NCBI RefSeq assembly: GCF_021117365.1
Contig: NZ_CP088262.1
Location: forward strand, 558,001-622,000
Direction: 5' to 3'
Origin: Nocardioides sp. cx-173
GTDB taxonomy: Bacteria > Actinomycetota > Actinomycetes > Propionibacteriales > Nocardioidaceae
Length of the DNA stretch: 64,000 nucleotides
The notes beneath the pieces are model-generated. The model made no database searches and was not told the DNA's origin. It saw only the letters and a list, made by a program, of their open reading frames with translations. The translations under genes were made by a program, and so were the position numbers. Positions 1-64,000 of the stretch are shown here, piece after piece (position 1 is the stretch's first letter; every line of letters begins with the position of its first letter).

Positions 1-242
1 GAGAGCGGCACCTCCATGCCGAGGAGCTGCTCGCGGGCCTCGGCGCTGCCGGAGACAGCGGCGACGTGGAAGGTCAGGTCGCGCGTGAGGTAGCTGATCG
101 CCGCGACCTCGAACCCGACCGCCTGGGCCACGCCCTCGACGACCGCGTCCAGCACCGAGTGGACGTCGGCGCCGCCGTTGATACGGCGCATGATCTGGTA
201 GATCGGTCGCAGATCTCCGACCTGTGCGCGAACCGGACCCAC
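1..242 (-). CDS. GAF-domain protein, N-terminal part (cut by window edge)
   Basis: About 80 N-terminal residues are visible. They read like the start of a GAF sensory domain (IYQIMRRINGGADVHSVL, then AVGFEVAAISYL), a fold that binds small ligands in signalling proteins. The effector domain lies outside the window, so the output (cyclase, kinase, phosphatase or regulator) is unknown. I chose the GTG at 242 because a GGGAGG lies 5 bases upstream; another in-frame GTG at 248 is too close to that site. It follows the DUF4235 gene on the same strand with a gap of about 57 bases. Confidence 0.6.
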   Translation of the reverse strand, partial: MGPVRAQVGDLRPIYQIMRRINGGADVHSVLDAVVEGVAQAVGFEVAAISYLTRDLTFHVAAVSGSAEAREQLLGMEVPL

Positions 243-299
243 GCTCACCTCCCGACGGGAGGCAAGTCTCGCAGGTCCGTGGGCCGGCTCACGCGAGGG

Positions 300-617
300 T
301 CATGACACCGGTGTGGGTGCGTCCGGGTCCTGGCCGTCCTTGCGCAGGCCCGGTGGCAGGTGACCGGTCTGCTTGGCGTAGACCTGCGCGGCCTGGCGGG
401 TCGCGAACATCCGGGCGAGCGCGATCAGCGTGCCGCTGACCGCGGCCCACGCGACCGCCTCCCACACGTTCACGTCCGGGTCCGCCGGGTTCGCCGGTGG
501 GTTCTTGCCGGTGGCCGCCTTCCAGGACGCGTTGAGCCCCTTCTTGGCCATGGCGGCGGCGCCCAGGGCCGAGACGAGCGAGACGGCGGTGAAGATCTTG
601 GAGCTGTCGGAGGCCAT
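300..617 (-). CDS. DUF4235 family small membrane protein
   Basis: A 105-residue protein beginning MASDSSKIFTAVSLVSALGA. It resembles the actinobacterial DUF4235 family: a hydrophobic segment near residues 9-24, a short KKGL...W loop, a second hydrophobic segment around 52-70 and a polar tail rich in P and D. Function is unknown in the family. The start is the ATG that gives a protein of family length; no strong ribosome site is visible. It is transcribed away from the SARP-type regulator at 723 and leads into the GAF gene. Confidence 0.7.
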   Translation of the reverse strand: MASDSSKIFTAVSLVSALGAAAMAKKGLNASWKAATGKNPPANPADPDVNVWEAVAWAAVSGTLIALARMFATRQAAQVYAKQTGHLPPGLRKDGQDPDAPTPVS

Positions 618-710
618 GAGTCGCGGTACCCACTCCGGTCGGCTCCATCCGGCAGCGGATGCAGGGGCCGGCATCCGCCTCATCCCTATGCGTCTGATAT
701 CGCCGTTCCA

Positions 711-716
711 TAGGCT
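711..716 (+). promoter_or_regulatory. TAGGCT -10 box, leaderless start
   Basis: TAGGCT lies 6 bases before the GTG at 723, so transcription would start at or next to the start codon. The same spacing recurs at many genes in this window. Confidence 0.45.
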
Positions 717-722
717 GGCCGC

Positions 723-3700
723 GTGCGCACCGCCGTCCTGGGACCCGTCGAGGTCCACGCCGGCGACCGGATCGTCGACCTCGGCACGCGGCGCCAGCGC
801 GCCATCGTCGCCGGGCTCGCCCTCGCCGACGGGACGCCTGTGGCCAGCGAGACGCTGATCGCCCGGGTCTGGGGGGCCGATCCGCCGCCGGGGGCGCTCG
901 CCACGCTGCACGGGTACGTCGCCGGGCTGCGCCGCAGCCTCGAGCCGGACCGGGCGCCGCGCGAGTCGCCCCGGGTGCTGGTGACCGTGGAGAGCGGCTA
1001 CGCGCTGCGGACGCCGCGCGAGGGGCGCGACGACCACGCGGTGGAGCGCGCGGTCGCCGAGGCTCGCGCGCTCCTGCGCGCCGTACCCGACCACCTGCGC
1101 CCGCGCACCGATGCCGCCGGCGCCGCGGCGGTCACCGAGGCCCTTGTCGGACTGGACCACGTCGTCGGCCTGTGGCGCGGGGAGCCGTACCCCGAGCTCG
1201 GCGAGGACCCCGCGGCCGAGGCCGAGCGGGCTCGCCTGAGAGACCTGAATGCGTCGGCCCAGGAGCTGCGCGTGGTGGCGCGGATGGCCCTCGGTCGCCA
1301 TGTCGAGGTGGTGCCGGAGCTCGCGGCGAAGACCACCGAGCACCCGCTCCACGAACGGTGGTGGGCGCTGCTCGCCGTGGCGCTCGCCCGCAGTGGTCGG
1401 CAGGCCGAGGCCCTGCAGTCGCTGCAGTCGCTGCGTGCGCTCCTGGCCGACGAGCTGGGCGTCGACCCGAGCCCGCCGGTCCGCGAGCTGCACACGGCCA
1501 TCCTGCGGCAGGACCCCTCCCTGGGCTGGTCCCGTGCGCCCTCGTCGGCGCTTCCGGTCCGCGGCGCCGGGCCGCCGATGGAGGCCCGCCCGTCGCACTT
1601 CCGCGAGTCACCGCCGGTGCCGCGCTGGCCTCTGGCCGGCCGGTCCGAGGAGACCCACCGCCTGGGCGAGGTCGTCACCGACGTGATCGCCGGCCGCCCG
1701 CACGTCGTCCTGCTCACGGGGGAGGCGGGCGTCGGCAAGTCCCGGCTCGCGCTCGAGCTCTCGCTGAGTGCGTTCGAGCAGGGCTTCACGGTCGCCGTCG
1801 GACAGTGCTCGGCGGACGGCCCACCACCGCTGTGGCCGTGGCGGGTCATCGCGCGGAGCCTGGCCGACCAGCTGGCCGACGCCCCCGAGGTCGTCGGTCT
1901 GCTCGACACCGCACCCGCCGACGACTTCGCCACGTGGGACGCGGTCGCCGGGGCGCTGTGCGACGCGGCCAGCGCGCACCCACTGCTCCTGGTGCTGGAG
2001 GACGTCCAGTGGGCCGACGAGCCGACCCGACGGCTGCTGGTGCACCTGCAGTCCGTCGTGCGTCACCAGCGCCTGTGCGTGGTCGTCACCGCGCGCTTGG
2101 ACGGCGCCACGGATCGGGTGGTGGGTGACCTCGCGGCCGCGCTGGCGCGGGGGCAGACCACGCGCCTCGACCTGGACGGGCTGGATGTCGACGCCGCGGG
2201 CGACCTCGTCGCCGCGGTCGCCGGGAGCGTCCACCGGGACACCGTGCGCGACCTGTGGGAGCGCGCCGCCGGCAACCCGTTCTTCCTCACCGAGCTGGCA
2301 CTGTCCGGCGGCGCACTGTCGGGATCGCTCTCGGACGTGGTCCTGAGCCGCGTGCGGGCACTGCCCGACGACACGGTCCGGCTGCTCGAGGCGGCCTCGG
2401 TCATCGACATCGTCGTCGACCTCGACCTGCTCAGCCTGATGACCGGGCGCAGCGACACCGAGACCGCGCAGCTGCTGGCCCCGGCTCTGGCAACCGGCCT
2501 GGTGGTCGACGAGGGCCGGGTCAACGCGGCGTACCGCTTCTCCCACGGGGTCGTGCGCGAGGCGGTCCACGCGCACCAGCCCCAGCACACCCGGGCCGCG
2601 TGGCACCGGGCGGTGAGCCAGGTGCTCGAGCGCCGCTCCGGGCTGCGGCGCCCCGACCAGCGCGCGGCGCTGGCGCACCACTGGGAGCTCGCGGGCTACG
2701 GCTGGGTCGGCGAGGCCTGGCGCTCGGTGCTCGTGGCCGCCGAGCAGGCGCGGCTGGACGGCGCCTACGACGAGGAGGCCCGCCTGCTGCGCCGCGCCGT
2801 CGGGTGGCAGGAGCTCGACATCGGCAGCGGCGACGGCGAGCGCTTCGAGCTGCTCATCCTCCTCGCGGAGGCGTGCCGCTGGAGCGCGGACTGGCAGGGC
2901 GTCTCGGACGCCGTGGACGAGGCCGTGGTCGTGGCCGAGCGACTGGGGGACCCGAGGCTGGCGGCCCGGGCCGCGATCTCGACGATGGAGGGCGCCCTGT
3001 GGCAGGTGCGCCCCTACGGCACGGTGCACCACCCCATCGTGGAGGCGCTCGAGCGCGCTCTCCTCGCCCTGCCGGCCACGGAGCCCGGCCTGCGCTGCCG
3101 GGCGCTGCTGGCGCTGGCGATGGAGCTCTACTACGGCGGCGACCAGGCCCGCATCGACGCTCTGGTCGAGGAGGCACTGGCCATCGCCGACGGCGAGCAG
3201 GAGCCCCGGCTGTGCGCCACCGCCTACCTCGGCGCCTTCTCCGCGCGCGCTCGCGCCGACGCCGCAGCCGATCGCGCGCGCTACGTCGTGGTCGCCCGCG
3301 AGGCGGCGGATGCCGTCGGGGACGGCCGCCTCCGGCTCCTGGCCGATGCCCTGGGGGCGTCGGTGGCCAGCGAGCTCGGGGACGTGGCGACCGTGCGGGA
3401 CGCCCTTCCACGGCTGAGTGACCAGTGTCGACGACGGGGGCTGGCCACGGCCGAGGCGTTCCTGCGGGTGCTCGAGGTCCCGTGGCTGACCATGTGGGGC
3501 GACCTCGATCAGGCCGATGCCTCGCTGGCCCGGCTCGGCGAGCTCGCGCAGCGGCTGCGGATGCCCAACCTGGCCGACGCGCTCACCGTCACCACCGTGG
3601 CCCGCTCCATGCTGGCAGGCGAGTACGAGCAGGTGGCCCAGGCCATGGCCGACTTCGTCGCCGACACCACCATCCCCGCGGGCCCCGTGGCCGTGGTGGT

Positions 3701-4073
3701 GCTGCTGCGTGCCGGGCAGCGGGACCTGGCCCGGGCGCTGCACGGTCACCAGGGCGTCGACCTGACCGACGCGACGTACGTCGGTCTCGTCAACGCCTGC
3801 CTGGCGTGCGAGATCGCCCTCGGGCTTGACGACCGCGAGCTCGCGGCGCGCGCCTACCCGCTCGCGGCGCCCTACGCGGGACGCATGTGCACGGCGGGCA
3901 GCGCCGTGCCGATCGGCCCGGTCGACACCTTCCTGGCCTGGGGGGCGAAGGCTCTCGGGAAGGACCAGGCGGCGTCGGCCCACGCCGACGATGCCGTGGT
4001 CCTCGCCCGCGCGTGGGGCCTGTCGCGGGTGGAGTCGGAGCTCTTGGAGACGCGGCGGCGCTACACCGTCTGA
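723..4073 (+). CDS. SARP/AfsR-type transcriptional regulator with AAA ATPase and repeat C-terminus
   Basis: A 1116-residue regulator. Residues about 1-90 form an OmpR/PhoB-type winged helix as in SARP proteins (VWGADPPPGALATLHGYVAGLR). About 105-255 is a bacterial transcriptional activation domain ending in LLADELGVDPSPPVRELH. About 305-650 is an AAA_16-type ATPase with Walker A GEAGVGKS at 333-340 and Walker B LLLVLEDVQWADE. The rest is TPR-like helical repeats. Such proteins switch on secondary-metabolism or stress genes through ATP-dependent signalling; the targets here are unknown. It stands alone, and the stop codon lies inside the right target half of the IS110 insertion. Confidence 0.9.
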   Translation: MRTAVLGPVEVHAGDRIVDLGTRRQRAIVAGLALADGTPVASETLIARVWGADPPPGALATLHGYVAGLRRSLEPDRAPRESPRVLVTVESGYALRTPREGRDDHAVERAVAEARALLRAVPDHLRPRTDAAGAAAVTEALVGLDHVVGLWRGEPYPELGEDPAAEAERARLRDLNASAQELRVVARMALGRHVEVVPELAAKTTEHPLHERWWALLAVALARSGRQAEALQSLQSLRALLADELGVDPSPPVRELHTAILRQDPSLGWSRAPSSALPVRGAGPPMEARPSHFRESPPVPRWPLAGRSEETHRLGEVVTDVIAGRPHVVLLTGEAGVGKSRLALELSLSAFEQGFTVAVGQCSADGPPPLWPWRVIARSLADQLADAPEVVGLLDTAPADDFATWDAVAGALCDAASAHPLLLVLEDVQWADEPTRRLLVHLQSVVRHQRLCVVVTARLDGATDRVVGDLAAALARGQTTRLDLDGLDVDAAGDLVAAVAGSVHRDTVRDLWERAAGNPFFLTELALSGGALSGSLSDVVLSRVRALPDDTVRLLEAASVIDIVVDLDLLSLMTGRSDTETAQLLAPALATGLVVDEGRVNAAYRFSHGVVREAVHAHQPQHTRAAWHRAVSQVLERRSGLRRPDQRAALAHHWELAGYGWVGEAWRSVLVAAEQARLDGAYDEEARLLRRAVGWQELDIGSGDGERFELLILLAEACRWSADWQGVSDAVDEAVVVAERLGDPRLAARAAISTMEGALWQVRPYGTVHHPIVEALERALLALPATEPGLRCRALLALAMELYYGGDQARIDALVEEALAIADGEQEPRLCATAYLGAFSARARADAAADRARYVVVAREAADAVGDGRLRLLADALGASVASELGDVATVRDALPRLSDQCRRRGLATAEAFLRVLEVPWLTMWGDLDQADASLARLGELAQRLRMPNLADALTVTTVARSMLAGEYEQVAQAMADFVADTTIPAGPVAVVVLLRAGQRDLARALHGHQGVDLTDATYVGLVNACLACEIALGLDDRELAARAYPLAAPYAGRMCTAGSAVPIGPVDTFLAWGAKALGKDQAASAHADDAVVLARAWGLSRVESELLETRRRYTV

Positions 4074-4083
4074 CAGCCCTATG

Positions 4084-5298
4084 TCAAGCAGCCTCCTTGG
4101 TGATGAGGCTGAGCCGGCCGTGTAGGTCGGGGTTGTAGGGCACTTGGTCGTGCCAGCAGCGCCAGAGGATCCTGGTCCAGGCTTGGGCCAGGATCCTTGC
4201 CGCGTGGGGGTGGCGGCAGCCGCGCTGGCGGGCGCGGTCGTAGGTATCGCGGGCCCAGGCGTTGGCGCGCGGGGTGTCTTGAGCCCAGTCGATGAGCGCG
4301 GCGCGGAGAGTCTTGTTGCAGCCGCGTCGGTAGGCGACGTTGAGGTGTTTGCCGGACTGTCTGGTTGAGGGTGCGACCCCGGCGGCTGCGGCGAGCGCGG
4401 CGGCATCTGGGAAGCGGGCGCGGCAGTCGCCAATCTCGGCCAGGAGGGTTGCGGCGCGCACGGTTCCAGCGCGTGGGAGGGACTGGAAGATCGGGCCGTC
4501 GGGGTGCGCGAGGAGCGCTTCCTTGATCCGGGTCTCGAGGATCGATTGCTGTTCGCGGAGCTTGCTGAGCAGGTCGACCAGGGTGAGTACGACGAGTTCG
4601 CTGGCTTCGGCTGCTGGGCCGCTCACGCGTCCGGTGGCTGCGTTGCGCAGGTGGTCGACGAGATCGGCGGCGCTCTGGCGACCGCAGTAGCCATTGGCCT
4701 TGAGCCAGTGCGCCATTCGAAGCTGGGACAGCCACGCGGCCTTGGCTTCGGTCGGGAACCGGCGCAAGAACGCCAGGCTGATACCGATGTCGAGCTGGCT
4801 GAACAGTCCGATCGCTCCGGGGAAGTTGTGCTGCAACACCGCCAACAGCTGGTTATGCACCGCAATCCGGTGATCGATCAAGTCGTGACGCGAACGCACC
4901 AGCATCCGCAACGCGATCGTCTCCTCGGTATCGGGTTGTACAACCGCCCAGCGTGCGGTGTCGGTGCGTAAGGCGTCGGCCAGGACAAACGCGTCGAACC
5001 GGTCGTCCTTGTTGCCTGCACTGCCGTAGCGCGCACGTAGCGACTTCACTTGACGCGCCGAGATCACCACGACCTCGAATCCGTCGCGGATCAGATGCTC
5101 GACCACCGGCCCGTCGCCACGTTCGATCCCGACCTGGGCCACGCCGTGACGGCGCAGCAAGGTCGTGATCTTGCCCAGTCCCGGCTTCGAGTGCGGGAGC
5201 GTGACTTCCTCGATGCGCTGCCCATCGTCATCGACGATGCACAACGCGTGGTGCTGCCAGGACCAGTCGATCCCAGCGAAAGTGGGCGTAGCCTCCAT
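4084..5298 (-). CDS. IS110 family transposase (DEDD recombinase)
   Basis: 404 residues from the ATG at 5298, which has AAGGAG about 6-7 bases upstream. The N-terminal RuvC-like DEDD domain begins AGIDWSWQHHALCIVDDDG and includes IERGDG and GNKDDRFDAFVLADALR. The C-terminal transposase_20 part contains LPRAGTVRAATLLAEIGD, the ALAAAAGVAPSTRQSG stretch and the Ser/Tyr region. In the family this enzyme cuts and pastes the element as a circle, guided by an RNA from the element's end. The reading frame is intact, so the element may be active. Confidence 0.95.
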   Translation of the reverse strand: MEATPTFAGIDWSWQHHALCIVDDDGQRIEEVTLPHSKPGLGKITTLLRRHGVAQVGIERGDGPVVEHLIRDGFEVVVISARQVKSLRARYGSAGNKDDRFDAFVLADALRTDTARWAVVQPDTEETIALRMLVRSRHDLIDHRIAVHNQLLAVLQHNFPGAIGLFSQLDIGISLAFLRRFPTEAKAAWLSQLRMAHWLKANGYCGRQSAADLVDHLRNAATGRVSGPAAEASELVVLTLVDLLSKLREQQSILETRIKEALLAHPDGPIFQSLPRAGTVRAATLLAEIGDCRARFPDAAALAAAAGVAPSTRQSGKHLNVAYRRGCNKTLRAALIDWAQDTPRANAWARDTYDRARQRGCRHPHAARILAQAWTRILWRCWHDQVPYNPDLHGRLSLITKEAA

Positions 5299-5523
5299 GA
5301 TTAGTGCTCCTTCCGTATAGCCCACGGAATCAGCACTCCGGCCCCGGGACGTGACGGCCGGTTGGTCACTGCGGCACTCGCGGTGCAAAGCCCTATGGCC
5401 GGTCTGCACGTCCCGGGCCACCAGGCCCTGCAACTGTCAGCCAGGTCCTCACCAAGGCGGGACTGCGTCAGTTCGGCAGTGACCTAGCAGCACCGGGGTG
5501 CAGACAAGGCATACGCCTGTCTG
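5299..5523 (-). ncRNA. Candidate IS110 bridge RNA (left-end guide RNA)
   Basis: Read on the transposase strand, this stretch opens with a hairpin (arms 5515-5523 and 5501-5510). A middle section follows, then a large stem-loop with a perfect 11-base stem (5407-5417 with 5343-5353). This matches the known plan of a 5' stem-loop, target loop and donor loop. The middle part contains TAGGTC (5481-5486) and CTGACAG (5434-5440), matching the two flanks of this insertion. The second loop contains CATAGGGCT (5389-5397), identical to the element's right end (4075-4083). The right donor guide was not located. Boundaries are approximate. Confidence 0.55.
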
Positions 5524-5547
5524 AGACCTACGGTCCACCAGTGACCG

Positions 5548-6267
5548 TCAGGCACCCACCCCCTCGGGGACGAAGGCGAAGGCAGCCCGCTCCAGGCGGT
5601 GGAACCGGCCCCGGCCCAACCACAGCACCACCCGGAACGGCGGGCCGGCCGCGGTCAGCAACCCGGACGCCACCTGCGGCGGGAGGCCCTCCAGGCACCA
5701 GGGCACCAGGCGAAGCAGGTCGCGCGGCCCCAGCCCGCCGCGGAACTTGGCCCGCTCCACCCGTGCCCACTCGTCACCGGGCACGTAGCGCTGCAGGATC
5801 GCGATCGCATCACGCTCCTCGTGGCCGAGGTGGGCGCCGAGCAGCTCGCGGACCTGCTCGAGGTCGGCCACGAGCCCGTGCCGGCCGGTCTCGGACGGCC
5901 CGCCGGCCAGCGACTTGAAGCCGCTGCGCACGGCCTCCAGCAGTGGGTCGATCCTGGCGTGCTCGTCCTCCATCGCGTCCAGCACCCGCGCCCCCTCGGC
6001 ATCCCCGCTCGCGTCGACCCTGCCCCGTAACAAGGGCCAGAGGTGCTCGTCCTCCTTGTGGTGGTGGTCGTGGAGCAGCAGGGCGAACAGGTCCCACCTC
6101 TCCAGGAGGGCCTGCCAGGTCCCGGCCTGGGACAGGGGCGTGCGGAGGACGGCCTCGTGGAACCGGGCCAGGTCGCGCCGGAAGCCGTGGTGCAGCGCGT
6201 ACATCATCGACAGGTCGGCGGGCCCCTCGGGCGCGGCCGCCTGGCCGGGGAGCAGGTGCGCGGTCAC
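5548..6267 (-). CDS. Hemerythrin-like domain protein
   Basis: 239 residues, starting with GTG at 6267, which overlaps the stop of the SRPBCC gene as GTGA. Residues about 28-170 look like a hemerythrin HHE four-helix bundle, with metal-ligand motifs LHHGFRRDL, LLLHDHHHKEDEHLWPLL, MEDEHARIDPLLE and LGHEERDAI. Such domains bind a non-haem di-iron centre that senses or carries oxygen. The C-terminal 65 residues are basic and hydrophobic with no clear family. Coupling to the SRPBCC gene suggests joint expression; the role is not known. Confidence 0.8.
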   Translation of the reverse strand: MTAHLLPGQAAAPEGPADLSMMYALHHGFRRDLARFHEAVLRTPLSQAGTWQALLERWDLFALLLHDHHHKEDEHLWPLLRGRVDASGDAEGARVLDAMEDEHARIDPLLEAVRSGFKSLAGGPSETGRHGLVADLEQVRELLGAHLGHEERDAIAILQRYVPGDEWARVERAKFRGGLGPRDLLRLVPWCLEGLPPQVASGLLTAAGPPFRVVLWLGRGRFHRLERAAFAFVPEGVGA

Positions 6268-6743
6268 GGCCGGACTCGATCGTCGGGTCGGGAGAGGTGC
6301 TCGGCGAGCACCCCGGGCAGGGCCAGCAGGTCGGCCCGGTCCGCCCTGCGATAGGAGGGGGTCAGCACCGGCGCGAACGGCCGGAGAGCCCCGACCAGGC
6401 GGATGTGCGTGGTCGCCGTGACCTCGCACCGCCCCTCGTCGAGGGGCGAGACCCGGCGGGTGCCCGTCACGAGCACCGCGCCGGATCCGCCGTCGTAGGA
6501 CGCACTCAGGGGGGAGGTGCGCCCGACGACGGTCCGGGTGCGGAAGGTGAGCCCCGCGAAGCCGAGCTCCTCCCACAGGATCTGGCCGGGGACCGAGCGG
6601 CCCGGCGGCGCACAGGTGAAGCGCCGCACCTGGGCGCGCCACTGCGGGTCGTTGCCCCAGTCGAGGACGTAGTCGGCCACGACCTCGGCCGGGAGGGGCA
6701 CGGTCACGGAGGCCTCGAACCGGGTCACGCGGCCGGCGCTCAT
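6264..6743 (-). CDS. SRPBCC family protein
   Basis: 159 residues. The sequence (RFEASVTVPLPAEVVADYVL, then WGNDPQWRAQV) fits the START-like SRPBCC fold, a hydrophobic cup that binds lipids or polyketides or acts as a stress-type protein (AHSA1/polyketide cyclase-like). No catalytic residues can be assigned. It sits between a 28-codon open frame upstream (ATGA overlap) and the hemerythrin-like gene downstream (GTGA overlap), so the three appear translationally coupled. Confidence 0.75.
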   Translation of the reverse strand: MSAGRVTRFEASVTVPLPAEVVADYVLDWGNDPQWRAQVRRFTCAPPGRSVPGQILWEELGFAGLTFRTRTVVGRTSPLSASYDGGSGAVLVTGTRRVSPLDEGRCEVTATTHIRLVGALRPFAPVLTPSYRRADRADLLALPGVLAEHLSRPDDRVRP

Positions 6744-6826
6744 CGCCGCACCCGGACGGGCCGTGAGGTGACGGGCAGGGCGGGCGTCGCGGGGGGCGCG
6801 GTCAGGGCGGAGGCGCTGCGGGACAT
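6740..6826 (-). CDS. Possible 28-residue coupled small ORF
   Basis: A short frame, MSRSASALTAPPATPALPVT and eight more residues, starts at the ATG at 6826 with CTGGAG about 6 bases upstream. Its stop overlaps the SRPBCC start (ATGA), the layout used throughout this window for coupled genes. It is rich in A, P, S and R and resembles no family I know. It may be a leader peptide that loads ribosomes for the next gene, or a chance frame in GC-rich DNA. Confidence 0.3.
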   Translation of the reverse strand: MSRSASALTAPPATPALPVTSRPVRVRR

Positions 6827-6932
6827 GGGTGCTCCAGGAGTGCTCGGGAACGGACGGTCCCGAACTCTGACCGGCCCTGCTGGGATCCCGCTGGGGCCGT
6901 CGTCCCAGTGCGCTCCCAGACCCGCTCTGCCC

Positions 6933-7337
6933 TTAGAGCCGGGCCGACGACACGAACCGCTCGACGTCGACCCGGATCGCCACCCGGGCGGGGTTCTCCC
7001 CCGGGACGCGGTAACGGGACGCGTAGCGCTCGCAGGCGCGGGCCACCGACTCCGGGTCGCTGAGCACGGTGCCCTGGCCCTCGAGCGTCGACCACCGCCC
7101 GCCGTCGACCTGGCAGGCCGCGAGCACCCCGCCACCGGCGAGGTTGCGCGCCTTGCGCGAGCCGGCGTTGGTGATGATCCACGCGCACCGCTGCTCGGGG
7201 TCGAGGGCGACCCCGACCGGCACGACGTGCGGTCGTCCGTCGGCCCGCAGCGTCGTGAGCGTGCACAGGTGGCGCTCGGTCCAGAAGTCCAGCAGGGGCT
7301 GCGGGAACGCGTCCCAGCCGGGTCGCCACACGGTCAT
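6933..7337 (-). CDS. PPOX-class F420/FMN-dependent oxidoreductase family protein
   Basis: 134 residues with the split-barrel flavin-binding fold: LTTLRADGRPHVVPVGVALD, WIITNAGSRKARNL and a central VDGGRWSTLEGQGTV strand pair. Related actinobacterial proteins (TIGR F420 PPOX groups) bind F420 or FMN and reduce small substrates or store cofactor; the exact substrate is not readable from sequence. TAGGCT lies 6 bases upstream of the ATG, indicating a leaderless transcript. It follows the mannosyltransferase on the same strand but with its own promoter-like box. Confidence 0.8.
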   Translation of the reverse strand: MTVWRPGWDAFPQPLLDFWTERHLCTLTTLRADGRPHVVPVGVALDPEQRCAWIITNAGSRKARNLAGGGVLAACQVDGGRWSTLEGQGTVLSDPESVARACERYASRYRVPGENPARVAIRVDVERFVSSARL

Positions 7338-7343
7338 GGTCGC

Positions 7344-7349
7344 AGCCTA
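7344..7349 (-). promoter_or_regulatory. TAGGCT -10 box, leaderless start
   Basis: TAGGCT on the minus strand, 6 bases before the ATG at 7337 of the PPOX-type gene. Confidence 0.4.
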
Positions 7350-7361
7350 GGCGCCGGGCGC

Positions 7362-8990
7362 TCAGATCCAGCGGGCGAACCAGATCCGGTCCAGCCACTC
7401 CGATCGGGTGAGCAGCTCATGGGTGTAGATCGGCCAGAACCACGCGAAGTTCACGAGCACCAGCACGAAGAAGGAGCCGGCCAGGACGACGCCGACCGTG
7501 CGCCGTGTCGACGGCAGCCGCGACGGCCCGATCAGGCGGCCCATCGCCAGCGTCAGCGCCACCACGATGAACGGCAGCGTCGCGATGGCGTAGAAGAAGA
7601 AGATCGGGCGGTCGTCATATCGCAGCCACGGCAGCCAGGTGGACGCCGTGCCCACGATGGCGAAGCCGAAGCGCCAGTCGCGCGCGCCCAGCCACATCGC
7701 CCCGGCGTACAGCAGGGCCAGGATCCCGCCCCACCACAGCACCGGCGTCCCGAGCAGCAGGACCTGGCGCAGGCAGGTGCTGCCGGCCGGAGCCTCGCAG
7801 CCGCGGGTGCCGGGCTCGATCCCGGTGTCGGCGGCGACACCGACGGGCCGGTTGAGCAGCAGCCAGCCGGCCGGCTTGGAGCCGTAGTCGTGGTCGCTGC
7901 AGTTGAGGAAGTGGGTGTGGAAGGTGAACAGGTCCTGGTGGTAGCTCCACAGTGAGCGCAGCGACTGCACGACCTCGCCGGGCCCGGTCGCGTCGGGCTG
8001 GGAGGCCGTGGGCCACCGGTCGTCGTTGAGCGTCGGCTCGTCGTCGCAGGTCTCGCCCTCGGCGACGAAGCGGGTGTACTGCGTCGCCGACAGGTGCTCC
8101 TCGTACTCGTCGGCGTGGATGAGCCACCCGGTCCAGGTCCCGATGTAGACGACGAAGGCGACCACCACCAGCTGCGCGAACGCCGGGATCCCGTCGACGA
8201 CGGCCGAGCGCAGCACCGGCCAGCGGACCCCCGAGGCGCGACGGGCGCCCGCGCTCCAGAGCCAGACCAGGATCCCGAACGCCGCCAGCGGCACGGCGGC
8301 GGTCCACTTGGTGCCGACGGCCAGCCCGAAGCAGACCCCGCCGAGCACCAGCCACGGCCGGAGGAGCACCGCCCGCACGGGCCCCCACGACTCCGGGCCG
8401 ACCGGTCCGTCGAGGGCCGCGGCCATGCGGGCGCGGTACCAGTCGCGGTCGACCACCAGGCAGGTGACGGCGCAGAGCAGGAAGAAGGAGAGGAAGATGT
8501 CGAGCAGGGCCAGCCGGGACAGCACGAAGTGCAGCCCGTCGAAGCTGAGTAGCAGCCCCGCGACGCAGCCGAGCATCGTCGAGCCGGTCAGCCGGCGTAC
8601 GAGCCGGCACATCACGAGCACCATGAGGGCGCCGACGACCGCGGCGGAGACCCGCCAGCCGAACGGGTCCATCCCGAACGCCTGCTCGCCCAGCGCGATG
8701 ATCCACTTGCCGACCTCGGGGTGCACGACCATCGACGGGTCGTCGGTCCAGACCCCCGTCGTCTTGCCGTTCAGGATCAGCTTGTCGGCGTCCTCGACGT
8801 AGTCACGGACGTAGCCGTGGTTGAGCATCGACCAGGCGTCCTTGGCGTAGTACGTCTCGTCGAACTCGAACTGCTGCGGCGTGCCGAGGCGCCACAGCCG
8901 CAGGAAGAGGGCGAGGAGGGTGACGCCCAGCGCGGCGCCCCACGACACCAGCGGACCCTCGGGGTCGCGACGGCGGGCGAGGAGCGGCAC
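7362..8990 (-). CDS. Dolichyl-phosphate-mannose--protein mannosyltransferase (PMT, GT39)
   Basis: About 542 residues with many membrane segments. After the first helix comes QFEFDETYYAKDAWSMLNHG, the conserved loop with the acidic DE pair needed for catalysis in PMT enzymes. Further helices run to the C-terminus (FWPIYTHELLT). The family moves mannose from polyprenyl phosphate to Ser/Thr of proteins leaving through the Sec system. I chose GTG 8990 because TAGAGT lies 8 bases upstream; the alternative ATG at 9029 adds 13 atypical residues. It is divergent from rsmI with overlapping promoters. Confidence 0.9.
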   Translation of the reverse strand: MPLLARRRDPEGPLVSWGAALGVTLLALFLRLWRLGTPQQFEFDETYYAKDAWSMLNHGYVRDYVEDADKLILNGKTTGVWTDDPSMVVHPEVGKWIIALGEQAFGMDPFGWRVSAAVVGALMVLVMCRLVRRLTGSTMLGCVAGLLLSFDGLHFVLSRLALLDIFLSFFLLCAVTCLVVDRDWYRARMAAALDGPVGPESWGPVRAVLLRPWLVLGGVCFGLAVGTKWTAAVPLAAFGILVWLWSAGARRASGVRWPVLRSAVVDGIPAFAQLVVVAFVVYIGTWTGWLIHADEYEEHLSATQYTRFVAEGETCDDEPTLNDDRWPTASQPDATGPGEVVQSLRSLWSYHQDLFTFHTHFLNCSDHDYGSKPAGWLLLNRPVGVAADTGIEPGTRGCEAPAGSTCLRQVLLLGTPVLWWGGILALLYAGAMWLGARDWRFGFAIVGTASTWLPWLRYDDRPIFFFYAIATLPFIVVALTLAMGRLIGPSRLPSTRRTVGVVLAGSFFVLVLVNFAWFWPIYTHELLTRSEWLDRIWFARWI

Positions 8991-8998
8991 GGGGCAGG

Positions 8999-9032
8999 AC
9001 TCTACGTGCCGTGTGCACCCCACTGACATGAT
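8999..9032. promoter_or_regulatory. Overlapping divergent promoters of PMT and rsmI
   Basis: Minus-strand TAGAGT (9004-8999) is 8 bases from the PMT GTG. Plus-strand CATGAT (9027-9032) is 6 bases from the rsmI GTG. Only 48 bases separate the start codons, so the two promoters must share DNA. Confidence 0.4.
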
Positions 9033-9038
9033 CGGCTC

Positions 9039-9902
9039 GTGACGAGCGACGAGCGTGGACCCGGGGGCCGGGCCGGTGTGCTCGTCCTCGCCGCGACCCC
9101 GATCGGGCGGGTCGCCGACGCCCCGCCCCGCCTTGCCGACGAGCTCGCCACCGCCGACGTCGTGGCGGCCGAGGACACCCGCCGCCTCAAGCGCCTGACC
9201 GGCGAGCTGGGGGTCAGCGTCACCGGGCGAGTCGTCTCCTACTTCGAGGGCAACGAGTCCGCGCGCACGCCGGTCCTGCTGGAGTCCCTGCTCGCCGGCG
9301 ACCGGGTCCTGCTGGTCACCGACGCCGGCATGCCCAGCGTCTCGGACCCGGGCTACCGCCTGGTCGCGGCCGCGGTCGAGGCCGGGGTCCCCGTGACCGC
9401 GGTCCCGGGGCCGTCCGCGGTGCTGACCGCCCTGGCGGTGTCCGGCCTGCCGGTCGACCGGTTCTGCTTCGAGGGCTTCCTGCCGCGCAAGGCCGGCGAG
9501 CGCGCCCGCCGCCTCGCGGCACTCGCCGAGGAGGAGCGGACCATGGTGTTCTTCGAGGCGCCGCACCGCACCGAGGCCGCGCTGCGCGCCATGGCCGAGG
9601 CCTGGGGCGAGGACCGGCCCGCGGCCGTCTGCCGGGAGCTGACCAAGACCCACGAGGAGGTACGCCGGGGGCCGCTCGGCGGGCTCGTGGCCTGGGCCGC
9701 CGAGGGCGTGCGCGGCGAGGTGACGCTGGTGGTGCAGGGCGCCGACGGCGGCCCGACCGTCCCCGCCGACGAGGCCAGCCTGCGCGACGCCGTACGCGAG
9801 AGGGAGGATCGAGGGATGAGCCGCAAGGACGCGATCGTCGAGGTGGCCCGGCTGGCCGGGGTGCCCAAGCGCGAGGTCTACAACCTGGTGCACGGCGCAT
9901 GA
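9039..9902 (+). CDS. rsmI: 16S rRNA (cytidine(1402)-2'-O)-methyltransferase
   Basis: 287 residues of the tetrapyrrole methylase-like fold. Visible are [33 protein letters not shown], the SAM-site strand [20 protein letters not shown] and [19 protein letters not shown]. RsmI adds a 2'-O-methyl group to C1402 of 16S rRNA in the decoding centre. It is the first gene of a coupled run: its stop overlaps the hydrolase start (ATGA). It starts with GTG close to a CATGAT box, so the transcript may be leaderless. Confidence 0.97.
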
Positions 9903-10738
9903 GCCGCCGCATCCGCACGCTGTCGCGCGAGGGCCTGACCTTCGACGTGCTCGACGACGGCCCCCTCGACGGCGACGTCGTGGTCCTGCTGCACGGCTTC
10001 CCCGAGCGCGCCACGTCGTGGCGGCACGTCGCGCCGCTGCTGCACGCGGCCGGGCTGCGCACGCTCGCGCTCGACCAGCGCGGCTACTCCGAGGGGGCCC
10101 GGCCGCGCGGGCGGCGCGCCTACCGGCTGAGCGAGCTGGTCGACGACGTGGCGGCACTCGTCGAGCGGGTCGGCGGCGCGGTGCACGTCGTCGGCCACGA
10201 CTGGGGCGCCGCCGTCGCCTGGGGCCTGGCCGCGCGCCGCCCGGTGCTGGTGCGCACCCTGACCGCGGTCTCGGTGCCGCACCCCGCGGCGTTCCAGAAG
10301 GCCATGCTGACCTCGCCCCAGCCGCTGCGCTCCTGGTACACGCTGCTGTTCCAGGCGCCCTACCTGGTGGAGCTCTCCGCGCGCGTGCGCGGCGGCCCCT
10401 TCGATCGGGCCCTCGCGCGCGCCGGCATGACCCGCGAGGAGGTCCTGCGCTGTCGCCGCGAGGTCGTCGACACCGGCGCCCTGAGCGGCGGGCTGGCCTG
10501 GTACCGCGCCCTTCCCTTCGTCGACAGCGCCCTGGCCACCGCCCGCACCACGGTGCCGACGACGTTCGTGTGGAGCGACGGCGACAGCGCGATCGACCGG
10601 CGCGGCGCAGAGCTCACGGCGGCGTACGTCGATGCGCCGTACGCCTTCGTGGAGATGCCCGGCGTCACCCACTGGATCCCGACCCAGGCGCCGGAGCGGC
10701 TGGCGAGCACCGTGCTCGACCGGGTCTGGTCGGTATGA
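9899..10738 (+). CDS. Alpha/beta hydrolase, epoxide hydrolase-like
   Basis: 279 residues. [12 protein letters not shown] is the oxyanion HGxP motif typical of epoxide hydrolases. [10 protein letters not shown] is the nucleophile elbow with Asp, which separates epoxide hydrolases and dehalogenases from serine esterases. [13 protein letters not shown] carries the acid and GVTHWIP the catalytic His. A cap domain lies between about 135 and 210. The natural substrate is unknown. It overlaps both rsmI and tatD by four bases, so it is made together with housekeeping RNA and DNA enzymes. Confidence 0.88.
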
Positions 10739-11580
10739 GCGCGCGCCGCGAGGGCGACCCGCCGCCCGCCCCCGAGCCGCTGCCGCACCCGGTGGTCGAC
10801 AACCACTGTCACCTGGACATCGCCGGTGCGGACCTGGCGTCCGCGGCCGGCGCGATCCGGGCCGCGGCCGCCGTGGGAGTGCCGCGCATCGTGCAGATCG
10901 GCTGCGACCTGCCCGGCGCCCGGTGGGCCGTCGCGGCCGCCGCCGAGCACGACGCGCTGGTCGCCGGGGTCGCGCTGCACCCCAACGAGGCGCCGCGGCT
11001 GGCCGCTGCGGGCGCGCTCGAGGAGGCGCTAGACGAGATCGAGGTCCTGGCGCAGGCCCACGACAAGGTACGGGCGGTGGGCGAGACCGGGCTCGACCAC
11101 TTCCGCACCGGCGAGGAGGGCCGCGCGGCGCAGGTGGCGTCGTTCCGCCGCCACATCGACCTGGCCAAGCGGCTCGACAAGACGCTGGTGATCCACGACC
11201 GCGACGCCCACGACGAGGTGCTCGCCGTCCTGGACGAGGAGGGCGCCCCCGAGCGCTGGGTGATGCACTGCTTCTCCGGCGACGCCGACTTCGCCCGTCG
11301 CTGTCTCGACCGGGGGGCCCACCTGTCCTTTGCGGGGACGGTCACCTTCAAGAACGCGCAGCCGCTGCGCGACGCGCTCGTCGTCGTGCCGGCCGACCGG
11401 CTGCTGGTCGAGACCGACGCGCCGTTCCTCACGCCCACGCCGTACCGGGGCCGGCCCAACGCCTCCTACCTGGTCCCGTTGACCATGCGGCTCATGGCGC
11501 AGGTGCGCGGCGACGACCTGGCCGAGCTGTGCGCCGCGGTCGACGCCAACACCGAGCGCGCCTTCGGCGGCAGCTGGTGA
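10735..11580 (+). CDS. tatD: TatD family metal-dependent DNase
   Basis: 281 residues of the amidohydrolase TIM barrel. Metal ligands are visible in order: DNHCHLD, GETGLDHF, VIHDRDAHDE, MHCFSG and ETDAPFLTP. TatD enzymes are 3'-5' exonucleases for single-stranded DNA and also process damaged ends. The start overlaps the hydrolase stop (ATGA). In many actinobacteria tatD comes just before rpfB and rsmA, as here. Confidence 0.95.
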   Translation: MSARREGDPPPAPEPLPHPVVDNHCHLDIAGADLASAAGAIRAAAAVGVPRIVQIGCDLPGARWAVAAAAEHDALVAGVALHPNEAPRLAAAGALEEALDEIEVLAQAHDKVRAVGETGLDHFRTGEEGRAAQVASFRRHIDLAKRLDKTLVIHDRDAHDEVLAVLDEEGAPERWVMHCFSGDADFARRCLDRGAHLSFAGTVTFKNAQPLRDALVVVPADRLLVETDAPFLTPTPYRGRPNASYLVPLTMRLMAQVRGDDLAELCAAVDANTERAFGGSW

Positions 11581-12935
<1,355 letters not shown>

Positions 12936-12952
12936 GCCCGACACCCGGCCAC

Positions 12953-12958
12953 TACCGT
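12953..12958 (+). promoter_or_regulatory. TACCGT -10 box, leaderless start of rsmA
   Basis: TACCGT lies 7 bases before ATG 12966. It supports that start over the in-frame GTG at 12957, which would fall inside the box. Confidence 0.45.
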
Positions 12959-12965
12959 GGCGGTC

Positions 12966-13829
12966 ATGTCTGACACCTCCGCCGGTCCGAGGCTTCTCGG
13001 GCCGGCGGAGGTGCGTCAGCTCGCGGACCGCCTCGACCTGCGCCCCACCAAGCAGCGCGGCCAGAACTTCGTGATCGACCCCAACACCGTGCGCCGCATC
13101 GTGCGCGAGTCGGGGGTGGGACCCGACGACGTGGTCGTCGAGGTCGGCCCCGGCCTGGGGTCGCTGACCCTGGCCCTGCTCGGCGTCGCCCGCCGCGTGG
13201 TCGCGATCGAGGTCGACGAGCTGCTCGCCGGCCTGCTGCCCGAGACGATCGCGACGTACGCGCCCGCCCAGGCCGACCGCTTCGAGGTCGTGCTCGCCGA
13301 CGCCATGCGCATCACCGAGCTCCCCGGGCCGGCGCCCACCGCCCTGGTCGCCAACCTGCCCTACAACGTCTCGGTGCCGGTGCTGCTGCACCTCCTGCAG
13401 CTGCTGCCGTCGCTGGAGCGCGGACTGGTGATGGTGCAGTCGGAGGTCGCCGACCGGCTCGCCGCACCGCCGGGCTCGAAGGTGTACGGCGTCCCGTCGG
13501 TCAAGGCCGCCTGGTACGCCGATGTCCGCAGGGCCGGCGCCATCGGGCGCAACGTGTTCTGGCCGGCGCCCAACGTCGACTCGGGGCTGGTCGCCTGGAC
13601 CCGCCGTGAGCCGCCCACGACCACGGCCACCCGCGAGCAGGTGTTCGCAGTGGTCGACGTGGCGTTCGCGCACCGCCGCAAGGTGCTGCGCGGCGCCCTG
13701 CGCCAGCTGGTCGGGTCGGCCGAGGACGCCGCCGCCGCGCTGGAGCGGGCCGGCGTGGACCCGATGGCGCGCGGTGAGTCCCTGTCGGTCGAGCAGTTCG
13801 CCCGGATCGCGGAGGTCCTGCCCCGATGA
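12966..13829 (+). CDS. rsmA: 16S rRNA (adenine(1518)-N(6)/adenine(1519)-N(6))-dimethyltransferase
   Basis: 287 residues. [20 protein letters not shown] is the conserved N-terminal signature. [16 protein letters not shown] is the SAM site, VEVDE-like AIEVDELL follows, and [13 protein letters not shown] is the NLPY catalytic motif. RsmA (KsgA) dimethylates two adjacent adenosines in helix 45 of 16S rRNA during late 30S assembly. Its stop overlaps the ispE start (ATGA), a pairing common in Gram-positive genomes. Confidence 0.97.
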
Positions 13830-14732
13830 ACGTCACCGTCCGCGCCGCGGCCAAGATCAACCTGCACCTCGGGGTGGGTGCCCCCCGCGGCGACGGCTTC
13901 CACCCGCTCACGAGCGTCTACCAGGCCATCGGTCTGTGCGACGACGTCACCGCCAGCGACGACGAGCCGGGCTGGGACCTGCGCCTGCAGGTGTCGGACT
14001 GGATCGACGCGGGCGCCGTACCGGTCGACAGCGGCAACATCGTCACTCGAGCGGCATGCCTGCTCGCGCGTCACCACGGCATCGCCTCCGACGGGCACCT
14101 GCTCATCGAGAAGGCGATCCCCGTCGCGGGCGGCCTGGCCGGCGGCTCGGCCGACGCCGCCGCGGCCCTGGTCGCGCTGGACCGCCTGTGGGACGCGCAG
14201 ACCAGCGACGAGGACCTGCTCGCGATCGCCGCCGAGCTGGGCAGCGACGTCCCGTTCGCGCTGCTGGGCGGCACCGCCCTCGGCACCGGGCGCGGCGAGC
14301 TCGTCACCCCGCTCGCGGACGCCGGCACCTGGTGGTGGGTGCTCGTGCCCAGCCTGGAGGGGATGTCGACGCCCGAGGTCTACCGCCACTTCGACAAGCT
14401 CTTCCACGACGCCTCGCCCACGCCGCCTCCCGCCGACGAGCTCATCGCCGCGGTGGCCTCGGGCGAGCCGCACCGGCTGGCCCGGCTGCTGCGCAACGAC
14501 CTCCAGGCGGCCGCGATCGACCTGCGCCCCGACCTCGGGGTGCTGCTCGACCAGGGCGAGGAGGAGGGCGCGCTGCGCGGCATCGTCAGCGGCTCGGGGC
14601 CGACCTGCGTGTTCCTATGCGAGTCCGCCGACCACGCGCGTGACCTCGCGGGGGCGCTGATGCGGCGCGGACACGGCATCGTGCTCGTGGCCAACGGGGC
14701 CGTCGCCGGAGCCCATATCGTCGGAGGAAACC

Positions 14733-14740
<8 letters not shown>
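13826..14740 (+). CDS. ispE: 4-(cytidine 5'-diphospho)-2-C-methyl-D-erythritol kinase
   Basis: 304 residues of the GHMP kinase fold. [12 protein letters not shown] carries the substrate Lys, [18 protein letters not shown] is the ATP-binding glycine loop, and [19 protein letters not shown] and ISGSGPT-like [11 protein letters not shown] complete the family motifs. IspE phosphorylates CDP-methylerythritol in the MEP route to isoprenoids. It is coupled to rsmA at the start, and its last 8 bases overlap the ABC-F gene, which carries its own GGAGGA. Confidence 0.97.
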
Positions 14741-16502
<1,762 letters not shown>

Positions 16503-16517
16503 GCGCCGACGGGTCGA

Positions 16518-17003
16518 TCAGGAGTACGGCGCGAGGAGGGTGCGCAGGAGGGCGGCGAGCCGCTGCTGCTGGGTGGGAGCCAGGTCGGCGAGGAGCGCGC
16601 GCTCGGCCTCCAGCAGCGCCTCGAAGGCCGCGTCGACGGCGGTCTTGCCCTCGGCGGTGAGACGCACGATCACCCCGCGGCGGTCCTCGGGATCGGGGTA
16701 GCGCTCGACGAAGCCGCGCGCGGCCAGCCGGTCGACCCGGTTGGTCATGGTCCCGCTGGTCACCAGGGTCTCGCGCAGGAGCCGCCCCGGCGACAGCTCG
16801 TACGGCGTGCCGGCGCGGCGCAGGGCCGCGAGCACGTCGAACTCCCACGACTCGATCCCGTGGGCGGTGAAGGCGGCCCGGCGGGCGAGGTCCAGATGGC
16901 GGGCGAGCCTGCTGATCCGGCTGAAGACGGCGACGGGCTCCAGATCGAGGTCGCCGCGCTCGCGCGCCCACGCCTCGACCAGGTCGTCCACCTCGTCCCG
17001 CAT
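16518..17003 (-). CDS. MarR family transcriptional regulator
   Basis: 161 residues. The winged helix core includes SWEFDVLAALRRAGTPYELSP, LLRETLVTSGTMTNRVDRL and the wing GFVERYPDPEDRRGVIVRLT. The start is ATG 17003, six bases after TACGCT, so the mRNA is probably leaderless. The gene is divergent from tam, with a perfect palindrome between them (17030-17045). The simplest reading is that the regulator represses itself and tam until a small aromatic or oxidising ligand binds. Confidence 0.9.
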   Translation of the reverse strand: MRDEVDDLVEAWARERGDLDLEPVAVFSRISRLARHLDLARRAAFTAHGIESWEFDVLAALRRAGTPYELSPGRLLRETLVTSGTMTNRVDRLAARGFVERYPDPEDRRGVIVRLTAEGKTAVDAAFEALLEAERALLADLAPTQQQRLAALLRTLLAPYS

Positions 17004-17029
17004 GGGAGCAGCGTAGCGGAGCATCGAGA

Positions 17030-17045
17030 ATCTTGACATCAAGAT
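17030..17045. promoter_or_regulatory. Perfect 7-2-7 palindrome, likely MarR operator
   Basis: ATCTTGA-CA-TCAAGAT lies centred between the divergent MarR and tam starts. It contains a plus-strand TTGACA that would serve as the -35 of tam, so a bound repressor would cover the promoter. Confidence 0.6.
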
Positions 17046-17067
17046 AGATGCGGCGCACGATGGGGCC

Positions 17068-17838
17068 ATGCCGCACACCTGGGACCCCGAGCACTACCTC
17101 GCCTACGCCGACGAGCGCGGCCGGCCGTTCGTGGACCTGCTCGCCCGGGTCGGCGCGGACCGCCCGGGCCGGGTGGTCGACCTCGGCTGCGGCCCGGGCA
17201 ACCTCACCGCGCTGCTGGCCCAGCGCTGGCCGGAGGCCGACGTGGCGGGCGTCGACTCCAGCGAGGAGATGGTGCGCGCCGCCCGCGAGGCGCAGCCGGA
17301 CCGGCGGTTCGAGGTCGCCGACCTCCGCACCTGGCGGCCGCCGGAGGGCGGGGTCGACGTCCTGCTCAGCAACGCCACCCTCCAGTGGGTGCCGGGCCAC
17401 CTCGAGCTCCTGCCGACCCTGGCCGACGCGGTCCGCCCCGGCGGCTGGCTGGCCTTCCAGGTGCCTGGCAACTTCGGCGAGCCCAGCCACACCCTGCGCG
17501 CCGCGCTCGCCGCCGAGCCGCCGTACGCCGCCCACGTCCAGGGCATCGCCGAGCCCGCCAGCCACGACCCGGACGTCTACCTCGAGGCCCTGGCCGGGCT
17601 GGGGTGGGAGGTGGACGCCTGGGAGACGACGTACCTGCACGTGCTCGCCGGCGAGGACCCGGTATTCGCCTGGGTCTCGGGCACCGGCGCCCGCCCGACG
17701 CTGCAGGCGCTGCCCGACGACCTGCGGCCGGAGTTCGAGGCGGAGTTCAAGCGCCGCCTGCGTGAGGCCTATCCGGACCGGGACGGTCGCGTCGTCCTGC
17801 CGTTCCGCCGGATCTTCGTCGTGGCGAGGCGGCCATGA
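17068..17838 (+). CDS. tam: Trans-aconitate 2-methyltransferase-like enzyme
   Basis: 256 residues. It starts MPHTWDPEHYLAYADERGRP, the signature N-terminus of trans-aconitate methyltransferase. The SAM motif is VVDLGCGPGNLTALLAQRWP, followed by VAGVDSSEEMV and LLSNATLQWVPGH. The enzyme methyl-esterifies trans-aconitate, an inhibitor of aconitase. The start sits about 22 bases past the MarR operator. The stop overlaps the VOC gene (ATGA), so both are likely under that regulator. Confidence 0.88.
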   Translation: MPHTWDPEHYLAYADERGRPFVDLLARVGADRPGRVVDLGCGPGNLTALLAQRWPEADVAGVDSSEEMVRAAREAQPDRRFEVADLRTWRPPEGGVDVLLSNATLQWVPGHLELLPTLADAVRPGGWLAFQVPGNFGEPSHTLRAALAAEPPYAAHVQGIAEPASHDPDVYLEALAGLGWEVDAWETTYLHVLAGEDPVFAWVSGTGARPTLQALPDDLRPEFEAEFKRRLREAYPDRDGRVVLPFRRIFVVARRP

Positions 17839-18239
17839 GGCTGCACCACGTCCAAGTCGCCTGCCCGCGCGGCGGGGAGGACGTCGCCCGCGCCTTCTAC
17901 GCCGGCGCCCTCGGCCTGCACGAGGTCGACAAGCCCGAGGACCTGCGCGCTCGGGGCGGTGCGTGGTTCCGCGCGTACGACGAGGACGGTGGCGTCACCG
18001 CCGAGATCCACGTCGGTGTCGAGGACCCGTTCCTCCCCGCACGCAAGGCCCACCCCGCCCTCCTCCTCGGCAGCGCCGCGGAGCTCGACGCCGTACGCCG
18101 CCGACTCGAGAACGCCGGCTACGAGGTCGACCTCAGCCAGCGCGACACCTTCCCCGGCCACGATCGGGTCCATACCTTCGACGGTCATGGCAACCGGGTG
18201 GAGCTGCTGGTTGCTGCGCCCGCGAGATTCACCGGGTAG
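17835..18239 (+). CDS. VOC family (glyoxalase/bleomycin resistance-fold) protein
   Basis: 134 residues with paired beta-alpha-beta-beta-beta units: LHHVQVACPRGGEDVARAFY, GLHEVDKPEDLRARG, then FDGHGNRVELL, where a metal-ligand Glu is usual. VOC proteins include glyoxalases, dioxygenases and drug-binding proteins; sequence alone does not give the substrate. It is coupled to tam by an ATGA overlap and ends just before a hairpin repeat. Confidence 0.82.
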   Translation: MRLHHVQVACPRGGEDVARAFYAGALGLHEVDKPEDLRARGGAWFRAYDEDGGVTAEIHVGVEDPFLPARKAHPALLLGSAAELDAVRRRLENAGYEVDLSQRDTFPGHDRVHTFDGHGNRVELLVAAPARFTG

Positions 18240-18240
18240 C

Positions 18241-18314
18241 CGGTGAAACTCGTGCTCCTGTCACGCAGTTGCATGACACAAGTACGAGTTTCACCGCCTC
18301 AGCGGTGAAACTCG
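18241..18314. repeat. Hairpin repeat with third motif copy (probable bidirectional terminator)
   Basis: A 13-base inverted repeat, cggtgaaactcgt (18241-18253) with its complement at 18284-18296, encloses a smaller tgtca/tgaca pair. A third copy of cggtgaaactcg follows at 18303-18314. It lies exactly between two convergent genes, where a terminator is needed, but has no T tract. Confidence 0.55.
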
Positions 18315-18334
18315 CGCTTTCGCACACCGCCCGA

Positions 18335-19375
18335 TCACACCAGCGCCAACGTGCCGAGGTCGCGGATGGCCGCGCAGGAGCGGGCCACCATGGTGGCGAA
18401 CATCCGGTCGCCACGCGGGCTGCGGGTGCCGTAGGCGCATCCGAACGTCGCCACCAGCGGACCCTGCACCATCGCGAAGCGGTAGTCGTCCCAGCACTGC
18501 TCGAGGCTGTGCCCGCCGACGCCGTACGACGTGAGGGCGCGGTGGTAGGCCGCCACCAGGCCGCGCTCGTGGAGGCGCCGGACCTTCGGCGACAGCGAGG
18601 TTCCCACGACATAGGCGAGGTCGCGGGCGGGCAGGCCGAGCGAGAGGGTCTGCCAGTCCAGGGCGACCGAGCCGCGGGCGCCGTCGGGGTGGAACATCAG
18701 GTTGTCGAGGCGGTAGTCGCCGTGCACCAACGCGAAGCGCTCGCTGCGGGCGTAGCTCCACGGCCCGACGACCTCGGCGACCGCGCGCAGCGTGGCGACG
18801 TCCTCGGCCGAGAGCAGGTCGCCGAGCCCGTCGACGAACAGCTCGGTGGTCGACGGGGCGAGCTCGGCCAGCAGGTCGATCTGGTCCGCCGGTGTCAGCG
18901 CGAGATGGTCGAAGTCCTCGAGCGTGGGATCGCACCAGCGCGGCCCGTGCAGGCCGGCGAGGTTGACCACCGCGTCGTGCGCCTGCTCGACGGTGCAGCC
19001 GGCCACCTGGTCGCCCTGCCGCATCGGCGCCAGGTCCTCCAGCACCAGCACGAAGTCCCCGGAGTCGGGGGTCACCGCCGCGTAGTGGCACGCCGGCACG
19101 CGCACGGCCACGGTCGGCGCGATGTCGGCGTAGAAGACCAGCTCGCCGCGGTAGGCGCCCGCCAGCAGGTCGCGCGAGGCCGGGTCCGAGGCCGGCAGCT
19201 TGACCAGCACGGACGCCGGGACGCCGCCGTCGCCGGTGAGCGTGAGCCGGAAGCAGGTGCCGATCTGACCGGTCCCGACCGCGGAGGCGACCGCGTCGTC
19301 GACCCGGCCGCCGAGCGCCTCGGAGAGCCAGTCGGGGGTCAGTGCCGCGGCCTCGGTGACGACGCCGGCGCTCAT
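18335..19375 (-). CDS. Aminoglycoside phosphotransferase-family kinase-like protein
   Basis: 346 residues of the APH/EcKinase-type fold. ASVLVKLPASDP holds the ATP-site Lys, FVLVLEDLAP is the hinge, LVHGDYRLDNLMF is the catalytic HGDxxxxN loop and VALDWQTLSLGLPARDLAYV has the metal Asp. Actinobacterial relatives phosphorylate unknown small molecules and are often next to lipid or sterol enzymes, so drug resistance should not be assumed. The ATG overlaps the stop of the LLM oxidoreductase gene (ATGA), so the two form an operon. Confidence 0.85.
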   Translation of the reverse strand: MSAGVVTEAAALTPDWLSEALGGRVDDAVASAVGTGQIGTCFRLTLTGDGGVPASVLVKLPASDPASRDLLAGAYRGELVFYADIAPTVAVRVPACHYAAVTPDSGDFVLVLEDLAPMRQGDQVAGCTVEQAHDAVVNLAGLHGPRWCDPTLEDFDHLALTPADQIDLLAELAPSTTELFVDGLGDLLSAEDVATLRAVAEVVGPWSYARSERFALVHGDYRLDNLMFHPDGARGSVALDWQTLSLGLPARDLAYVVGTSLSPKVRRLHERGLVAAYHRALTSYGVGGHSLEQCWDDYRFAMVQGPLVATFGCAYGTRSPRGDRMFATMVARSCAAIRDLGTLALV

Positions 19376-20484
19376 CGCGCCCACCCGGGGTTGGTCGGCA
19401 GCGCGTCGAAGCGACCGACCGGCCGCAGCCCCCGGTACGCCGACACGACCGGGGCCAGCTCCGTGGGCGTCGCGCCGTGCAGGACGACGCTGTCGGCCCC
19501 CGCGTCGAGCTGGTCGAGCACCCGCCGCGCGCACGCGTCCGCGGACCCGGTCGCCGAGGCCGCCAGCCACTCGGCGGGCAGCACCTCGTCGCGCAGGTAG
19601 GTCAGCTGCTCGGTGGTCCCGACCGCGTCGAACGCGCCGGCGTAGCCCTGCACGAGGCGGTCCTCCCGGAAGCGCCGCAGGTCCGCGGGGTCCCAGCCGT
19701 TGGCGCGCACCAGCACCTCGCCGTACCCCTGCAGGTACGTCGCCAGCCGTCCCACCAGCTTGCGCAGCCGCTGCTCCTCGGGGATCGACTCCTCGACGAC
19801 GGCCAGCACCGCCCAGATCCGTACGGCGGCCGGGTCGCGGCCGGCGGCGGCGGCCGACTCGCGGACCAGGCGCACCGAGCGGGCCAGCGTCTCGTCGCCG
19901 AGGAACGTGTGCAGCACGACCCCGTCGGCCACGCGGCCGGCGAGCGCGAGCGACTTCGGCCCGATCGCCATCATCAGCACCGGGATGTGCTCGTCGAAGC
20001 CGCTGTCCTGGCTGAGGTAGGGGTAGCTCCCGGCCGGGCCCTCGTGGCCGAACGCCTCGCCGTGCCAGAGCCGGCGGTAGATCCCGACGGCGTCGGCCAG
20101 CTGGGCGCCGGTGACGCGGGGGAGCCCCATGACGTCGAAGAGCAGGTCGAAGCCGCGGCCCAGCCCGAGGGCGTAGCGCCCGCCGCTCATCCGGTGCAGC
20201 GTCGTGGCCATGGTGGCGGTGACCAGCGGGTGCCGGCTGTTGTGGTTGGTGGCGGCGGTGGCGACGCCGATCGTGGTCGACGCGGCGACCGCCGCTCCGG
20301 CGAGCACGGCGGCGTCCTTGACGTTGAACCGCTCGGAGAGGAACACCGACCCGATCCCCAGCCGCTCGGCCTCGCGGACCTCGCCGACCAGGTCGGCCGG
20401 ACTGGCGCTGTGCCCGGCCAGCCCGTAGCAGGCGAGCTCCGGCAGCTCCTGGGCCGAAGCGACACCCGGTGTGGTGTGCGTCAC
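19372..20484 (-). CDS. LLM class (luciferase-like) F420-dependent oxidoreductase
   Basis: 370 residues from GTG 20484. The TIM barrel of the luciferase-like family is clear: ERLGIGSVFLSERFNVKDAA, GVATAATNHNSRHPLVTA, MSGGRYALGLGRGFDLLFD and MMAIGPKSLALAGRVADGVV. Members use reduced F420 or FMN to reduce or oxidise varied substrates. Preceding codons (up to 20529) run through the palindrome at 20507-20518 and are unlikely to be translated. It heads a two-gene operon with the kinase-like gene. Confidence 0.88.
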   Translation of the reverse strand: MTHTTPGVASAQELPELACYGLAGHSASPADLVGEVREAERLGIGSVFLSERFNVKDAAVLAGAAVAASTTIGVATAATNHNSRHPLVTATMATTLHRMSGGRYALGLGRGFDLLFDVMGLPRVTGAQLADAVGIYRRLWHGEAFGHEGPAGSYPYLSQDSGFDEHIPVLMMAIGPKSLALAGRVADGVVLHTFLGDETLARSVRLVRESAAAAGRDPAAVRIWAVLAVVEESIPEEQRLRKLVGRLATYLQGYGEVLVRANGWDPADLRRFREDRLVQGYAGAFDAVGTTEQLTYLRDEVLPAEWLAASATGSADACARRVLDQLDAGADSVVLHGATPTELAPVVSAYRGLRPVGRFDALPTNPGWAR

Positions 20485-20506
20485 GTTCGCGGACGCTAGC
20501 AGGACT

Positions 20507-20518
20507 TGACACGTGTCA
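20507..20518. promoter_or_regulatory. Perfect palindrome TGACACGTGTCA
   Basis: A 12-base perfect palindrome 23 bases upstream of the LLM GTG. It overlaps a plus-strand TTGACA (20506-20511). It looks like an operator, perhaps for a TetR-type repressor; the regulator is not in the neighbourhood. Confidence 0.45.
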
Positions 20519-20534
20519 GGTGAGACCAAGCGAA

Positions 20535-20550
20535 GTTACCCACTGGTAAC
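20535..20550. promoter_or_regulatory. GTTACC-N4-GGTAAC palindrome at hotdog gene promoter
   Basis: A 6-4-6 palindrome whose right half overlaps TAACGT (20547-20552), the likely -10 box 8 bases before the ATG at 20561. A bound protein would block the promoter. Confidence 0.45.
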
Positions 20551-20560
20551 GTCTGGTCCC

Positions 20561-21040
20561 ATGAGTCAGGTCCTCACCCTCTGGAACCGCGCGAACGCCC
20601 TTCCCGTCCTCGGCGCCGGCGTCGGCCGTCGCGTGTTCTCCCTCGCCTTCGCCCAGAAGGCGCCGTACTTCGCCTCGATCCGCCCGTGCTTCACCGATCT
20701 GCGGCCCAACCGGGCCGAGCTGGTGATCCCCAGGCGCCGACGCGTCCACAACCACCTCGGGACGGTGCACGCGATCGCCCTGTGCAACGGCCTCGAGGCG
20801 GCGATGGGCGCGCTCGCCGAGGTGACGATCCCGGCCGACAAGCGGTGGATCCCCAAGGGGATGGAGGTCGCCTACACGGCCAAGGCCACCAGCGACATCA
20901 CGTGCATCGCCGAGACCGACCCCGAGCAGTGGACCTCCGACGACCCGGACCTGCCGGTGCGCGTCCGCGGCCTGCGCGACGACGGCACCGTGGTCATCGA
21001 GGGCGTCATCAAGCTGTGGGTGACGCCGAGGACGCGCTGA
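20561..21040 (+). CDS. Hotdog-fold DUF4442 family protein
   Basis: 159 residues. Motifs are APYFASIRPCFTDLRPNRAE, RRRRVHNHLGTVHAIALCNG and GLEAAMGALAEVTIP, the hotdog helix with an N-H-x-G-T-V-H active-site loop as in DUF4442 and thioesterase relatives. It probably binds or hydrolyses an acyl-thioester. Start ATG 20561 follows a TAACGT box. It is divergent from the LLM gene and its stop is two bases from the gluD stop, so it is convergent with the glutamate transporter. Confidence 0.8.
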   Translation: MSQVLTLWNRANALPVLGAGVGRRVFSLAFAQKAPYFASIRPCFTDLRPNRAELVIPRRRRVHNHLGTVHAIALCNGLEAAMGALAEVTIPADKRWIPKGMEVAYTAKATSDITCIAETDPEQWTSDDPDLPVRVRGLRDDGTVVIEGVIKLWVTPRTR

Positions 21041-21042
21041 CG

Positions 21043-21906
21043 TCAGATGGTCCCGCCGGTGTTCTCGCCACCCTGCATGTTGCCGATCCGGGTGACGTCC
21101 AGGGGGCTCTTCCTCCCGACCAGCTTGTGCTGCAGCCACGTCGCCAAGGCGGTGAGCAGCAGGTTGATGATGATGTAGATGCTGGCGATGACGATCATCG
21201 TGGGCACCCGGTTGTCGAACTCCAGGAAGATCTGCTTGTAGATCCGGGTGAGGCCCGGCGCCAGGACGTACTGCCCCAGCGCGGTGTCCTTCAGGGCCAC
21301 GATGCACTGGCTGATGATCGCGGGCAGCATGATCTTGACCGCCTGCGGCATGAGCACGATGTTCATGACCTGCGTCTTGCGCATGCCGATGGCGTACCCC
21401 GCCTCGCGCTGGCCCTTCGGCACGGCGTTGACCCCGGCGCGCAGCACCTCGGCGAGCACCGCGCCGTTGTAGAGGGTCAGCGCGATGACCACGGCCCAGA
21501 ACGACGAGCCGTTGTTGTTGATGCCCAGCGCGAACCAGGTGAAGACCATGAGCAGCAGGACGGGTACGGCGCGGAAGAACTCGACCACCAGCCATGCCGG
21601 CCACCGGACCAGTCGGTGGTCCGAGAGCTTCGCGACGCCGAGCAGGAAGCCGAGCACGCAGGCGCCGATGACCGCCGCCCCCGCCATCTTGAGGGTGTTG
21701 AGCAGACCGTCGACGATGATCACGCGGACGTAGTCGGGGGTGACGAAGACCTCCCACTTGTCGCCCTCGAACACCCCGGCGTCGTAGAAGCGCTTGATCA
21801 CGAAGGCCAGCACCCCGAGGACGGCGAGAAGTCCCAGCACGCCGTAGAGCCGGTGCCGGCGAACGGTGCGTGGCCCGGGTGCGTCGAAGAGCACGGAGTC
21901 GCTCAC
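21043..21906 (-). CDS. gluD: Glutamate/amino acid ABC transporter permease, GluD type
   Basis: 287 residues from GTG 21906 (GGAGGG about 8 bases upstream), overlapping the gluC stop as GTGA. Membrane helices begin at LYGVLGLLAVLGVLAFVI. The HisM/GlnP core has VEFFRAVPVLLLMVFTWFAL and the EAA loop EVLRAGVNAVPKGQREAGYAIG, which contacts the ATPase. A C-terminal cytoplasmic tail follows the last helix. It forms the membrane channel together with GluC. Confidence 0.9.
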   Translation of the reverse strand: MSDSVLFDAPGPRTVRRHRLYGVLGLLAVLGVLAFVIKRFYDAGVFEGDKWEVFVTPDYVRVIIVDGLLNTLKMAGAAVIGACVLGFLLGVAKLSDHRLVRWPAWLVVEFFRAVPVLLLMVFTWFALGINNNGSSFWAVVIALTLYNGAVLAEVLRAGVNAVPKGQREAGYAIGMRKTQVMNIVLMPQAVKIMLPAIISQCIVALKDTALGQYVLAPGLTRIYKQIFLEFDNRVPTMIVIASIYIIINLLLTALATWLQHKLVGRKSPLDVTRIGNMQGGENTGGTI

Positions 21907-22592
21907 AGGGCCACCCTCCATCGGCGCTCGAGTCTGTAGGAGATGAAGGAGAAGACCTCGACGATCACGATGTAGCCGATCGCGAAGCAGACGAAGATCC
22001 CGAACTTCTGGGTGGCGCCGAAGTCGTTGAGCAGACTACGCATGTCGTAGGTCGCCTCGGCGACGCCGAAGACCGCGGCCACCGAGGTGTTCTTGATGAG
22101 GGCGATCTGCACGCTCGCCAGCGGCGGCAGTGAAGCGCGGAAGGCGAGCGGCAGGACGACCTGGCGCATGACGCCGCCGAAGGGCAGCCCGATCGCGCGG
22201 GCGGCCTCGGCTTGGCCGAGGGGCACCGCGTTGATCCCCGAGCGGAGCGCCTCGCAGACGAACGCCGAGGTGTAGAGGCTCAACGAGGCCACGGCGGCGC
22301 CGAACAGCGTCGTGAAGTCGTAGCCGCCGATGCTGACGTCGAGCCACTTGAAGTTGATGCCGAGCGGGGGTGCGGCGAAGGAGAAGAACCCGAACACGAT
22401 CACCAGGGGGGTGTTGCGCACCACGGTGACGTAGACCGACGCGGCGGTGCGGAGCACGGCGATCGGGCCGACCCGCATGGCGACGAGCAGCGTGCCCAGC
22501 ACCAGGGAGAGGAAACCCGAGACGAGGAAGAGCGCGAAGGTGTAGCCGAAGGCCTTGAGATAGGCGTCGAAGTTGTCGAGGACGGCCTGCAC
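21903..22592 (-). CDS. gluC: Glutamate/amino acid ABC transporter permease, GluC type
   Basis: 229 residues with about five membrane helices (TFALFLVSGFLSLVLGTLLV first). VYVTVVRNTPLVIVFGFFSF and the EAA loop EALRSGINAVPLGQAEAARAIG identify a polar amino acid permease. The start is ATG 22592 with a GGAG a few bases upstream. A perfect hairpin (22615-22645) separates it from gluB, which should lower permease levels relative to the binding protein. Confidence 0.9.
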   Translation of the reverse strand: MQAVLDNFDAYLKAFGYTFALFLVSGFLSLVLGTLLVAMRVGPIAVLRTAASVYVTVVRNTPLVIVFGFFSFAAPPLGINFKWLDVSIGGYDFTTLFGAAVASLSLYTSAFVCEALRSGINAVPLGQAEAARAIGLPFGGVMRQVVLPLAFRASLPPLASVQIALIKNTSVAAVFGVAEATYDMRSLLNDFGATQKFGIFVCFAIGYIVIVEVFSFISYRLERRWRVAL

Positions 22593-22614
22593 GGCTCTCC
22601 TTCCCAGGTGGTGC

Positions 22615-22645
22615 GTCCGGGGCGGCGCGTCGCGCCGCCCCGGAC
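22615..22645 (-). terminator. GC hairpin between gluB and gluC (attenuator)
   Basis: Fifteen-base perfect arms (22615-22629 and 22631-22645) with a near-absent loop, just after the gluB stop. It probably ends or slows part of the transcripts and protects gluB mRNA, the usual way to make more binding protein than permease. Confidence 0.65.
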
Positions 22646-22657
22646 GTCAGTGGTCGA

Positions 22658-23557
22658 TCAGGCCGCGGGGCACTCGTCGAGCGCCGGCGGGTCGGGGGTC
22701 TCGACGCCCGAGGGGCCGAGCGTGTCCTCGAACGCCTTCGCCCACGAGCCGTCCTCGAAGCTCTCCTCGAGGACGCCGTTGATCCACTCGCACATCTCGG
22801 GGTGCTCCAGGCTGTAGCCGACGCCGATGCGCTCCTCGGAGAACTCGTCACCGACGACCTTCAGCTGGCCCTCGTTCTGGGCGGCGAAGCCCGCCAGGAT
22901 CGAGCCGTCGGTCGACATCGCGGCCACCGTGCCGTCGAGCACCTTCTGCACGCACTCGGAGTAGCTGTCGAAGCCCACACCCTTGGCGCCCTTCTCGTTG
23001 ATGCGGTCGATCGAGGTCGAGCCCGTCACCGAGCAGACCTCCTGGCCCTTGAGGTCGTCGATGCTCTCGACGTCGCTGTCGGCCGGCACCAGCAGCTGCT
23101 GGCCGGTGGTGAAGTACGGGCCGGTCTGGCCGACGACCTGGCGTCGCTCGTCGGTGATCGAGTACGACGCGAGCACCAGGTCGACCTTGCCCTCGGTGAG
23201 GAACGGCTCGCGGTTGTCGGAGACCGTCTCCTCCCACGTGGTGGCGTCGGTGTCCTCCGGGTCGATGCCCAGGTCGGCCACCAGCAGCTTGGCGATCTCC
23301 ACGTCGAAGCCCGAGGGGACGTCGGCGGTCGCGCCCTTGAAGCCCAGGCCCGGCTGGTCGTACTTGACGCCGACGGTGATCTTGCCCGCCTCGGCCAGCT
23401 CCTTCATGTAGGTGCCGTCCTCGAAGTCGTCGGCGGCGTTCTCCTTCACCTCGACGTCGTTCCCGCCCTCGTCGTCGCTGCCCGCGTCGCCGCAGGCGGC
23501 CAGGCTGAGCGTCAGCCCGAGCACCGCGATCGCGGCCTTGATCCTCGTGTGTCGCAT
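22658..23557 (-). CDS. gluB: Glutamate-binding lipoprotein, GluB type
   Basis: 299 residues from ATG 23557 (AAGGAG 7 bases upstream; a TTG two codons earlier is less likely). The signal peptide ends in the lipobox LSLAACGDAG, so the protein is anchored outside by a lipidated Cys. The mature part is a type II periplasmic-binding fold: ITVGVKYDQPGLGFKG, GFDVEIAKLLVADLGI, REPFLTEGKVDLVLASYSIT and GQEVCSVTGSTSIDRI. It delivers glutamate to GluC/GluD. It lies 12 bases after gluA. Confidence 0.92.
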   Translation of the reverse strand: MRHTRIKAAIAVLGLTLSLAACGDAGSDDEGGNDVEVKENAADDFEDGTYMKELAEAGKITVGVKYDQPGLGFKGATADVPSGFDVEIAKLLVADLGIDPEDTDATTWEETVSDNREPFLTEGKVDLVLASYSITDERRQVVGQTGPYFTTGQQLLVPADSDVESIDDLKGQEVCSVTGSTSIDRINEKGAKGVGFDSYSECVQKVLDGTVAAMSTDGSILAGFAAQNEGQLKVVGDEFSEERIGVGYSLEHPEMCEWINGVLEESFEDGSWAKAFEDTLGPSGVETPDPPALDECPAA

Positions 23558-23569
23558 ACGCAATCTCCT

Positions 23570-24346
23570 TCAGTGCTTGAGGATCTTGCCGAGGAAGTCC
23601 TTGGCCCGATCGCTCTGGGGGTTGGTGAAGAACTGCTCGGGGGTGTTCTCCTCGACGATCTGGCCGTCGGCCATGAAGAGCACCCGGTCGGCCGCCGTCC
23701 GGGCGAAGCCCATCTCGTGGGTGACCACGACCATCGTCATGCCGCGTTCGGCGAGGTCGACCATGACGTCGAGGACCTCTCGGATCATCTCGGGGTCGAG
23801 CGCCGAGGTCGGCTCGTCGAAGAGCATGACCTTGGGCTCCATGGCCAGCGCACGGGCGATCGCGACGCGCTGCTGCTGCCCGCCGGAGAGCTGGGCGGGG
23901 TACTTGCCGGCCTGCTGGGCGATGCCGACCCGGTCCAGGAGCTCCTTCGCCCGGGCCTCGGCCTCGGCCTTGGGCATCTTGCGGACCTTGATCGGTCCCA
24001 GCGTGACGTTCTCGAGGATCGTCTTGTGGGCGAAGAGGTTGAAGCTCTGGAACACCATGCCGACCTCGGCGCGCAGGTTGGCCAGCGCCTTGCCCTCCTG
24101 CGGGAGCGGCTGCCCGTCGAGGGTGATCGAGCCCTTGTCGATGGTCTCGAGCCGGTTGATGGCGCGGCACAGCGTCGACTTGCCGGACCCCGACGGCCCG
24201 ATGACGACGACCACCTCGCCGCGGTGGACGGTGAGGTTGATGTCCTGCAGCACGTGCAGGTCGCCGAACCATTTGTCGACCTTGTCGAGCACGACGAGCG
24301 GCTCGCCCGTCTGCGGGGTCCGCTCCTCGTTCTCCAGCGTCGTCAT
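23570..24346 (-). CDS. gluA: Glutamate ABC transporter ATPase, GluA type
   Basis: 258 residues from ATG 24346. Walker A is [18 protein letters not shown], the Q loop [17 protein letters not shown], the signature [19 protein letters not shown], and Walker [14 protein letters not shown] with the [11 protein letters not shown] switch. This is the polar amino acid subgroup. Gene order ATPase, binding protein, two permeases is the same as gluABCD of Corynebacterium, which imports glutamate. Start codons further upstream would run into the divergent methyltransferase promoter. Confidence 0.93.
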
Positions 24347-24445
24347 GCCCGGGACCCTAGCGGCCCGTAGTCGCATCGAGCCATCTTGAGACTGTGGTGA
24401 TGCACACCCGTGACCCTGGCGGGCCCGCACGGCGTCCGCTCTGGG

Positions 24446-24451
24446 TAGCCT
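24446..24451 (+). promoter_or_regulatory. TAGCCT -10 box
   Basis: TAGCCT lies 8 bases before ATG 24460 and supports a leaderless methyltransferase transcript starting there rather than at the in-frame ATG 24394. Confidence 0.4.
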
Positions 24452-24459
24452 GCAGGCCC

Positions 24460-25311
24460 ATGCCGTTGACCACTCCCCGTCTCGCCGCCGCCGCGCTGCG
24501 CCGCCTGCGCGGCGCGCGCCCCGCCGAGCCGGCTCCCGGGCCTGGACGGCCGGAGCGGCCGGCCGGCCCGCCGTCCGCCGCGCCCGCCGGCTCGCTGCGC
24601 CTGGACGGCGGCTTCACCGACCGCTTCCCGGGCTTCCTCGACACCAGCCAGACCTCGTCGTACCCGTGGCGGCTCAACCTGCGCCACGAGGCGATCTTCA
24701 CGATGAACCGGCAGCTCTTCGACGGGGCCCGGGTGCTCGACATCGCCAGCCACGACGGCCGCTGGTCGATGGCCGCGCTGGACGCCGGCGCCGCCCACGT
24801 CACCGGCATCGAGGCCCGCCCCGAGCTCGTGGCGCACGCGGGGGAGAACCTCGCCCGCTACGGCGTCACGGCCGACCGCTTCTCCTTCGAGGCCGGGGAC
24901 GTCTTCGACTTCCTGGCGCGGGAGGGCCATGAGTACGACGTGGTCCTGTGCCTGGGCTTCCTCTACCACACGCTGCGCCACACCGAGCTGCTCGGACGGG
25001 CCCGCGACACCGGCGCCCGGCACCTGGTGATCGACACCGAGGTGCACCGCCACCCCGAGACGATCGTGCGCCTCGCGACCGAGCCCGTCGAGCGCGAGGG
25101 CAACGCCGTACCCGACGGCTATGCGCCCGGCGACACCGTCATCACCGGCCGCCCCACCCTGTCCGCGCTCGAGCTCCTCGGGCGCTCGACCGGCTTCGAG
25201 CTCACCCGCCTGGCCGACTGGGACGGGCTGCTGCGTGACAACCCCGACGCCACCCAGATCAGCGACTACCGCATCGGCCGCCGGCTGACCGCCACCTTCG
25301 AGCGTCGCTGA
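24460..25311 (+). CDS. Class I SAM-dependent methyltransferase
   Basis: 283 residues. After a Pro/Ala/Arg-rich N-terminal 45 residues comes the Rossmann core: [20 protein letters not shown] (motif I), [14 protein letters not shown] (motif II), [20 protein letters not shown] and [16 protein letters not shown]. The layout resembles DUF1698/CmoB-like and natural-product methyltransferases; the substrate is unknown. The start follows a TAGCCT box. It is divergent from gluA and 28 bases upstream of miaB. Confidence 0.8.
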
Positions 25312-25339
25312 CCCGGAGGCCACGTACGCTGGGTCGGTC

Positions 25340-26812
25340 ATGAGCAGCGCGCGCACGTACGAGGTCCGCACCTACGGGTGCCAGATGAACGTCCACGACT
25401 CCGAGCGGCTGACCGGCCTGCTCGAGACGGCGGGCTACGTCGCCGCGCCGGCGGACCGCCAGGCAGACGTGGTCGTGTTCAACACCTGCGCCGTGCGCGA
25501 GAACGCCGACAACAAGCTCTACGGCAACCTGTCGCACCTGGCGCCGATCAAGGCCGCCAACCCGAACCTGCAGATCGCGGTCGGCGGCTGCCTGGCGCAG
25601 AAGGACCGCGAGACGATCACGGCCAGGGCGCCGTACGTCGACGTCGTGTTCGGCACCCACAACATCGGCTCGCTGCCGGTGCTGCTGGAGCGGGCGCGGG
25701 TGCAGCAGGAGGCACAGGTCGAGATCCTGGAGTCCCTCGACGTCTTCCCCTCGACGCTGCCGACCAAGCGCGAGTCGGCGTACGCCGCCTGGGTGTCGGT
25801 GTCGGTGGGCTGCAACAACACCTGCACGTTCTGCATCGTGCCGGCGCTGCGCGGCAAGGAGAAGGACCGCCGTCCCGGCGAGATCCTCGCCGAGATCGAG
25901 GCACTGGTCGCCGAGGGCGTCTCGGAGGTCACGCTGCTGGGGCAGAACGTCAACGCCTACGGGGTGGAGTTTGGCGACCGGCAGGCGTTCTCCAAGCTGC
26001 TGCGGGCGTGCGGGTCGGTCGAGGGGCTGGAGCGGGTGCGGTTCACCTCGCCGCACCCCGCGGAGTTCACCGACGACGTCATCGAGGCGATGGCCGAGAC
26101 CCCCAACGTGATGCCGTCGCTGCACATGCCACTGCAGTCCGGCTCCGACAAGGTCCTCAAGGACATGCGCCGCTCCTACCGCTCCTCGAAGTACCTCGGG
26201 ATCATCGAGCGGGTCCGCGCCGCCCTGCCCGACGCCGCGATCACCACCGACATCATCGTGGGCTTCCCCGGCGAGACCGAGGCGGACTTCCAGGCCACGC
26301 TGGACGTCGTGCGGCAGTCGCGGTTCTCGGGCGCCTTCACCTTCCAGTACTCCAAGCGCCCCGGCACCCCCGCGGCCACGCTGCCGGACCAGGTCCCGCC
26401 CGAGGTGGTCAAGGACCGCTACGGGCGCCTGGCCGACCTCGTCAACGAGGTCGCCTGGGAGGAGAACAAGCGCCTCGTCGGCCGCCGCGTCGAGCTGATG
26501 GTCGCCGAGGGCGAGGGCCGCAAGGACGCCGCCACGCTGCGCCTGTCCGGCCGGGCCCCCGACAACCGGCTGGTCCACTTCGCCGCCGACTCGCTGGTCG
26601 AGAGGCCGCGGCCCGGCGACATGGTCACCGTCGACGTCACGTACGCCGCCCCGCACCACCTGGTCGCGGACGCGCCGGCGACCGTGCGCCGTACCCGCTC
26701 GGGGGACGCGTGGGAGGCCCGCCAGGCCCAGCCCTCAGGGGCCGGGGTCTCGCTCGGGATGCCCAGCCTCGGCGTGCCCGCGCCGCTCGCCGACGCCCCG
26801 GCCTGCCGCTGA
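25340..26812 (+). CDS. miaB: tRNA-2-methylthio-N(6)-dimethylallyladenosine synthase
   Basis: 490 residues. The N-terminal UPF0004 domain supplies three cluster Cys ([22 protein letters not shown]). The radical-SAM domain has [12 protein letters not shown] (CxxxCxxC). A TRAM domain follows near 385-450. The last 35 residues are a family-unlike Pro/Ala tail. MiaB adds the methylthio group to i6A37 in tRNAs reading U-starting codons. The partner enzyme miaA lies 2.3 kb downstream. TACGCT nine bases before the ATG is a likely -10 box. Confidence 0.97.
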
Positions 26813-27540
26813 TGCCCGCCGACGCCCCCACGATCCTGGCGACCTCCGGCGGCATCGTCGCCGGCGAGCGCACCCGCTGGGAGATCGGTCCCCTCACCCG
26901 GCACGCGATCGAGCTGGCCGGCGTGACCGGCCGCGCGCCGCGGGTCTGCTACCTCGGCACCGCCGGCGGCGACTCGACCGAGGGCATCCGCAACTTCTAC
27001 GACCTGGCGCAGCTGGCCGGGCTGCACGGCTCGCACGTGCAGCTGTTCACGATGCCCAACGTGCCGGACCTGCGCGAGCACCTGCTGTCGCAGGACGTCA
27101 TCTGGGTGTTCGGTGGCAGCGTCGCCGGCCTGCTGGCGATGTGGGAGCTGCACGGGGTCGGTGAGGTCATGCGTGAGGCCTGGGAGGTCGGAGTCGTCCT
27201 CACCGGCGTCTCGGCCGGGTCGATCTGCTGGCACGTCGGCGGCACGACCGACTCCTTCGGCCCGGACCTGCGACCGATCACCAACGGCCTGGCCCTGCTG
27301 CCGTACTCCAACGGCGTCCACTACGACTCCGAGGAGCAGCGCCGCCCGCTCTTCCAGTCCCTGGTCGCGGGCGGCACCCTCCCGCCCGGCTACGCCACCG
27401 ACGACGGCGCCGGCCTGCTCTACCGCGGCACCGAGCTCGTCGAGGCGCTCGCGGAGAACGACCGGGCCGGCGCGTACTTCGTCGACCGCACCGCCGCCGG
27501 CGAGGCCGTGGAGACCGAGCTCGACGTACGCCGACTCTGA
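26812..27540 (+). CDS. Peptidase E, S51 family (alpha-aspartyl dipeptidase-like)
   Basis: 242 residues. RVCYLGTAGGDSTEGIRNFYD, WVFGGSVAGLLAMWELHGV and the nucleophile strand VLTGVSAGSICWHVGG place it in S51, with Ser in the GxSAGS turn. S51 enzymes cleave Asp-X dipeptides; cyanophycinases are close relatives. Its ATG overlaps the miaB stop (TGATG), so it is translated with miaB. The gene ends 12 bases before a large inverted repeat. Confidence 0.87.
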   Translation: MPADAPTILATSGGIVAGERTRWEIGPLTRHAIELAGVTGRAPRVCYLGTAGGDSTEGIRNFYDLAQLAGLHGSHVQLFTMPNVPDLREHLLSQDVIWVFGGSVAGLLAMWELHGVGEVMREAWEVGVVLTGVSAGSICWHVGGTTDSFGPDLRPITNGLALLPYSNGVHYDSEEQRRPLFQSLVAGGTLPPGYATDDGAGLLYRGTELVEALAENDRAGAYFVDRTAAGEAVETELDVRRL

Positions 27541-27551
27541 CCTGACCCCCC

Positions 27552-27666
27552 GGTGGTTGAGGTGCGAGGAGCGCTAGCGACGAGCCTCGAAACCCGGTGA
27601 GCCGGGAAGCGGCCTTGGGTACGCGGGGGTGGTTTCGAGGCTCGCTTCGCTCGCACCTCAACCACC
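27552..27666. repeat. REP-like paired inverted repeat
   Basis: The left arm (27552-27594) and right arm (27631-27666) are inverted copies of one element. Both share a 17-base end (ggtggttgaggtgcgag) and a 13-base end (gagcctcgaaacc). The centres differ: 13 bases (gagcgctagcgac) on the left, 6 on the right. The pair sits between convergent genes and can fold into one long hairpin. From general knowledge, very similar elements are frequent between genes in Nocardioides genomes; this was not checked here. Confidence 0.7.
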
Positions 27667-27672
27667 GTGTGC

Positions 27673-27957
27673 TCAGTCGGAGCGGGGGTCCTTGCTGGAG
27701 TAGCCGGCCTTGGGCTCGAGGCCCTCGGGCTGGGGCTCCACGTTGCCGGTGGACTGCTCGGGCGGGGTGTCGTCGCCGGGGGCGGGGCGGCCCTCGCTGG
27801 TGTCGCGGACGCCGGTGGCGGCGTGCTGTCCCGGGCCGGCGTGGCCCTCGCGCTCGCTGCTGACGCCCAGGTCGCCCGAGGGGTCCTGGTCGGACTCGGT
27901 GACGTCGTAGTCGTCGTCGGGGACGTCGGGGCGCCCCTCGTGGCCTGCGGTGCTCAT
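27673..27957 (-). CDS. Small acidic disordered protein (94 aa)
   Basis: A 94-residue hydrophilic protein rich in D, E, G, P and S, with no hydrophobic core: MSTAGHEGRPDVPDDDYDVT, then repeated EGxxxPGDDTPPE-like stretches and a C-terminal YSSKDPRSD. No family recognised. It is the last gene of a five-gene minus-strand operon; its ATG overlaps the stop of the preceding 94-residue gene. Composition suggests a disordered protein, perhaps protective in dry or osmotic stress (inference). Confidence 0.6.
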   Translation of the reverse strand: MSTAGHEGRPDVPDDDYDVTESDQDPSGDLGVSSEREGHAGPGQHAATGVRDTSEGRPAPGDDTPPEQSTGNVEPQPEGLEPKAGYSSKDPRSD

Positions 27958-28238
27958 ACGGGGTTCTCCCGGTCGGCCTCGTCGGCACCGCCGGTGTTGT
28001 CCTCGTCGGACATCTGCTGCGTGGCCTTGGTCGAGGTGTCCTCGTCCTCCTGCACCTCGTCGGGCTCGCCCTGCGTGGCCGGGTTGTCCTGCGGGTCGAG
28101 GTCGGCGGGCACCGGGTCGCCGTCCGCGGACTCGCCGTCCACGCCGTCACCGTGGTCGATCGCGTCCACCCCGCCCGGGTTGGGCTCGCCCGGCTCGATC
28201 TCCGGGTCGGGCTTGGGGCCGAGGTCTGCGTCAGGCAT
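27954..28238 (-). CDS. Small acidic disordered protein (94 aa)
   Basis: 94 residues, extremely acidic and without aromatic residues: MPDADLGPKPDPEIEPGEPN, then DHGDGVDGESADGDPVPAD and KATQQMSDEDNTGGADEAD. No family recognised. AAGGAG stands 5 bases before the ATG. The start overlaps the NUDIX gene by 8 bases, and the stop overlaps the next small gene (ATGA). Its length equals that of the next protein but the two do not align well. Confidence 0.6.
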   Translation of the reverse strand: MPDADLGPKPDPEIEPGEPNPGGVDAIDHGDGVDGESADGDPVPADLDPQDNPATQGEPDEVQEDEDTSTKATQQMSDEDNTGGADEADRENPV

Positions 28239-28722
28239 GGTGACTCCTTGAGAATCCGAAGGTGCTGTACGGGGTCGTGGTACCCGACCTCAGGGCTTGC
28301 AACACGGACAGCTCGTGCGGCACGACCGGGTCGGGCAGCGCATCCAGGCGGCACCAGCGCAGCTCGGCGCACTTCTCGGGCTCCACGATGCGCGGCTCGC
28401 CGGTCCACGAGCGCGCGGTGAAGAAGAAGTCCACGCGCTCGTCGATCGGGTCGGCGTGCCGGGTGCGCTGCATCGTGGTCACGAACTCCAGCGCCAGGTC
28501 GGCCACCGCGATCTCCTCGGCGGCCTCGCGGTGCGCCGCGTCGTACGCCGTCTCGCCGCGCTCGACGTGGCCGGCCGCGGCCGCGGCCCAGTGGTCGTCC
28601 ATGTAGCCGGTGTTCTGGCGCAGCTGCAGCAGCACCTCGGGGCCGAAGATGCCGTCGCGCAGCAGGAAGACGTACGCCGCCGGGACGACCACGAAGCGGC
28701 CGTGAGTGGGGTCCGGGCTCAC
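28231..28722 (-). CDS. NUDIX hydrolase
   Basis: 163 residues. The Nudix box is GHVERGETAYDAAHREAAEE plus IAV (GX5EX7REUXEEXGU with small changes); an N-terminal strand VVPAAYVFLLRDG and a DFFFTARSW strand complete the fold. Nudix enzymes cleave nucleoside diphosphates linked to another group, often oxidised or unwanted nucleotides; the substrate is unknown. Its GTG overlaps the stop of the 53-residue gene (GTGA). It is the only enzyme in this operon of tiny proteins. Confidence 0.9.
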   Translation of the reverse strand: MSPDPTHGRFVVVPAAYVFLLRDGIFGPEVLLQLRQNTGYMDDHWAAAAAGHVERGETAYDAAHREAAEEIAVADLALEFVTTMQRTRHADPIDERVDFFFTARSWTGEPRIVEPEKCAELRWCRLDALPDPVVPHELSVLQALRSGTTTPYSTFGFSRSHHA

Positions 28723-28880
28723 TGCGACGGCTGGTCCTCGCTCGTGCCGGCGTTCTCCTCCTGGAGCGGCCCGGTGTGGCCCGCGTCGTCCTCGTCGGGG
28801 AGGTCGCTGTCGTGGGCTCCGGGGAGCGCCGCGCCGGGCTCGAGGTCGGGGGTGCTGTCGTCGGCGGATGCCTCGCTCAC
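28719..28880 (-). CDS. Small acidic disordered protein (53 aa)
   Basis: A 53-residue D/E/S/P-rich protein beginning at GTG 28880 (VSEASADDSTPDLEPGAALP) and ending EENAGTSEDQPSQ. Its start overlaps the stop of the MT0933-type gene, and its stop overlaps the NUDIX start; both are GTGA. Such exact coupling on both sides is the best evidence that it is translated. No family recognised. Confidence 0.55.
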   Translation of the reverse strand: MSEASADDSTPDLEPGAALPGAHDSDLPDEDDAGHTGPLQEENAGTSEDQPSQ

Positions 28881-29080
28881 CGCGGGCCGTCGTTCTTGCC
28901 GTCGAGCCGGTCCAGGCCGTCCTTCGCCTTGGCCTGGGCCTTGGCGATCTTGTCGGCGTGCTTGCCGCCGGTGCGCTGGTCGGCGGCCGCGGCCGCCTTG
29001 TCGATGCCGTCGGAGATCTTGTCCCCGTGCTTGTCGACGGCGTCGGCCAGCTTCTTCTTCGCGTCGTCCAGGAAGCTCAT
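28877..29080 (-). CDS. MT0933-like antitoxin family protein
   Basis: 67 residues, Lys/Ala/Asp-rich helix: MSFLDDAKKKLADAVDKHGD, then KISDGIDKAAAAADQRTGGK and KDGLDRLDGKN. This matches the actinobacterial MT0933/Rv0909 antitoxin-like family. No toxin gene lies next to it (Rv0909 is paired with Rv0910, an SRPBCC-type protein), so an antitoxin role here is doubtful. It has CGGAGGACCACC before its ATG and is the first gene of the five-gene operon. Confidence 0.75.
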   Translation of the reverse strand: MSFLDDAKKKLADAVDKHGDKISDGIDKAAAAADQRTGGKHADKIAKAQAKAKDGLDRLDGKNDGPR

Positions 29081-29127
29081 GGTGGTCCTCCGAGTGGGGG
29101 ATGGTGGTCACTTGCCACACTAGCCAC

Positions 29128-30045
29128 ATGCCCCTTCCGCCCATCGTCGCGCTCGTGGGCGCGACGGCCTCGGGCAAGACGGGGCTCTCGCTGGACCTCG
29201 CGGAGGCGCTGGGCGGCGAGGTGGTCAACACCGACGCGATGCAGGTCTACCGCGGCATGGACATCGGCACCGCGAAGGTCCCGCCGGCCGAGCGCCGCGG
29301 CATCCCGCACCATCTGCTCGACCTGCTCTCGGTCCGTGAGCCGCTGAGCGTCGCGCACTTCCAGGAGCAGGCCCGCGAGACCAGCGCGCAACTGCGTGCG
29401 GCCGGCACCGTCCCGGTCCTCGTGGGCGGCAGCGCGCTCTACACACGGGCGGTGCTGGACCGCTTCGACTTCCCGGCCACCGACGAGGTCGTCCGCGCGC
29501 GCTGGGAGGCCGAGCTCGCGTCGGTGGGGCCGGCGGCGCTGCACGCCCGGCTGGCGCTCGTCGACCCCGTGGCGGCCGCCAAGATGAGCCCCGGCAACGG
29601 GCGCCGCGTGGTCCGCGCCCTCGAGGTCATCGAGCTCACCGGTCGTCCCTACGCCGCCTCGCTCCCGGCGCTGGAGTACGCCGACCCCGCCACGGTCCAG
29701 GTCGGGCTGAGCATCGACCGGCCGACCCTGGACCTGCGCATCCAGCAGCGCGTCGACGAGATGTTCGACCGGGGCCTGGTCGCGGAGGTCGAGCGGCTCC
29801 TCGACGAGGGGCTGGCCGAGGGCCCCACGGCCTCGCGCGCGATCGGCTACCGCGAGGTCATGGCCCACCTGGCCGGTGAGCTCACCCTGGCCGAGGCGCG
29901 CGAGCGGACCTTCATCGCGACCCGGCGCTTCTCGCGGCGCCAGGACTCGTGGTTCACCAAGGACCCGCGCATCGTGTGGGTGCCCTTCGACGCCCCCGAC
30001 CGGGTGGAGCAGGCGCTGGCGGCGGTTCAGCGCACGACGTCGTAG
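29128..30045 (+). CDS. miaA: tRNA dimethylallyltransferase
   Basis: 305 residues. VALVGATASGKTGLSLDLA is the P-loop. VVNTDAMQVYRGMDIGTAKV is the DMAPP/tRNA motif, then VPVLVGGSALYTRAVLD and GRRVVRALEVIELTG. MiaA puts the isopentenyl group on A37, the substrate later methylthiolated by MiaB. CACACT lies 6 bases before the ATG, indicating a leaderless start. The promoter region is shared with the divergent MT0933-type operon. Confidence 0.97.
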   Translation: MPLPPIVALVGATASGKTGLSLDLAEALGGEVVNTDAMQVYRGMDIGTAKVPPAERRGIPHHLLDLLSVREPLSVAHFQEQARETSAQLRAAGTVPVLVGGSALYTRAVLDRFDFPATDEVVRARWEAELASVGPAALHARLALVDPVAAAKMSPGNGRRVVRALEVIELTGRPYAASLPALEYADPATVQVGLSIDRPTLDLRIQQRVDEMFDRGLVAEVERLLDEGLAEGPTASRAIGYREVMAHLAGELTLAEARERTFIATRRFSRRQDSWFTKDPRIVWVPFDAPDRVEQALAAVQRTTS

Positions 30046-30143
30046 ACCGCGTGCACTGCGGTGGCGGACGCCCGTACGTGGCGCACTCATCGCAGCAAGA
30101 ACGGTCGGGCACTCGGGTGCCGGGCCGGTCCACACTGGACGGC

Positions 30144-31070
30144 ATGGAGGCACGGGACCGGCTGCGCGAGCTGCTCGACGCCGTGCTCGACGAGGAGCAC
30201 CGCACGCTCGACGACATGGCCGGCAGCGCGTACTCCTCGCCGTACCACTTCAGCCGTCAGCTCAGCCGCGGTGCCGGGGAGCCGCCGGTCGCGATGCGCA
30301 GGCGCGTGCTGCTCGAGCGCGCGGCCTGGCGGCTGCGGCACGGCACGTCGGTCACGGACGCGGCGTTCGAGGCGGGCTACGAGTCCGTCGAAGGCTTCAG
30401 CCGCGCGTTCCGCCGCGCGTTCGGCTGCGCGCCCAGCGAGCTGTCCGGACAGGCGGCCGGGCAGACGGCCGCACGGGGCCACTGGCTCCCGGCCCCCAAC
30501 GGCATCCACTTCCACCCGCCCACCTCGCTGTGGGTCCACACCCAGGAGCAGTCGATGAACCCGATGGCCGAGCTGATGCTCGAGCACGACCTCGCCGACA
30601 CCCGCGCGCTGCTGGAGCGCGCCAAGGGGCTCAGTGAGGAGGACTACCGTCACGACCGCCTGCCCGGCCACACGGTTCTCAGCTGGGACGGTGAGGAGGC
30701 GTCGCTGGCCGCGGTGCTGGAGCACCAGGTGCGCAGCAAGGAGGTGTGGCTGGCGGCCATCGAGGGCGCGGACATGCCACACAGCGAGGGCGACGACGCA
30801 GCCTCCCTGCTCGCCCGCCACGACCGGGTGGCCCCGCGCTGGCTGGCCGCCGTGCGCGACATCGACCGGCGTGGCGCCTGGGGCGACACGCTCATCGACG
30901 CGCTGTGCGACCCGCCGGAGAGCTTCGTGCTGAGCAGCGTGGTCGCCCACGTGCTGACCTACGGCGCGCACCGCCGCCAGCTCGCGCGCCAGCTGCTGCG
31001 CGCCGCCGGCCACGACGTCGACCAGGGTGACCCGATCGAGTGGCTCAGGGGCCGGGCGGGGGTGGCGTGA
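30144..31070 (+). CDS. AraC-type HTH protein fused to DinB-like domain
   Basis: 308 residues. The first 110 are an AraC double helix-turn-helix: TLDDMAGSAYSSPYHFSRQL, AAWRLRHGTSVTDAAFEAGY and GFSRAFRRAFGCAPSEL. The rest is a DinB/YfiT-like helical bundle (MNPMAELMLEHDLADTRALL, then HQVRSKEVWLAAIEG and HVLTYGAHRRQLARQLL) with possible metal His residues. The regulator with a DinB half may sense a thiol or metal. Its stop overlaps the reductase gene (TGATG), which is coupled to dapF. Confidence 0.82.
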   Translation: MEARDRLRELLDAVLDEEHRTLDDMAGSAYSSPYHFSRQLSRGAGEPPVAMRRRVLLERAAWRLRHGTSVTDAAFEAGYESVEGFSRAFRRAFGCAPSELSGQAAGQTAARGHWLPAPNGIHFHPPTSLWVHTQEQSMNPMAELMLEHDLADTRALLERAKGLSEEDYRHDRLPGHTVLSWDGEEASLAAVLEHQVRSKEVWLAAIEGADMPHSEGDDAASLLARHDRVAPRWLAAVRDIDRRGAWGDTLIDALCDPPESFVLSSVVAHVLTYGAHRRQLARQLLRAAGHDVDQGDPIEWLRGRAGVA

Positions 31071-31621
31071 TGGTGCGCACGACCTACTACACCGCCACGA
31101 CCCTCGACGGCTTCATCGCCGACGAGCGCGACTCCCTCGACTGGCTCCTGGTGCAGGACAACGACGAGTCCGGCCCCCTCAACTACCAGGACTTCATCGC
31201 CGACATCGGCGCGATCGCGATGGGCGCCACGACGTACGAGTGGGGCGTGGCCCACTGCGCCAGGACCGGCGAGAAGTGGCCCTACGACATGCCCTCGTGG
31301 GTGTTCACCCACCGTGACCTGGACCCGATCGGCGAGGGCATCACGTTCACCTCCGCCCCGGTCCCCGAGGTCCACGCTGAGATGACCGCTGCGGCAGGCG
31401 GCAAGGGACTCTGGGTCGTCGGCGGGGGAGACCTGGCCGGCCAGTTCGCGGATGCGGGTCTGCTCGACGAGATCGTCACCTACATCGCGCCGGTCACGCT
31501 CGGCGCGGGGCGGCCGGTCTTCCCGCGCCGCTACGAGCTCAAGCTCGTCGAGCTGGCCCAGAACCAGGCGTTCGCGTGCGCCCGCTACGAGGTGGTGGGA
31601 CCGCCTAGGCTGTGGGCGTGA
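31070..31621 (+). CDS. Dihydrofolate reductase-family (RibD C-terminal-like) protein
   Basis: 183 residues: TYYTATTLDGFIADERDSLD, IGAIAMGATTYEW, LWVVGGGDLAGQFADAGLLD and PVTLGAGRPVFPRR, the pattern of RibD C-terminal/DHFR-like reductases of the YyaP/YwjB kind. They bind NADPH; the true substrate is usually unknown and folate is not implied. It begins on the AraC-DinB stop and ends overlapping dapF (GTGA). Confidence 0.85.
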   Translation: MVRTTYYTATTLDGFIADERDSLDWLLVQDNDESGPLNYQDFIADIGAIAMGATTYEWGVAHCARTGEKWPYDMPSWVFTHRDLDPIGEGITFTSAPVPEVHAEMTAAAGGKGLWVVGGGDLAGQFADAGLLDEIVTYIAPVTLGAGRPVFPRRYELKLVELAQNQAFACARYEVVGPPRLWA

Positions 31622-32409
31622 GCTACCCCTTCCTCAAGGGCCACGGCACCGAGAACGACTTCGTCCTGCTGCCCGACCACGACGGCAGCGTGCACGGCGA
31701 CCTGGACCCCGCCCGGGTCCGGGCGCTGTGCGACCGCCGCGCCGGCATCGGCGGCGACGGCGTGCTGCGCGTCGTACGCCGTGACGGCCTCTGGTTCATG
31801 GACTACCGCAACTCCGACGGGTCCCTCTCGGAGATGTGCGGCAACGGCATCCGGGTCTTCGGCCGCTACCTCGTCGACGAGGGCCTGGTCGACCCCGCGG
31901 AGCCGCTGGAGGTCGACACCCGCGACGGGGTCAAGGTCCTGACCTTCGACGGCGACCTGGTCACCGTGGACATGGGCACGCCGAAGGTGCTCGGCGAGAC
32001 GGAGGTGTCCGTGCCGGGCCGCACCTGGACCGCCACCCACGTCGACGTCGGCAACCCGCACGCGGTCGCGTTCGTCGACGACCTCGCCGAGGCCGGGCCG
32101 CTGCTCGAGGCGCCCACCCACGACGAGGCGGTCTACCCCGACGGCGTCAACGTCGAGTTCGTCGTACGCCGGGGCGCGGCCCACGTCGCGATGCGGGTGC
32201 ACGAGCGCGGGTCGGGCGAGACCCGCTCGTGTGGCACCGGCGCCTGCGCGGTGATGGTCGCCGCCGCCGAGGTCGACGCGGCGTCGCGCGACACGGCGTA
32301 CCGGGTCGACGTGCCGGGCGGCACGCTGTCGATCGCCTGGACCGCCGACGACCGGATCCTGATGACCGGCCCCGCGGTGCTCGTGGCCCGGGGGACCACC
32401 GACCTCTGA
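31618..32409 (+). CDS. dapF: Diaminopimelate epimerase
   Basis: 263 residues. The two catalytic Cys are visible: SLSEMCGNGIRVFGRYL and ETRSCGTGACAVMVAAA. The N-terminal FLKGHGTENDFVLLPDHDG is typical. DapF interconverts LL- and meso-diaminopimelate for lysine and peptidoglycan. GTG 31618 is preferred because it overlaps the preceding stop (GTGA); GTG 31612 is an alternative. Finding dapF behind miaA is normal for actinobacteria; the two inserted genes between them are not. Confidence 0.96.
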   Translation: MSYPFLKGHGTENDFVLLPDHDGSVHGDLDPARVRALCDRRAGIGGDGVLRVVRRDGLWFMDYRNSDGSLSEMCGNGIRVFGRYLVDEGLVDPAEPLEVDTRDGVKVLTFDGDLVTVDMGTPKVLGETEVSVPGRTWTATHVDVGNPHAVAFVDDLAEAGPLLEAPTHDEAVYPDGVNVEFVVRRGAAHVAMRVHERGSGETRSCGTGACAVMVAAAEVDAASRDTAYRVDVPGGTLSIAWTADDRILMTGPAVLVARGTTDL

Positions 32410-32419
32410 GGGTCGCTAC

Positions 32420-32425
32420 TACAGT
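32420..32425 (+). promoter_or_regulatory. TACAGT -10 box, leaderless start
   Basis: TACAGT lies 7 bases before the SDR ATG at 32433. Confidence 0.45.
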
Positions 32426-32432
32426 CCGGTCC

Positions 32433-33209
32433 ATGGAACTCACCGGATCTTCTGCCATCGTCACCGGCGGCGCCTCGGGCATCGGCGCGGCCGCCGCACG
32501 CGCGCTCGCCGCGAAGGGGGCCACCGTGGTGGTCGCCGACCTCCAGGCCGACAAGGGCGAGGCCCTGGCCGAGGAGATCAAGGGCGTCTTCGCCCAGGTC
32601 GACGTCACCCAGACCGACCAGATCACCGCCGCGGTCGAGGCCGCCGCCGACATCGCGCCGCTTCGCGCGGTCGTCAACTCCGCCGGGATCGGCTGGGCGC
32701 AGCGCACCATCGGTCGCGACGGCCAGCTGGAGTCCGCGCACTCGCTGGAGGCGTTCACCAAGGTCGTGCAGATCAACCTGATCGGCACCTTCGACATGGT
32801 GCGCCAGGCCGCCACCGTGATGAGCCGCAACGAGCCCGACGAGGACGGCTGCCGCGGCGCCATCGTCAACCTCGCGAGCGTGGCGGCGTTCGACGGCCAG
32901 ATCGGCCAGGCGTCGTACTCCGCCTCCAAGGGCGGCGTCGTCGGCATGACCCTCCCGGTCGCCCGCGACCTGTCCGCCTCCGGCATCCGCCTCAACACCG
33001 TCGCGCCGGGCCTCATCGACACCCCCATCTACGGCGAGGGCCCGGACGCGGACGCGTTCAAGGAAAACCTCGGCCGCAACGTGCTGTTCCCCAAGCGCCT
33101 CGGCACCCCCGACGAGCTGGCCAGCATGGTGATCGAGTGCCTGACCAACGCCTACATGAACGGCGAGGTCGTCCGCGTCGACGGCGGCATCAGGATGCCT
33201 CCCAAGTAG
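32433..33209 (+). CDS. SDR family oxidoreductase (3-hydroxyacyl-CoA dehydrogenase-like)
   Basis: 258 residues of the classical short-chain dehydrogenase fold. AIVTGGASGIGAAAARALAA is the NAD site, VVNSAGIGWAQ the NAG motif, IVNLASVAAFDGQIGQASYS plus ASKGGVVGM the Ser-Tyr-Lys triad. The D after the second strand (VVADLQ) indicates NAD(H). Similarity in layout to type 10 17-beta-hydroxysteroid/3-hydroxyacyl-CoA dehydrogenases suggests a fatty acid role. The last 20 bases overlap the convergent kinase gene. Confidence 0.9.
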   Translation: MELTGSSAIVTGGASGIGAAAARALAAKGATVVVADLQADKGEALAEEIKGVFAQVDVTQTDQITAAVEAAADIAPLRAVVNSAGIGWAQRTIGRDGQLESAHSLEAFTKVVQINLIGTFDMVRQAATVMSRNEPDEDGCRGAIVNLASVAAFDGQIGQASYSASKGGVVGMTLPVARDLSASGIRLNTVAPGLIDTPIYGEGPDADAFKENLGRNVLFPKRLGTPDELASMVIECLTNAYMNGEVVRVDGGIRMPPK

Positions 33210-33819
33210 CGAGATCCGTCAGGTCCAGCACCAGGTCGGCGCGCTCGGCGACCGCCTCGATGAGCACGCCGTTGGGCCCATCGACCCGCTCCACCCAGGC
33301 GCGGGCCTCGGCCGGCGTCTTGCCGAAGCGCATATGGCGCGCGAGCAGCCGCTCGAGCCGCAGGTCCTCATCGGTCACGACGTGCCAGACGGTGTCGAGC
33401 TGCGCGCGCACGCGCGGCCACGGCTGCTGGGGCAGCAGCAGGTAGTTGCCCTCGGTCACGACCAGCTCGGCCTCGCCCCGGACCGGCAGCGCCCCCGCCA
33501 CCGGTTGCTCCAGGTCACGCTCGAACATCGGCGCCAGGACCAGGTCCTCGCGGTCGCGCACGCGGCGCAGCAGGGCCGCGTAGCCCAGGACGTCGAAGGT
33601 CTCCGCCGCTCCCTTGGCCTGGCGCAGGCCGCGCCGCTCGAGCTCGACGTCGGCGAGGTGGAAGCCGTCCATCGGTACGACGGTCGCGCCGTGGCGGGCG
33701 GCCAGCAGCGCGGCCAGCGTGGACTTCCCGGCGCCCGGGGCTCCGGTCAGGCCCAGCATCCGACCGGCCGCGGGCAGCAGCCCGGGCAGCTCGTGAGCAT
33801 CGGGGGAGAGGCGCAGCAC
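33190..33819 (-). CDS. P-loop nucleoside/nucleotide kinase family protein
   Basis: 209 residues: MLGLTGAPGAGKSTLAALLA (Walker A), VVPMDGFHLADVELERRGL, VVTEGNYLLLPQQPWPRVR and a lid LLARHMRFGKTPAEARAWV. This is the uridine kinase/pantothenate kinase-like group (YggC/FrcK-like), which phosphorylates small sugars or nucleosides. Exact substrate unknown. The stop codon lies within the SDR coding region on the other strand (20 shared bases), so no terminator separates them. Confidence 0.82.
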   Translation of the reverse strand: MLRLSPDAHELPGLLPAAGRMLGLTGAPGAGKSTLAALLAARHGATVVPMDGFHLADVELERRGLRQAKGAAETFDVLGYAALLRRVRDREDLVLAPMFERDLEQPVAGALPVRGEAELVVTEGNYLLLPQQPWPRVRAQLDTVWHVVTDEDLRLERLLARHMRFGKTPAEARAWVERVDGPNGVLIEAVAERADLVLDLTDLATWEAS

Positions 33820-33829
33820 GCCCCCAGTC

Positions 33830-34372
33830 TTACGCCGCGCGGCCCATCCGCGCGAGCAGCCGGACCTGGCGGGGGGCGTCGTCGGGGACGTCGAGCGCCG
33901 GCTGGCAGATGCCCTCGCCGTAGAGCTGGTCGCCGAAGCCGTCCAGGGCGGTCTCGATCCGGTCCATCTCGGCGTCGTCCCACTGGACGTCGCGGCCGAG
34001 CGCCCGCGCGATGTCCCAGTGGTGGACCAGCAGGTCGAAACCGTAGAAGCGCGCGAGGGTGTCGGCGACGGTGGTGCGGCCGAAGTAGCCGTCGTACTCG
34101 CGGGTGACGAAGGCGTCGTCGGCGACCGCGCGGCGTACGGCGTCGGTGTGGGCGGCCCACACCTCCTCGGGCGTGCCGCTCGGACGGGGGCCGAGGTCGG
34201 CGTCGCGCTCGGCCAGGAAGCTGCGCTGGGTGTCGACGACGTGGTCGACGACGTCCGCGGCGCTCCAGCCCTCGCAGGGGCTGGGGGCCGACCAGTCTGC
34301 GTCGGCGGCGGAGGCGAGCAGGGCGGAGAGGCGGTCGGCGTCGGCGAGGTAGGAGTCGGTGAGCTCGGTCAT
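33830..34372 (-). CDS. Maleylpyruvate isomerase-family (DinB-fold) protein
   Basis: 180 residues: DRLSALLASAADADWSAPSP, CEGWSAADVVDHVVDTQRSF and FYGFDLLVHHWDIARALG. His residues in HVVDTQ, and in HHWD fit the metal site of mycothiol-dependent maleylpyruvate isomerase N-domains (TIGR03086-like). Proteins of this family are abundant in actinobacteria and most are uncharacterised; some are thiol-dependent enzymes. Eleven bases separate it from the kinase gene downstream. Confidence 0.82.
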   Translation of the reverse strand: MTELTDSYLADADRLSALLASAADADWSAPSPCEGWSAADVVDHVVDTQRSFLAERDADLGPRPSGTPEEVWAAHTDAVRRAVADDAFVTREYDGYFGRTTVADTLARFYGFDLLVHHWDIARALGRDVQWDDAEMDRIETALDGFGDQLYGEGICQPALDVPDDAPRQVRLLARMGRAA

Positions 34373-34421
34373 GGCTCCACTGTGTCACCCGGCTGTCGGT
34401 CGGGTCTGGTAGGAATCCGAC

Positions 34422-35264
34422 ATGCTCGAGGGACCGGGACGGCCGCGCCAGGTCGATCCCGTCGAGCGCGCGCACCTGCGCGATGCCCAGGGCTTCAGCC
34501 CACCGGTGCACCGGTTCGCGCCGTCCTCCGCGCTCGCCGACGTCGTCCGCCGCTACTGGCTGCCGGTCTGGTCGCTGCCACCCGGGCGGACCACGGTGCA
34601 GCGGGTCCTGCAGTACCCCGTCTGCCTCCTGGTGGTCGCCCACGACTACGCCAGGATCGTCGGGCCGGCGTCCGGGCTCTCGACCAAGGAGCTCTCGGGC
34701 TCGGGCTGGGCGGCCGGCGCGATGCTGATGCCCGCGACCGGCTCGCTGCTCCTGGGCGGGCCCGTGACCATCACCGACTCCCAGGTCGACCTGTCCACGC
34801 TCTCGACCCTGGACGGCCCCGCGCTCACCGCCACTGTCCGCGCCGCGATGGCACCCGCACCCGACGACCCCGAGCGGCAGCGGGCCGCCGTGCTCGCCAT
34901 CGAGGGCGCCCTGGCCGCGCTGGTGCCGCTCGACGAGGAGAGCCAGCTGATCAACGCCGTCGTCGAGTACGTCGAAGGCGACCCGCGGGTGCAGCGCGTC
35001 GGCCAGATCTGCGAGAAGTTCGCGCTGACCGAGCGCACCCTGCAGCGCCTGGTCGCGCGACGCATCGGGCTGAGCCCGAAGTGGCTGATCCAGCGGCGCC
35101 GGCTGCACGAGGCCGCGGAGCTGCTCACCGCCGAGGGAGACGTCGACCTGGCCCGCGTCGCCGCCGAGCTCGGCTACACCGACCAGGCCCACTTCGGCCG
35201 CGACTGGCGCCGGGTCACCGGCGTCACCCCGCGCGCCTACGCCGCCCAGCGGCGACCGTCGTAG
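34422..35264 (+). CDS. AraC family transcriptional regulator
   Basis: 280 residues. The N-terminal part (APSSALADVVRRYWLPVWSL) is the DUF6597-type sensory region; the C-terminal 100 residues are the AraC DNA-binding domain (VGQICEKFALTERTLQRLVA and VDLARVAAELGYTDQAHFGR plus DWRRVTGVTPRAY). Inducer and targets are unknown. It is divergent from the maleylpyruvate isomerase-like gene, a plausible target. Confidence 0.88.
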   Translation: MLEGPGRPRQVDPVERAHLRDAQGFSPPVHRFAPSSALADVVRRYWLPVWSLPPGRTTVQRVLQYPVCLLVVAHDYARIVGPASGLSTKELSGSGWAAGAMLMPATGSLLLGGPVTITDSQVDLSTLSTLDGPALTATVRAAMAPAPDDPERQRAAVLAIEGALAALVPLDEESQLINAVVEYVEGDPRVQRVGQICEKFALTERTLQRLVARRIGLSPKWLIQRRRLHEAAELLTAEGDVDLARVAAELGYTDQAHFGRDWRRVTGVTPRAYAAQRRPS

Positions 35265-35322
35265 GGGCCAGGGCCGAAACCGGTTAGCGCACTCACCGCC
35301 GCCGACCTAGGCTGGAGGCCGT

Positions 35323-36804
35323 ATGAGTAACGCAGACCCGGTGGACACCGACGACGACTTCTCCCTCGACGACGAGCTCGAGGCGACCGAGGCGTGGGCC
35401 GACGAGCCCGATCCCGAGGACGAGCCGACCGCGGGCGCGATGGAGCTGGCCGAGCGCCACCAGCTGCGCCGCGTGGCCGGCCTCCGCACCGAGCTCGAGG
35501 ACATCACCGAGGTCGAGTACCGCCAGCTCCGCCTGGAGCGCGTGGTCCTCGTCGGGGTGTGGACCGAGGGCACGGTGCAGGACGCCGAGAACTCCATGGC
35601 CGAGCTCGCCCTCCTCGCCGAGACCGCAGGCTCGGAGGTGCTGGAGGCGATCTACCAGCGCCGCCAGGCGCCCGACCCGGCGACGTACGTCGGTCGCGGC
35701 AAGGTGGAGGGCATCGCCGAGATCGTGCAGGCGACCGGCGCCGACACCGTGATCTGCGACGGCGAGCTCGCGCCCAGCCAGCTGCGCAACCTGGAGGACC
35801 GGGTCAAGGTCAAGGTCGTCGACCGGACCGCGCTGATCCTCGACATCTTCGCCCAGCACGCCCGCTCGGCCGAGGGCCAGGCGCAGGTGGAGCTGGCGCA
35901 GCTCAACTACATGAAGCAGCGCCTGCGCGGCTGGGGTGGCAACCTCTCCCGCCAGGCCGGTGGCCGGGTCGGCGCCGACGGCGGCGGCATCGGCGGCCGC
36001 GGCCCCGGTGAGACCAAGATCGAGACCGACCGGCGCCGCATCAACGACAAGATCGCCAAGCTGCGCCGCGAGCTCAAGGCCATGAAGGGCACCCGCGACA
36101 CCAAGCGCCAGGACCGCCAGCGCCACCAGATCCCCTCGGTCGCGATCGCCGGCTACACCAACGCCGGCAAGTCCTCCCTGCTCAACCGGCTCACCGGCGC
36201 CGGGGTGCTGGTCGAGGACTCGCTGTTCGCGACGCTCGACCCGACCACCCGGCGCACGACGACCACCGACGGGCGCGTCTACACGATGAGCGACACCGTC
36301 GGGTTCGTCCGTCACCTGCCTCACCAGCTGGTCGAGGCGTTCCGCTCGACGCTGGAGGAGGTCGCCGACTCCGACCTGATCCTGCACGTGGTCGACGGCT
36401 CGCACCCCGACCCCGAGGGCCAGATCAGCGCGGTGCGCGAGGTCTTCGCCGAGATCGGCGCCGACAAGGTGCCCGAGCTGATCGTCATCAACAAGGCCGA
36501 CGCCGCCGACCCGCTGGTCCTGGCCCGCCTGCGCCAGCGCGTGCCACACTCGGTCGTCGTCAGCGCCAAGACCGGCGAGGGCATCGCCGACGCGCTCGCG
36601 CTCGTCGAGGACGAGCTGCCGCGGCCCGACGTGGAGTTCCGCGCGCTGCTGCCCTACGAGCGCGGCGACCTGCTCAACCGCATCCACCAGCAGGGCGAGA
36701 TCACCTCGCTGGAGCACACCGGCGACGGCACGCTGGTCAGCGGACGCGCCAACGAGGACCTCGCCGGCGAGCTCGCGTCCTACGCCGCCGACCCGGTTCG
36801 GTGA
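35323..36804 (+). CDS. hflX: GTPase HflX
   Basis: 493 residues. An N-terminal nucleotide-binding domain (TYVGRGKVEGIAEIVQATGA) and the GGGIGGRGPGETKIETDRR linker precede the GTPase with G1 GYTNAGKSSLLNRL, G3 DTVGFVRHLPHQLVEAF and G4 INKADAAD. HflX splits stalled or heat-damaged 70S ribosomes and is dispensable. GGAGG stands 4 bases before the ATG. The acidic N-terminal extension of about 40 residues is longer than in E. coli. Confidence 0.96.
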   Translation: MSNADPVDTDDDFSLDDELEATEAWADEPDPEDEPTAGAMELAERHQLRRVAGLRTELEDITEVEYRQLRLERVVLVGVWTEGTVQDAENSMAELALLAETAGSEVLEAIYQRRQAPDPATYVGRGKVEGIAEIVQATGADTVICDGELAPSQLRNLEDRVKVKVVDRTALILDIFAQHARSAEGQAQVELAQLNYMKQRLRGWGGNLSRQAGGRVGADGGGIGGRGPGETKIETDRRRINDKIAKLRRELKAMKGTRDTKRQDRQRHQIPSVAIAGYTNAGKSSLLNRLTGAGVLVEDSLFATLDPTTRRTTTTDGRVYTMSDTVGFVRHLPHQLVEAFRSTLEEVADSDLILHVVDGSHPDPEGQISAVREVFAEIGADKVPELIVINKADAADPLVLARLRQRVPHSVVVSAKTGEGIADALALVEDELPRPDVEFRALLPYERGDLLNRIHQQGEITSLEHTGDGTLVSGRANEDLAGELASYAADPVR

Positions 36805-36855
36805 CGTTTCGGTAAACCTCCGCCACGCCGGGGCGGCGTGGCGGAGAATCGAGCG

Positions 36856-37575
36856 GTGGTCATCCGGGGGATCGCGGTGCGTACGCCGCTGTTCGCGACG
36901 CTCGTCGTCGTGCTGCTGGCGACCCTGGCCGTCACCTTCCAGCTGACCGTCGGCGCCCAGGGCGCCGGGGCCGAGCGGTGCGAGCGGTTCGCGCAGGCCG
37001 CCAGCGCGCGCGCCGAGCGCGACACCTCCGGCGAGGGCCCTCGGGTCGTCGTGATCGGCGACTCCTACTCCGTCGGGCTACGGCTCGACCACCCCGACCG
37101 GTCCTGGCCCTCGCGGCTGCCCGGCCCCGTCCACGTCGCCGGCTTCTCCGGCTCGGGCTTCAGCGCCCGCGCCAGCGCCTGTGGGCGGGTCTCGTTCGCC
37201 GACCGTGCCCCCCACGCGCTGAAGCGCGGCGCCGACCTGGTGGTCGTCCAGGGCGGCCTCAACGACCACGACCGCACGGCCGCCGAGATCGGGGCCGGCT
37301 TCCGCGCGCTCGTCCGGGCCGTCGGCGACCGGTCGCTGCTGGTCGTCGGGCCGCCACCGGCCCCGGTGCGCGGCTCGGAGGTGGGGCGGGTGGATGCGGT
37401 GCTCGCCGCCCTCGCGGCGCGCCACGGTGCGACGTACCTGTCGATGGTGGAGGCCGACCTGCCCTATCTCGACGACGGCCTCCACCTGACCTCCGAGGGT
37501 CACCGGGAGTTCGGCGACCTCGTCAACGAGTCAGTACTCCAGGTGATCGAGGTACAGGTGCCCGACGGCAGCTGA
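36856..37575 (+). CDS. SGNH/GDSL hydrolase family protein, membrane-anchored
   Basis: 239 residues from GTG 36856 (GGAG 9 bases upstream). An N-terminal helix (LFATLVVVLLATLAVTFQLT) anchors or exports it. Block I is VVVIGDSYSVG (catalytic Ser), block III is VVQGGLNDHD, and block V is DGLHLTSEGHREF (Asp and His). It likely acts outside the membrane as an esterase or lipase, possibly on cell-wall acyl groups. The last 45 bases overlap the convergent isomerase gene. Confidence 0.85.
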   Translation: MVIRGIAVRTPLFATLVVVLLATLAVTFQLTVGAQGAGAERCERFAQAASARAERDTSGEGPRVVVIGDSYSVGLRLDHPDRSWPSRLPGPVHVAGFSGSGFSARASACGRVSFADRAPHALKRGADLVVVQGGLNDHDRTAAEIGAGFRALVRAVGDRSLLVVGPPPAPVRGSEVGRVDAVLAALAARHGATYLSMVEADLPYLDDGLHLTSEGHREFGDLVNESVLQVIEVQVPDGS

Positions 37576-38490
37576 GGTGAGCGGCGTGACGTCGGGGGTG
37601 TCGTTCTCGACGATGTACTCCTCGACCGTGTGGGTGCGGAAGATCCGCGCGAAGTCGACCACGCCGGTGCCGAGGTCGGCCATGTCGCCCGTGGCGGCGT
37701 CGCGGTCCTTGACGTGGAACTGTCGGACCTCCTGCGGCGCGCGCCGGATCACGTCGATCGTGAACCGGTCGGGGTCGGCGACGCCGAGGTTCACGCCGCC
37801 GGTGTAGACCCAGTAGAGGTCGACCTCGAGGTGGACGTAGCGCGGGTCCAGCCGCTCCGTGAGCACCTCCCACGGGGTCAGCCCGCCGCCGAGGTCGGTC
37901 GTGAACTCGTGGGCGTGGTTGTGGTAGCCGTAGCGCAGTCCCCACCGCCTGGCCTGGCGGGCCTCGGCGTTCATCTGGTCGGCCCACGTCTCCCAGTCGG
38001 CGCGCGAGGCGGAGGCGAGGTAGGGCACGACGACGTAGCGCTGGCCCAGCGTCGCGGCGTTCTCGAGCTTGGTCCGCAGTGCGGCCGGGGTCGCGCTGAT
38101 GCCGTCGTGGCTCGACGTGGCGCGGATGCCGAGCCCCTGGAGGAAGTCGCGGAGCTGGGCCGCCGTGCGGCCGTAGTAGCCGGCCAGCTCGACCTTCTCG
38201 TAGCCGTACTGCGCGAGCCGCTGGAGCACCACGTCGAAGCCCGGCTGTCCGCCGAGCGCGGCGCGCAGCGTGTAGAGCTGGATGCTGATCTTGTCGTGCG
38301 GCACCGATCGGCGCCGTCCGTGCCCGTGCCCGCGTCCCTGTGCGGCCACCGCCGGCGCGGCGCCGAGCCCGGCCGCGACCCCGAGGCCCGCCACGCCTGC
38401 GGCGGCTCCCCTCAGAACATGGCGCCGGGGCGCGCCCTTCTGCGCCAAGGAGCGCTGTAGTGCCTGCTCACCGTCATACCCGAAGCACAT
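37531..38490 (-). CDS. TAT-exported sugar phosphate isomerase/epimerase-like protein
   Basis: 319 residues. A twin-arginine signal (APRRHVLRGAAAGVAGLGVA, cleavage likely after AVAAQG) is followed by a xylose isomerase-like TIM barrel: ISIQLYTLRAALGG, YEKVELAGYYGRTAAQLRDF, YGYHNHAHEF, VHLEVDLYWVYTGG and QFHVKDRDA with metal-ligand E, H and D. Export of this fold is common in Streptomyces and Nocardioides; substrates are probably sugars or inositols. GAGGGAG stands 7 bases before the ATG. Tail-to-tail overlap with the SGNH gene. Confidence 0.85.
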   Translation of the reverse strand: MCFGYDGEQALQRSLAQKGAPRRHVLRGAAAGVAGLGVAAGLGAAPAVAAQGRGHGHGRRRSVPHDKISIQLYTLRAALGGQPGFDVVLQRLAQYGYEKVELAGYYGRTAAQLRDFLQGLGIRATSSHDGISATPAALRTKLENAATLGQRYVVVPYLASASRADWETWADQMNAEARQARRWGLRYGYHNHAHEFTTDLGGGLTPWEVLTERLDPRYVHLEVDLYWVYTGGVNLGVADPDRFTIDVIRRAPQEVRQFHVKDRDAATGDMADLGTGVVDFARIFRTHTVEEYIVENDTPDVTPLTSAAVGHLYLDHLEY

Positions 38491-38510
38491 GACGAATCTC
38501 CCTCTCTCGA

Positions 38511-38529
38511 GTCCCGACCCGTTCGGGAC
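38511..38529. promoter_or_regulatory. 7-5-7 inverted repeat, possible operator
   Basis: gtcccga-cccgt-tcgggac lies 21 bases before the isomerase ATG and about 150 bases before the ROK gene. It may be the binding site of the ROK regulator, which is divergent. Confidence 0.35.
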
Positions 38530-38682
38530 CGAAGCACGTGTCGACCCCCGCTCGCGGAGCGTGGCGTCGCACGCGGCGCGGAGCCCACCGCGCCACTGTG
38601 TCAGACGTCACGGCTTTCGTCGATGATCTAGCAGAAGTTGCTTTCCGGCTGCCCCGAACCGCGGGCGTGGAACACTGCGCCG

Positions 38683-39840
38683 GTGCGGACCAGCGACGTC
38701 TTCGAGCTCCTGCGCGACGGCCGCCCCCGCACCCGGGCCGAGCTCGCCGACGCCTCCGGGCTGGCCCGCTCGACCGTCGCCGCACGGATCGAGATCCTGA
38801 TGCGCATGGGCCTGGTAGCGCCGTACGGCGACGGCGTCAGCACGGGCGGGCGGCCCCCCGCGCTGCTGGCGCTCAACCCCCGGGCCTGGGTCGTCGCCGG
38901 GGTGGACATCGGCGCCACCCACGCCACCGCCGCGATCGCCGACCTGTCCGGCAGGATCCTGGCCGAGCGTCGCGCCGACCTGGACGTGGCCAGCGGGCCG
39001 GAGCACGTGCTGGGCTGGGTCGAGCAGGTGGTCGCGGAGATGCTCGTCGAGCAGCAGCGCACGCTTGCCGAGCTGGCGGCCATCGGGATCGGGCTGCCCG
39101 GCCCGGTCGAGCACGACACCGGCCGGGCGATCAACCCGCCGATCATGCCCGGCTGGCACCGCTACGACGTCCCGGCGCGGGTGCAGCGCGCGTTCGCCGT
39201 ACCGGTCCTGATCGACAACGACGTCAACATCATGGCCCTGGGCGAGCAGCACGCCCACCTGCCCGACGTCGACGACCTGGTCTTCATCAAGATCAGCACC
39301 GGGATCGGCGCCGGCCTGATCTCCGGCGGCGTGCTCCAGCGCGGCGCCCAGGGTACGGCGGGCGACCTCGGACACGTCCGGATCGACCGCGCCGAGCAGG
39401 TCACCTGCCGCTGCGGCAACCACGGCTGCCTGGAGGCCGTCGCGGCCGTGCCGGCCATCGCCCGGGCGCTGCGGGAGGCCGGGGCCGAGGTCGGCGCGGG
39501 GCAGGACGTCGTGGCGCTCGTGCAGGGCGGCGACCCGCTCGCCGTCCAGGTCGTGCGGCAGGCCGGTCGTGACATCGGCGAGGTCGTGGCCGTGCTCGTC
39601 AACGTCATCAACCCCGCGGTGATCGTCGTCGGCGGCTCGCTGGCCGACGCGGGCGAGAGCCTGCTCGCCGGCATCCGTGAGGTCGTCTACCAGCGCTCGC
39701 TGCCCCTGGCCACCGAGCACCTGCGCATCGTCACCGCGCAGGCCGGCGAGCGCGCCGGCGTGCTCGGCGCCGCGGCGCTGGCCATCGCGCACGCGCTCTC
39801 GCCCGACCACATCGAGGCGCGGAGCCTGGCGCTGCCGTGA
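38683..39840 (+). CDS. ROK family transcriptional regulator/sugar kinase homologue
   Basis: 385 residues from GTG 38683, with AACACT 6 bases upstream. The N-terminal winged helix (RTRAELADASGLARSTVAAR) makes it a NagC/Mlc-type regulator. The ROK body has VVAGVDIGATHATAAIADLS (ATP loop), GIGLPGPVEHDTGRA, DNDVNIMALGEQ and the zinc motif CRCGNHGCLE. Such proteins repress sugar uptake or use and are released by a sugar ligand. The neighbouring exported isomerase may be a target. Confidence 0.9.
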   Translation: MRTSDVFELLRDGRPRTRAELADASGLARSTVAARIEILMRMGLVAPYGDGVSTGGRPPALLALNPRAWVVAGVDIGATHATAAIADLSGRILAERRADLDVASGPEHVLGWVEQVVAEMLVEQQRTLAELAAIGIGLPGPVEHDTGRAINPPIMPGWHRYDVPARVQRAFAVPVLIDNDVNIMALGEQHAHLPDVDDLVFIKISTGIGAGLISGGVLQRGAQGTAGDLGHVRIDRAEQVTCRCGNHGCLEAVAAVPAIARALREAGAEVGAGQDVVALVQGGDPLAVQVVRQAGRDIGEVVAVLVNVINPAVIVVGGSLADAGESLLAGIREVVYQRSLPLATEHLRIVTAQAGERAGVLGAAALAIAHALSPDHIEARSLALP

Positions 39841-39878
39841 GCCTGGGGACGGCCGGACCGGCTGTCGCCGGGCGCGGT

Positions 39879-39884
39879 TAGGGT
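39879..39884 (+). promoter_or_regulatory. TAGGGT -10 box, leaderless dinG start
   Basis: TAGGGT lies 6 bases before the GTG at 39891. Confidence 0.45.
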
Positions 39885-39890
39885 TCTCGG

Positions 39891-41861
39891 GTGTCCGAGC
39901 AGCCTGCCGCCCTTCTCGCGACGGCGGTGAGCGCGCTCGGCGGCTCCGAGCGGCCCGGCCAGGTGGCGATGGCCGAGGCGGTCGCCACGGCGATGACCAC
40001 CAAGCAGCACCTGCTCGTGCAGGCCGGCACCGGCACCGGCAAGTCGCTGGCCTACCTGGTGCCGAGCCTGCTCCACGACGAGCGGGTCGTCGTCGCCACC
40101 GCGACCCTGGCCCTGCAGCACCAGCTGGTCGAGCGCGACCTGCCGCGGCTGGTGGAGGCGGTCAAGGACGTGCCCGGCGTCGACACCTCCTACGCCGTGC
40201 TCAAGGGCCGCTCCAACTACGCCTGCCTGCACCGCATCCGCGAGGGGGTCCCCGACGACCAGGGGGCACTGGTCGAGCTCCCGGCCGGCTCCCAGGGCCA
40301 GAAGGTCCTCGAGCTGCGCGCCTGGGCCGAGGAGGAGGCCAAGGACGGCGGCAGCGGCGAGCGCGACTCCGCCCCGCGTCACACCGACCGCGAGTGGCGC
40401 CAGGTCAGCGTCAGCCACCGCGACTGCCTGGGCGCCGCGAAGTGCCCGTTCGGCCAGGAGTGCTTCGCCGAGCTGGCCCGCGAGAAGGCGCACCGCTCGC
40501 ACCTGGTCATCACCAACCACTCGCTGCTCGCGATCGACGCGATCGAGGGGGTGCCGATGATCCCCGACTACGACGTGGTCGTGATCGACGAGGCCCACGA
40601 GCTCACCGCCCGGGTGACCCAGGCGGCCACCGACGAGCTGACGGCCGCCGACGTGGAGCGGGCCGCGCGGCGCTCGCAGCGCCACGTCGAGGGCCCCCAG
40701 GCCGACGACCTCGCCGACGCGGCCGGTGCCCTGCGCGACGCGACGGCCGAGGCGCGCCCCGGTCGGTTCGAGCGGGTGCCCGAGGAGCTGGCCGACGCGC
40801 TGGTGCTGGTGCGCGACGCGGCGCGCGCCTGCCTGTCGGCGTACCCCAAGAGCGACGGTGACGGCGACGCCGACGCCGGTCGCACCCAGGCGCGCGGGTC
40901 GGTGCAGGACGTCTTCGCCACCGCCGAGCGCATGGCCGCCGGCTCCGACGCCGACGTCCTCTGGCTCGCCGAGGGCACCGAGCGCATCCCGCCGCGGCTC
41001 TGCGTCGCGCCGCTGCAGGTGTGGGGGCAGATGCGCGACAAGCTGCTCACCGACAAGACCGTGGTGATGACGTCGGCCACGCTCATGCTCGGCGGCGACT
41101 TCTCCGCGCTGGCCTCGAGCGTCGGCCTCAAGCCCTCGGAGCGGATCCTGGACGGCGCCGCCGTCGGTGGCGGCAAGGGCGCGCTGCCGTGGGTCGGCAT
41201 CGACGTCGGCTCGCCGTTCGACTACGGCCAGCAGGCGATCCTCTACGTCGCCCGGCACCTGCCCCCGCCGGGGCGCGACGGTCTGGTCAAGGCGCAGCTC
41301 GACGAGATCTGCGAGCTCGTCGACGCCGCCGACGGCCGCACCCTCGGGCTGTTCTCCAGCCGGCGGGCGGCCGAGGCCGCCGCCGAGCACGTCCGCGAGC
41401 GGCTGCCGCACCTGACCACGCTCGCCCAGGGCGATGCCCAGCTGCCCGAGCTCGCCAAGCAGTTCGTCGGCGACCCGCACACCTGCCTCTTCGGCACCCT
41501 CAGCCTCTGGCAGGGGCTGGACGTGCCCGGCGAGACCTGCCAGCTCGTGCTGATCGACCGGATCCCGTTCCCCCGGCCCGACGACCCGCTGATGAGCGCG
41601 CGCCAGAAGGCCGCCGACGCGGCCGGCGGCAACGGGTTCATGCAGGTCGCCGCCACGCACGCCGCGCTGCTGCTGGCCCAGGGCGCCGGCCGCCTGATCC
41701 GCACCACCGAGGACCGCGGCGTCGTCGCCGTCCTCGACCCGCGCTTGGCGACGGCCCGCTACGGCGGCTTCCTCAAGGCCAGCCTGCCGCCGATGTGGAC
41801 CACCACCGACCCGGCGCTGGTCCGCAAGGCGCTCACCCGGCTGGCGAGCAGCACGACCTAG
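39891..41861 (+). CDS. dinG: DinG-family ATP-dependent DNA helicase
   Basis: 656 residues of the XPD/DinG superfamily 2 helicases. Walker A QAGTGTGKSLAYLVPSLL, four Cys of a likely 4Fe-4S cluster (YACLHR, RDCLGAAKCPFGQECF), DEAH box VVIDEAHEL, and C-terminal motifs GLFSSRRAAEAAAEH and LLLAQGAGRLIRTTEDRG. These 5'-3' helicases unwind D-loops, R-loops and G4. Despite the name no SOS box is visible in front; TAGGGT 6 bases upstream of the GTG suggests a leaderless start. Confidence 0.92.
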   Translation: MSEQPAALLATAVSALGGSERPGQVAMAEAVATAMTTKQHLLVQAGTGTGKSLAYLVPSLLHDERVVVATATLALQHQLVERDLPRLVEAVKDVPGVDTSYAVLKGRSNYACLHRIREGVPDDQGALVELPAGSQGQKVLELRAWAEEEAKDGGSGERDSAPRHTDREWRQVSVSHRDCLGAAKCPFGQECFAELAREKAHRSHLVITNHSLLAIDAIEGVPMIPDYDVVVIDEAHELTARVTQAATDELTAADVERAARRSQRHVEGPQADDLADAAGALRDATAEARPGRFERVPEELADALVLVRDAARACLSAYPKSDGDGDADAGRTQARGSVQDVFATAERMAAGSDADVLWLAEGTERIPPRLCVAPLQVWGQMRDKLLTDKTVVMTSATLMLGGDFSALASSVGLKPSERILDGAAVGGGKGALPWVGIDVGSPFDYGQQAILYVARHLPPPGRDGLVKAQLDEICELVDAADGRTLGLFSSRRAAEAAAEHVRERLPHLTTLAQGDAQLPELAKQFVGDPHTCLFGTLSLWQGLDVPGETCQLVLIDRIPFPRPDDPLMSARQKAADAAGGNGFMQVAATHAALLLAQGAGRLIRTTEDRGVVAVLDPRLATARYGGFLKASLPPMWTTTDPALVRKALTRLASSTT

Positions 41862-41892
41862 ACCCGCGCGACGCCGTCCCAGCCCCCGCGAT

Positions 41893-41924
41893 GGTGAACG
41901 CCGGGTCGTTACCCGGCGTTCACC
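41893..41924. terminator. Perfect 14-bp hairpin, bidirectional terminator
   Basis: ggtgaacgccgggt (41893-41906), a 4-base loop cgtt, and its exact complement (41911-41924) lie between convergent dinG and the metallopeptidase-like gene. It lacks a T tract, which is normal for GC-rich actinobacteria. Confidence 0.8.
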
Positions 41925-41929
41925 GCCGG

Positions 41930-43483
41930 CTACTTGACGGCGCGGAAGGTGACGCGCTGCTGCAGCCGGTCGTCCTTGGCGACGCCCTGGCAGGAGAAGT
42001 ACGTCCGCTTCCAGCAGGCGAAGCGGCCGCTGGCGTTGGCGAGCGTCACCTCGGCCCAGGAGACCTTGCCCCGGGCGAAGGCGACCGCCTTCCTGCCGTC
42101 GCCCTGCTTGTTCAGCTTGACGGTGGTGACCCGCTGGGTGCCGTTCTTGAGGTAGAGGGTGATGACCGCCTGGGAGCCGCGGTAGGTCGGGGCCATGTCG
42201 AGGGAGACCCGCAGCTTCCACTTCGGGCCCTTGAGGGCCCGACCCGGGGTGACCCGGTAGGTGGCGGAGCTGAGGTGGCTCAGCCGCACCTGGCGGGTGA
42301 CCTGACGCTTCGCGAGCTGGACCTTGCCGGCGAGCGGGGCCTTGCGGTAGGCCGCGCCCTCCGAGTAGGTCTTGACCGGGCGGCGGTTGGCGGCGGAGAA
42401 GGCGGTGAAGATCTTCTCGGGCGTCGTCTTGCGGGCGCGCAGCACGCTGGAGACCGCCTGCCAGGAGTACTGGTCCTTGCGGGCGGCCCCGCTGCCGTCG
42501 GCGCGACGGAAGATGTCACGCACGATCGTGGGCAGGCCGCCCTGGCTGGCCGGGAAGCGCTCGCCGAGGTAGCGGAAGAAGATCCACACGCCGTAGTGGT
42601 AGCCGGTGGCAGGGTCGAACTGGTCCATCGACTTGCGCGGCTGGCGCAGAGGGCTCGCGGCGAGGTACTGGCGGTTGTCGTCGACGCCGTCGTAGAGCTC
42701 GTCCTCGACCCACGCGGCGGTGGCCTCGAGCAGCCAGCCGTCCTCGGCGAAGTCGTAGGCGTACTGGACGGCGTGGAAGTACTCGTGCGCCACGGTCACC
42801 TGGAGGTTCTCGAGCGGGGTGTTGGTCGGGAACTCCGAGGCCTGGTAGTCGTTGTCGACCACGCAGAAGGCGTAGCGGTCCCAGGGGGCCTTGAACGGCC
42901 GCTTCTCGTCGGTGGTGCAGTAGCCGTAGAGGCGGCGGTCGCCGATGTTGGCGATGTAGATGTCGGGCAGGCTGTTGCCGCCCTTGCCCGCGTCGGGCTT
43001 CGGGGCCTTGTAGCCGGCGGCGACGTAGCGCTTGTGCACCGCGGTGGCGGTGGCGAGCGTGGTCTGGGCGTACGTCGCGGTCGTGGCCTCGGGACCGCTC
43101 TGGACCCAGTGCACGCAGACCACGTCGGAGCACTGAGTGGACACCGGGTTGGTGCCGTAGCTGTCCTCGTCCTTGCCGCCCGTGGGACGCGCGAGCACGC
43201 GCTGCGCGGCCGCGCGGTCGCCCGCGTCGAGCTCGTCGAGACGCAGGGCGAGGTCGCGCAGCGCCAGCGTGGCGTCGCCGCGCCGCGAGCCGTCCAGGAC
43301 CTGCTGGGCGCGGGTGAGCGCGCGCTCGGCGGCGCTCGGCTGGGCGGCAGCGGCCTTGCCGCGCCCGGTGGTGTCGGGCCGCGCCGTGGCGCTGGGCGCG
43401 GTCAGCAGCGTGGCGAGCAGCCCGACAAGGGCGACCAGGGCGAGGAGGGGCAGGGGTGCTCGGCGAGCGTGAAGGGGGGGCAC
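41930..43483 (-). CDS. Secreted putative zinc metallopeptidase (HEYFH)
   Basis: 517 residues from GTG 43483. A signal peptide (LPLLALVALVGLLATLLTAP, then SATARPD) is followed by a region with TQCSDVVCVHW and the zinc-like motif VTVAHEYFHAVQYAYDF, then WLLEATAAWVEDELYD, where the Glu could be the third ligand. The C-terminal 170 residues are a beta-rich basic domain. The protein resembles MXAN_6640-type putative proteases. TAGGGT overlaps the lexA stop codon and lies 7 bases before the GTG. Confidence 0.8.
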   Translation of the reverse strand: MPPLHARRAPLPLLALVALVGLLATLLTAPSATARPDTTGRGKAAAAQPSAAERALTRAQQVLDGSRRGDATLALRDLALRLDELDAGDRAAAQRVLARPTGGKDEDSYGTNPVSTQCSDVVCVHWVQSGPEATTATYAQTTLATATAVHKRYVAAGYKAPKPDAGKGGNSLPDIYIANIGDRRLYGYCTTDEKRPFKAPWDRYAFCVVDNDYQASEFPTNTPLENLQVTVAHEYFHAVQYAYDFAEDGWLLEATAAWVEDELYDGVDDNRQYLAASPLRQPRKSMDQFDPATGYHYGVWIFFRYLGERFPASQGGLPTIVRDIFRRADGSGAARKDQYSWQAVSSVLRARKTTPEKIFTAFSAANRRPVKTYSEGAAYRKAPLAGKVQLAKRQVTRQVRLSHLSSATYRVTPGRALKGPKWKLRVSLDMAPTYRGSQAVITLYLKNGTQRVTTVKLNKQGDGRKAVAFARGKVSWAEVTLANASGRFACWKRTYFSCQGVAKDDRLQQRVTFRAVK

Positions 43484-43490
43484 CCTGGGG

Positions 43491-43496
43491 ACCCTA
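43491..43496 (-). promoter_or_regulatory. TAGGGT -10 box overlapping the lexA stop
   Basis: TAGGGT on the minus strand begins with the lexA TAG stop codon and ends 7 bases before GTG 43483. Confidence 0.4.
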
Positions 43497-44207
43497 CATG
43501 CGGCGCAGGACCGCGGTGACCTTGCCGAGGATGGTCGCGTGGGTGCCGTCGATCGGCTCGAACGCCTCATTGTGCGGCAGCAGCCAGACCTGGCCGTCCT
43601 TGCGCTGGAAGGTCTTGACGGTGGCCTCCCCGTCGATCAGCGCGGCCACGATCTCGCCGTTCTGGGCCGTCTGCTCGCGCTTGATCACCACGTAGTCGCC
43701 GTGGCAGATCGCGGCGTCGATCATCGACTCCCCGGACACCTCGAGCAGGAACAGCTCGCCCTCGCCGACCAGCTGGCGCGGCAGCGGGAACACGTCGGTG
43801 AAGGTCTCCTCGGCCAGGATCGGGCCGCCGGCCGCGATCCGGCCCAGCAGCGGCACGTTGGTCGGCGCCGGGGCGACGTCACCGATCCCGGTCTCGTCGT
43901 AGGAGGACTCCTCGGCGCTGCTCATCGAGCGCCGGGCCGCCATCACCTCGGGCAGGAAGACCTCGAGCGCGCGCGGCCGGTTGGGGTCGCGCTTGAGGAA
44001 GCCCTTCTCCTCCAGCGTCTTGAGCTGGTGGGCGACGCTCGAGCTGCTGGTCAGGCCGACCGCCTGGCCGATCTCGCGCATGCTCGGCGGGTAGCCGCGC
44101 CGCTCGATGCTGTCCTTGATCGTCGCCAGCACCCGCAGCTGTCGCGGGGTGAGCCCCGTGGCGTCCGGGGGTCCGTCGGGCAGCTCGGAGACAGTCTTCT
44201 TGGCCAT
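43494..44207 (-). CDS. lexA: LexA repressor (SOS response)
   Basis: 237 residues. The N-terminal wHTH has [40 protein letters not shown] and [16 protein letters not shown]. The S24 peptidase part has the cleavage site [13 protein letters not shown], nucleophile [14 protein letters not shown] and base Lys in VVIKREQ. LexA represses DNA-damage genes until RecA-ssDNA triggers self-cleavage. ATG 44207 gives the usual length. Several LexA-like boxes lie upstream and probably control it and the divergent LysM gene. Confidence 0.98.
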
Positions 44208-44239
44208 GGGTCGAGGGTCCCACCAAACCCGGCGTTGTT

Positions 44240-44384
44240 CAAACACCTGTTCGAACGGCGTGTCGCGCCCAGACGTTCGAACAAATGTTCGCCTGGGGTC
44301 TTGATTTCGTTCGAACAGGTGCTCTACTGTCGATCACATGTTCGATCGAACGTGTGATCGGACATGTGATCGGACATGTGATCG
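44240..44384. promoter_or_regulatory. Array of LexA-like (SOS) boxes between lexA and LysM gene
   Basis: The actinobacterial SOS box is CGAAC-N4-GTTCG. A perfect copy is at 44278-44291. Near copies are at 44240-44253, 44312-44325, 44331-44344 and 44347-44360. Two more (CGGACATGTGATCG) at 44359-44372 and 44371-44384 continue at a 12-base step, sharing their end CG. Bases 44331-44360 also form one 30-base palindrome with a single mismatched pair. Confidence 0.75.
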
Positions 44385-44476
44385 ACACCGTCTCGCCAGT
44401 CACTGTCGGTGCTCGCCGTTAGACATGAGCTCCACGCAAGACCCGAGGCTGACCGCCACTTCCCCAGGAGGTCCTA

Positions 44477-44878
44477 ATGAGCACGATGACCCTGTCTTCC
44501 GCCCCGTCTGTTGCCCCGTCTGTCACACCGTCTCCGGCACTGGCTCGTGCTCCGCGCAGCCTGCCCCGACGAGACAGCGAGTGCAGCACCCTGCGACTGA
44601 CCCGACGCGGCCGGCTGGTGGTCCTCCTGCTCGCCCTGGCGGTCGTCCTGACCGTCGGGTTCGCACTGGCGTCCGGCTCGGTCGCCACCGAGCGCCCCGG
44701 CACCCCGGAGCCCACCCGAGTGGTGATGGTCGGTGCCGGCGAGACCCTGTGGGACATCGCCTCCGACCTCGCCGACGACGGCGACACCCGGACGATGATG
44801 GACGAGATCACGCGCCTCAACGCCCTCGACTCGAGCATGGTCTCGATCGGCCAGGAGCTGGTCGTTCCTGCCGGCTAG
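44477..44878 (+). CDS. LysM-domain membrane protein, ChiZ/DivS-like SOS cell-division factor
   Basis: 133 residues. A Ser/Pro-rich cytoplasmic N-terminus, one membrane helix (LVVLLLALAVVLTVGFALAS) and an outer LysM domain (VGAGETLWDIASDLADDGDT, then SIGQELVVPAG). Position matches Rv2719c (ChiZ) of M. tuberculosis and DivS of C. glutamicum, divergent from lexA, which are DNA-damage-induced and hold back division. AGGAGG stands 5 bases before the ATG. The upstream LexA-like array fits SOS control. Confidence 0.85.
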   Translation: MSTMTLSSAPSVAPSVTPSPALARAPRSLPRRDSECSTLRLTRRGRLVVLLLALAVVLTVGFALASGSVATERPGTPEPTRVVMVGAGETLWDIASDLADDGDTRTMMDEITRLNALDSSMVSIGQELVVPAG

Positions 44879-44931
44879 CACCACACAGACGTCGTCAGCC
44901 GCCTCGACCCCGGCTGACGAACCGGGGAAGA

Positions 44932-44966
44932 CAGAGGGCGGGACCACCCGGTGGTCCCGCCCTCTG
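44932..44966. terminator. 16-bp hairpin, bidirectional terminator
   Basis: A perfect stem (44932-44947 with 44951-44966) and a 3-base loop ccg lie between the convergent LysM gene and the 120-residue membrane protein gene. Confidence 0.8.
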
Positions 44967-44973
44967 CGGCGTT

Positions 44974-45336
44974 CTATCGCGCGGCGCGCCGCCCGCCGGG
45001 ACTCGCCGGCGGGCCGGACTCGACCGGAGTGCTCGGCGCCTGGGGCGGCGGGGGCTGGGTGATGCCCAGCGCCCGAAGCAGGCGGGCCGCGAGGATCAGC
45101 CCGAGGAAGAGGCAGGCCACGGCGCCCAGGGACGCCAGTCCCAGGAAGGTCCAGGCCTGCCCGTCGCCGCCGCGTGCCTGACCCCCGAAGTCGATGGCGG
45201 CGTAGACCAGGTAGCCCCAGGCCAGCACGCTGATCGTCACGGCGAGGGCGTAGCCGAGCAGCGCGGGGCGCAGTCCGCGCTTGGGCTTGCTGCCCCGGCG
45301 CGACCCGGCGCGCTTTCCCTGGCTCACGCGGGCCAT
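44974..45336 (-). CDS. Small two-helix membrane protein
   Basis: 120 residues. A basic N-terminus (KRAGSRRGSKPKRGLRPALL) precedes two membrane helices (YALAVTISVLAWGYLVYAAI and FLGLASLGAVACLFLGLILA) and a Pro-rich tail. Basic residues before the first helix suggest that both ends face the cytoplasm. No family recognised. It is convergent with the LysM gene and divergent from the glycosylase-like gene. Confidence 0.65.
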   Translation of the reverse strand: MARVSQGKRAGSRRGSKPKRGLRPALLGYALAVTISVLAWGYLVYAAIDFGGQARGGDGQAWTFLGLASLGAVACLFLGLILAARLLRALGITQPPPPQAPSTPVESGPPASPGGRRAAR

Positions 45337-45441
45337 TGTGACTGATGCCCGGCCGGCGTCCTACCCGCCCCGTCCTCTGCTCGTCCTGTGCTCGTCGTCT
45401 GCCCGACGTCTGTCTCGAGGCCGCAGTGGGCACCGGGCGGC

Positions 45442-45951
45442 ATGGAGGTCCTTCCCGACATCGTCGGCCCCGACCCGGTGGTCGTCTTCTGCGGCCTGGC
45501 CGGCGCCGCCAGCACCAAGACCCGCGACCACTACTACGCCTCGCCCGGCAACAGCTTCTGGGAGTCGCTGCACCTCAGCGGCATGGCCCCGCGCCGGCTG
45601 CGCCCCGAGGAGGACCACACGGTCGTCGAGCTGGGCTTGGGCCTCACCGACCTGGTCGGCCACTGGGACCCGCGCTGGGTGGAGATCGAGGAGCTCGTGG
45701 ACAAGGTCGAGCGCTGGGCGCCGGAGTGGCTGGCCTTCACCTCCAAGGGGGTCGCGCACGAGGCCGCCCGGGCGCTCGGCCGCGCCAGGCCAGGGCTCGG
45801 CGTGGCCGACTGGTACGTCGGGGAGGCCCAGGTCTTCGTGCTGCCGGGCACCAGTGGCGCCAACCAGCGAAGGGACTACGACGGACGGCCCACCCGGATC
45901 GCCTGGTGGCGAGACCTCGCGGCCCTCGCGGAGCTGCCGACACGCGCGTGA
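45442..45951 (+). CDS. Mug/TDG-like DNA glycosylase family protein
   Basis: 169 residues of the uracil-DNA glycosylase superfamily: VVFCGLAGAASTKTRDHYYA, SPGNSFWESLHLSGM, LGLGLTDLVG, LAFTSKGVAHEAARALG and FVLPGTSGANQRRDY. The PGNSFW and PGTSGA motifs fit Mug/TDG enzymes. Motif A, normally GINPG with a catalytic Asn, reads CGLAGAAS, so activity or specificity may differ. An in-frame GTG at 45388 is an alternative start. It stands between two SOS/replication gene sets. Confidence 0.72.
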   Translation: MEVLPDIVGPDPVVVFCGLAGAASTKTRDHYYASPGNSFWESLHLSGMAPRRLRPEEDHTVVELGLGLTDLVGHWDPRWVEIEELVDKVERWAPEWLAFTSKGVAHEAARALGRARPGLGVADWYVGEAQVFVLPGTSGANQRRDYDGRPTRIAWWRDLAALAELPTRA

Positions 45952-46080
45952 GCCCACCATGCTCGGGACTTTTCGGGGCGGGGCACCGCTCTGACCTGCA
46001 GGAACATCCCCGGGGCGAGTTGGCTCCCCCCAATTGCGCGGACCCACTTGCGTGCCCCGGCGCCCGGGGCGTACGCTTCC

Positions 46081-46128
46081 ACAACATCTAGTAGTTACAA
46101 CGATGTAGTTATCCACATCTAGTGCACA
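46081..46128 (+). promoter_or_regulatory. NrdR-box-like repeats upstream of nrdR
   Basis: Two ATCTAGT-centred boxes (46081-46096 and 46113-46128) have centres 32 bases apart, three helical turns, the spacing usual for paired NrdR boxes. A third related 16-mer fills the gap. They would let NrdR-dATP repress nrdR and nrdJ. Confidence 0.6.
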
Positions 46129-46213
46129 GGCCGAGGGGTCTCCGCACACAGCCAGACCGGGATGACTCACAGGCCGGCGCTTGTTATCCACAAGGAGCCA
46201 CCTGTTTTCCACA
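46109..46213 (+). promoter_or_regulatory. DnaA boxes in nrdR promoter region
   Basis: TTATCCACA occurs at 46109-46117 and 46184-46192, both perfect matches to the classical DnaA box. TTTTCCACA (46205-46213) is one base off. The first overlaps an NrdR-like box. They suggest that DnaA couples dNTP synthesis to replication initiation, as shown for nrdAB of E. coli. Confidence 0.6.
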
Positions 46214-46239
46214 GACCACAGCCGCGAGAGGAGGGCCCG

Positions 46240-46746
46240 ATGCACTGCCCGTACTGCCGCAACACCGACACCCGGGTCCTGGACTCGCGGGTCTCCGACG
46301 ACGGCTCCTCGATCCGCCGTCGGCGCACCTGCTCCGCCGAGGGCGGGGGCTGTGGCAAGCGCTTCACGACGGTGGAGCAGATGCAGCTCACCGTGCTCAA
46401 GCGCTCCGGCGCCACCGAGCCGTTCACCCGCGACAAGGCGATCTCCGGCGTCCGCAAGGCGTGCAAGGGTCGTCCCGTCACCGAGGACGCGCTGGCTCGC
46501 CTGGGTCAGGCCGTCGAGGACGCCCTGCGTCTGTCCGGTGCCGCCGAGATCCCGGCCCACGAGGTCGGGCTCGCCATCCTGCAGCCCCTGCGCGAGCTCG
46601 ACGAGGTGGCCTACCTCCGCTTTGCGAGCGTCTACCGCGCCTTCGAGTCGGCCGACGACTTCGAGGACGAGATCGCGAGCCTGCGGGCCGAGCGAGCCGT
46701 CCCGGACTCCCCGGCCGAGCTCGCCCACTCAGCCCCCAGCGGCTGA
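46240..46746 (+). CDS. nrdR: Transcriptional repressor NrdR
   Basis: 168 residues. N-terminal zinc ribbon ([19 protein letters not shown]), then the ATP-cone from about 50 ([20 protein letters not shown]). NrdR oligomerises with ATP/dATP and represses ribonucleotide reductase genes. GAGAGGAGG precedes the ATG by 5 bases. Oddity: the second Cys pair is C31-x6-C38 ([19 protein letters not shown]) where most NrdR proteins have C-x2-C. The C-terminal helix is longer than usual. It forms an operon with nrdJ. Confidence 0.96.
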
Positions 46747-46755
46747 CCTAGATCC

Positions 46756-46789
46756 GCCCGGCAGGTCGTGGGGAAGCGGCCTGCCGGGC
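46756..46789 (+). promoter_or_regulatory. 10-bp stem-loop between nrdR and nrdJ
   Basis: gcccggcagg (46756-46765) pairs perfectly with 46780-46789 around a 14-base loop, directly after the nrdR stop. It may end part of the transcripts or protect the nrdJ message. No cobalamin riboswitch core is visible in this 156-base gap. Confidence 0.5.
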
Positions 46790-46902
46790 GCACCAATTCG
46801 AGCGCCCCAACTCGAGGAGTCGAGCCCGTCGAGGCTGTCGGCGCTCCCCGCAACAATCGAAGCAGCCCTCCACTCAGCAGCCCAGGAAGCACGAGGAGAA
46901 CC

Positions 46903-49815
46903 ATGACCGAGACCGTCAGCGGCACGAGCAGGGGTGCGGGCGACGCCGTCACCGGCAAGCGCCTCACCCTGGAGCGTGTCTTCAGCACCGAGGGCGTCCA
47001 CCCCTACGACGAGCTCACCTGGGAGCGCCGCGACGTCGTCCAGACCAACTGGAAGACCGGCGCCACGGTCTTCGAGCAGCGCGGGGTGGAGTACCCCGAC
47101 TTCTGGTCGGTCAACGCCAGCACCATCGTCACCACCAAGTACTTCCGCGGCGCGGTGGGCTCCGAGGCGCGTGAGTGGAGTCTCAAGCAGCTCGTCGACC
47201 GGATCGTGAAGACCTACACCAAGGCCGGCCTCGAGCACGGCTACTTCGCCACCGACGCCGACGCGGAGATCTTCGAGCACGAGCTGACCTGGCTGCTCGT
47301 GCACCAGTACTTCTCCTTCAACTCCCCGGTCTGGTTCAACGTCGGCACGGCGTCCCCGCAGCAGGTCTCGGCCTGCTTCATCCTCTCGGTCGACGACTCG
47401 ATGGACTCGATCCTCAACTGGTACAAGGAGGAGGGCTTCATCTTCAAGGGCGGCTCCGGTGCCGGCCTGAACCTCTCGCGCATCCGCTCCTCCAAGGAGC
47501 TGCTCTCCTCCGGCGGCACGGCCTCCGGCCCGGTCTCCTTCATGCGCGGTGCCGACGCCTCCGCGGGGACCATCAAGTCCGGTGGCGCCACGCGCCGCGC
47601 GGCCAAGATGGTCGTCCTCGACGTCGACCACCCCGACATCGTGGAGTTCGTCGAGACCAAGGCGCGCGAGGAGGACAAGATCCGCGCCCTGCGCGACGCC
47701 GGGTTCGACATGGACCTGGGCGGCGCCGACATCACCTCCGTCCAGTACCAGAACGCCAACAACTCGGTGCGCGTCAGCGACGAGTTCATGCGCGCCGTCG
47801 AGGACGGCACCGACTTCGCGCTGCGCGGCCGCAAGAACGGCGAGGTCATCGAGATGATCGACGCCCGCGAGCTGTTCACCAAGATCTCCAAGGCCGCGTG
47901 GGAGTGCGCCGACCCCGGCCTTCAGTACGACGACACGATCAACGACTGGCACACCAACCCCGAGACCGGGCGCATCACCGCGTCCAACCCGTGCTCGGAG
48001 TACATGTCGCTCGACAACTCCTCGTGCAACCTGGCCTCGCTGAACCTGCTGAAGTTCCTCAAGGACGACGACACCTTCGACGCGCCGCTGTTCGCGAAGG
48101 CCGTCGAGTTCATCATCACCGCGATGGACATCTCGATCTGCTTCGCCGACTTCCCGACCGAGGCGATCGGCGACACCACCCGCGACTACCGCCAGCTCGG
48201 CATCGGCTACGCCAACCTCGGCGCGCTGCTCATGGCCATGGGCCTGGGCTACGACTCCGATGGTGGCCGCGCCATGGCCGCGACCATCACCTCGCTGATG
48301 ACCGGCACCTCCTACAAGCGCTCCGCCGAGCTGGCCGCAATCGTCGGTCCCTACGCCGGCTACGCCCGCAACGCCGAGGCCCACAAGCGGGTCATGCGCA
48401 AGCACCAGGCCGCCAACGACACGATCCGCACCCTCGGCATCGCCGACAGCCAGGTCCACAAGGCGGCCACGCAGGCCTGGGCCCAGGTCCAGGAGCTGGG
48501 CGCGGTCAACGGCTTCCGCAACGCGCAGGCCTCCGTGCTCGCGCCCACCGGCACCATCGGCTTCATGATGGACTGCGACACCACCGGCATCGAGCCGGAC
48601 TTCTCGCTGGTCAAGTTCAAGAAGCTGGTCGGCGGCGGCTCCATGCAGATCGTCAACCAGACGATCCCGCGGGCCCTGCGCAAGATGGGCTACGTCGGCG
48701 AGCAGGTCGAGGCGATCGTCGCCTACATCGCCGAGCACGGCCACGTCATCGACGCCCCCGGCCTCAAGCAGGAGCACTACGAGGTCTTCGACACCGCCAT
48801 GGGCGCCCGCGCGCTCAAGCCGATGGGCCACGTGCGGATGATGGCGGCCTGCCAGCCGTTCCTCTCCGGTGCCATCTCCAAGACCGTCAACCTCCCCGAG
48901 ACCGCCACGGTCGAGGAGATCGAGGACATCTACCTGCAGTCGTGGAAGCTCGGCCTCAAGGCCACGGCCGTCTACCGCGACAACTGCAAGGTGGGCCAGC
49001 CGCTCTCCGGCGGCAAGGGCGACAACAAGGGCCAGTCCGCCAACGCGAAGGCCGACCAGCCGGTCGCCGAGGCGGAGACCAAGGTCGTCGAGAAGATCGT
49101 CTACGCCCCAGTCCGCAAGCGCCTGCCCAAGTCGCGCCTGTCGCGCACCACGTCGTTCACCGTGGGCGGCGCCGAGGGCTACCTCACCTCCGGCGCCCAC
49201 GACGACGGGCAACTGGGCGAGGTCTTCCTCAAGCTCGGCAAGCAGGGCTCCACGCTCGCCGGCGTCATGGACGCCTTCTCGATCGCGGTGTCCATCGGCC
49301 TCCAGTACGGCGTGCCGCTGGAGACCTACGTCGCGAAGTTCACCAACCTGCGCTTCGAGCCGGCCGGCCTCACCGACGACCCGGACATCCGCATGGCCCA
49401 GTCCCTCATGGACTACGTCTGGCGCCGCCTCGCCCTGGACTACCTGTCGTTCGAGGAGCGCTCGGCGATGGGCATCTACTCCGCCGAGGAGCGCCAGCGC
49501 CACCTCGAGACCGGCTCCTACGAGCCCGTCGAGGAGACCGGCTCCGCCTCGGAGCTGATCGAGGAGGGCGCCTCCGCGATCGAGACCATCGAGGCCGAGG
49601 TCGTCGAGACCAAGAACTCCATGGGCGCCGAGCAGCGCGAGGTCCCCGCGACCATCCACACCGGCCAGGAGGCCCACACCTCCGCCGAGCTGCTCGAGAA
49701 GCTCACCGGCACCGCGATCGACTCCCCGCTGTGCATGACCTGCGGCACCAAGATGCGTCCCGCCGGCTCCTGCTACGTCTGCGAGGGCTGCGGCTCCACC
49801 AGCGGCTGCAGCTGA
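46903..49815 (+). CDS. nrdJ: Vitamin B12-dependent ribonucleoside-diphosphate reductase (class II)
   Basis: 970 residues from ATG 46903 (GAGGAGAACC just upstream). Motifs: SFNSPVWFNVGTASPQQVSA with the Cys-containing ACFILSVDDSMDS, NPCSEYMSLDNSSCNLASLN with the radical-site NPCSE Cys, and the C-terminal redox/zinc part PLCMTCGTKMRPAGSCYVCE plus GCGSTSGCS. It makes deoxyribonucleotides with adenosylcobalamin and needs no oxygen. The nrdR-nrdJ order is as in Streptomyces. The C-terminal linker (about 850-935) is acidic and variable. Confidence 0.97.
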   Translation: MTETVSGTSRGAGDAVTGKRLTLERVFSTEGVHPYDELTWERRDVVQTNWKTGATVFEQRGVEYPDFWSVNASTIVTTKYFRGAVGSEAREWSLKQLVDRIVKTYTKAGLEHGYFATDADAEIFEHELTWLLVHQYFSFNSPVWFNVGTASPQQVSACFILSVDDSMDSILNWYKEEGFIFKGGSGAGLNLSRIRSSKELLSSGGTASGPVSFMRGADASAGTIKSGGATRRAAKMVVLDVDHPDIVEFVETKAREEDKIRALRDAGFDMDLGGADITSVQYQNANNSVRVSDEFMRAVEDGTDFALRGRKNGEVIEMIDARELFTKISKAAWECADPGLQYDDTINDWHTNPETGRITASNPCSEYMSLDNSSCNLASLNLLKFLKDDDTFDAPLFAKAVEFIITAMDISICFADFPTEAIGDTTRDYRQLGIGYANLGALLMAMGLGYDSDGGRAMAATITSLMTGTSYKRSAELAAIVGPYAGYARNAEAHKRVMRKHQAANDTIRTLGIADSQVHKAATQAWAQVQELGAVNGFRNAQASVLAPTGTIGFMMDCDTTGIEPDFSLVKFKKLVGGGSMQIVNQTIPRALRKMGYVGEQVEAIVAYIAEHGHVIDAPGLKQEHYEVFDTAMGARALKPMGHVRMMAACQPFLSGAISKTVNLPETATVEEIEDIYLQSWKLGLKATAVYRDNCKVGQPLSGGKGDNKGQSANAKADQPVAEAETKVVEKIVYAPVRKRLPKSRLSRTTSFTVGGAEGYLTSGAHDDGQLGEVFLKLGKQGSTLAGVMDAFSIAVSIGLQYGVPLETYVAKFTNLRFEPAGLTDDPDIRMAQSLMDYVWRRLALDYLSFEERSAMGIYSAEERQRHLETGSYEPVEETGSASELIEEGASAIETIEAEVVETKNSMGAEQREVPATIHTGQEAHTSAELLEKLTGTAIDSPLCMTCGTKMRPAGSCYVCEGCGSTSGCS

Positions 49816-49855
49816 TTGTCATGTTGTGTCGGACGACAGTGAAATGTCCCGGCAT

Positions 49856-49908
49856 ATGACAGATGTTCGGACAGCGGTTCGGACGGACGTTCGGACATGA
49901 CGTGTTCG
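49856..49908. promoter_or_regulatory. Second LexA-like box array, 12-base step, downstream of nrdJ
   Basis: CGGACAGCGGTTCG (49868-49881) and CGGACGGACGTTCG (49880-49893) share their end CG and step by 12 bases, the same geometry as at lexA. A weaker copy precedes (49856-49869). A CGGAC...GTTCG pair with a longer spacer follows (49892-49908). No plus-strand gene starts here; only a terminator hairpin follows. Confidence 0.5.
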
Positions 49909-49935
49909 GGTTGAGTGGCCAGCAACGGCTAGTCC

Positions 49936-49980
49936 AATGAGGAAGGCCCCGCAAGAACTCCTTGCGGGGCCTTCCTCATT
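49936..49980 (+). terminator. 20-bp perfect terminator hairpin
   Basis: Arms 49936-49955 and 49961-49980 pair perfectly around the loop aactc, in the form gcaag-aactc-cttgc seen in strong actinobacterial terminators. It ends nrdJ read-through or a short transcript from the LexA-like array. Confidence 0.85.
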
Positions 49981-50066
49981 GACGTTGAACTTGTCAGCAG
50001 GAGCCTGACCCGGTAGCCCGGACACCTGATCTGTAGCGATGATCGCTGCAGGAAGGAGTCTGAGAG

Positions 50067-50354
50067 ATGCCTGGACCGCACCCGCCCGAGTTCCGTCGCA
50101 GGGCGATCGATCTGGCTCGTCAGCCAGGAGTGTCGGTCGCTCAGGTCGCGAAGGACCTGGGGATCAGCGAGTTCGGTCTACGCCGTTGGATGAGCCAGGA
50201 CGACGTCGACACCGGCCGCAAGGAAGGTCTGTCGACCAGCGAGCGCGAAGAGCTGGTCCGGCTGCGCCGGGAGAACCGTCGTCAGCAGATGGAGATCGAG
50301 ATTCTTAAACGCGCTTCGGCCTACTTCGCACAGGAGAACGTGCTCCCAAAATAG
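50067..50354 (+). CDS. IS3-family transposase OrfA
   Basis: 95 residues: a helix-turn-helix (RRRAIDLARQPGVSVAQVAK, then DLGISEFGLRRWM) and a leucine-zipper-like helix (EELVRLRRENRRQQMEIEIL). OrfA binds the element ends and the zipper mediates dimerisation. The frame ends in CCA AAA TAG, the slip site that lets some ribosomes continue into orfB. Confidence 0.93.
   Translation: MPGPHPPEFRRRAIDLARQPGVSVAQVAKDLGISEFGLRRWMSQDDVDTGRKEGLSTSEREELVRLRRENRRQQMEIEILKRASAYFAQENVLPK
50345..50351 (+). other. Programmed -1 frameshift heptamer CCCAAAA
   Basis: C CCA AAA fits the X XXY YYZ rule. The zero-frame stop TAG follows at once, and the -1 frame continues as CCC AAA ATA GGG into orfB without a stop. 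Ribosomes that slip here make the OrfAB transposase. Confidence 0.8.
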
Positions 50355-51253
50355 GGTTCCGGCTGGTCCAGGAGCTCGCCGCGGACGGCTTCGACGTCGC
50401 GGTGGCCTGCCGGGTCTTGAAGGTCTCACCCTCTGGCTATTACGAGTGGCGCGACCGGCCACCCTCAGCCCGTGACCTCGAGGATGCCTATCTAGCGAAC
50501 ACGATCATCGACATCCACGCCATGTCACGGCGCTCCTACGGTGCCCCACGGGTGCACGCCGAGCTGCGTCTGGGGATGGGGGTCCGGGTTGGGCGGAAAC
50601 GTGTCGCGCGGCTGCTGCGGATGACCGGGCGGCGTGGGATCAGCCATCGTCACAAGCGGCGGAACCGGCCGGCTGAGGCGGTCCATCAGGACCTCGTGCA
50701 ACGCAAGTTCGTTGCCGCTGGTCCGGACCTGTTGTGGTGCACCGACATCACCGAGCACCCCACCCGGGGCGGGAAGGTCTACTGCGCCGCGGTCCTCGAC
50801 GTGGTCACCCGACAGGTCGTGGGCTGGTCGATCGCGGACCACATGCGCTCCGAACTGGTCGTCGACGCCCTGCAGATGGCGACTTGGCGCCGCCGCCCGC
50901 AGGCCGGCACGGTCGTCCATTCCGACCGTGGCAGCCAGGACACGTCCTGGGTCTTCGGACACCGGCTCCGCGACGCCGGCCTGCTCGGATCCATGGGCCG
51001 AGTCGCCTCGTCGGTGGACAACTCGATGATCGAGTCGTTCTGGTCGACCATGCAACGCGAGCTCCCCGACACCCGGACCTGGGACACCCCAGAGCAACTC
51101 GGCTCGGCGATCTTCGAGTGGATCGAAGCTTGGTACAACCCCCGCCGCCGGCACACCGCGATCGGAATGCTCAGCCCTATCGACTACGAGCACCACTGGC
51201 AGCACCACCAAGCCCCTGCCGCTCTTCACACCGCCGCCAACGGCGCGGCATGA
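50345..51253 (+). CDS. IS3-family transposase OrfB (DDE integrase domain, made by frameshift)
   Basis: The catalytic half, in the -1 frame to orfA. After an HTH_21 stretch (RRSYGAPRVHAELRLGMGVR) comes the rve core with the DDE residues: LLWCTDITEHPTRGGK, TVVHSDRGSQDTSWVFG and DNSMIESFWSTMQREL, then WYNPRRRHTAIGMLSPIDYE. A GTG at 50402 could start a separate OrfB of 283 residues; the fused OrfAB is the active enzyme in the family. Confidence 0.92.
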   Translation, partial: PKIGFRLVQELAADGFDVAVACRVLKVSPSGYYEWRDRPPSARDLEDAYLANTIIDIHAMSRRSYGAPRVHAELRLGMGVRVGRKRVARLLRMTGRRGISHRHKRRNRPAEAVHQDLVQRKFVAAGPDLLWCTDITEHPTRGGKVYCAAVLDVVTRQVVGWSIADHMRSELVVDALQMATWRRRPQAGTVVHSDRGSQDTSWVFGHRLRDAGLLGSMGRVASSVDNSMIESFWSTMQRELPDTRTWDTPEQLGSAIFEWIEAWYNPRRRHTAIGMLSPIDYEHHWQHHQAPAALHTAANGAA

Positions 51254-51543
51254 TCACCACACCACCCGTGTCCGGATAACCGGGTCAGGCTCCCGCGCTG
51301 TTTACCGGGCACTCCTCTCACCGCCCACCCGTCACGCCGGGGAGGCGCGCGGTCTGGGTCGACGAGCATGCCGTCTGCGCGCGCTGCAGGCAAGGCGGTG
51401 CGCTGGGGGAGGGCACATCCTTGGGGTCCTGCAAGCGTTTCCTGACGAGTACGACAGCGCCTCCGGCCTGCCGATTACTCAAACGACTGTCGGTGCTCCC
51501 ACGTATCTTCACAACAACACAAACCCGCCACCAGGAGGCCACC

Positions 51544-51789
51544 ATGAGTAACGACAACCGACGCCACGTCGTCCCCGGCAAGGACGGAGGCTGGGACGTC
51601 AAGAGGCCAGGTGCCTCCCGTGCCAGCGCCCACGCCGACACGCAGAAGGAAGCAACCACCCGAGCGAAGGAAATCGTCCACAACGCCGGTGGCGGCGAAG
51701 TCCGCATCCACGGTCGCGACGGCAAGATCCGCGACTCCGACACGGTGAAGCCGGGCAACGACCCGAACCCGCCCCGCGACAAGAAGTAG
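51544..51789 (+). CDS. DUF2188 domain protein
   Basis: 81 residues: RRHVVPGKDGGWDVKRPGAS, RASAHADTQKEATTRAKEIV and EVRIHGRDGKIRDSDTVKPG. It fits DUF2188, a small alpha/beta fold of unknown function found in many bacteria. CAGGAGG stands 5 bases before the ATG. The stop is 12 bases before the KAP ATPase start on the same strand, so the two are probably one transcript, DUF2188 first. A role as partner or regulator of the ATPase is inference. Confidence 0.8.
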   Translation: MSNDNRRHVVPGKDGGWDVKRPGASRASAHADTQKEATTRAKEIVHNAGGGEVRIHGRDGKIRDSDTVKPGNDPNPPRDKK

Positions 51790-51801
51790 AACGACCAGCC
51801 C

Positions 51802-54800
51802 ATGACCACCACTGCGACCCAGCCTGCCGAGCAGGAACCTGAGACCCATCACGGTCAGCCCTATCGGCGGCTGATTGTCGCAGCAGACCTCGTTACCGAT
51901 CAGGCTGTCACAGACGCTGACAGCGACGAGTTTCACCACTCGGCCATAGCCAAGGCCGTCGGGGATCTAACCCTCAGCACCGCTGCCCCGGTCAACATCG
52001 CGCTGTTCGGTCCGTGGGGTTCCGGCAAGTCCACGTTCTACAACCTGATGGAACGTCGCGTCCATCAGCAAGACCAGCACGTGCAGGTTGTCCGCTACGA
52101 CGCATGGAAGTACGGCGGGCAAACACTCAAGCGGAACTTCCTTCAAGACATCGCTCGCCAACTGGACCTCAAACACGGCGACTTCGACCGAGACCTCACG
52201 CTCAACCAGGAACAAGCCCGCATCCGCCTCGGGCGCTGGGCCCGCTACAACTGGACCTCCATCGTCGGCGCAGGAACCGTTGGGCTGATCGCCGCCGCCG
52301 TCTGGACCGGGGTGCACTCCTTCGTCGACCAGAAATGGGTTCACCCCGAGCGGACCTTTTGGCATACCGTGCCGGACCACATCACCGAGTTCGGGCTCGT
52401 CCTGGCCGCAGTCCTGACCACCCTCCTGCTCGGCCCGAAAGCGCTTGAAAGCGCCGTCGTGAAGACCACGCGCCCGGCCATTGAGCGCGACGACCAGTTC
52501 GCACAAATGTTCCGCAAACTCATCGACCGGATCAAGAAACAGAAAGGTGCTCATCGTGTCGTCTTCTTCATCGACGAACTAGACCGATGCGAACCCGACG
52601 ACGTTGTGGCAACGCTCGTCGACCTCAAGACGTTCCTCGACGAGCCGGACTGTGTGTTCGTCGTAGCCGCTGATCGTGACGTTCTTGAACACGCGCTAGG
52701 CAAAGTCCCGCAAGCGAAACCCATCCGCGACGACGACCCCTACTACTCGACGCCCGGCGCGTTCATCGACAAAATCTTTCAGCACCAGATCGCGCTTCCT
52801 CCCCTACGCAGCCACGCGCTCTCATCGTTCGCACACCAACTCGTCAGCGACCGGCATCACGGTCTCTGGTACGACCTCCAAGATGCAGACCCGACCGGGC
52901 GGCTTTTCAACGACGTGGTCTACATCCTCGTCCCCGCCCACATCAGCAGCCCCCGGCGCGTCAAAGTCCTACTCAACAACTTCGCCACCAGCGCCCGTAT
53001 CGCGCAGTCACGGCACATCGACTGGATTAGCCGCGCGCGCGAACTCGCGTTCCTCACCGTCCTCGAAACCGAGTTCCCCACAGTCGCAGCGACCTTGATC
53101 CACTTCCCCGACCTGTTGTCTTACATCCGCAACGACAAGGACCCCGCCGACCCCACACTGCCGCCCGAACGTAAGGCCCAGATCGACCGGCTCAACCCCG
53201 CCACCGACACTGACTCCTCGGTCGCCGGGAAGATCGTCAGGGACGACAACGACCCCACCAACGACGTTCGCGAGAAACTCGCCCAACGTGAACTTGCCCG
53301 CCAACTGGACGACTACCTCGGCAAGTTGGCGGTAGTCGCCGACCTGCACGACCCTCGCCCGGACCTCTTCTACCTGCGCGTCATCGGCTACGACGAAGGG
53401 CTGACCGACCCTGCGCTCGGGGAGATGATCGACCTCGCAGCCGAACGCCAACCGGACGCCGTGCTTGCAGCGTTTAAGGATGAGTCTCCCGAGATCAAGG
53501 CACTCGCCGCACGGCTCCTCATCCAAGACGTCGCTCACCAACGCGGCATTGGTCAAGCCAACGTCCTAGAGTCCGCCTGCCGCCTAGTAGAGCAACTTCC
53601 ACACCCCCTCGTCGCCGACGCAGCGCACCTCGCCCCCGAAGTCCTCAGCCACGTCGGCAACTCCGCATGGCGACCCAACACGATTCCCGGAGCGCTCTTT
53701 CTCGCCGCCGCCCAGAATCATGCAGCCGACCAAGTCTCCGCTCTCGTGGCGCTGCTGGACCCCTCGCATTCAGGCGACGACAAATTGCTTCAAGCCTGCA
53801 TCCCTGCCCTCGCTTGGGCCGACGGCGACGTTGCCAAATCGCTCCACGCCAAGATCGCCGAGTTCCTCCCCGCCACCAGCGATCCTCTCGCCACTGCCCT
53901 TTCGAACCTTCCCGGAACGCAAGCCAACCGCGCCTACGGTGCCTTCGAGAGCGCCATCGAGCAGCAATACGACAACGCCCCACCCTCGACCGCCCTCGCA
54001 CTCTTCGACACGGTTACAGATGCGATCCTTCGCAACGACAAGCCAGGGGACATGCTGTGGTCATCGCTCTTCCTCGCACTCAACAGGTCCATCACAGTCA
54101 TCACAGCCCGAATCCACGAGCGCCGCGACGACCTTCTATCGGTGCTAGACGAGCAACACCGCGCATGTCTCGCGTTGTGGCAGATCGAACTAGGCGAGCG
54201 CGCCAACTGGGAAGACTGGATGCCATATCTGACAAGTGACCCCGCCCTAGAAGCAGACAAGTACATCTCCACGTTCGCCCGAGACGCGGCCAAAGTCATC
54301 GCCCAGCTGATTCCCACTTCTAATGACGACTTGACCGTCGTGAGCGGTCCCGTCATGAATCTCCTCCACGCCGACCACAAACCCACCGTCTTCACCGTCA
54401 TAGCCGAGCAGATCCCGGCCATCACATGGGGCGACCCCACTGACCTAGACGGACAGCGCTGGAGCAACCTCCACGACATGGTTCAGCGAACTGCAGGCAG
54501 CCCCGAGGACGACGAAAAGATCGTCAACTCAATTTCTGCCTCGCTGCTCGCATCAGTCACCACAACAGTGCCCGCCATGATCGGAGCGCCAGGCGATTCG
54601 CTCGTCAACGACTGGCATGCCCGGATCGGCGAATTGCCAGCGTCGCAGTGCAAGAGTCTCGACGCCGAACTCGCCAAACTCACCTCGACCGCCCTCGGCC
54701 CCGCCGTGGTCCTGCTCCGCCTCCGCATCGCGGCTCGAAACCGCTGCGACGCAGGTCCACTTCCCGTGAAGGCCATCCTTGCGGTCGCGGGCGAACCCAT

Positions 54801-55410
54801 GGCAAGCGTCATGGCAGGCGAATGGCTTAGAGCACGACCACGAGTCGAGCACGTTGTAGAAGTCCACAGGACCATTCCCATGGGGACTGGTCCACTGTCC
54901 CGCTACGCCTCCTCTCTCGCCGCCAATCGCCGCACCACCATGTGGATCGCCTTCGAAGCCGACCACGCATCCAAAGAGCACCTCCGAGCCGTCGGCAGCG
55001 CCGGGGTTCTCGGTGAAGCCATCGACCACATGGCCCCCAAGATCCTCAACCCCGCCCAACGCAAAGAACGCGACGCAGCAACAGACCGGCTACTCCTCGC
55101 CACCTTCGCCGAAGAACCCACCAAGACCGAGCAGGACAGGGGGGAGACCATCGGGCACAAGGCAGCGTCGCGACTGGCGCTCGCTTTGCTCGACACAGGA
55201 GTCAACGACAATGTCATCCTCGCCGCACGCATCATCATCCACTCCGGCGGCTTCGCGCACGGAACGAAAACCAAACTCCGCTCCGCGTTCACCAAATTCG
55301 GTAACGGCAAGCAGAGCCGAAACTTCACCAAGACCCAAGCATCCCGACTTCGCACCATGGAACTACTCGCACCGACCAAGAAGGGCCGGTGGGCATGGCT
55401 GACCGACTGA
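51802..55410 (+). CDS. KAP family P-loop NTPase, membrane-spanning, large C-terminal region
   Basis: 1202 residues. Walker A is ALFGPWGSGKSTFYNLMERR (GPWGSGKS at 70-77), then YDAWKYGG. Two membrane helices (about 151-173 and 193-211) are inserted before Walker B VVFFIDELDRCEPDD (253-267), the hallmark of KAP NTPases such as PifA and Kidins220. The remaining 750 residues look like helical repeats and match nothing I know. Lower GC and freer third positions than neighbours suggest transfer. An anti-phage role is inference from family and setting. Confidence 0.82.
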   Translation: MTTTATQPAEQEPETHHGQPYRRLIVAADLVTDQAVTDADSDEFHHSAIAKAVGDLTLSTAAPVNIALFGPWGSGKSTFYNLMERRVHQQDQHVQVVRYDAWKYGGQTLKRNFLQDIARQLDLKHGDFDRDLTLNQEQARIRLGRWARYNWTSIVGAGTVGLIAAAVWTGVHSFVDQKWVHPERTFWHTVPDHITEFGLVLAAVLTTLLLGPKALESAVVKTTRPAIERDDQFAQMFRKLIDRIKKQKGAHRVVFFIDELDRCEPDDVVATLVDLKTFLDEPDCVFVVAADRDVLEHALGKVPQAKPIRDDDPYYSTPGAFIDKIFQHQIALPPLRSHALSSFAHQLVSDRHHGLWYDLQDADPTGRLFNDVVYILVPAHISSPRRVKVLLNNFATSARIAQSRHIDWISRARELAFLTVLETEFPTVAATLIHFPDLLSYIRNDKDPADPTLPPERKAQIDRLNPATDTDSSVAGKIVRDDNDPTNDVREKLAQRELARQLDDYLGKLAVVADLHDPRPDLFYLRVIGYDEGLTDPALGEMIDLAAERQPDAVLAAFKDESPEIKALAARLLIQDVAHQRGIGQANVLESACRLVEQLPHPLVADAAHLAPEVLSHVGNSAWRPNTIPGALFLAAAQNHAADQVSALVALLDPSHSGDDKLLQACIPALAWADGDVAKSLHAKIAEFLPATSDPLATALSNLPGTQANRAYGAFESAIEQQYDNAPPSTALALFDTVTDAILRNDKPGDMLWSSLFLALNRSITVITARIHERRDDLLSVLDEQHRACLALWQIELGERANWEDWMPYLTSDPALEADKYISTFARDAAKVIAQLIPTSNDDLTVVSGPVMNLLHADHKPTVFTVIAEQIPAITWGDPTDLDGQRWSNLHDMVQRTAGSPEDDEKIVNSISASLLASVTTTVPAMIGAPGDSLVNDWHARIGELPASQCKSLDAELAKLTSTALGPAVVLLRLRIAARNRCDAGPLPVKAILAVAGEPMASVMAGEWLRARPRVEHVVEVHRTIPMGTGPLSRYASSLAANRRTTMWIAFEADHASKEHLRAVGSAGVLGEAIDHMAPKILNPAQRKERDAATDRLLLATFAEEPTKTEQDRGETIGHKAASRLALALLDTGVNDNVILAARIIIHSGGFAHGTKTKLRSAFTKFGNGKQSRNFTKTQASRLRTMELLAPTKKGRWAWLTD

Positions 55411-55523
55411 TCGACATAACAACAACTCGGCGAGGGGCGTCGACGGTCGGGATTACTAGGTCGTTTCAGGCTAGGACCACGAACTCCGGACCGACTTTTC
55501 GGGAGTAGGCCGACCTGACCCGA

Positions 55524-55631
55524 ACTGTCGTCCTACCTGACATCCGACTGTCGTCCTACAGTCGCAGGCTGAAGCCCTGTAGGTGATGATCCGTCATCGG
55601 CCCGGTCCCCGCGATGGGGACCGGGCCGATG
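55524..55631. repeat. Direct repeat and 16-bp hairpin downstream of KAP gene
   Basis: ACTGTCGTCCTAC occurs at 55524-55536 and 55547-55559, a 23-base step. A perfect 16-base inverted repeat (55595-55610 with 55616-55631) with a 5-base loop follows. The hairpin is a plausible terminator for the KAP operon; the direct repeat has no clear role. Bases 55632-55740 show nothing I recognise. Confidence 0.55.
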
Positions 55632-55742
55632 TGCACCGCGGGGAGAGGCTGGGCCAGCGGCCAGGACGGCGCGTGCGACGGGACGAGCGGGCAACAGTGA
55701 GGGGCGCTTGCGGACCGGGGACCTGGTTGCCATGCGGCGATA

Positions 55743-55804
55743 CTGATGCGGATGGTAGCAAGAGCTGCGAAACAGTAGCGTAGAAGTCTGCGGAACGGTA
55801 GCGT
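55743..55804 (+). repeat. Three iteron-like repeats upstream of DUF4143 ATPase
   Basis: CTGCGGAACGGTAGCGT (55788-55804) and CTGCGAAACAGTAGCGT (55765-55781) differ at two bases. A more diverged copy starts at 55743. The step is 22-23 bases, about two helical turns, so a protein could bind all copies on one face just upstream of the start codon. Confidence 0.5.
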
Positions 55805-55812
55805 GGCGAAGT

Positions 55813-57105
55813 ATGGCCCGGACGGTACGCATCATGGACGCTTATCAGCGACGCGTCATTGACGACGACCTCGACGAACTTCTGCCCGAGCTTGCCGCGA
55901 TCTCGCTCGAAGGCCCCAAGGGAGTCGGCAAGACTGAGACCGCACGTGCGCGCGCCGTCACGGTCCACCTGCTCGATGACCCCCGGGCATTGCAGGTGAT
56001 GCAAGCCGATCCGTCCCGCTTGCTTGACGGGCCCCACCCGGTGCTGATCGACGAATGGCAACGGCTGCCCAGTTCGTGGGACCTGGTGCGCCGGGCTGTA
56101 GACGCCGACTCGAGCCCAGGAAGGTTCATCCTGACCAGCTCAGCGTCTCCAGCGACCCCGGCGACCCACTCCGGGGCCGCCCGCATCGTGCAGCTCAGGA
56201 TGCGGCCCTTGGCGTTGTCCGAGCGTGGGTTTCCCACGTCGGTGAGCCTGGCCGCGCTGTTGGGGGGCACTCGACCCGCTATCGAGGGGGCGACCACCAC
56301 CTCCCTCGAGGACTACGTCGTGGAGATTCTCAGCGGCGGGTTTCCGGCTCTGCGCGGGCTGGGTGAGCGAGCGCTACGGCTCCAGCTGGACAGTTACCTA
56401 GCCCGCGTGGTCGACCACGATTTCCCTGACCTGGGCAGGCCGGTCCGCCGCCCGGACGCGTTGCGTCGGTGGATGGCGGCCTACGCGGCAGCTTCCTCGT
56501 CGACAGCCTCGTACGACACCATCCGTGACGCAGCCACTGGCGGAGAGGGAGACAAACCGGCGAAGACGACGACGGGACCGTACCGCGACACCTTGGAGAG
56601 GCTGTGGCTGGTTGACCCAGTGCCGGCATGGACCCCCTCGCGAAATCATCTCAAGCGTCTGGGGTCCGCCCCCAAGCATCAGCTCGCCGACCCGGCCCTA
56701 GCCGCTCGGTTGCTCGACGTCGCGGCTGAGGACCTCTTGGAGGGGCGCGACGTGGGCCCGTCAATGCCGAGGGATGGGAACCTGCTCGGCGCGCTGTTCG
56801 AGTCCCTGGTGGCACAGTCCCTGCGTGTCTACGCACAGGCAGCCGAGGCGAACGTCGGCCACCTGAGAACGCAGGGCGGAATCCACGAGGTGGACTTCGT
56901 GGTGACCGGGCGCGGTCGAAAGTGTGTGGCCGTCGAGGTGAAGCTCTCCGCAGTCGTGGACGACGATGACGTGCGGCACTTGCACTGGCTCAAAGGTCGG
57001 CTCGGAGAAGAGCTTGTGGACAGCGTCATCGTGACCACCGGGCGTGACGCCTACCGTCGCGCCGACGGCGTCGCGGTGGTGCCTGCTGCCCTTCTCGGCC
57101 CCTAA
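55813..57105 (+). CDS. AAA ATPase with DUF4143 domain
   Basis: 430 residues. YQRRVIDDDLDELLPELAAI and Walker A SLEGPKGVGKTETARARA, Walker B HPVLIDEWQRLP and sensor RFILTSSASPA form the AAA_14 core. The C-terminal DUF4143 part ends in a PD-(D/E)xK-like strand pattern (GIHEVDFVVTGRGRKCVAVE, then VKLSAVVDDDD). Such proteins are common in accessory regions; the nuclease-like end suggests DNA work, but the function is not known. ATG 55834 is an alternative start. Repeats precede the gene. Confidence 0.85.
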   Translation: MARTVRIMDAYQRRVIDDDLDELLPELAAISLEGPKGVGKTETARARAVTVHLLDDPRALQVMQADPSRLLDGPHPVLIDEWQRLPSSWDLVRRAVDADSSPGRFILTSSASPATPATHSGAARIVQLRMRPLALSERGFPTSVSLAALLGGTRPAIEGATTTSLEDYVVEILSGGFPALRGLGERALRLQLDSYLARVVDHDFPDLGRPVRRPDALRRWMAAYAAASSSTASYDTIRDAATGGEGDKPAKTTTGPYRDTLERLWLVDPVPAWTPSRNHLKRLGSAPKHQLADPALAARLLDVAAEDLLEGRDVGPSMPRDGNLLGALFESLVAQSLRVYAQAAEANVGHLRTQGGIHEVDFVVTGRGRKCVAVEVKLSAVVDDDDVRHLHWLKGRLGEELVDSVIVTTGRDAYRRADGVAVVPAALLGP

Positions 57106-57226
57106 TACTCCTGGCGCTCAGAGGCGGGTCCAGTGGGCTCTTCCCACGGCGTCCGGCGAGGAGTAGAACGAGGTGCCCCCACGTTTCTCGGACACGGCGG
57201 CCACGGTCGCCGGAAGGGACCCACCG

Positions 57227-60175
57227 ATGCACCTCAGTTCTCGGGTTAGAGGAGTCGGCGCTGCCCTCGTGACGCTCTCCCTGGCAGCGACTCTCGCACC
57301 GTCCAGCTCGTCGGCCTCCTCGGCCGGCCCACCCTCAGTCGATCCACCCGGCGCGGGCGCCGGGTTCCAAGGCGAGGGCTCCGCGTCGCGCGACAAGGAC
57401 GTCCGCGACGGCCGGGCCGCGCCGACCGCGAAGCAGCGCTCCGCCGTCGAGGACCTCGACGCCACGGCCCGGTGGAACAAGCTCGGCACGCCGGCCGTGC
57501 TGATGGCCACCGACGCCCCCCTCGCCACCGGGCTGCCCGCCGACCCGAAGGCCGCCGCGCTCGACTTCCTCGTCGGCTCCCGCGACGTCCTGGGTCTCAC
57601 GGCCCGGGGTGCGGAGTCGGTCGAGGTGCTCGCCAGCCGCCCGCTGGGCAAGGACGCGAACGTGGTGGTCGTGCGCCAGCAGTTCGGCGACCTGGCCGCC
57701 GGCGTCGACGGCATCGCCTCCGTGGGCGTGCGCAACGGCAAGGTGCTCTACGTCAGCTCGTCGCTGGCGCGCGACGCGGCGGCGCCGGCGCCGGCCACCC
57801 TGACGGCGGCCGACGCCGAGCGGCTCGCCGCCCGCGACGCCGGGATCGCCAAGCCCGTCGTGCTCGAGACGACCGAGGTCGCCGTGCCCCTGCCGGGCGC
57901 CGCGGCCCGCGCCGCCTTCCAGGTGGTGCTCCGCTCCGAGGACGACCAGGCCGTCGGCTTCGCCAGCTACGTCGATGCCCGCTCCGGCGAGGTGCTGGTC
58001 CGCGAGGACCTCGTCGACCACGACGCCGACAACCCCGAGTGGGAGGTGTTCCCGAGCAACCCGCCGGTGGACTACTCCTCCCGCGACACCCGGGTGACGT
58101 GGTGCTGGACGCCGGTGGCCGGCTGCGAGGAGGCGGTGGGCACGAGCGCCTCGCCGCCCTGGGACGTCGACCCGACGACCAACCTGCCGACGTTCACGAC
58201 GCTGGGCAACAACGCCATCGCGGTCGAGAACCGCAACAGCAACGACTCGCGCACCGTCGGCACCGAGACGGCGACCTCCTCGCCGACCCGGGAGTACGTC
58301 TACCCGTGGACCAACCAGTGGTACGAGGAGGGCTGCGACCCCGCGACGTTCGGCTCCCCCGAGAATGTCGACCTCGACGCCGCCCGCGCGAACCTCTTCG
58401 CCATGCACAACCGCATGCACGACTGGTCCTACCACCTCGGATTCGTCGAGAGCACCTGGAACATGCAGAAGGACAACCGCGGCAGGGGTGGTCTCGGCAA
58501 CGACTACGAGCAGGGCAACGCCCAGGCCGGCGCGATCTCGGGCGGTCCGCCCACCTTCGCCGCGCGCGACAACGCCAACCAGTTCACCCCGCCCGACGGC
58601 CAGGCGCCCATCACCAACATGTACATGTGGCAGCCGATCGCCGGCTCCTTCTACGCCCCGTGCGTCGACGGCGACTACGACATGAGCGTCATCGGTCACG
58701 AGTACGGCCACGCGATCAGCAACCGGATGGTCGCCGGCCCCAACGGCGGCCTCAGCTCGCCGCAGGGGATGAGCGAGAGCTGGAGCGACCAGATGGCCAT
58801 GGAGTACCTCCACGAGCACGGCTACGCCGCGCCGGGTCTCCAGGCCTTCACGATCGGCCAGTACACGACCGGCGACGCCGTGGCCGGCATCCGCAACTAC
58901 AACATGAGCCGCAGCCCGCTCAACTACAGCGACATCGGCTACGACGTCACCGGGCCGCAGGTGCACGCCGACGGCGAGATCTGGACCGCGACCAACTTCG
59001 ACATCCGGCAGGCCTTCATCGGCCGGTACGGCGCCGGGGACGCGGCCCTCAACAAGTCGTGCGCCAACGGGCAGACGCCGGTCAACGGGTGCCCGGGCAA
59101 CCGGCGCTGGATGCAGCTGGTGTTCGACTCGTTCCTGCTGCTGGCCAACAGCCAGCTCAGCCAGGTCGACGCCCGCAACGCGCTGCTCGCCGCGGACCTG
59201 CTCCGCTTCAACGGCGCCAACCAGGACATCATCTGGAACGCCTTCGCGCGCCGGGGCCTCGGCGAGGGTGCCACCAGCGCCGGGTACGCCGCCGCGGACC
59301 CGACGCCGAGCTTCCGGTCGGCGTACGCAAGCGAGTCGGCGGTCACCTTCGCGCCGCGCGACGAGGGGGGTCGGCTGGTGCGCGGCGCCCAGCTCTACGT
59401 GGGCCGCTACCAGGCACGGGCCGTGCCGGTGGCCGACACCGACCCGACCACGGAGCTGCCCAACCGGGTGGAGCTGGTGCCCGGCAACTACGAGTTCGTG
59501 GCCCGCGCCCCGGGCCACGGCCACGCCCGCATCCCGCTGACGGCGCTGTCCGCCGGCCGGGCGAAGACCCTCGCACCGCGGATGGACACCAACCTGGCGT
59601 CCGCCGCCAACGGCGCGGCGGTCGAGGGCACGGGCACCGACCTGGCCAACCTCGTCGACGACGAGGAGGGCACCCAGTGGGCGGCCCTCGGCGCCCCGGT
59701 CGCGGAGCAGCACGTCGTCGTCGACCTGGCCGGCACCAAGCGCCAGGACGTACGGCGGGTGCAGGTCAGCGCCCACCTGCGGCCGGCACGCACCAACCCC
59801 GACGGGACCCCGGCCGAGCCGAGCCAGAGCCGCTACTCGGCACTGCGGCAGTTCGAGGTGTGGTCGTGCTCCATCGCCCGCGGGGTCGACTGCGACGAGC
59901 AGGACGAGTTCACCCGGGTGTTCGTCAGCCCCAAGGACGCGTTCCCGGGCACGGCACCCCGGCCGCGGGCGCCGGACCTGATCATCCGGTCGTTCGACAT
60001 CCGGCGCACCAAGGCGACCCACCTGTGGCTCCAGGTCGTCACCAACCAGTGCACCGGCGGGCCCGACTACGCCGGTGAGCAGGACCAGGACCCGCGCGCC
60101 GTGACCGACTGCTCGGCGGGCAGCGACCAGGACCTCAACGTCCGGGCGACGGAGTTCCAGGCCTTCGGCCGCTGA
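57227..60175 (+). CDS. Secreted M36-family (fungalysin-like) metallopeptidase
   Basis: 982 residues from ATG 57227 (GGAAGGGA upstream). Signal peptide (GVGAALVTLSLAATLAPSSS), an FTP propeptide with TARWNKLGTPAVLMATDAPL and VGVRNGKVLYVSSSLA, then the M36 catalytic domain with HEYGHAISNRM and the third zinc ligand in GMSESWSDQMAMEYL. The C-terminal 200 residues include a discoidin-like beta domain (LASAANGAAVEGTGTDLANL). It degrades extracellular protein after removal of the propeptide. Confidence 0.92.
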   Translation: MHLSSRVRGVGAALVTLSLAATLAPSSSSASSAGPPSVDPPGAGAGFQGEGSASRDKDVRDGRAAPTAKQRSAVEDLDATARWNKLGTPAVLMATDAPLATGLPADPKAAALDFLVGSRDVLGLTARGAESVEVLASRPLGKDANVVVVRQQFGDLAAGVDGIASVGVRNGKVLYVSSSLARDAAAPAPATLTAADAERLAARDAGIAKPVVLETTEVAVPLPGAAARAAFQVVLRSEDDQAVGFASYVDARSGEVLVREDLVDHDADNPEWEVFPSNPPVDYSSRDTRVTWCWTPVAGCEEAVGTSASPPWDVDPTTNLPTFTTLGNNAIAVENRNSNDSRTVGTETATSSPTREYVYPWTNQWYEEGCDPATFGSPENVDLDAARANLFAMHNRMHDWSYHLGFVESTWNMQKDNRGRGGLGNDYEQGNAQAGAISGGPPTFAARDNANQFTPPDGQAPITNMYMWQPIAGSFYAPCVDGDYDMSVIGHEYGHAISNRMVAGPNGGLSSPQGMSESWSDQMAMEYLHEHGYAAPGLQAFTIGQYTTGDAVAGIRNYNMSRSPLNYSDIGYDVTGPQVHADGEIWTATNFDIRQAFIGRYGAGDAALNKSCANGQTPVNGCPGNRRWMQLVFDSFLLLANSQLSQVDARNALLAADLLRFNGANQDIIWNAFARRGLGEGATSAGYAAADPTPSFRSAYASESAVTFAPRDEGGRLVRGAQLYVGRYQARAVPVADTDPTTELPNRVELVPGNYEFVARAPGHGHARIPLTALSAGRAKTLAPRMDTNLASAANGAAVEGTGTDLANLVDDEEGTQWAALGAPVAEQHVVVDLAGTKRQDVRRVQVSAHLRPARTNPDGTPAEPSQSRYSALRQFEVWSCSIARGVDCDEQDEFTRVFVSPKDAFPGTAPRPRAPDLIIRSFDIRRTKATHLWLQVVTNQCTGGPDYAGEQDQDPRAVTDCSAGSDQDLNVRATEFQAFGR

Positions 60176-60188
60176 GCGACACCGCCGG

Positions 60189-60216
60189 GGCCCCGACACG
60201 TTCGCGTGCCGGGGCC
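60189..60216 (+). terminator. Hairpin with TTCG loop after the M36 gene
   Basis: ggccccgacacg (60189-60200), the stable tetraloop ttcg, and a complementary arm with one mismatch (60205-60216) lie 14 bases after the M36 stop. It also lies just beyond the end of the convergent toxin gene. Confidence 0.8.
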
Positions 60217-60246
60217 TCGACGCGTCGGTGCCCCGTGCCCGGCCAG

Positions 60247-60819
60247 TCAGGTCCAGGCGCCGGTGAGCGCCGCAGGCGTCCACGCCGGCCACGAGCCGGC
60301 GCCGTGGGCGAGGCCGCCGCTGAAGCGGGCCACGCGTATCGGTCGGCGCGCGCTGTTGTCGTAGAAGTCAGCGGTGTCGCAGAGGTGGACCGCGTCGACG
60401 ACGTTGCCCCACAGGCGCTGGTAGCGGCTGCGGATCTTCGCTTCGGGCACCGTGTGTCCGCCTTGGCGCGCGCGCTTCTCCACGCGCGCGACGGCGAGGT
60501 CCTCGGTAAGCATCAGCACGTGCAGATGGACCCGGTAGCCGACAGCGAGTGCCTCGCGGACGAGGTCGAGCTTCGAGGGGTGGGAGAAGACGGTCTCGGC
60601 GATGAACGGCTCTCGCATCGCTATGAACGCAGTGCGGAGGACCTCGGCGAGCCGGGCGGCGACCAGGGACTTCTCGACTTCGTCACCGGGCCAGTAGCGC
60701 TTGGCGATCTCGTCGGCATTGACGAAGGCCTGGTGCGGCAACGTGGGGATCAGGATCTGGTCGACGAAGGTCGACTTCCCGGCACCGTTGGGACCGACGA
60801 CAAGATCCAGGCGCGTCAC
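60247..60819 (-). CDS. Zeta toxin-like P-loop kinase
   Basis: 190 residues: RLDLVVGPNGAGKSTFVDQI (Walker A), FVNADEIAKRYWPGDEVEKS (substrate Asp), FIAETVFSHPSKLDLVREAL and RVEKRARQGGHTVPEAKIR. This is the zeta toxin/AAA_33 group, which phosphorylates UDP-N-acetylglucosamine or related targets and blocks wall synthesis. Its GTG overlaps the stop of the antitoxin-like gene (GTGA), the expected order antitoxin first. Confidence 0.82.
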   Translation of the reverse strand: MTRLDLVVGPNGAGKSTFVDQILIPTLPHQAFVNADEIAKRYWPGDEVEKSLVAARLAEVLRTAFIAMREPFIAETVFSHPSKLDLVREALAVGYRVHLHVLMLTEDLAVARVEKRARQGGHTVPEAKIRSRYQRLWGNVVDAVHLCDTADFYDNSARRPIRVARFSGGLAHGAGSWPAWTPAALTGAWT

Positions 60820-61292
60820 CGACCGGCCTTGGCCGGCTGCTCAGCATCGAGGGCCTGGGCGAGGTCCGACAGCGCTTCACGAAGCTGGTCGCGCGCACGC
60901 TGCCCGACCTGCGCGCTTGCGGGCAGGTCGGCCAGGTCGGCGAGGACGCGGTGCGGGTCGGGTGAGACGGCCGCGAAGTCCGGCACGGGCACAGCGGAGA
61001 AGTCGGAGCCGGCGACGGCGTCGTCGATGCGCACGGCGATCGCGGCATCGAACTGGCGCGCCTCGTCGAGGGTCAGGTCCCGTTGCGCGATCGTGCCCTC
61101 GAGGGCCAGGCGGACCCGGTTGACTGGCGACTCCACCTGGGCAGAGAGCGCAGCGCCCAGGCGTGCCCAGTGCTCGAGCTGCTGGCGAGCAGAGCGGGAC
61201 TGCCGCGACCCTTCGGCCGCCGCGGTCTTGAAGAGGGCCTCATCGAAGCGGGTGACCCGTTCGGCCTTGCCTGCGATGACACACCTCCACAT
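60816..61292 (-). CDS. ParD-like antitoxin family protein
   Basis: 158 residues. The N-terminal ERVTRFDEALFKTAAAEGSR, QSRSARQQLEHWARLGAALS is a ribbon-helix-helix-like DNA-binding segment as in the ParD_like family. The rest is a helical, acidic toxin-binding region ending LSDLAQALDAEQPAKAGR. It probably neutralises the overlapping zeta-like kinase and represses the operon. The ATG at 61292 is a reasonable start; the ribosome site is unclear. Confidence 0.72.
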   Translation of the reverse strand: MWRCVIAGKAERVTRFDEALFKTAAAEGSRQSRSARQQLEHWARLGAALSAQVESPVNRVRLALEGTIAQRDLTLDEARQFDAAIAVRIDDAVAGSDFSAVPVPDFAAVSPDPHRVLADLADLPASAQVGQRARDQLREALSDLAQALDAEQPAKAGR

Positions 61293-61375
61293 GTAGCAGT
61301 CGTCTACGCATCGTAGCAAAGTGCAACAGCCGCTCGGAAGGCCTCGCAGCGGCCGAGCGGCCGCCCGCGCCACCG

Positions 61376-63232
61376 TCAGGCCGACGACGGCAGCGTGCGC
61401 AGCAGGTAGCGCTCGGCGGCGCCGGTCTGCTCGACGAGGTCCCACAGCGTGGAGGAGGCGCCGTTCGTGGCCGGGAGCCGTGCAGCCCCGTCTGTCGGCC
61501 CGTCTGCTGCCCCGTCAGCTGACTGGAGCATCGTGGCGGTCCTCGACAGCGAGGGGTGGTCCAGGGAGTCGGTGTCGACCAGCGTGGTGAGGTCACGCAG
61601 CCCGGAGCGGAGCCGGTCGAGCTCGGCGAGCTGTCGCTCGTCGAGGTGGTCGCGGTCGGGGACCAGCTCGTCCTGCTTCTGCGCGGCGTCGCGTTGCAGC
61701 GCGACGAAGGCGGGGGCCGACGACGTCGACCCGTTCGCGGCGGCGCGCAGCACGTCCTCGGTCGCCTCGGTCGCCGACACGACCCGCTCGCGCAGCGGTG
61801 CCGGCCGGAACGCCGGTACGACGGTGAAGCCGAGGGCCACCCCGACCGCCACGGCGCAGGCGGTCAGGGCGACGTACTGGACGAGCAGGTCCCCCGCGTC
61901 GAGGTCGCGGGTGGCGGCATTGATGCCCACGCTGACGACCACCATGAAGGCGTTGCCGAGCGCGGGCCGGGTGGTGATGTACCAGAGGCCGAGGGCGAGC
62001 GACACGGCGGCGATCGCCATGAGGTACCTCTCCGGCACGACGAGCAGGATCACGGCGACGGCAGCCGACCCGACCACCAGGCCGATGATCTTGGCCCGCG
62101 CCTTGCCGAGGGTGTCGCGCCAGCTCGCCTGGAGGATCATGAAGGTGGTCATCAGCACGCTGGCGACCAGGGGGTCTCCCGGACCGAGGCTCGCAGTGAG
62201 TACCAGTATGACCAGCAGCCCGAAGGCGGTGCGGAGCGCGTGCCGCACCTGGATGGAGCGCAGTCGAGCGGACGGGTGCAGGACCGCGTCGCGGAGCGCG
62301 TGCCGGCTCCCACGGTCGAGCGCGACGGCGGACGTGTCGCGCTCGCGGACCGCCTGGGCCACGGTGTCGAGCGCCGCCGCGGCCCGGTCCAGCGGCTCGC
62401 CGGTGGTGGGGCTCGTCGAGACGCCGCGCGTGATTCCGGGGTCGGCATCGGCGCCGGGGGCGTGCTTGTCGCGCAGCTGCTTGGCGAGGTCCGCTGCCCG
62501 GCTGCGGAGGGCTGCGGCCTCCTCGGGGCGAGCAGACGCGGTGACCTCGCCGGCGCACAGGGCCAGGCGGTACTGCGAGGCCCCCTCGAGTGCGGTGGCC
62601 AACCAGCGCTGGCGGCCGTCGCTGAGCCAGGTGTCGAAGGCGGTGGTGGTGGCGGCGGCCGCATCGTCGGCGACGAGGACGTCGGCGACCTGGTCGCGGG
62701 TGGGCTTGGACGGGTCGGAGATCCCGAGGAGCAGCCGCAGCGCGAGCGCCACCACGACGCCGGCCACGGCGGCGGCGATCACCTGACGGTGGTCCGCCGC
62801 CCCGTGGGTGGCGTAGGCGTAGGCGTACAGCGTGGTCATCCCGAGCCCCAGGCCGGCATGGTCGAAGCGCGAGCCCAGCCGGGGGAGCAGGGCGGCCACG
62901 AAGCAGATCACCACGACGAGCGCGATCGCGGCCGGTCGCCAGACATCGCTCAGCAGCCGCGGGACGACGGCCCCGAGCAGCAGCAGCGGCACCATCAGTG
63001 CAGCCGTGCGCAGGTCGGCGCGCAGGGGGCCGCCCATGAAGGCGATCAGGGAGAACAGGGCCACCAGGCCGCCGATGATGGCGGCGGGGCCGGCATCGAA
63101 GGTGTCGGCGAGCAGGATCGCCGGTACGAGCACGATCACCATCAGGAGGATCACCACGGGGCTGCCGCCGGGCCGCTTGGGCCGGGTCGGCTCGTGCGCC
63201 GTGGAGGTGGCGACCTCGTCGGCTCTGCTCAC
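61376..63232 (-). CDS. FUSC family inner membrane protein
   Basis: 618 residues from GTG 63232 (GGAG 5 bases upstream). Two blocks of membrane helices (from VVILLMVIVLVPAILLADTF, and from LRTAFGLLVILVLTASLGPG) enclose a cytoplasmic region with many charged helices, the layout of FUSC/aromatic acid exporter-like proteins. The second block has the FUSC stretch SVLMTTFMILQASWRDTLGK, ARAKIIGLVVGSA. It may export small acids; no partner genes lie next to it. Confidence 0.85.
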   Translation of the reverse strand: MSRADEVATSTAHEPTRPKRPGGSPVVILLMVIVLVPAILLADTFDAGPAAIIGGLVALFSLIAFMGGPLRADLRTAALMVPLLLLGAVVPRLLSDVWRPAAIALVVVICFVAALLPRLGSRFDHAGLGLGMTTLYAYAYATHGAADHRQVIAAAVAGVVVALALRLLLGISDPSKPTRDQVADVLVADDAAAATTTAFDTWLSDGRQRWLATALEGASQYRLALCAGEVTASARPEEAAALRSRAADLAKQLRDKHAPGADADPGITRGVSTSPTTGEPLDRAAAALDTVAQAVRERDTSAVALDRGSRHALRDAVLHPSARLRSIQVRHALRTAFGLLVILVLTASLGPGDPLVASVLMTTFMILQASWRDTLGKARAKIIGLVVGSAAVAVILLVVPERYLMAIAAVSLALGLWYITTRPALGNAFMVVVSVGINAATRDLDAGDLLVQYVALTACAVAVGVALGFTVVPAFRPAPLRERVVSATEATEDVLRAAANGSTSSAPAFVALQRDAAQKQDELVPDRDHLDERQLAELDRLRSGLRDLTTLVDTDSLDHPSLSRTATMLQSADGAADGPTDGAARLPATNGASSTLWDLVEQTGAAERYLLRTLPSSA

Positions 63233-63381
63233 GTCCACTCCTCCCGAGATGGAGGCATCCACCAGCAGGCTAGCCCCCGCGGGCCAGGGCGGCCGCTCGT
63301 GCGGGGCATTCTCCTGGGGCCCGCGACGCGACATGATGGGACGACCCAGGAGGCGGACGCCGTCCGGGTTGGAGGGGCCCC

Positions 63382-64000
63382 ATGGCGAGCGACGCACCGG
63401 TCTCGAGACGGGCGCGCCGACGCGGTCGGGGATGGTTCATCCTCGCGGACCTCGGGCGGTTCCTCGCCACCTGGCTGGTCTCCACCAGCATCCTGTGGGT
63501 GGCCGCCAGGCTGCTTCCTGACCTCGAGGCCTCCTCGTGGGGGAGCCTGGCCGGGGTGTCGGCGGTCAGCGGCGTCGTCGGCTTCCTGGTGCGCCCGCTC
63601 CTGGTGGAGGTCAGCGTCCGACTCGGTTGGCTGACCGTGCTCCCCCTGGCTTTCGGCACCCAGGGCGTGGTCATGCACATCGCGATGCTCATCGTCCCGG
63701 GGATCACCGCGACCTGGACGGCGGCCTTCGTGACGAGCTGGCTCTGCGCCGCCGGCGGGACGGTCGCGGCCTACCTCCTCACCGCCGGCACGGACGAGTC
63801 CCTCACCACCGCGCTCGCCCGTCGCGGCCGGTCCGTTCGTCCCCCCGACCCGGAGGTCGATGGCCTGCTCGTCGTGCAGCTCGACGGGGTGCCGTTCCCG
63901 GTGCTCCGCTGGGCCGTGCAGGCCGGCGGGGTGCCGACGATCCGCCGGTGGGTGACCTCCGGGGCCTACCACCTGCGCGAATGGACCCCGCAGCTTCCCT
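63382..64000 (+). CDS. Holin-like membrane domain fused to phosphodiesterase-like domain (cut by window edge)
   Basis: 206 residues visible, no stop before the window end. Four membrane helices are predicted (WLVSTSILWVAARLL; LAGVSAVSGVVGFLVRPLLV; VLPLAFGTQGVVMHIAMLIV; AAFVTSWLCAAGGTVAAYLL), as in phage-holin-family IV/DUF360-like proteins. Then comes DGLLVVQLDGVPFPVLRWAV, resembling the start of an alkaline phosphatase/phosphodiesterase domain whose metal Asp sits in QLDG. GGAGG stands about 6 bases before ATG 63382. The enzyme part lies mostly outside. Confidence 0.72.
   Translation, partial: MASDAPVSRRARRRGRGWFILADLGRFLATWLVSTSILWVAARLLPDLEASSWGSLAGVSAVSGVVGFLVRPLLVEVSVRLGWLTVLPLAFGTQGVVMHIAMLIVPGITATWTAAFVTSWLCAAGGTVAAYLLTAGTDESLTTALARRGRSVRPPDPEVDGLLVVQLDGVPFPVLRWAVQAGGVPTIRRWVTSGAYHLREWTPQLP

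Follow-up and report, generated by a model that had tools for sequence, protein, structure and literature searches.

The guide RNA of an insertion element of soil actinobacteria appears to carry the stop codons of both genes that flank its landing site, sparing both. The element belongs to the IS110 group, and its long non-coding left end is, judged from its sequence, the coding region of a bridge RNA with a target and a donor loop. Overall, we consider it highly probable that this RNA holds the circle junction in its donor loop and a host target made of two convergent stop codons in its target loop. The element lies in a stretch of 64,000 nucleotides from Nocardioides sp. cx-173, which as a whole is called the window below and to which all positions refer. 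With the GT core counted once it covers 1,471 bp (4075..5545, minus strand), its ends being taken from four genomic copies and from relatives. The recombinase and the RNA are arranged as follows:

4084..5298, minus strand: IS110 recombinase, 404 aa
5340..5523, minus strand: bridge RNA, 5' end provisionally placed at the hairpin
5501..5523, minus strand: 5' hairpin of the fold
5476..5490, minus strand: target-loop stem, 5' arm, which holds TAGGTC (helix 2, 97.9% of cells paired)
5418..5431, minus strand: target-loop stem, 3' arm (helix 2)
5407..5417, minus strand: donor-loop stem, 5' arm (helix 3)
5343..5353, minus strand: donor-loop stem, 3' arm (helix 3)

The recombinase frame is intact in the window, ends 9 bases from the right core and contains both the DEDD (PF01548) and the Tnp (PF02371) domain; it also exceeds the cut-off of the model NF033542 'IS110 family RNA-guided transposase' (176.1 bits vs. 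140). D11, E59, D99 and D102 as well as the serine in RQSGK were picked by eye from the translation beside the published, unaligned IS621 residues. The same protein gave a sub-threshold match to a TIGR-Tas RNA-guided endonuclease model (47.5 bits, cut-off 100). Four copies of the element exist in the genome (L001-L004), the one in the window being copy 2 (L002); L001 to L003 are identical across the 1,465 bases searched and L004 is shorter by one base. At the left end of L004 (G000:C1:3681790) a 14-bp tandem duplication was observed (GTCACTGGTGGACC, i.e. the core plus the first 12 left-end bases), and the right end of the relative L018 shows a tandem duplication of GGCTTGACACAGGGC around 3199-3230. 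Close relatives (L006-L013, L059, L077) come from Nocardioides, Aeromicrobium, Amycolatopsis, Cellulosimicrobium and a Micrococcales bin. L117 and L116 (genomes G141 and G045) share element ends and flanks with L009 (Nocardioides ganghwensis) and L006 (Nocardioides sp. Root122), respectively, and were left uncounted as repeats of these. Several copies sit at contig ends or contig joins (L006/L116, L122, L125), hence element counts in draft genomes are lower bounds. Candidate mini-elements were rejected, as the right-end fragments in G108, G008 and G045 lead to contig ends or a contig join. All 1,151 matching plasmid records showed less than 60% identity.

An initial annotation of this DNA had proposed a working bridge RNA with a new target specificity. 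Of this proposal, the bridge RNA and its two loops hold. The annotation had correctly identified the left donor guide and came close for the right target guide, whereas its left end, core and left target guide had to be replaced. The 5' hairpin (5523-5501) and the perfect 11-bp arms (5417-5407 / 5353-5343) are present as described there. None of 200 shuffles of 5299-5523 (minus strand) folds as well as the actual sequence (z -3.67). The consensus fold of 27 left ends comprises 38 pairs, in 22 of which both partners vary; in this alignment, from which the fold was itself derived and which therefore favours it, 96.8% of cells are paired, and 0/500 shuffles were as good. When the arms are slid by 1-3 columns, pairing falls to 31.6-45.1%. 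A check was made with the covariance model R1, built from 16 relatives, none of which belongs to the >80% clade (L014 and L015 share the two-stop habit). This model, a test already suggested in the annotation, finds the window at 5503-5340 on the minus strand with 100.1 bits (E 3e-18; next match E 0.97), and among the 150 of 9,595 first-look candidates that were scored in the genome it recovers the four element copies only. Rfam gave no window match at gathering thresholds.

The left end had been placed at 5523, with 5524-5543 read as host flank. According to the four copies and the relatives, the end lies approximately 22 bp further out: 5524-5543 recurs in all four genomic copies, where identity continues to GTCACTGGTGGACCGTAGGTCT, and L006-L013, L059 and L077 carry closely similar STCACTGGTGGAC at their left end, preceded by unrelated host DNA where any remains. 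Thus, the supposed flank is present in every copy and close relative read. It is absent from IS-free syntenic gene pairs, which were obtained by searching the joined flanks of the own insertion sites in 215 genomes of the genus. This search gave element-free convergent pairs for copy 1 (L145, L146), copy 3 (L175, L176) and copy 4 (L148-L151, L154, L156, L160, L162, L170), with a short gap between the stops; pairs were read for these three copies, none for copy 2, the window's own. They are too diverged to place the crossover at base level, and no base-exact empty site was seen among them. In another genome (L157/L234), the end of the right-hand gene of copy 3 holds the predicted target CTGACGGTCAGCGG in element-free form, with open frames of 141 and 380 codons on its two sides. 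An origin of the shared left 'flank' from a repeat in the genome was rejected, as the four exact matches all lie at IS copies; with three mismatches two genome matches appear, one of which is the duplication in copy 4. A joint of right and left end was found neither in 394 genomes, where the pattern required GGTSBACC and hence misses left ends with GGTGGACG, nor in the viral contigs searched.

The guides and cores were assigned as follows:

5466..5471, minus strand: left target guide (LTG) CUGACG
5436..5442, minus strand: right target guide (RTG) GGCUGAC
5434..5435, minus strand: target-loop handshake guide AG
5389..5397, minus strand: left donor guide (LDG) CAUAGGGCU
5365..5371, minus strand: right donor guide (RDG) CAGUGAC
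5544..5545, minus strand: left core GT
4073..4074, minus strand: right core GT

For the comparison of guides with flanks and ends, 85 loci were tried (the four own copies, L006-L085 and L118). Eleven were dropped without a left end or RDG fitting the patterns ([CG]TCA[CT]TG; CAGTGA[GC] or CAATTGAG), and 60 of the remaining 74 have a right core, recognised as CTC or GTC at a fixed spacing from TTGACA. Since these patterns pre-fix most of the RDG/left-end pairing as well as t8-t10, only the core base and the positions from t11 onward are free tests. Among the dropped loci, L031, L056, L073 and L081 combine the left end CTCATTG with the RDG CAATGAG, which is a matched change, and L050 and L068 combine this RDG with CTCACTG, i.e. 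with one mismatch; L061 has no clear left end, and L062, L063, L069 and L082 are cut or degenerate. In 13 of the 14 loci without a right core the right end is cut off or unrecognised; L041 was lost to the filter because its flank reads CTGGGAG. The own copies share one RNA, and the same-genome copies L007/L013 and L042/L045/L047 were counted separately. For copy 4, the left flank was taken from before its 14-bp duplication. The window's clade, delimited after RNAs and flanks were seen, consists of the own copies, L006-L015, L059, L077 and L118.

The core is GT in the window's element (5545-5544 and 4074-4073), not CT as annotated before. Members of the wider group, mostly with about 50-55% protein identity, have N-CT-CACTGG at the left end and GACACAGGGCNN-CT-CA at the right, so that the dinucleotide common to both ends is the ST of STCA. 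Left and right core agree at all 60 loci with both read, 55 with CT and 5 with GT. The latter are the four own copies and L059, and L084 has GT on the left with its right side unread, so that the evidence for GT cores comes from three different elements (that of the window, L059 and L084). According to PMC11208158 and PMC11208160, IS621 tolerates a GT core with lower efficiency.

The RTG co-varies with the right flank. Its 7 nt ending at 5436 reach a mean of 6.75/7 at the 60 loci compared to 5.09 after shuffling (0/5000; the shuffles behind all guide statistics ignore relatedness), and at the filter-free positions t12-t14 the values are 2.77/3 and 1.33 (0/5000, n=60). Over t8-t14, 48/60 loci match at 7/7 and 16/18 distinct guides have such a locus; the worst locus is L066 with 4/7, and the own copies score 7, 6, 6 and 7. 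Counted by position over t8-t14, the wider group gives 43, 43, 43, 42, 41, 41 and 41 matches of 43, and 8/43 at the next position. At L041, with the flank CTGGGAG instead of the expected CTGAGAG, a non-UGA guide matched 6/7. The sequence CTGACAG (5440-5434), previously noted as complementary to the right flank, is located there but is composite: CTGAC is part of the RTG, and AG is the handshake guide for the element's own right end, which follows the RTG and explains why the longer match was seen. The first handshake base pairs with d7 at 59/60 loci (30.4 shuffled, 0/10000) and the second with d6 at 34/60 (17.9 shuffled, 0/10000). For the donor loop, the handshake base shows a weak relation to t7 (59/73 vs. 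55.7 shuffled, 103/10000) and the second base no signal (38/73 vs. 37.2 shuffled).

The LDG had already been correctly recognised (CATAGGGCT, 5397-5389). It is identical to the right end (4083-4075), its one variable base equals that of the right end at 60/60 loci, and it does not run on through the core. The RDG, reported before as not found, was missed because left end, core and left target guide were wrong; CAGUGAC pairs with GTCACTG (5545-5539). Among the loci, CAGUGA-C/G pairs 7/7 with the core and five left-end bases in 73/74, which is not a free test, since this motif had served to find the loci; only the last base provides one, and it tracks the core (GT/C 6/6, CT/G 68/68). The agreement of the LTG is modest. 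Across the wider group it stands before CU, with the best agreement at t6 (35/55) and t7 (47/55). In the window's clade it has the form CUGANN without a core match, and the two bases after CTGA match the left flank in 24/32 cells compared to 15.1 after shuffling (5/5000, 16 loci); its distance to the core varies from 2 to 6 nt, and own copy 1 fits only with one spacer base allowed. With a fixed register, the best value in this clade (3.94 vs. 3.48, 12/1000) is not significant alone because eleven registers were tried; in the wider group the best register gave 3.16 vs. 2.80 (6/2000) and the next 2.02 vs. 1.62 (1/2000). Taken together, co-variation with flanks or ends over 60-74 loci, the comparison the annotation had called for, is seen for the RTG, the LDG, the core base and the handshake base, and is modest for the LTG.

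The insertion in the window left the stop codons of both flanking genes intact:

5548..5550, minus strand: TGA stop codon of the left gene (hemerythrin domain)
4071..4073, plus strand: TGA stop codon of the right gene (BTAD-domain regulator)

Read from the flanks, the target has the form CTGA-N2-6-STCAG and comprises the stops of two convergent genes, which gives the postulated new specificity a content beyond the original claim; in effect, each of the two target guides copies a gene end. UGA stands at the same RTG position in 70/74 loci. Among 56 loci with at least 400 bases of right flank, the right TCA terminates a reverse frame of 100 or more open codons in 41, compared to 23% of 506 STCA sites elsewhere in these flanks; this test is lenient in GC-rich DNA, where other frames are often open, too. 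All 15 failing loci lie outside the window's clade, in which 16/16 testable insertions have the right stop. Moreover, 16/16 insertions of the clade vs. 1/52 outside have, 2-6 nt ahead of the core, a TGA that terminates a left frame of 100 or more open codons; L015 has TTGA, the others CTGA, and L006 is cut by the contig end. More distant relatives mostly have the right stop only. It seems rather likely that an actinobacterial IS110 clade evolved guides as copies of gene ends, i.e. an RTG with the final bases of a gene including its UGA and, in one subclade, also an LTG with UGA that is anchored on the stop of the opposite gene at flexible distance from the core. Insertion between convergent genes would then follow a general landing rule instead of one fixed address.

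A simpler reading would be that the guides recognise STCAG and a little more, and that the placement between stops results from selection against intragenic insertion. We regard this as possible, although distinctly the less probable reading. The motif alone is enriched at such places, as 5/23 unoccupied CTGAN2-4CTCAG loci in G146 have long open frames on both sides, and selection would do the rest. Against it stand the left stop within 2-6 nt, which tracks the LTG, the bases after CTGA, which follow this guide, and the loci L029, L055 and L041, where guides without UGA go with targets without TCA. Furthermore, harmless intergenic palindromes were not hit. The genome has 328 CTGAN2-4GTCAG matches vs. 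30 for the reversed pattern, and 21 of the first 30 matches read represent a REP-like palindrome, CGCTGACCCGTCAGAAA(G/C)TTTCTGACGGGTCAGCG. This palindrome and its variants are abundant in G000 (e.g. L178, L183, L191), often as pairs or short arrays between genes, with none in the window. Its CTGACGGGTCAGCG is also the site of copy 3, but there without the other arm. None of the four element copies lies inside this palindrome, and the palindrome copies read in the genome hold no IS; REP targeting was thus rejected, as the four own sites are convergent gene ends. That a palindrome which fits the guides goes unused speaks against our main reading: it may serve badly as a substrate, or convergent gene ends may be preferred for a reason other than the guides.

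Two other versions of the map given above were weighed. The annotated one, with the end at 5523, a CT core, TAGGTC as left target guide and the target TAGGTCTGTCAG, draws on real matches: TAGGTC (5486-5481) is identical to 5525-5530, and the CTGACAG complement exists. Nevertheless, we regard this version as practically untenable. The segment 5524-5543 belongs to four copies and relatives and is absent from syntenic IS-free sites, and TAGGTC lies within the conserved target-loop stem, on its 5' side (5490-5476 with 5431-5418), for which reason its match is best taken as chance. Neither GTAGGTCTGTCAG nor GGTCACTGTCAG, both tried as target, has an exact copy in the genome (2 and 21 one-mismatch sites, respectively). 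A core at the CT beside GGTGG, with the target GGTCACT-GTCAG and the donor ATAGGGCT-GGTGGACC, would correspond to the usual IS110 core, and GGUCACU is present in the RNA. It was dropped after reading the wider group and is very improbable, since the right end of that group lacks CT there (GGGCAACTCA), the RDG CAGUGA-C/G pairs with ST-CACTG and tracks the core base, and the S of STCA is identical on both sides at 60/60 loci. Finally, the element could be a decayed relic with an unused, RNA-like fold. This is hardly credible given an intact recombinase frame, four copies of which three are identical over 1,465 bases and the fourth is one base shorter, and guides that match recent insertion sites. 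That the bridge RNA works is suggested by these near-identical copies and by the co-variation.

Our proposal for guide-directed insertion starts from observed features, namely the element ends, the conserved fold, the co-variation of guides with flanks and the placement at stops; from these we infer transcription, a circle, catalysis and placement by guides and not by selection alone. The excised circle would join right end, GT core and left end as TAGGGCT-GT-CACTGGTGG (in longer form TTGACATAGGGCT-GT-CACTGGTGG), which would place TTGACA upstream of the RNA:

4082..4087, minus strand: TTGACA, candidate -35 box of the circular form

The TGA stop codon of the recombinase itself falls within this box. 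In the joined sequence, TTGACA is followed after 17-18 bases by a NANNNT box, which is GACCGT in the window, and just behind that by the RNA hairpin. This arrangement suggests a promoter reconstituted at the circle junction, as IS621 rebuilds one by joining right end, core and left end (PMC11208160). The donor loop is expected to hold the circle junction via CAUAGGGCU and CAGUGAC, and the target loop the host DNA via CUGACG and GGCUGAC, the host target CTGA-N2-6-GT-CAG being the stops of two convergent genes. The recombinase would then swap strands at GT, helped by pairing of the handshake AG with the incoming donor strand, and the element would end up between the genes with both stop codons whole. 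The predicted pre-insertion sites are CTGAGGCGTCAG for copy 1, CTGACGGTCAG for copy 2, CTGACGGGTCAG for copy 3 and CTGAGCCGGTCAG for copy 4.

Bridge recombinases are under development for genome writing. A natural clade with a strict 7-nt RTG, GT cores and a gene-sparing rule represents new parts for this purpose, and it shows which guide positions evolution holds. If the stop rule is indeed guide-driven, a guide RNA can encode harmlessness to the host. An IS110 clade with stop-codon guides may have an earlier record: among the literature matches listed (titles and abstract openings, for the most part outside subscription journals) no IS110 guides aimed at stop codons were found, and the term 'stop codon' is absent from the main text of PMC11208160 and PMC11187229.

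Comparison with known systems places the element close to IS621 (PMC11208160, PMC11208158). Both have an RNA from the left end with a 5' hairpin, a target and a donor loop, a recombinase of the same family, and LTG, RTG, LDG and RDG in the same order with a handshake base after the RTG. The handshake pairing was described for IS621 (PMC11208158), and here this base co-varies at 59/60 loci. Like the seekRNA of IS1111/IS110 elements (PMC11187229), the RNA derives from the non-coding region upstream of the recombinase gene, which is the IS110 type, unlike the IS1111 arrangement with the RNA downstream. The IS110-group features of a left-end bridge RNA and of two-loop guides matching target and donor around the core are found (the LTG being the weakest), whereas the RNA position of IS1111 and the REP target are not. 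By sequence, the ISCro4 transposase (PDB 9t56) is the sole credible solved relative (E 3.2e-6; two other matches are designed proteins), and a distant one, the significant stretch covering residues 269-394 only. Compared to IS621, the window's element has a GT core, the RTG is strict over 7 nt instead of 4 (some orthologues are longer), the RDG is contiguous instead of discontiguous, the LTG in the window's clade is short, lacks a core match and varies in its distance to the core, and the target is a pair of stop codons instead of a REP. As far as can be judged from sequence comparison, the element works like IS621 and departs from it in core, guide lengths, LTG spacing and target.
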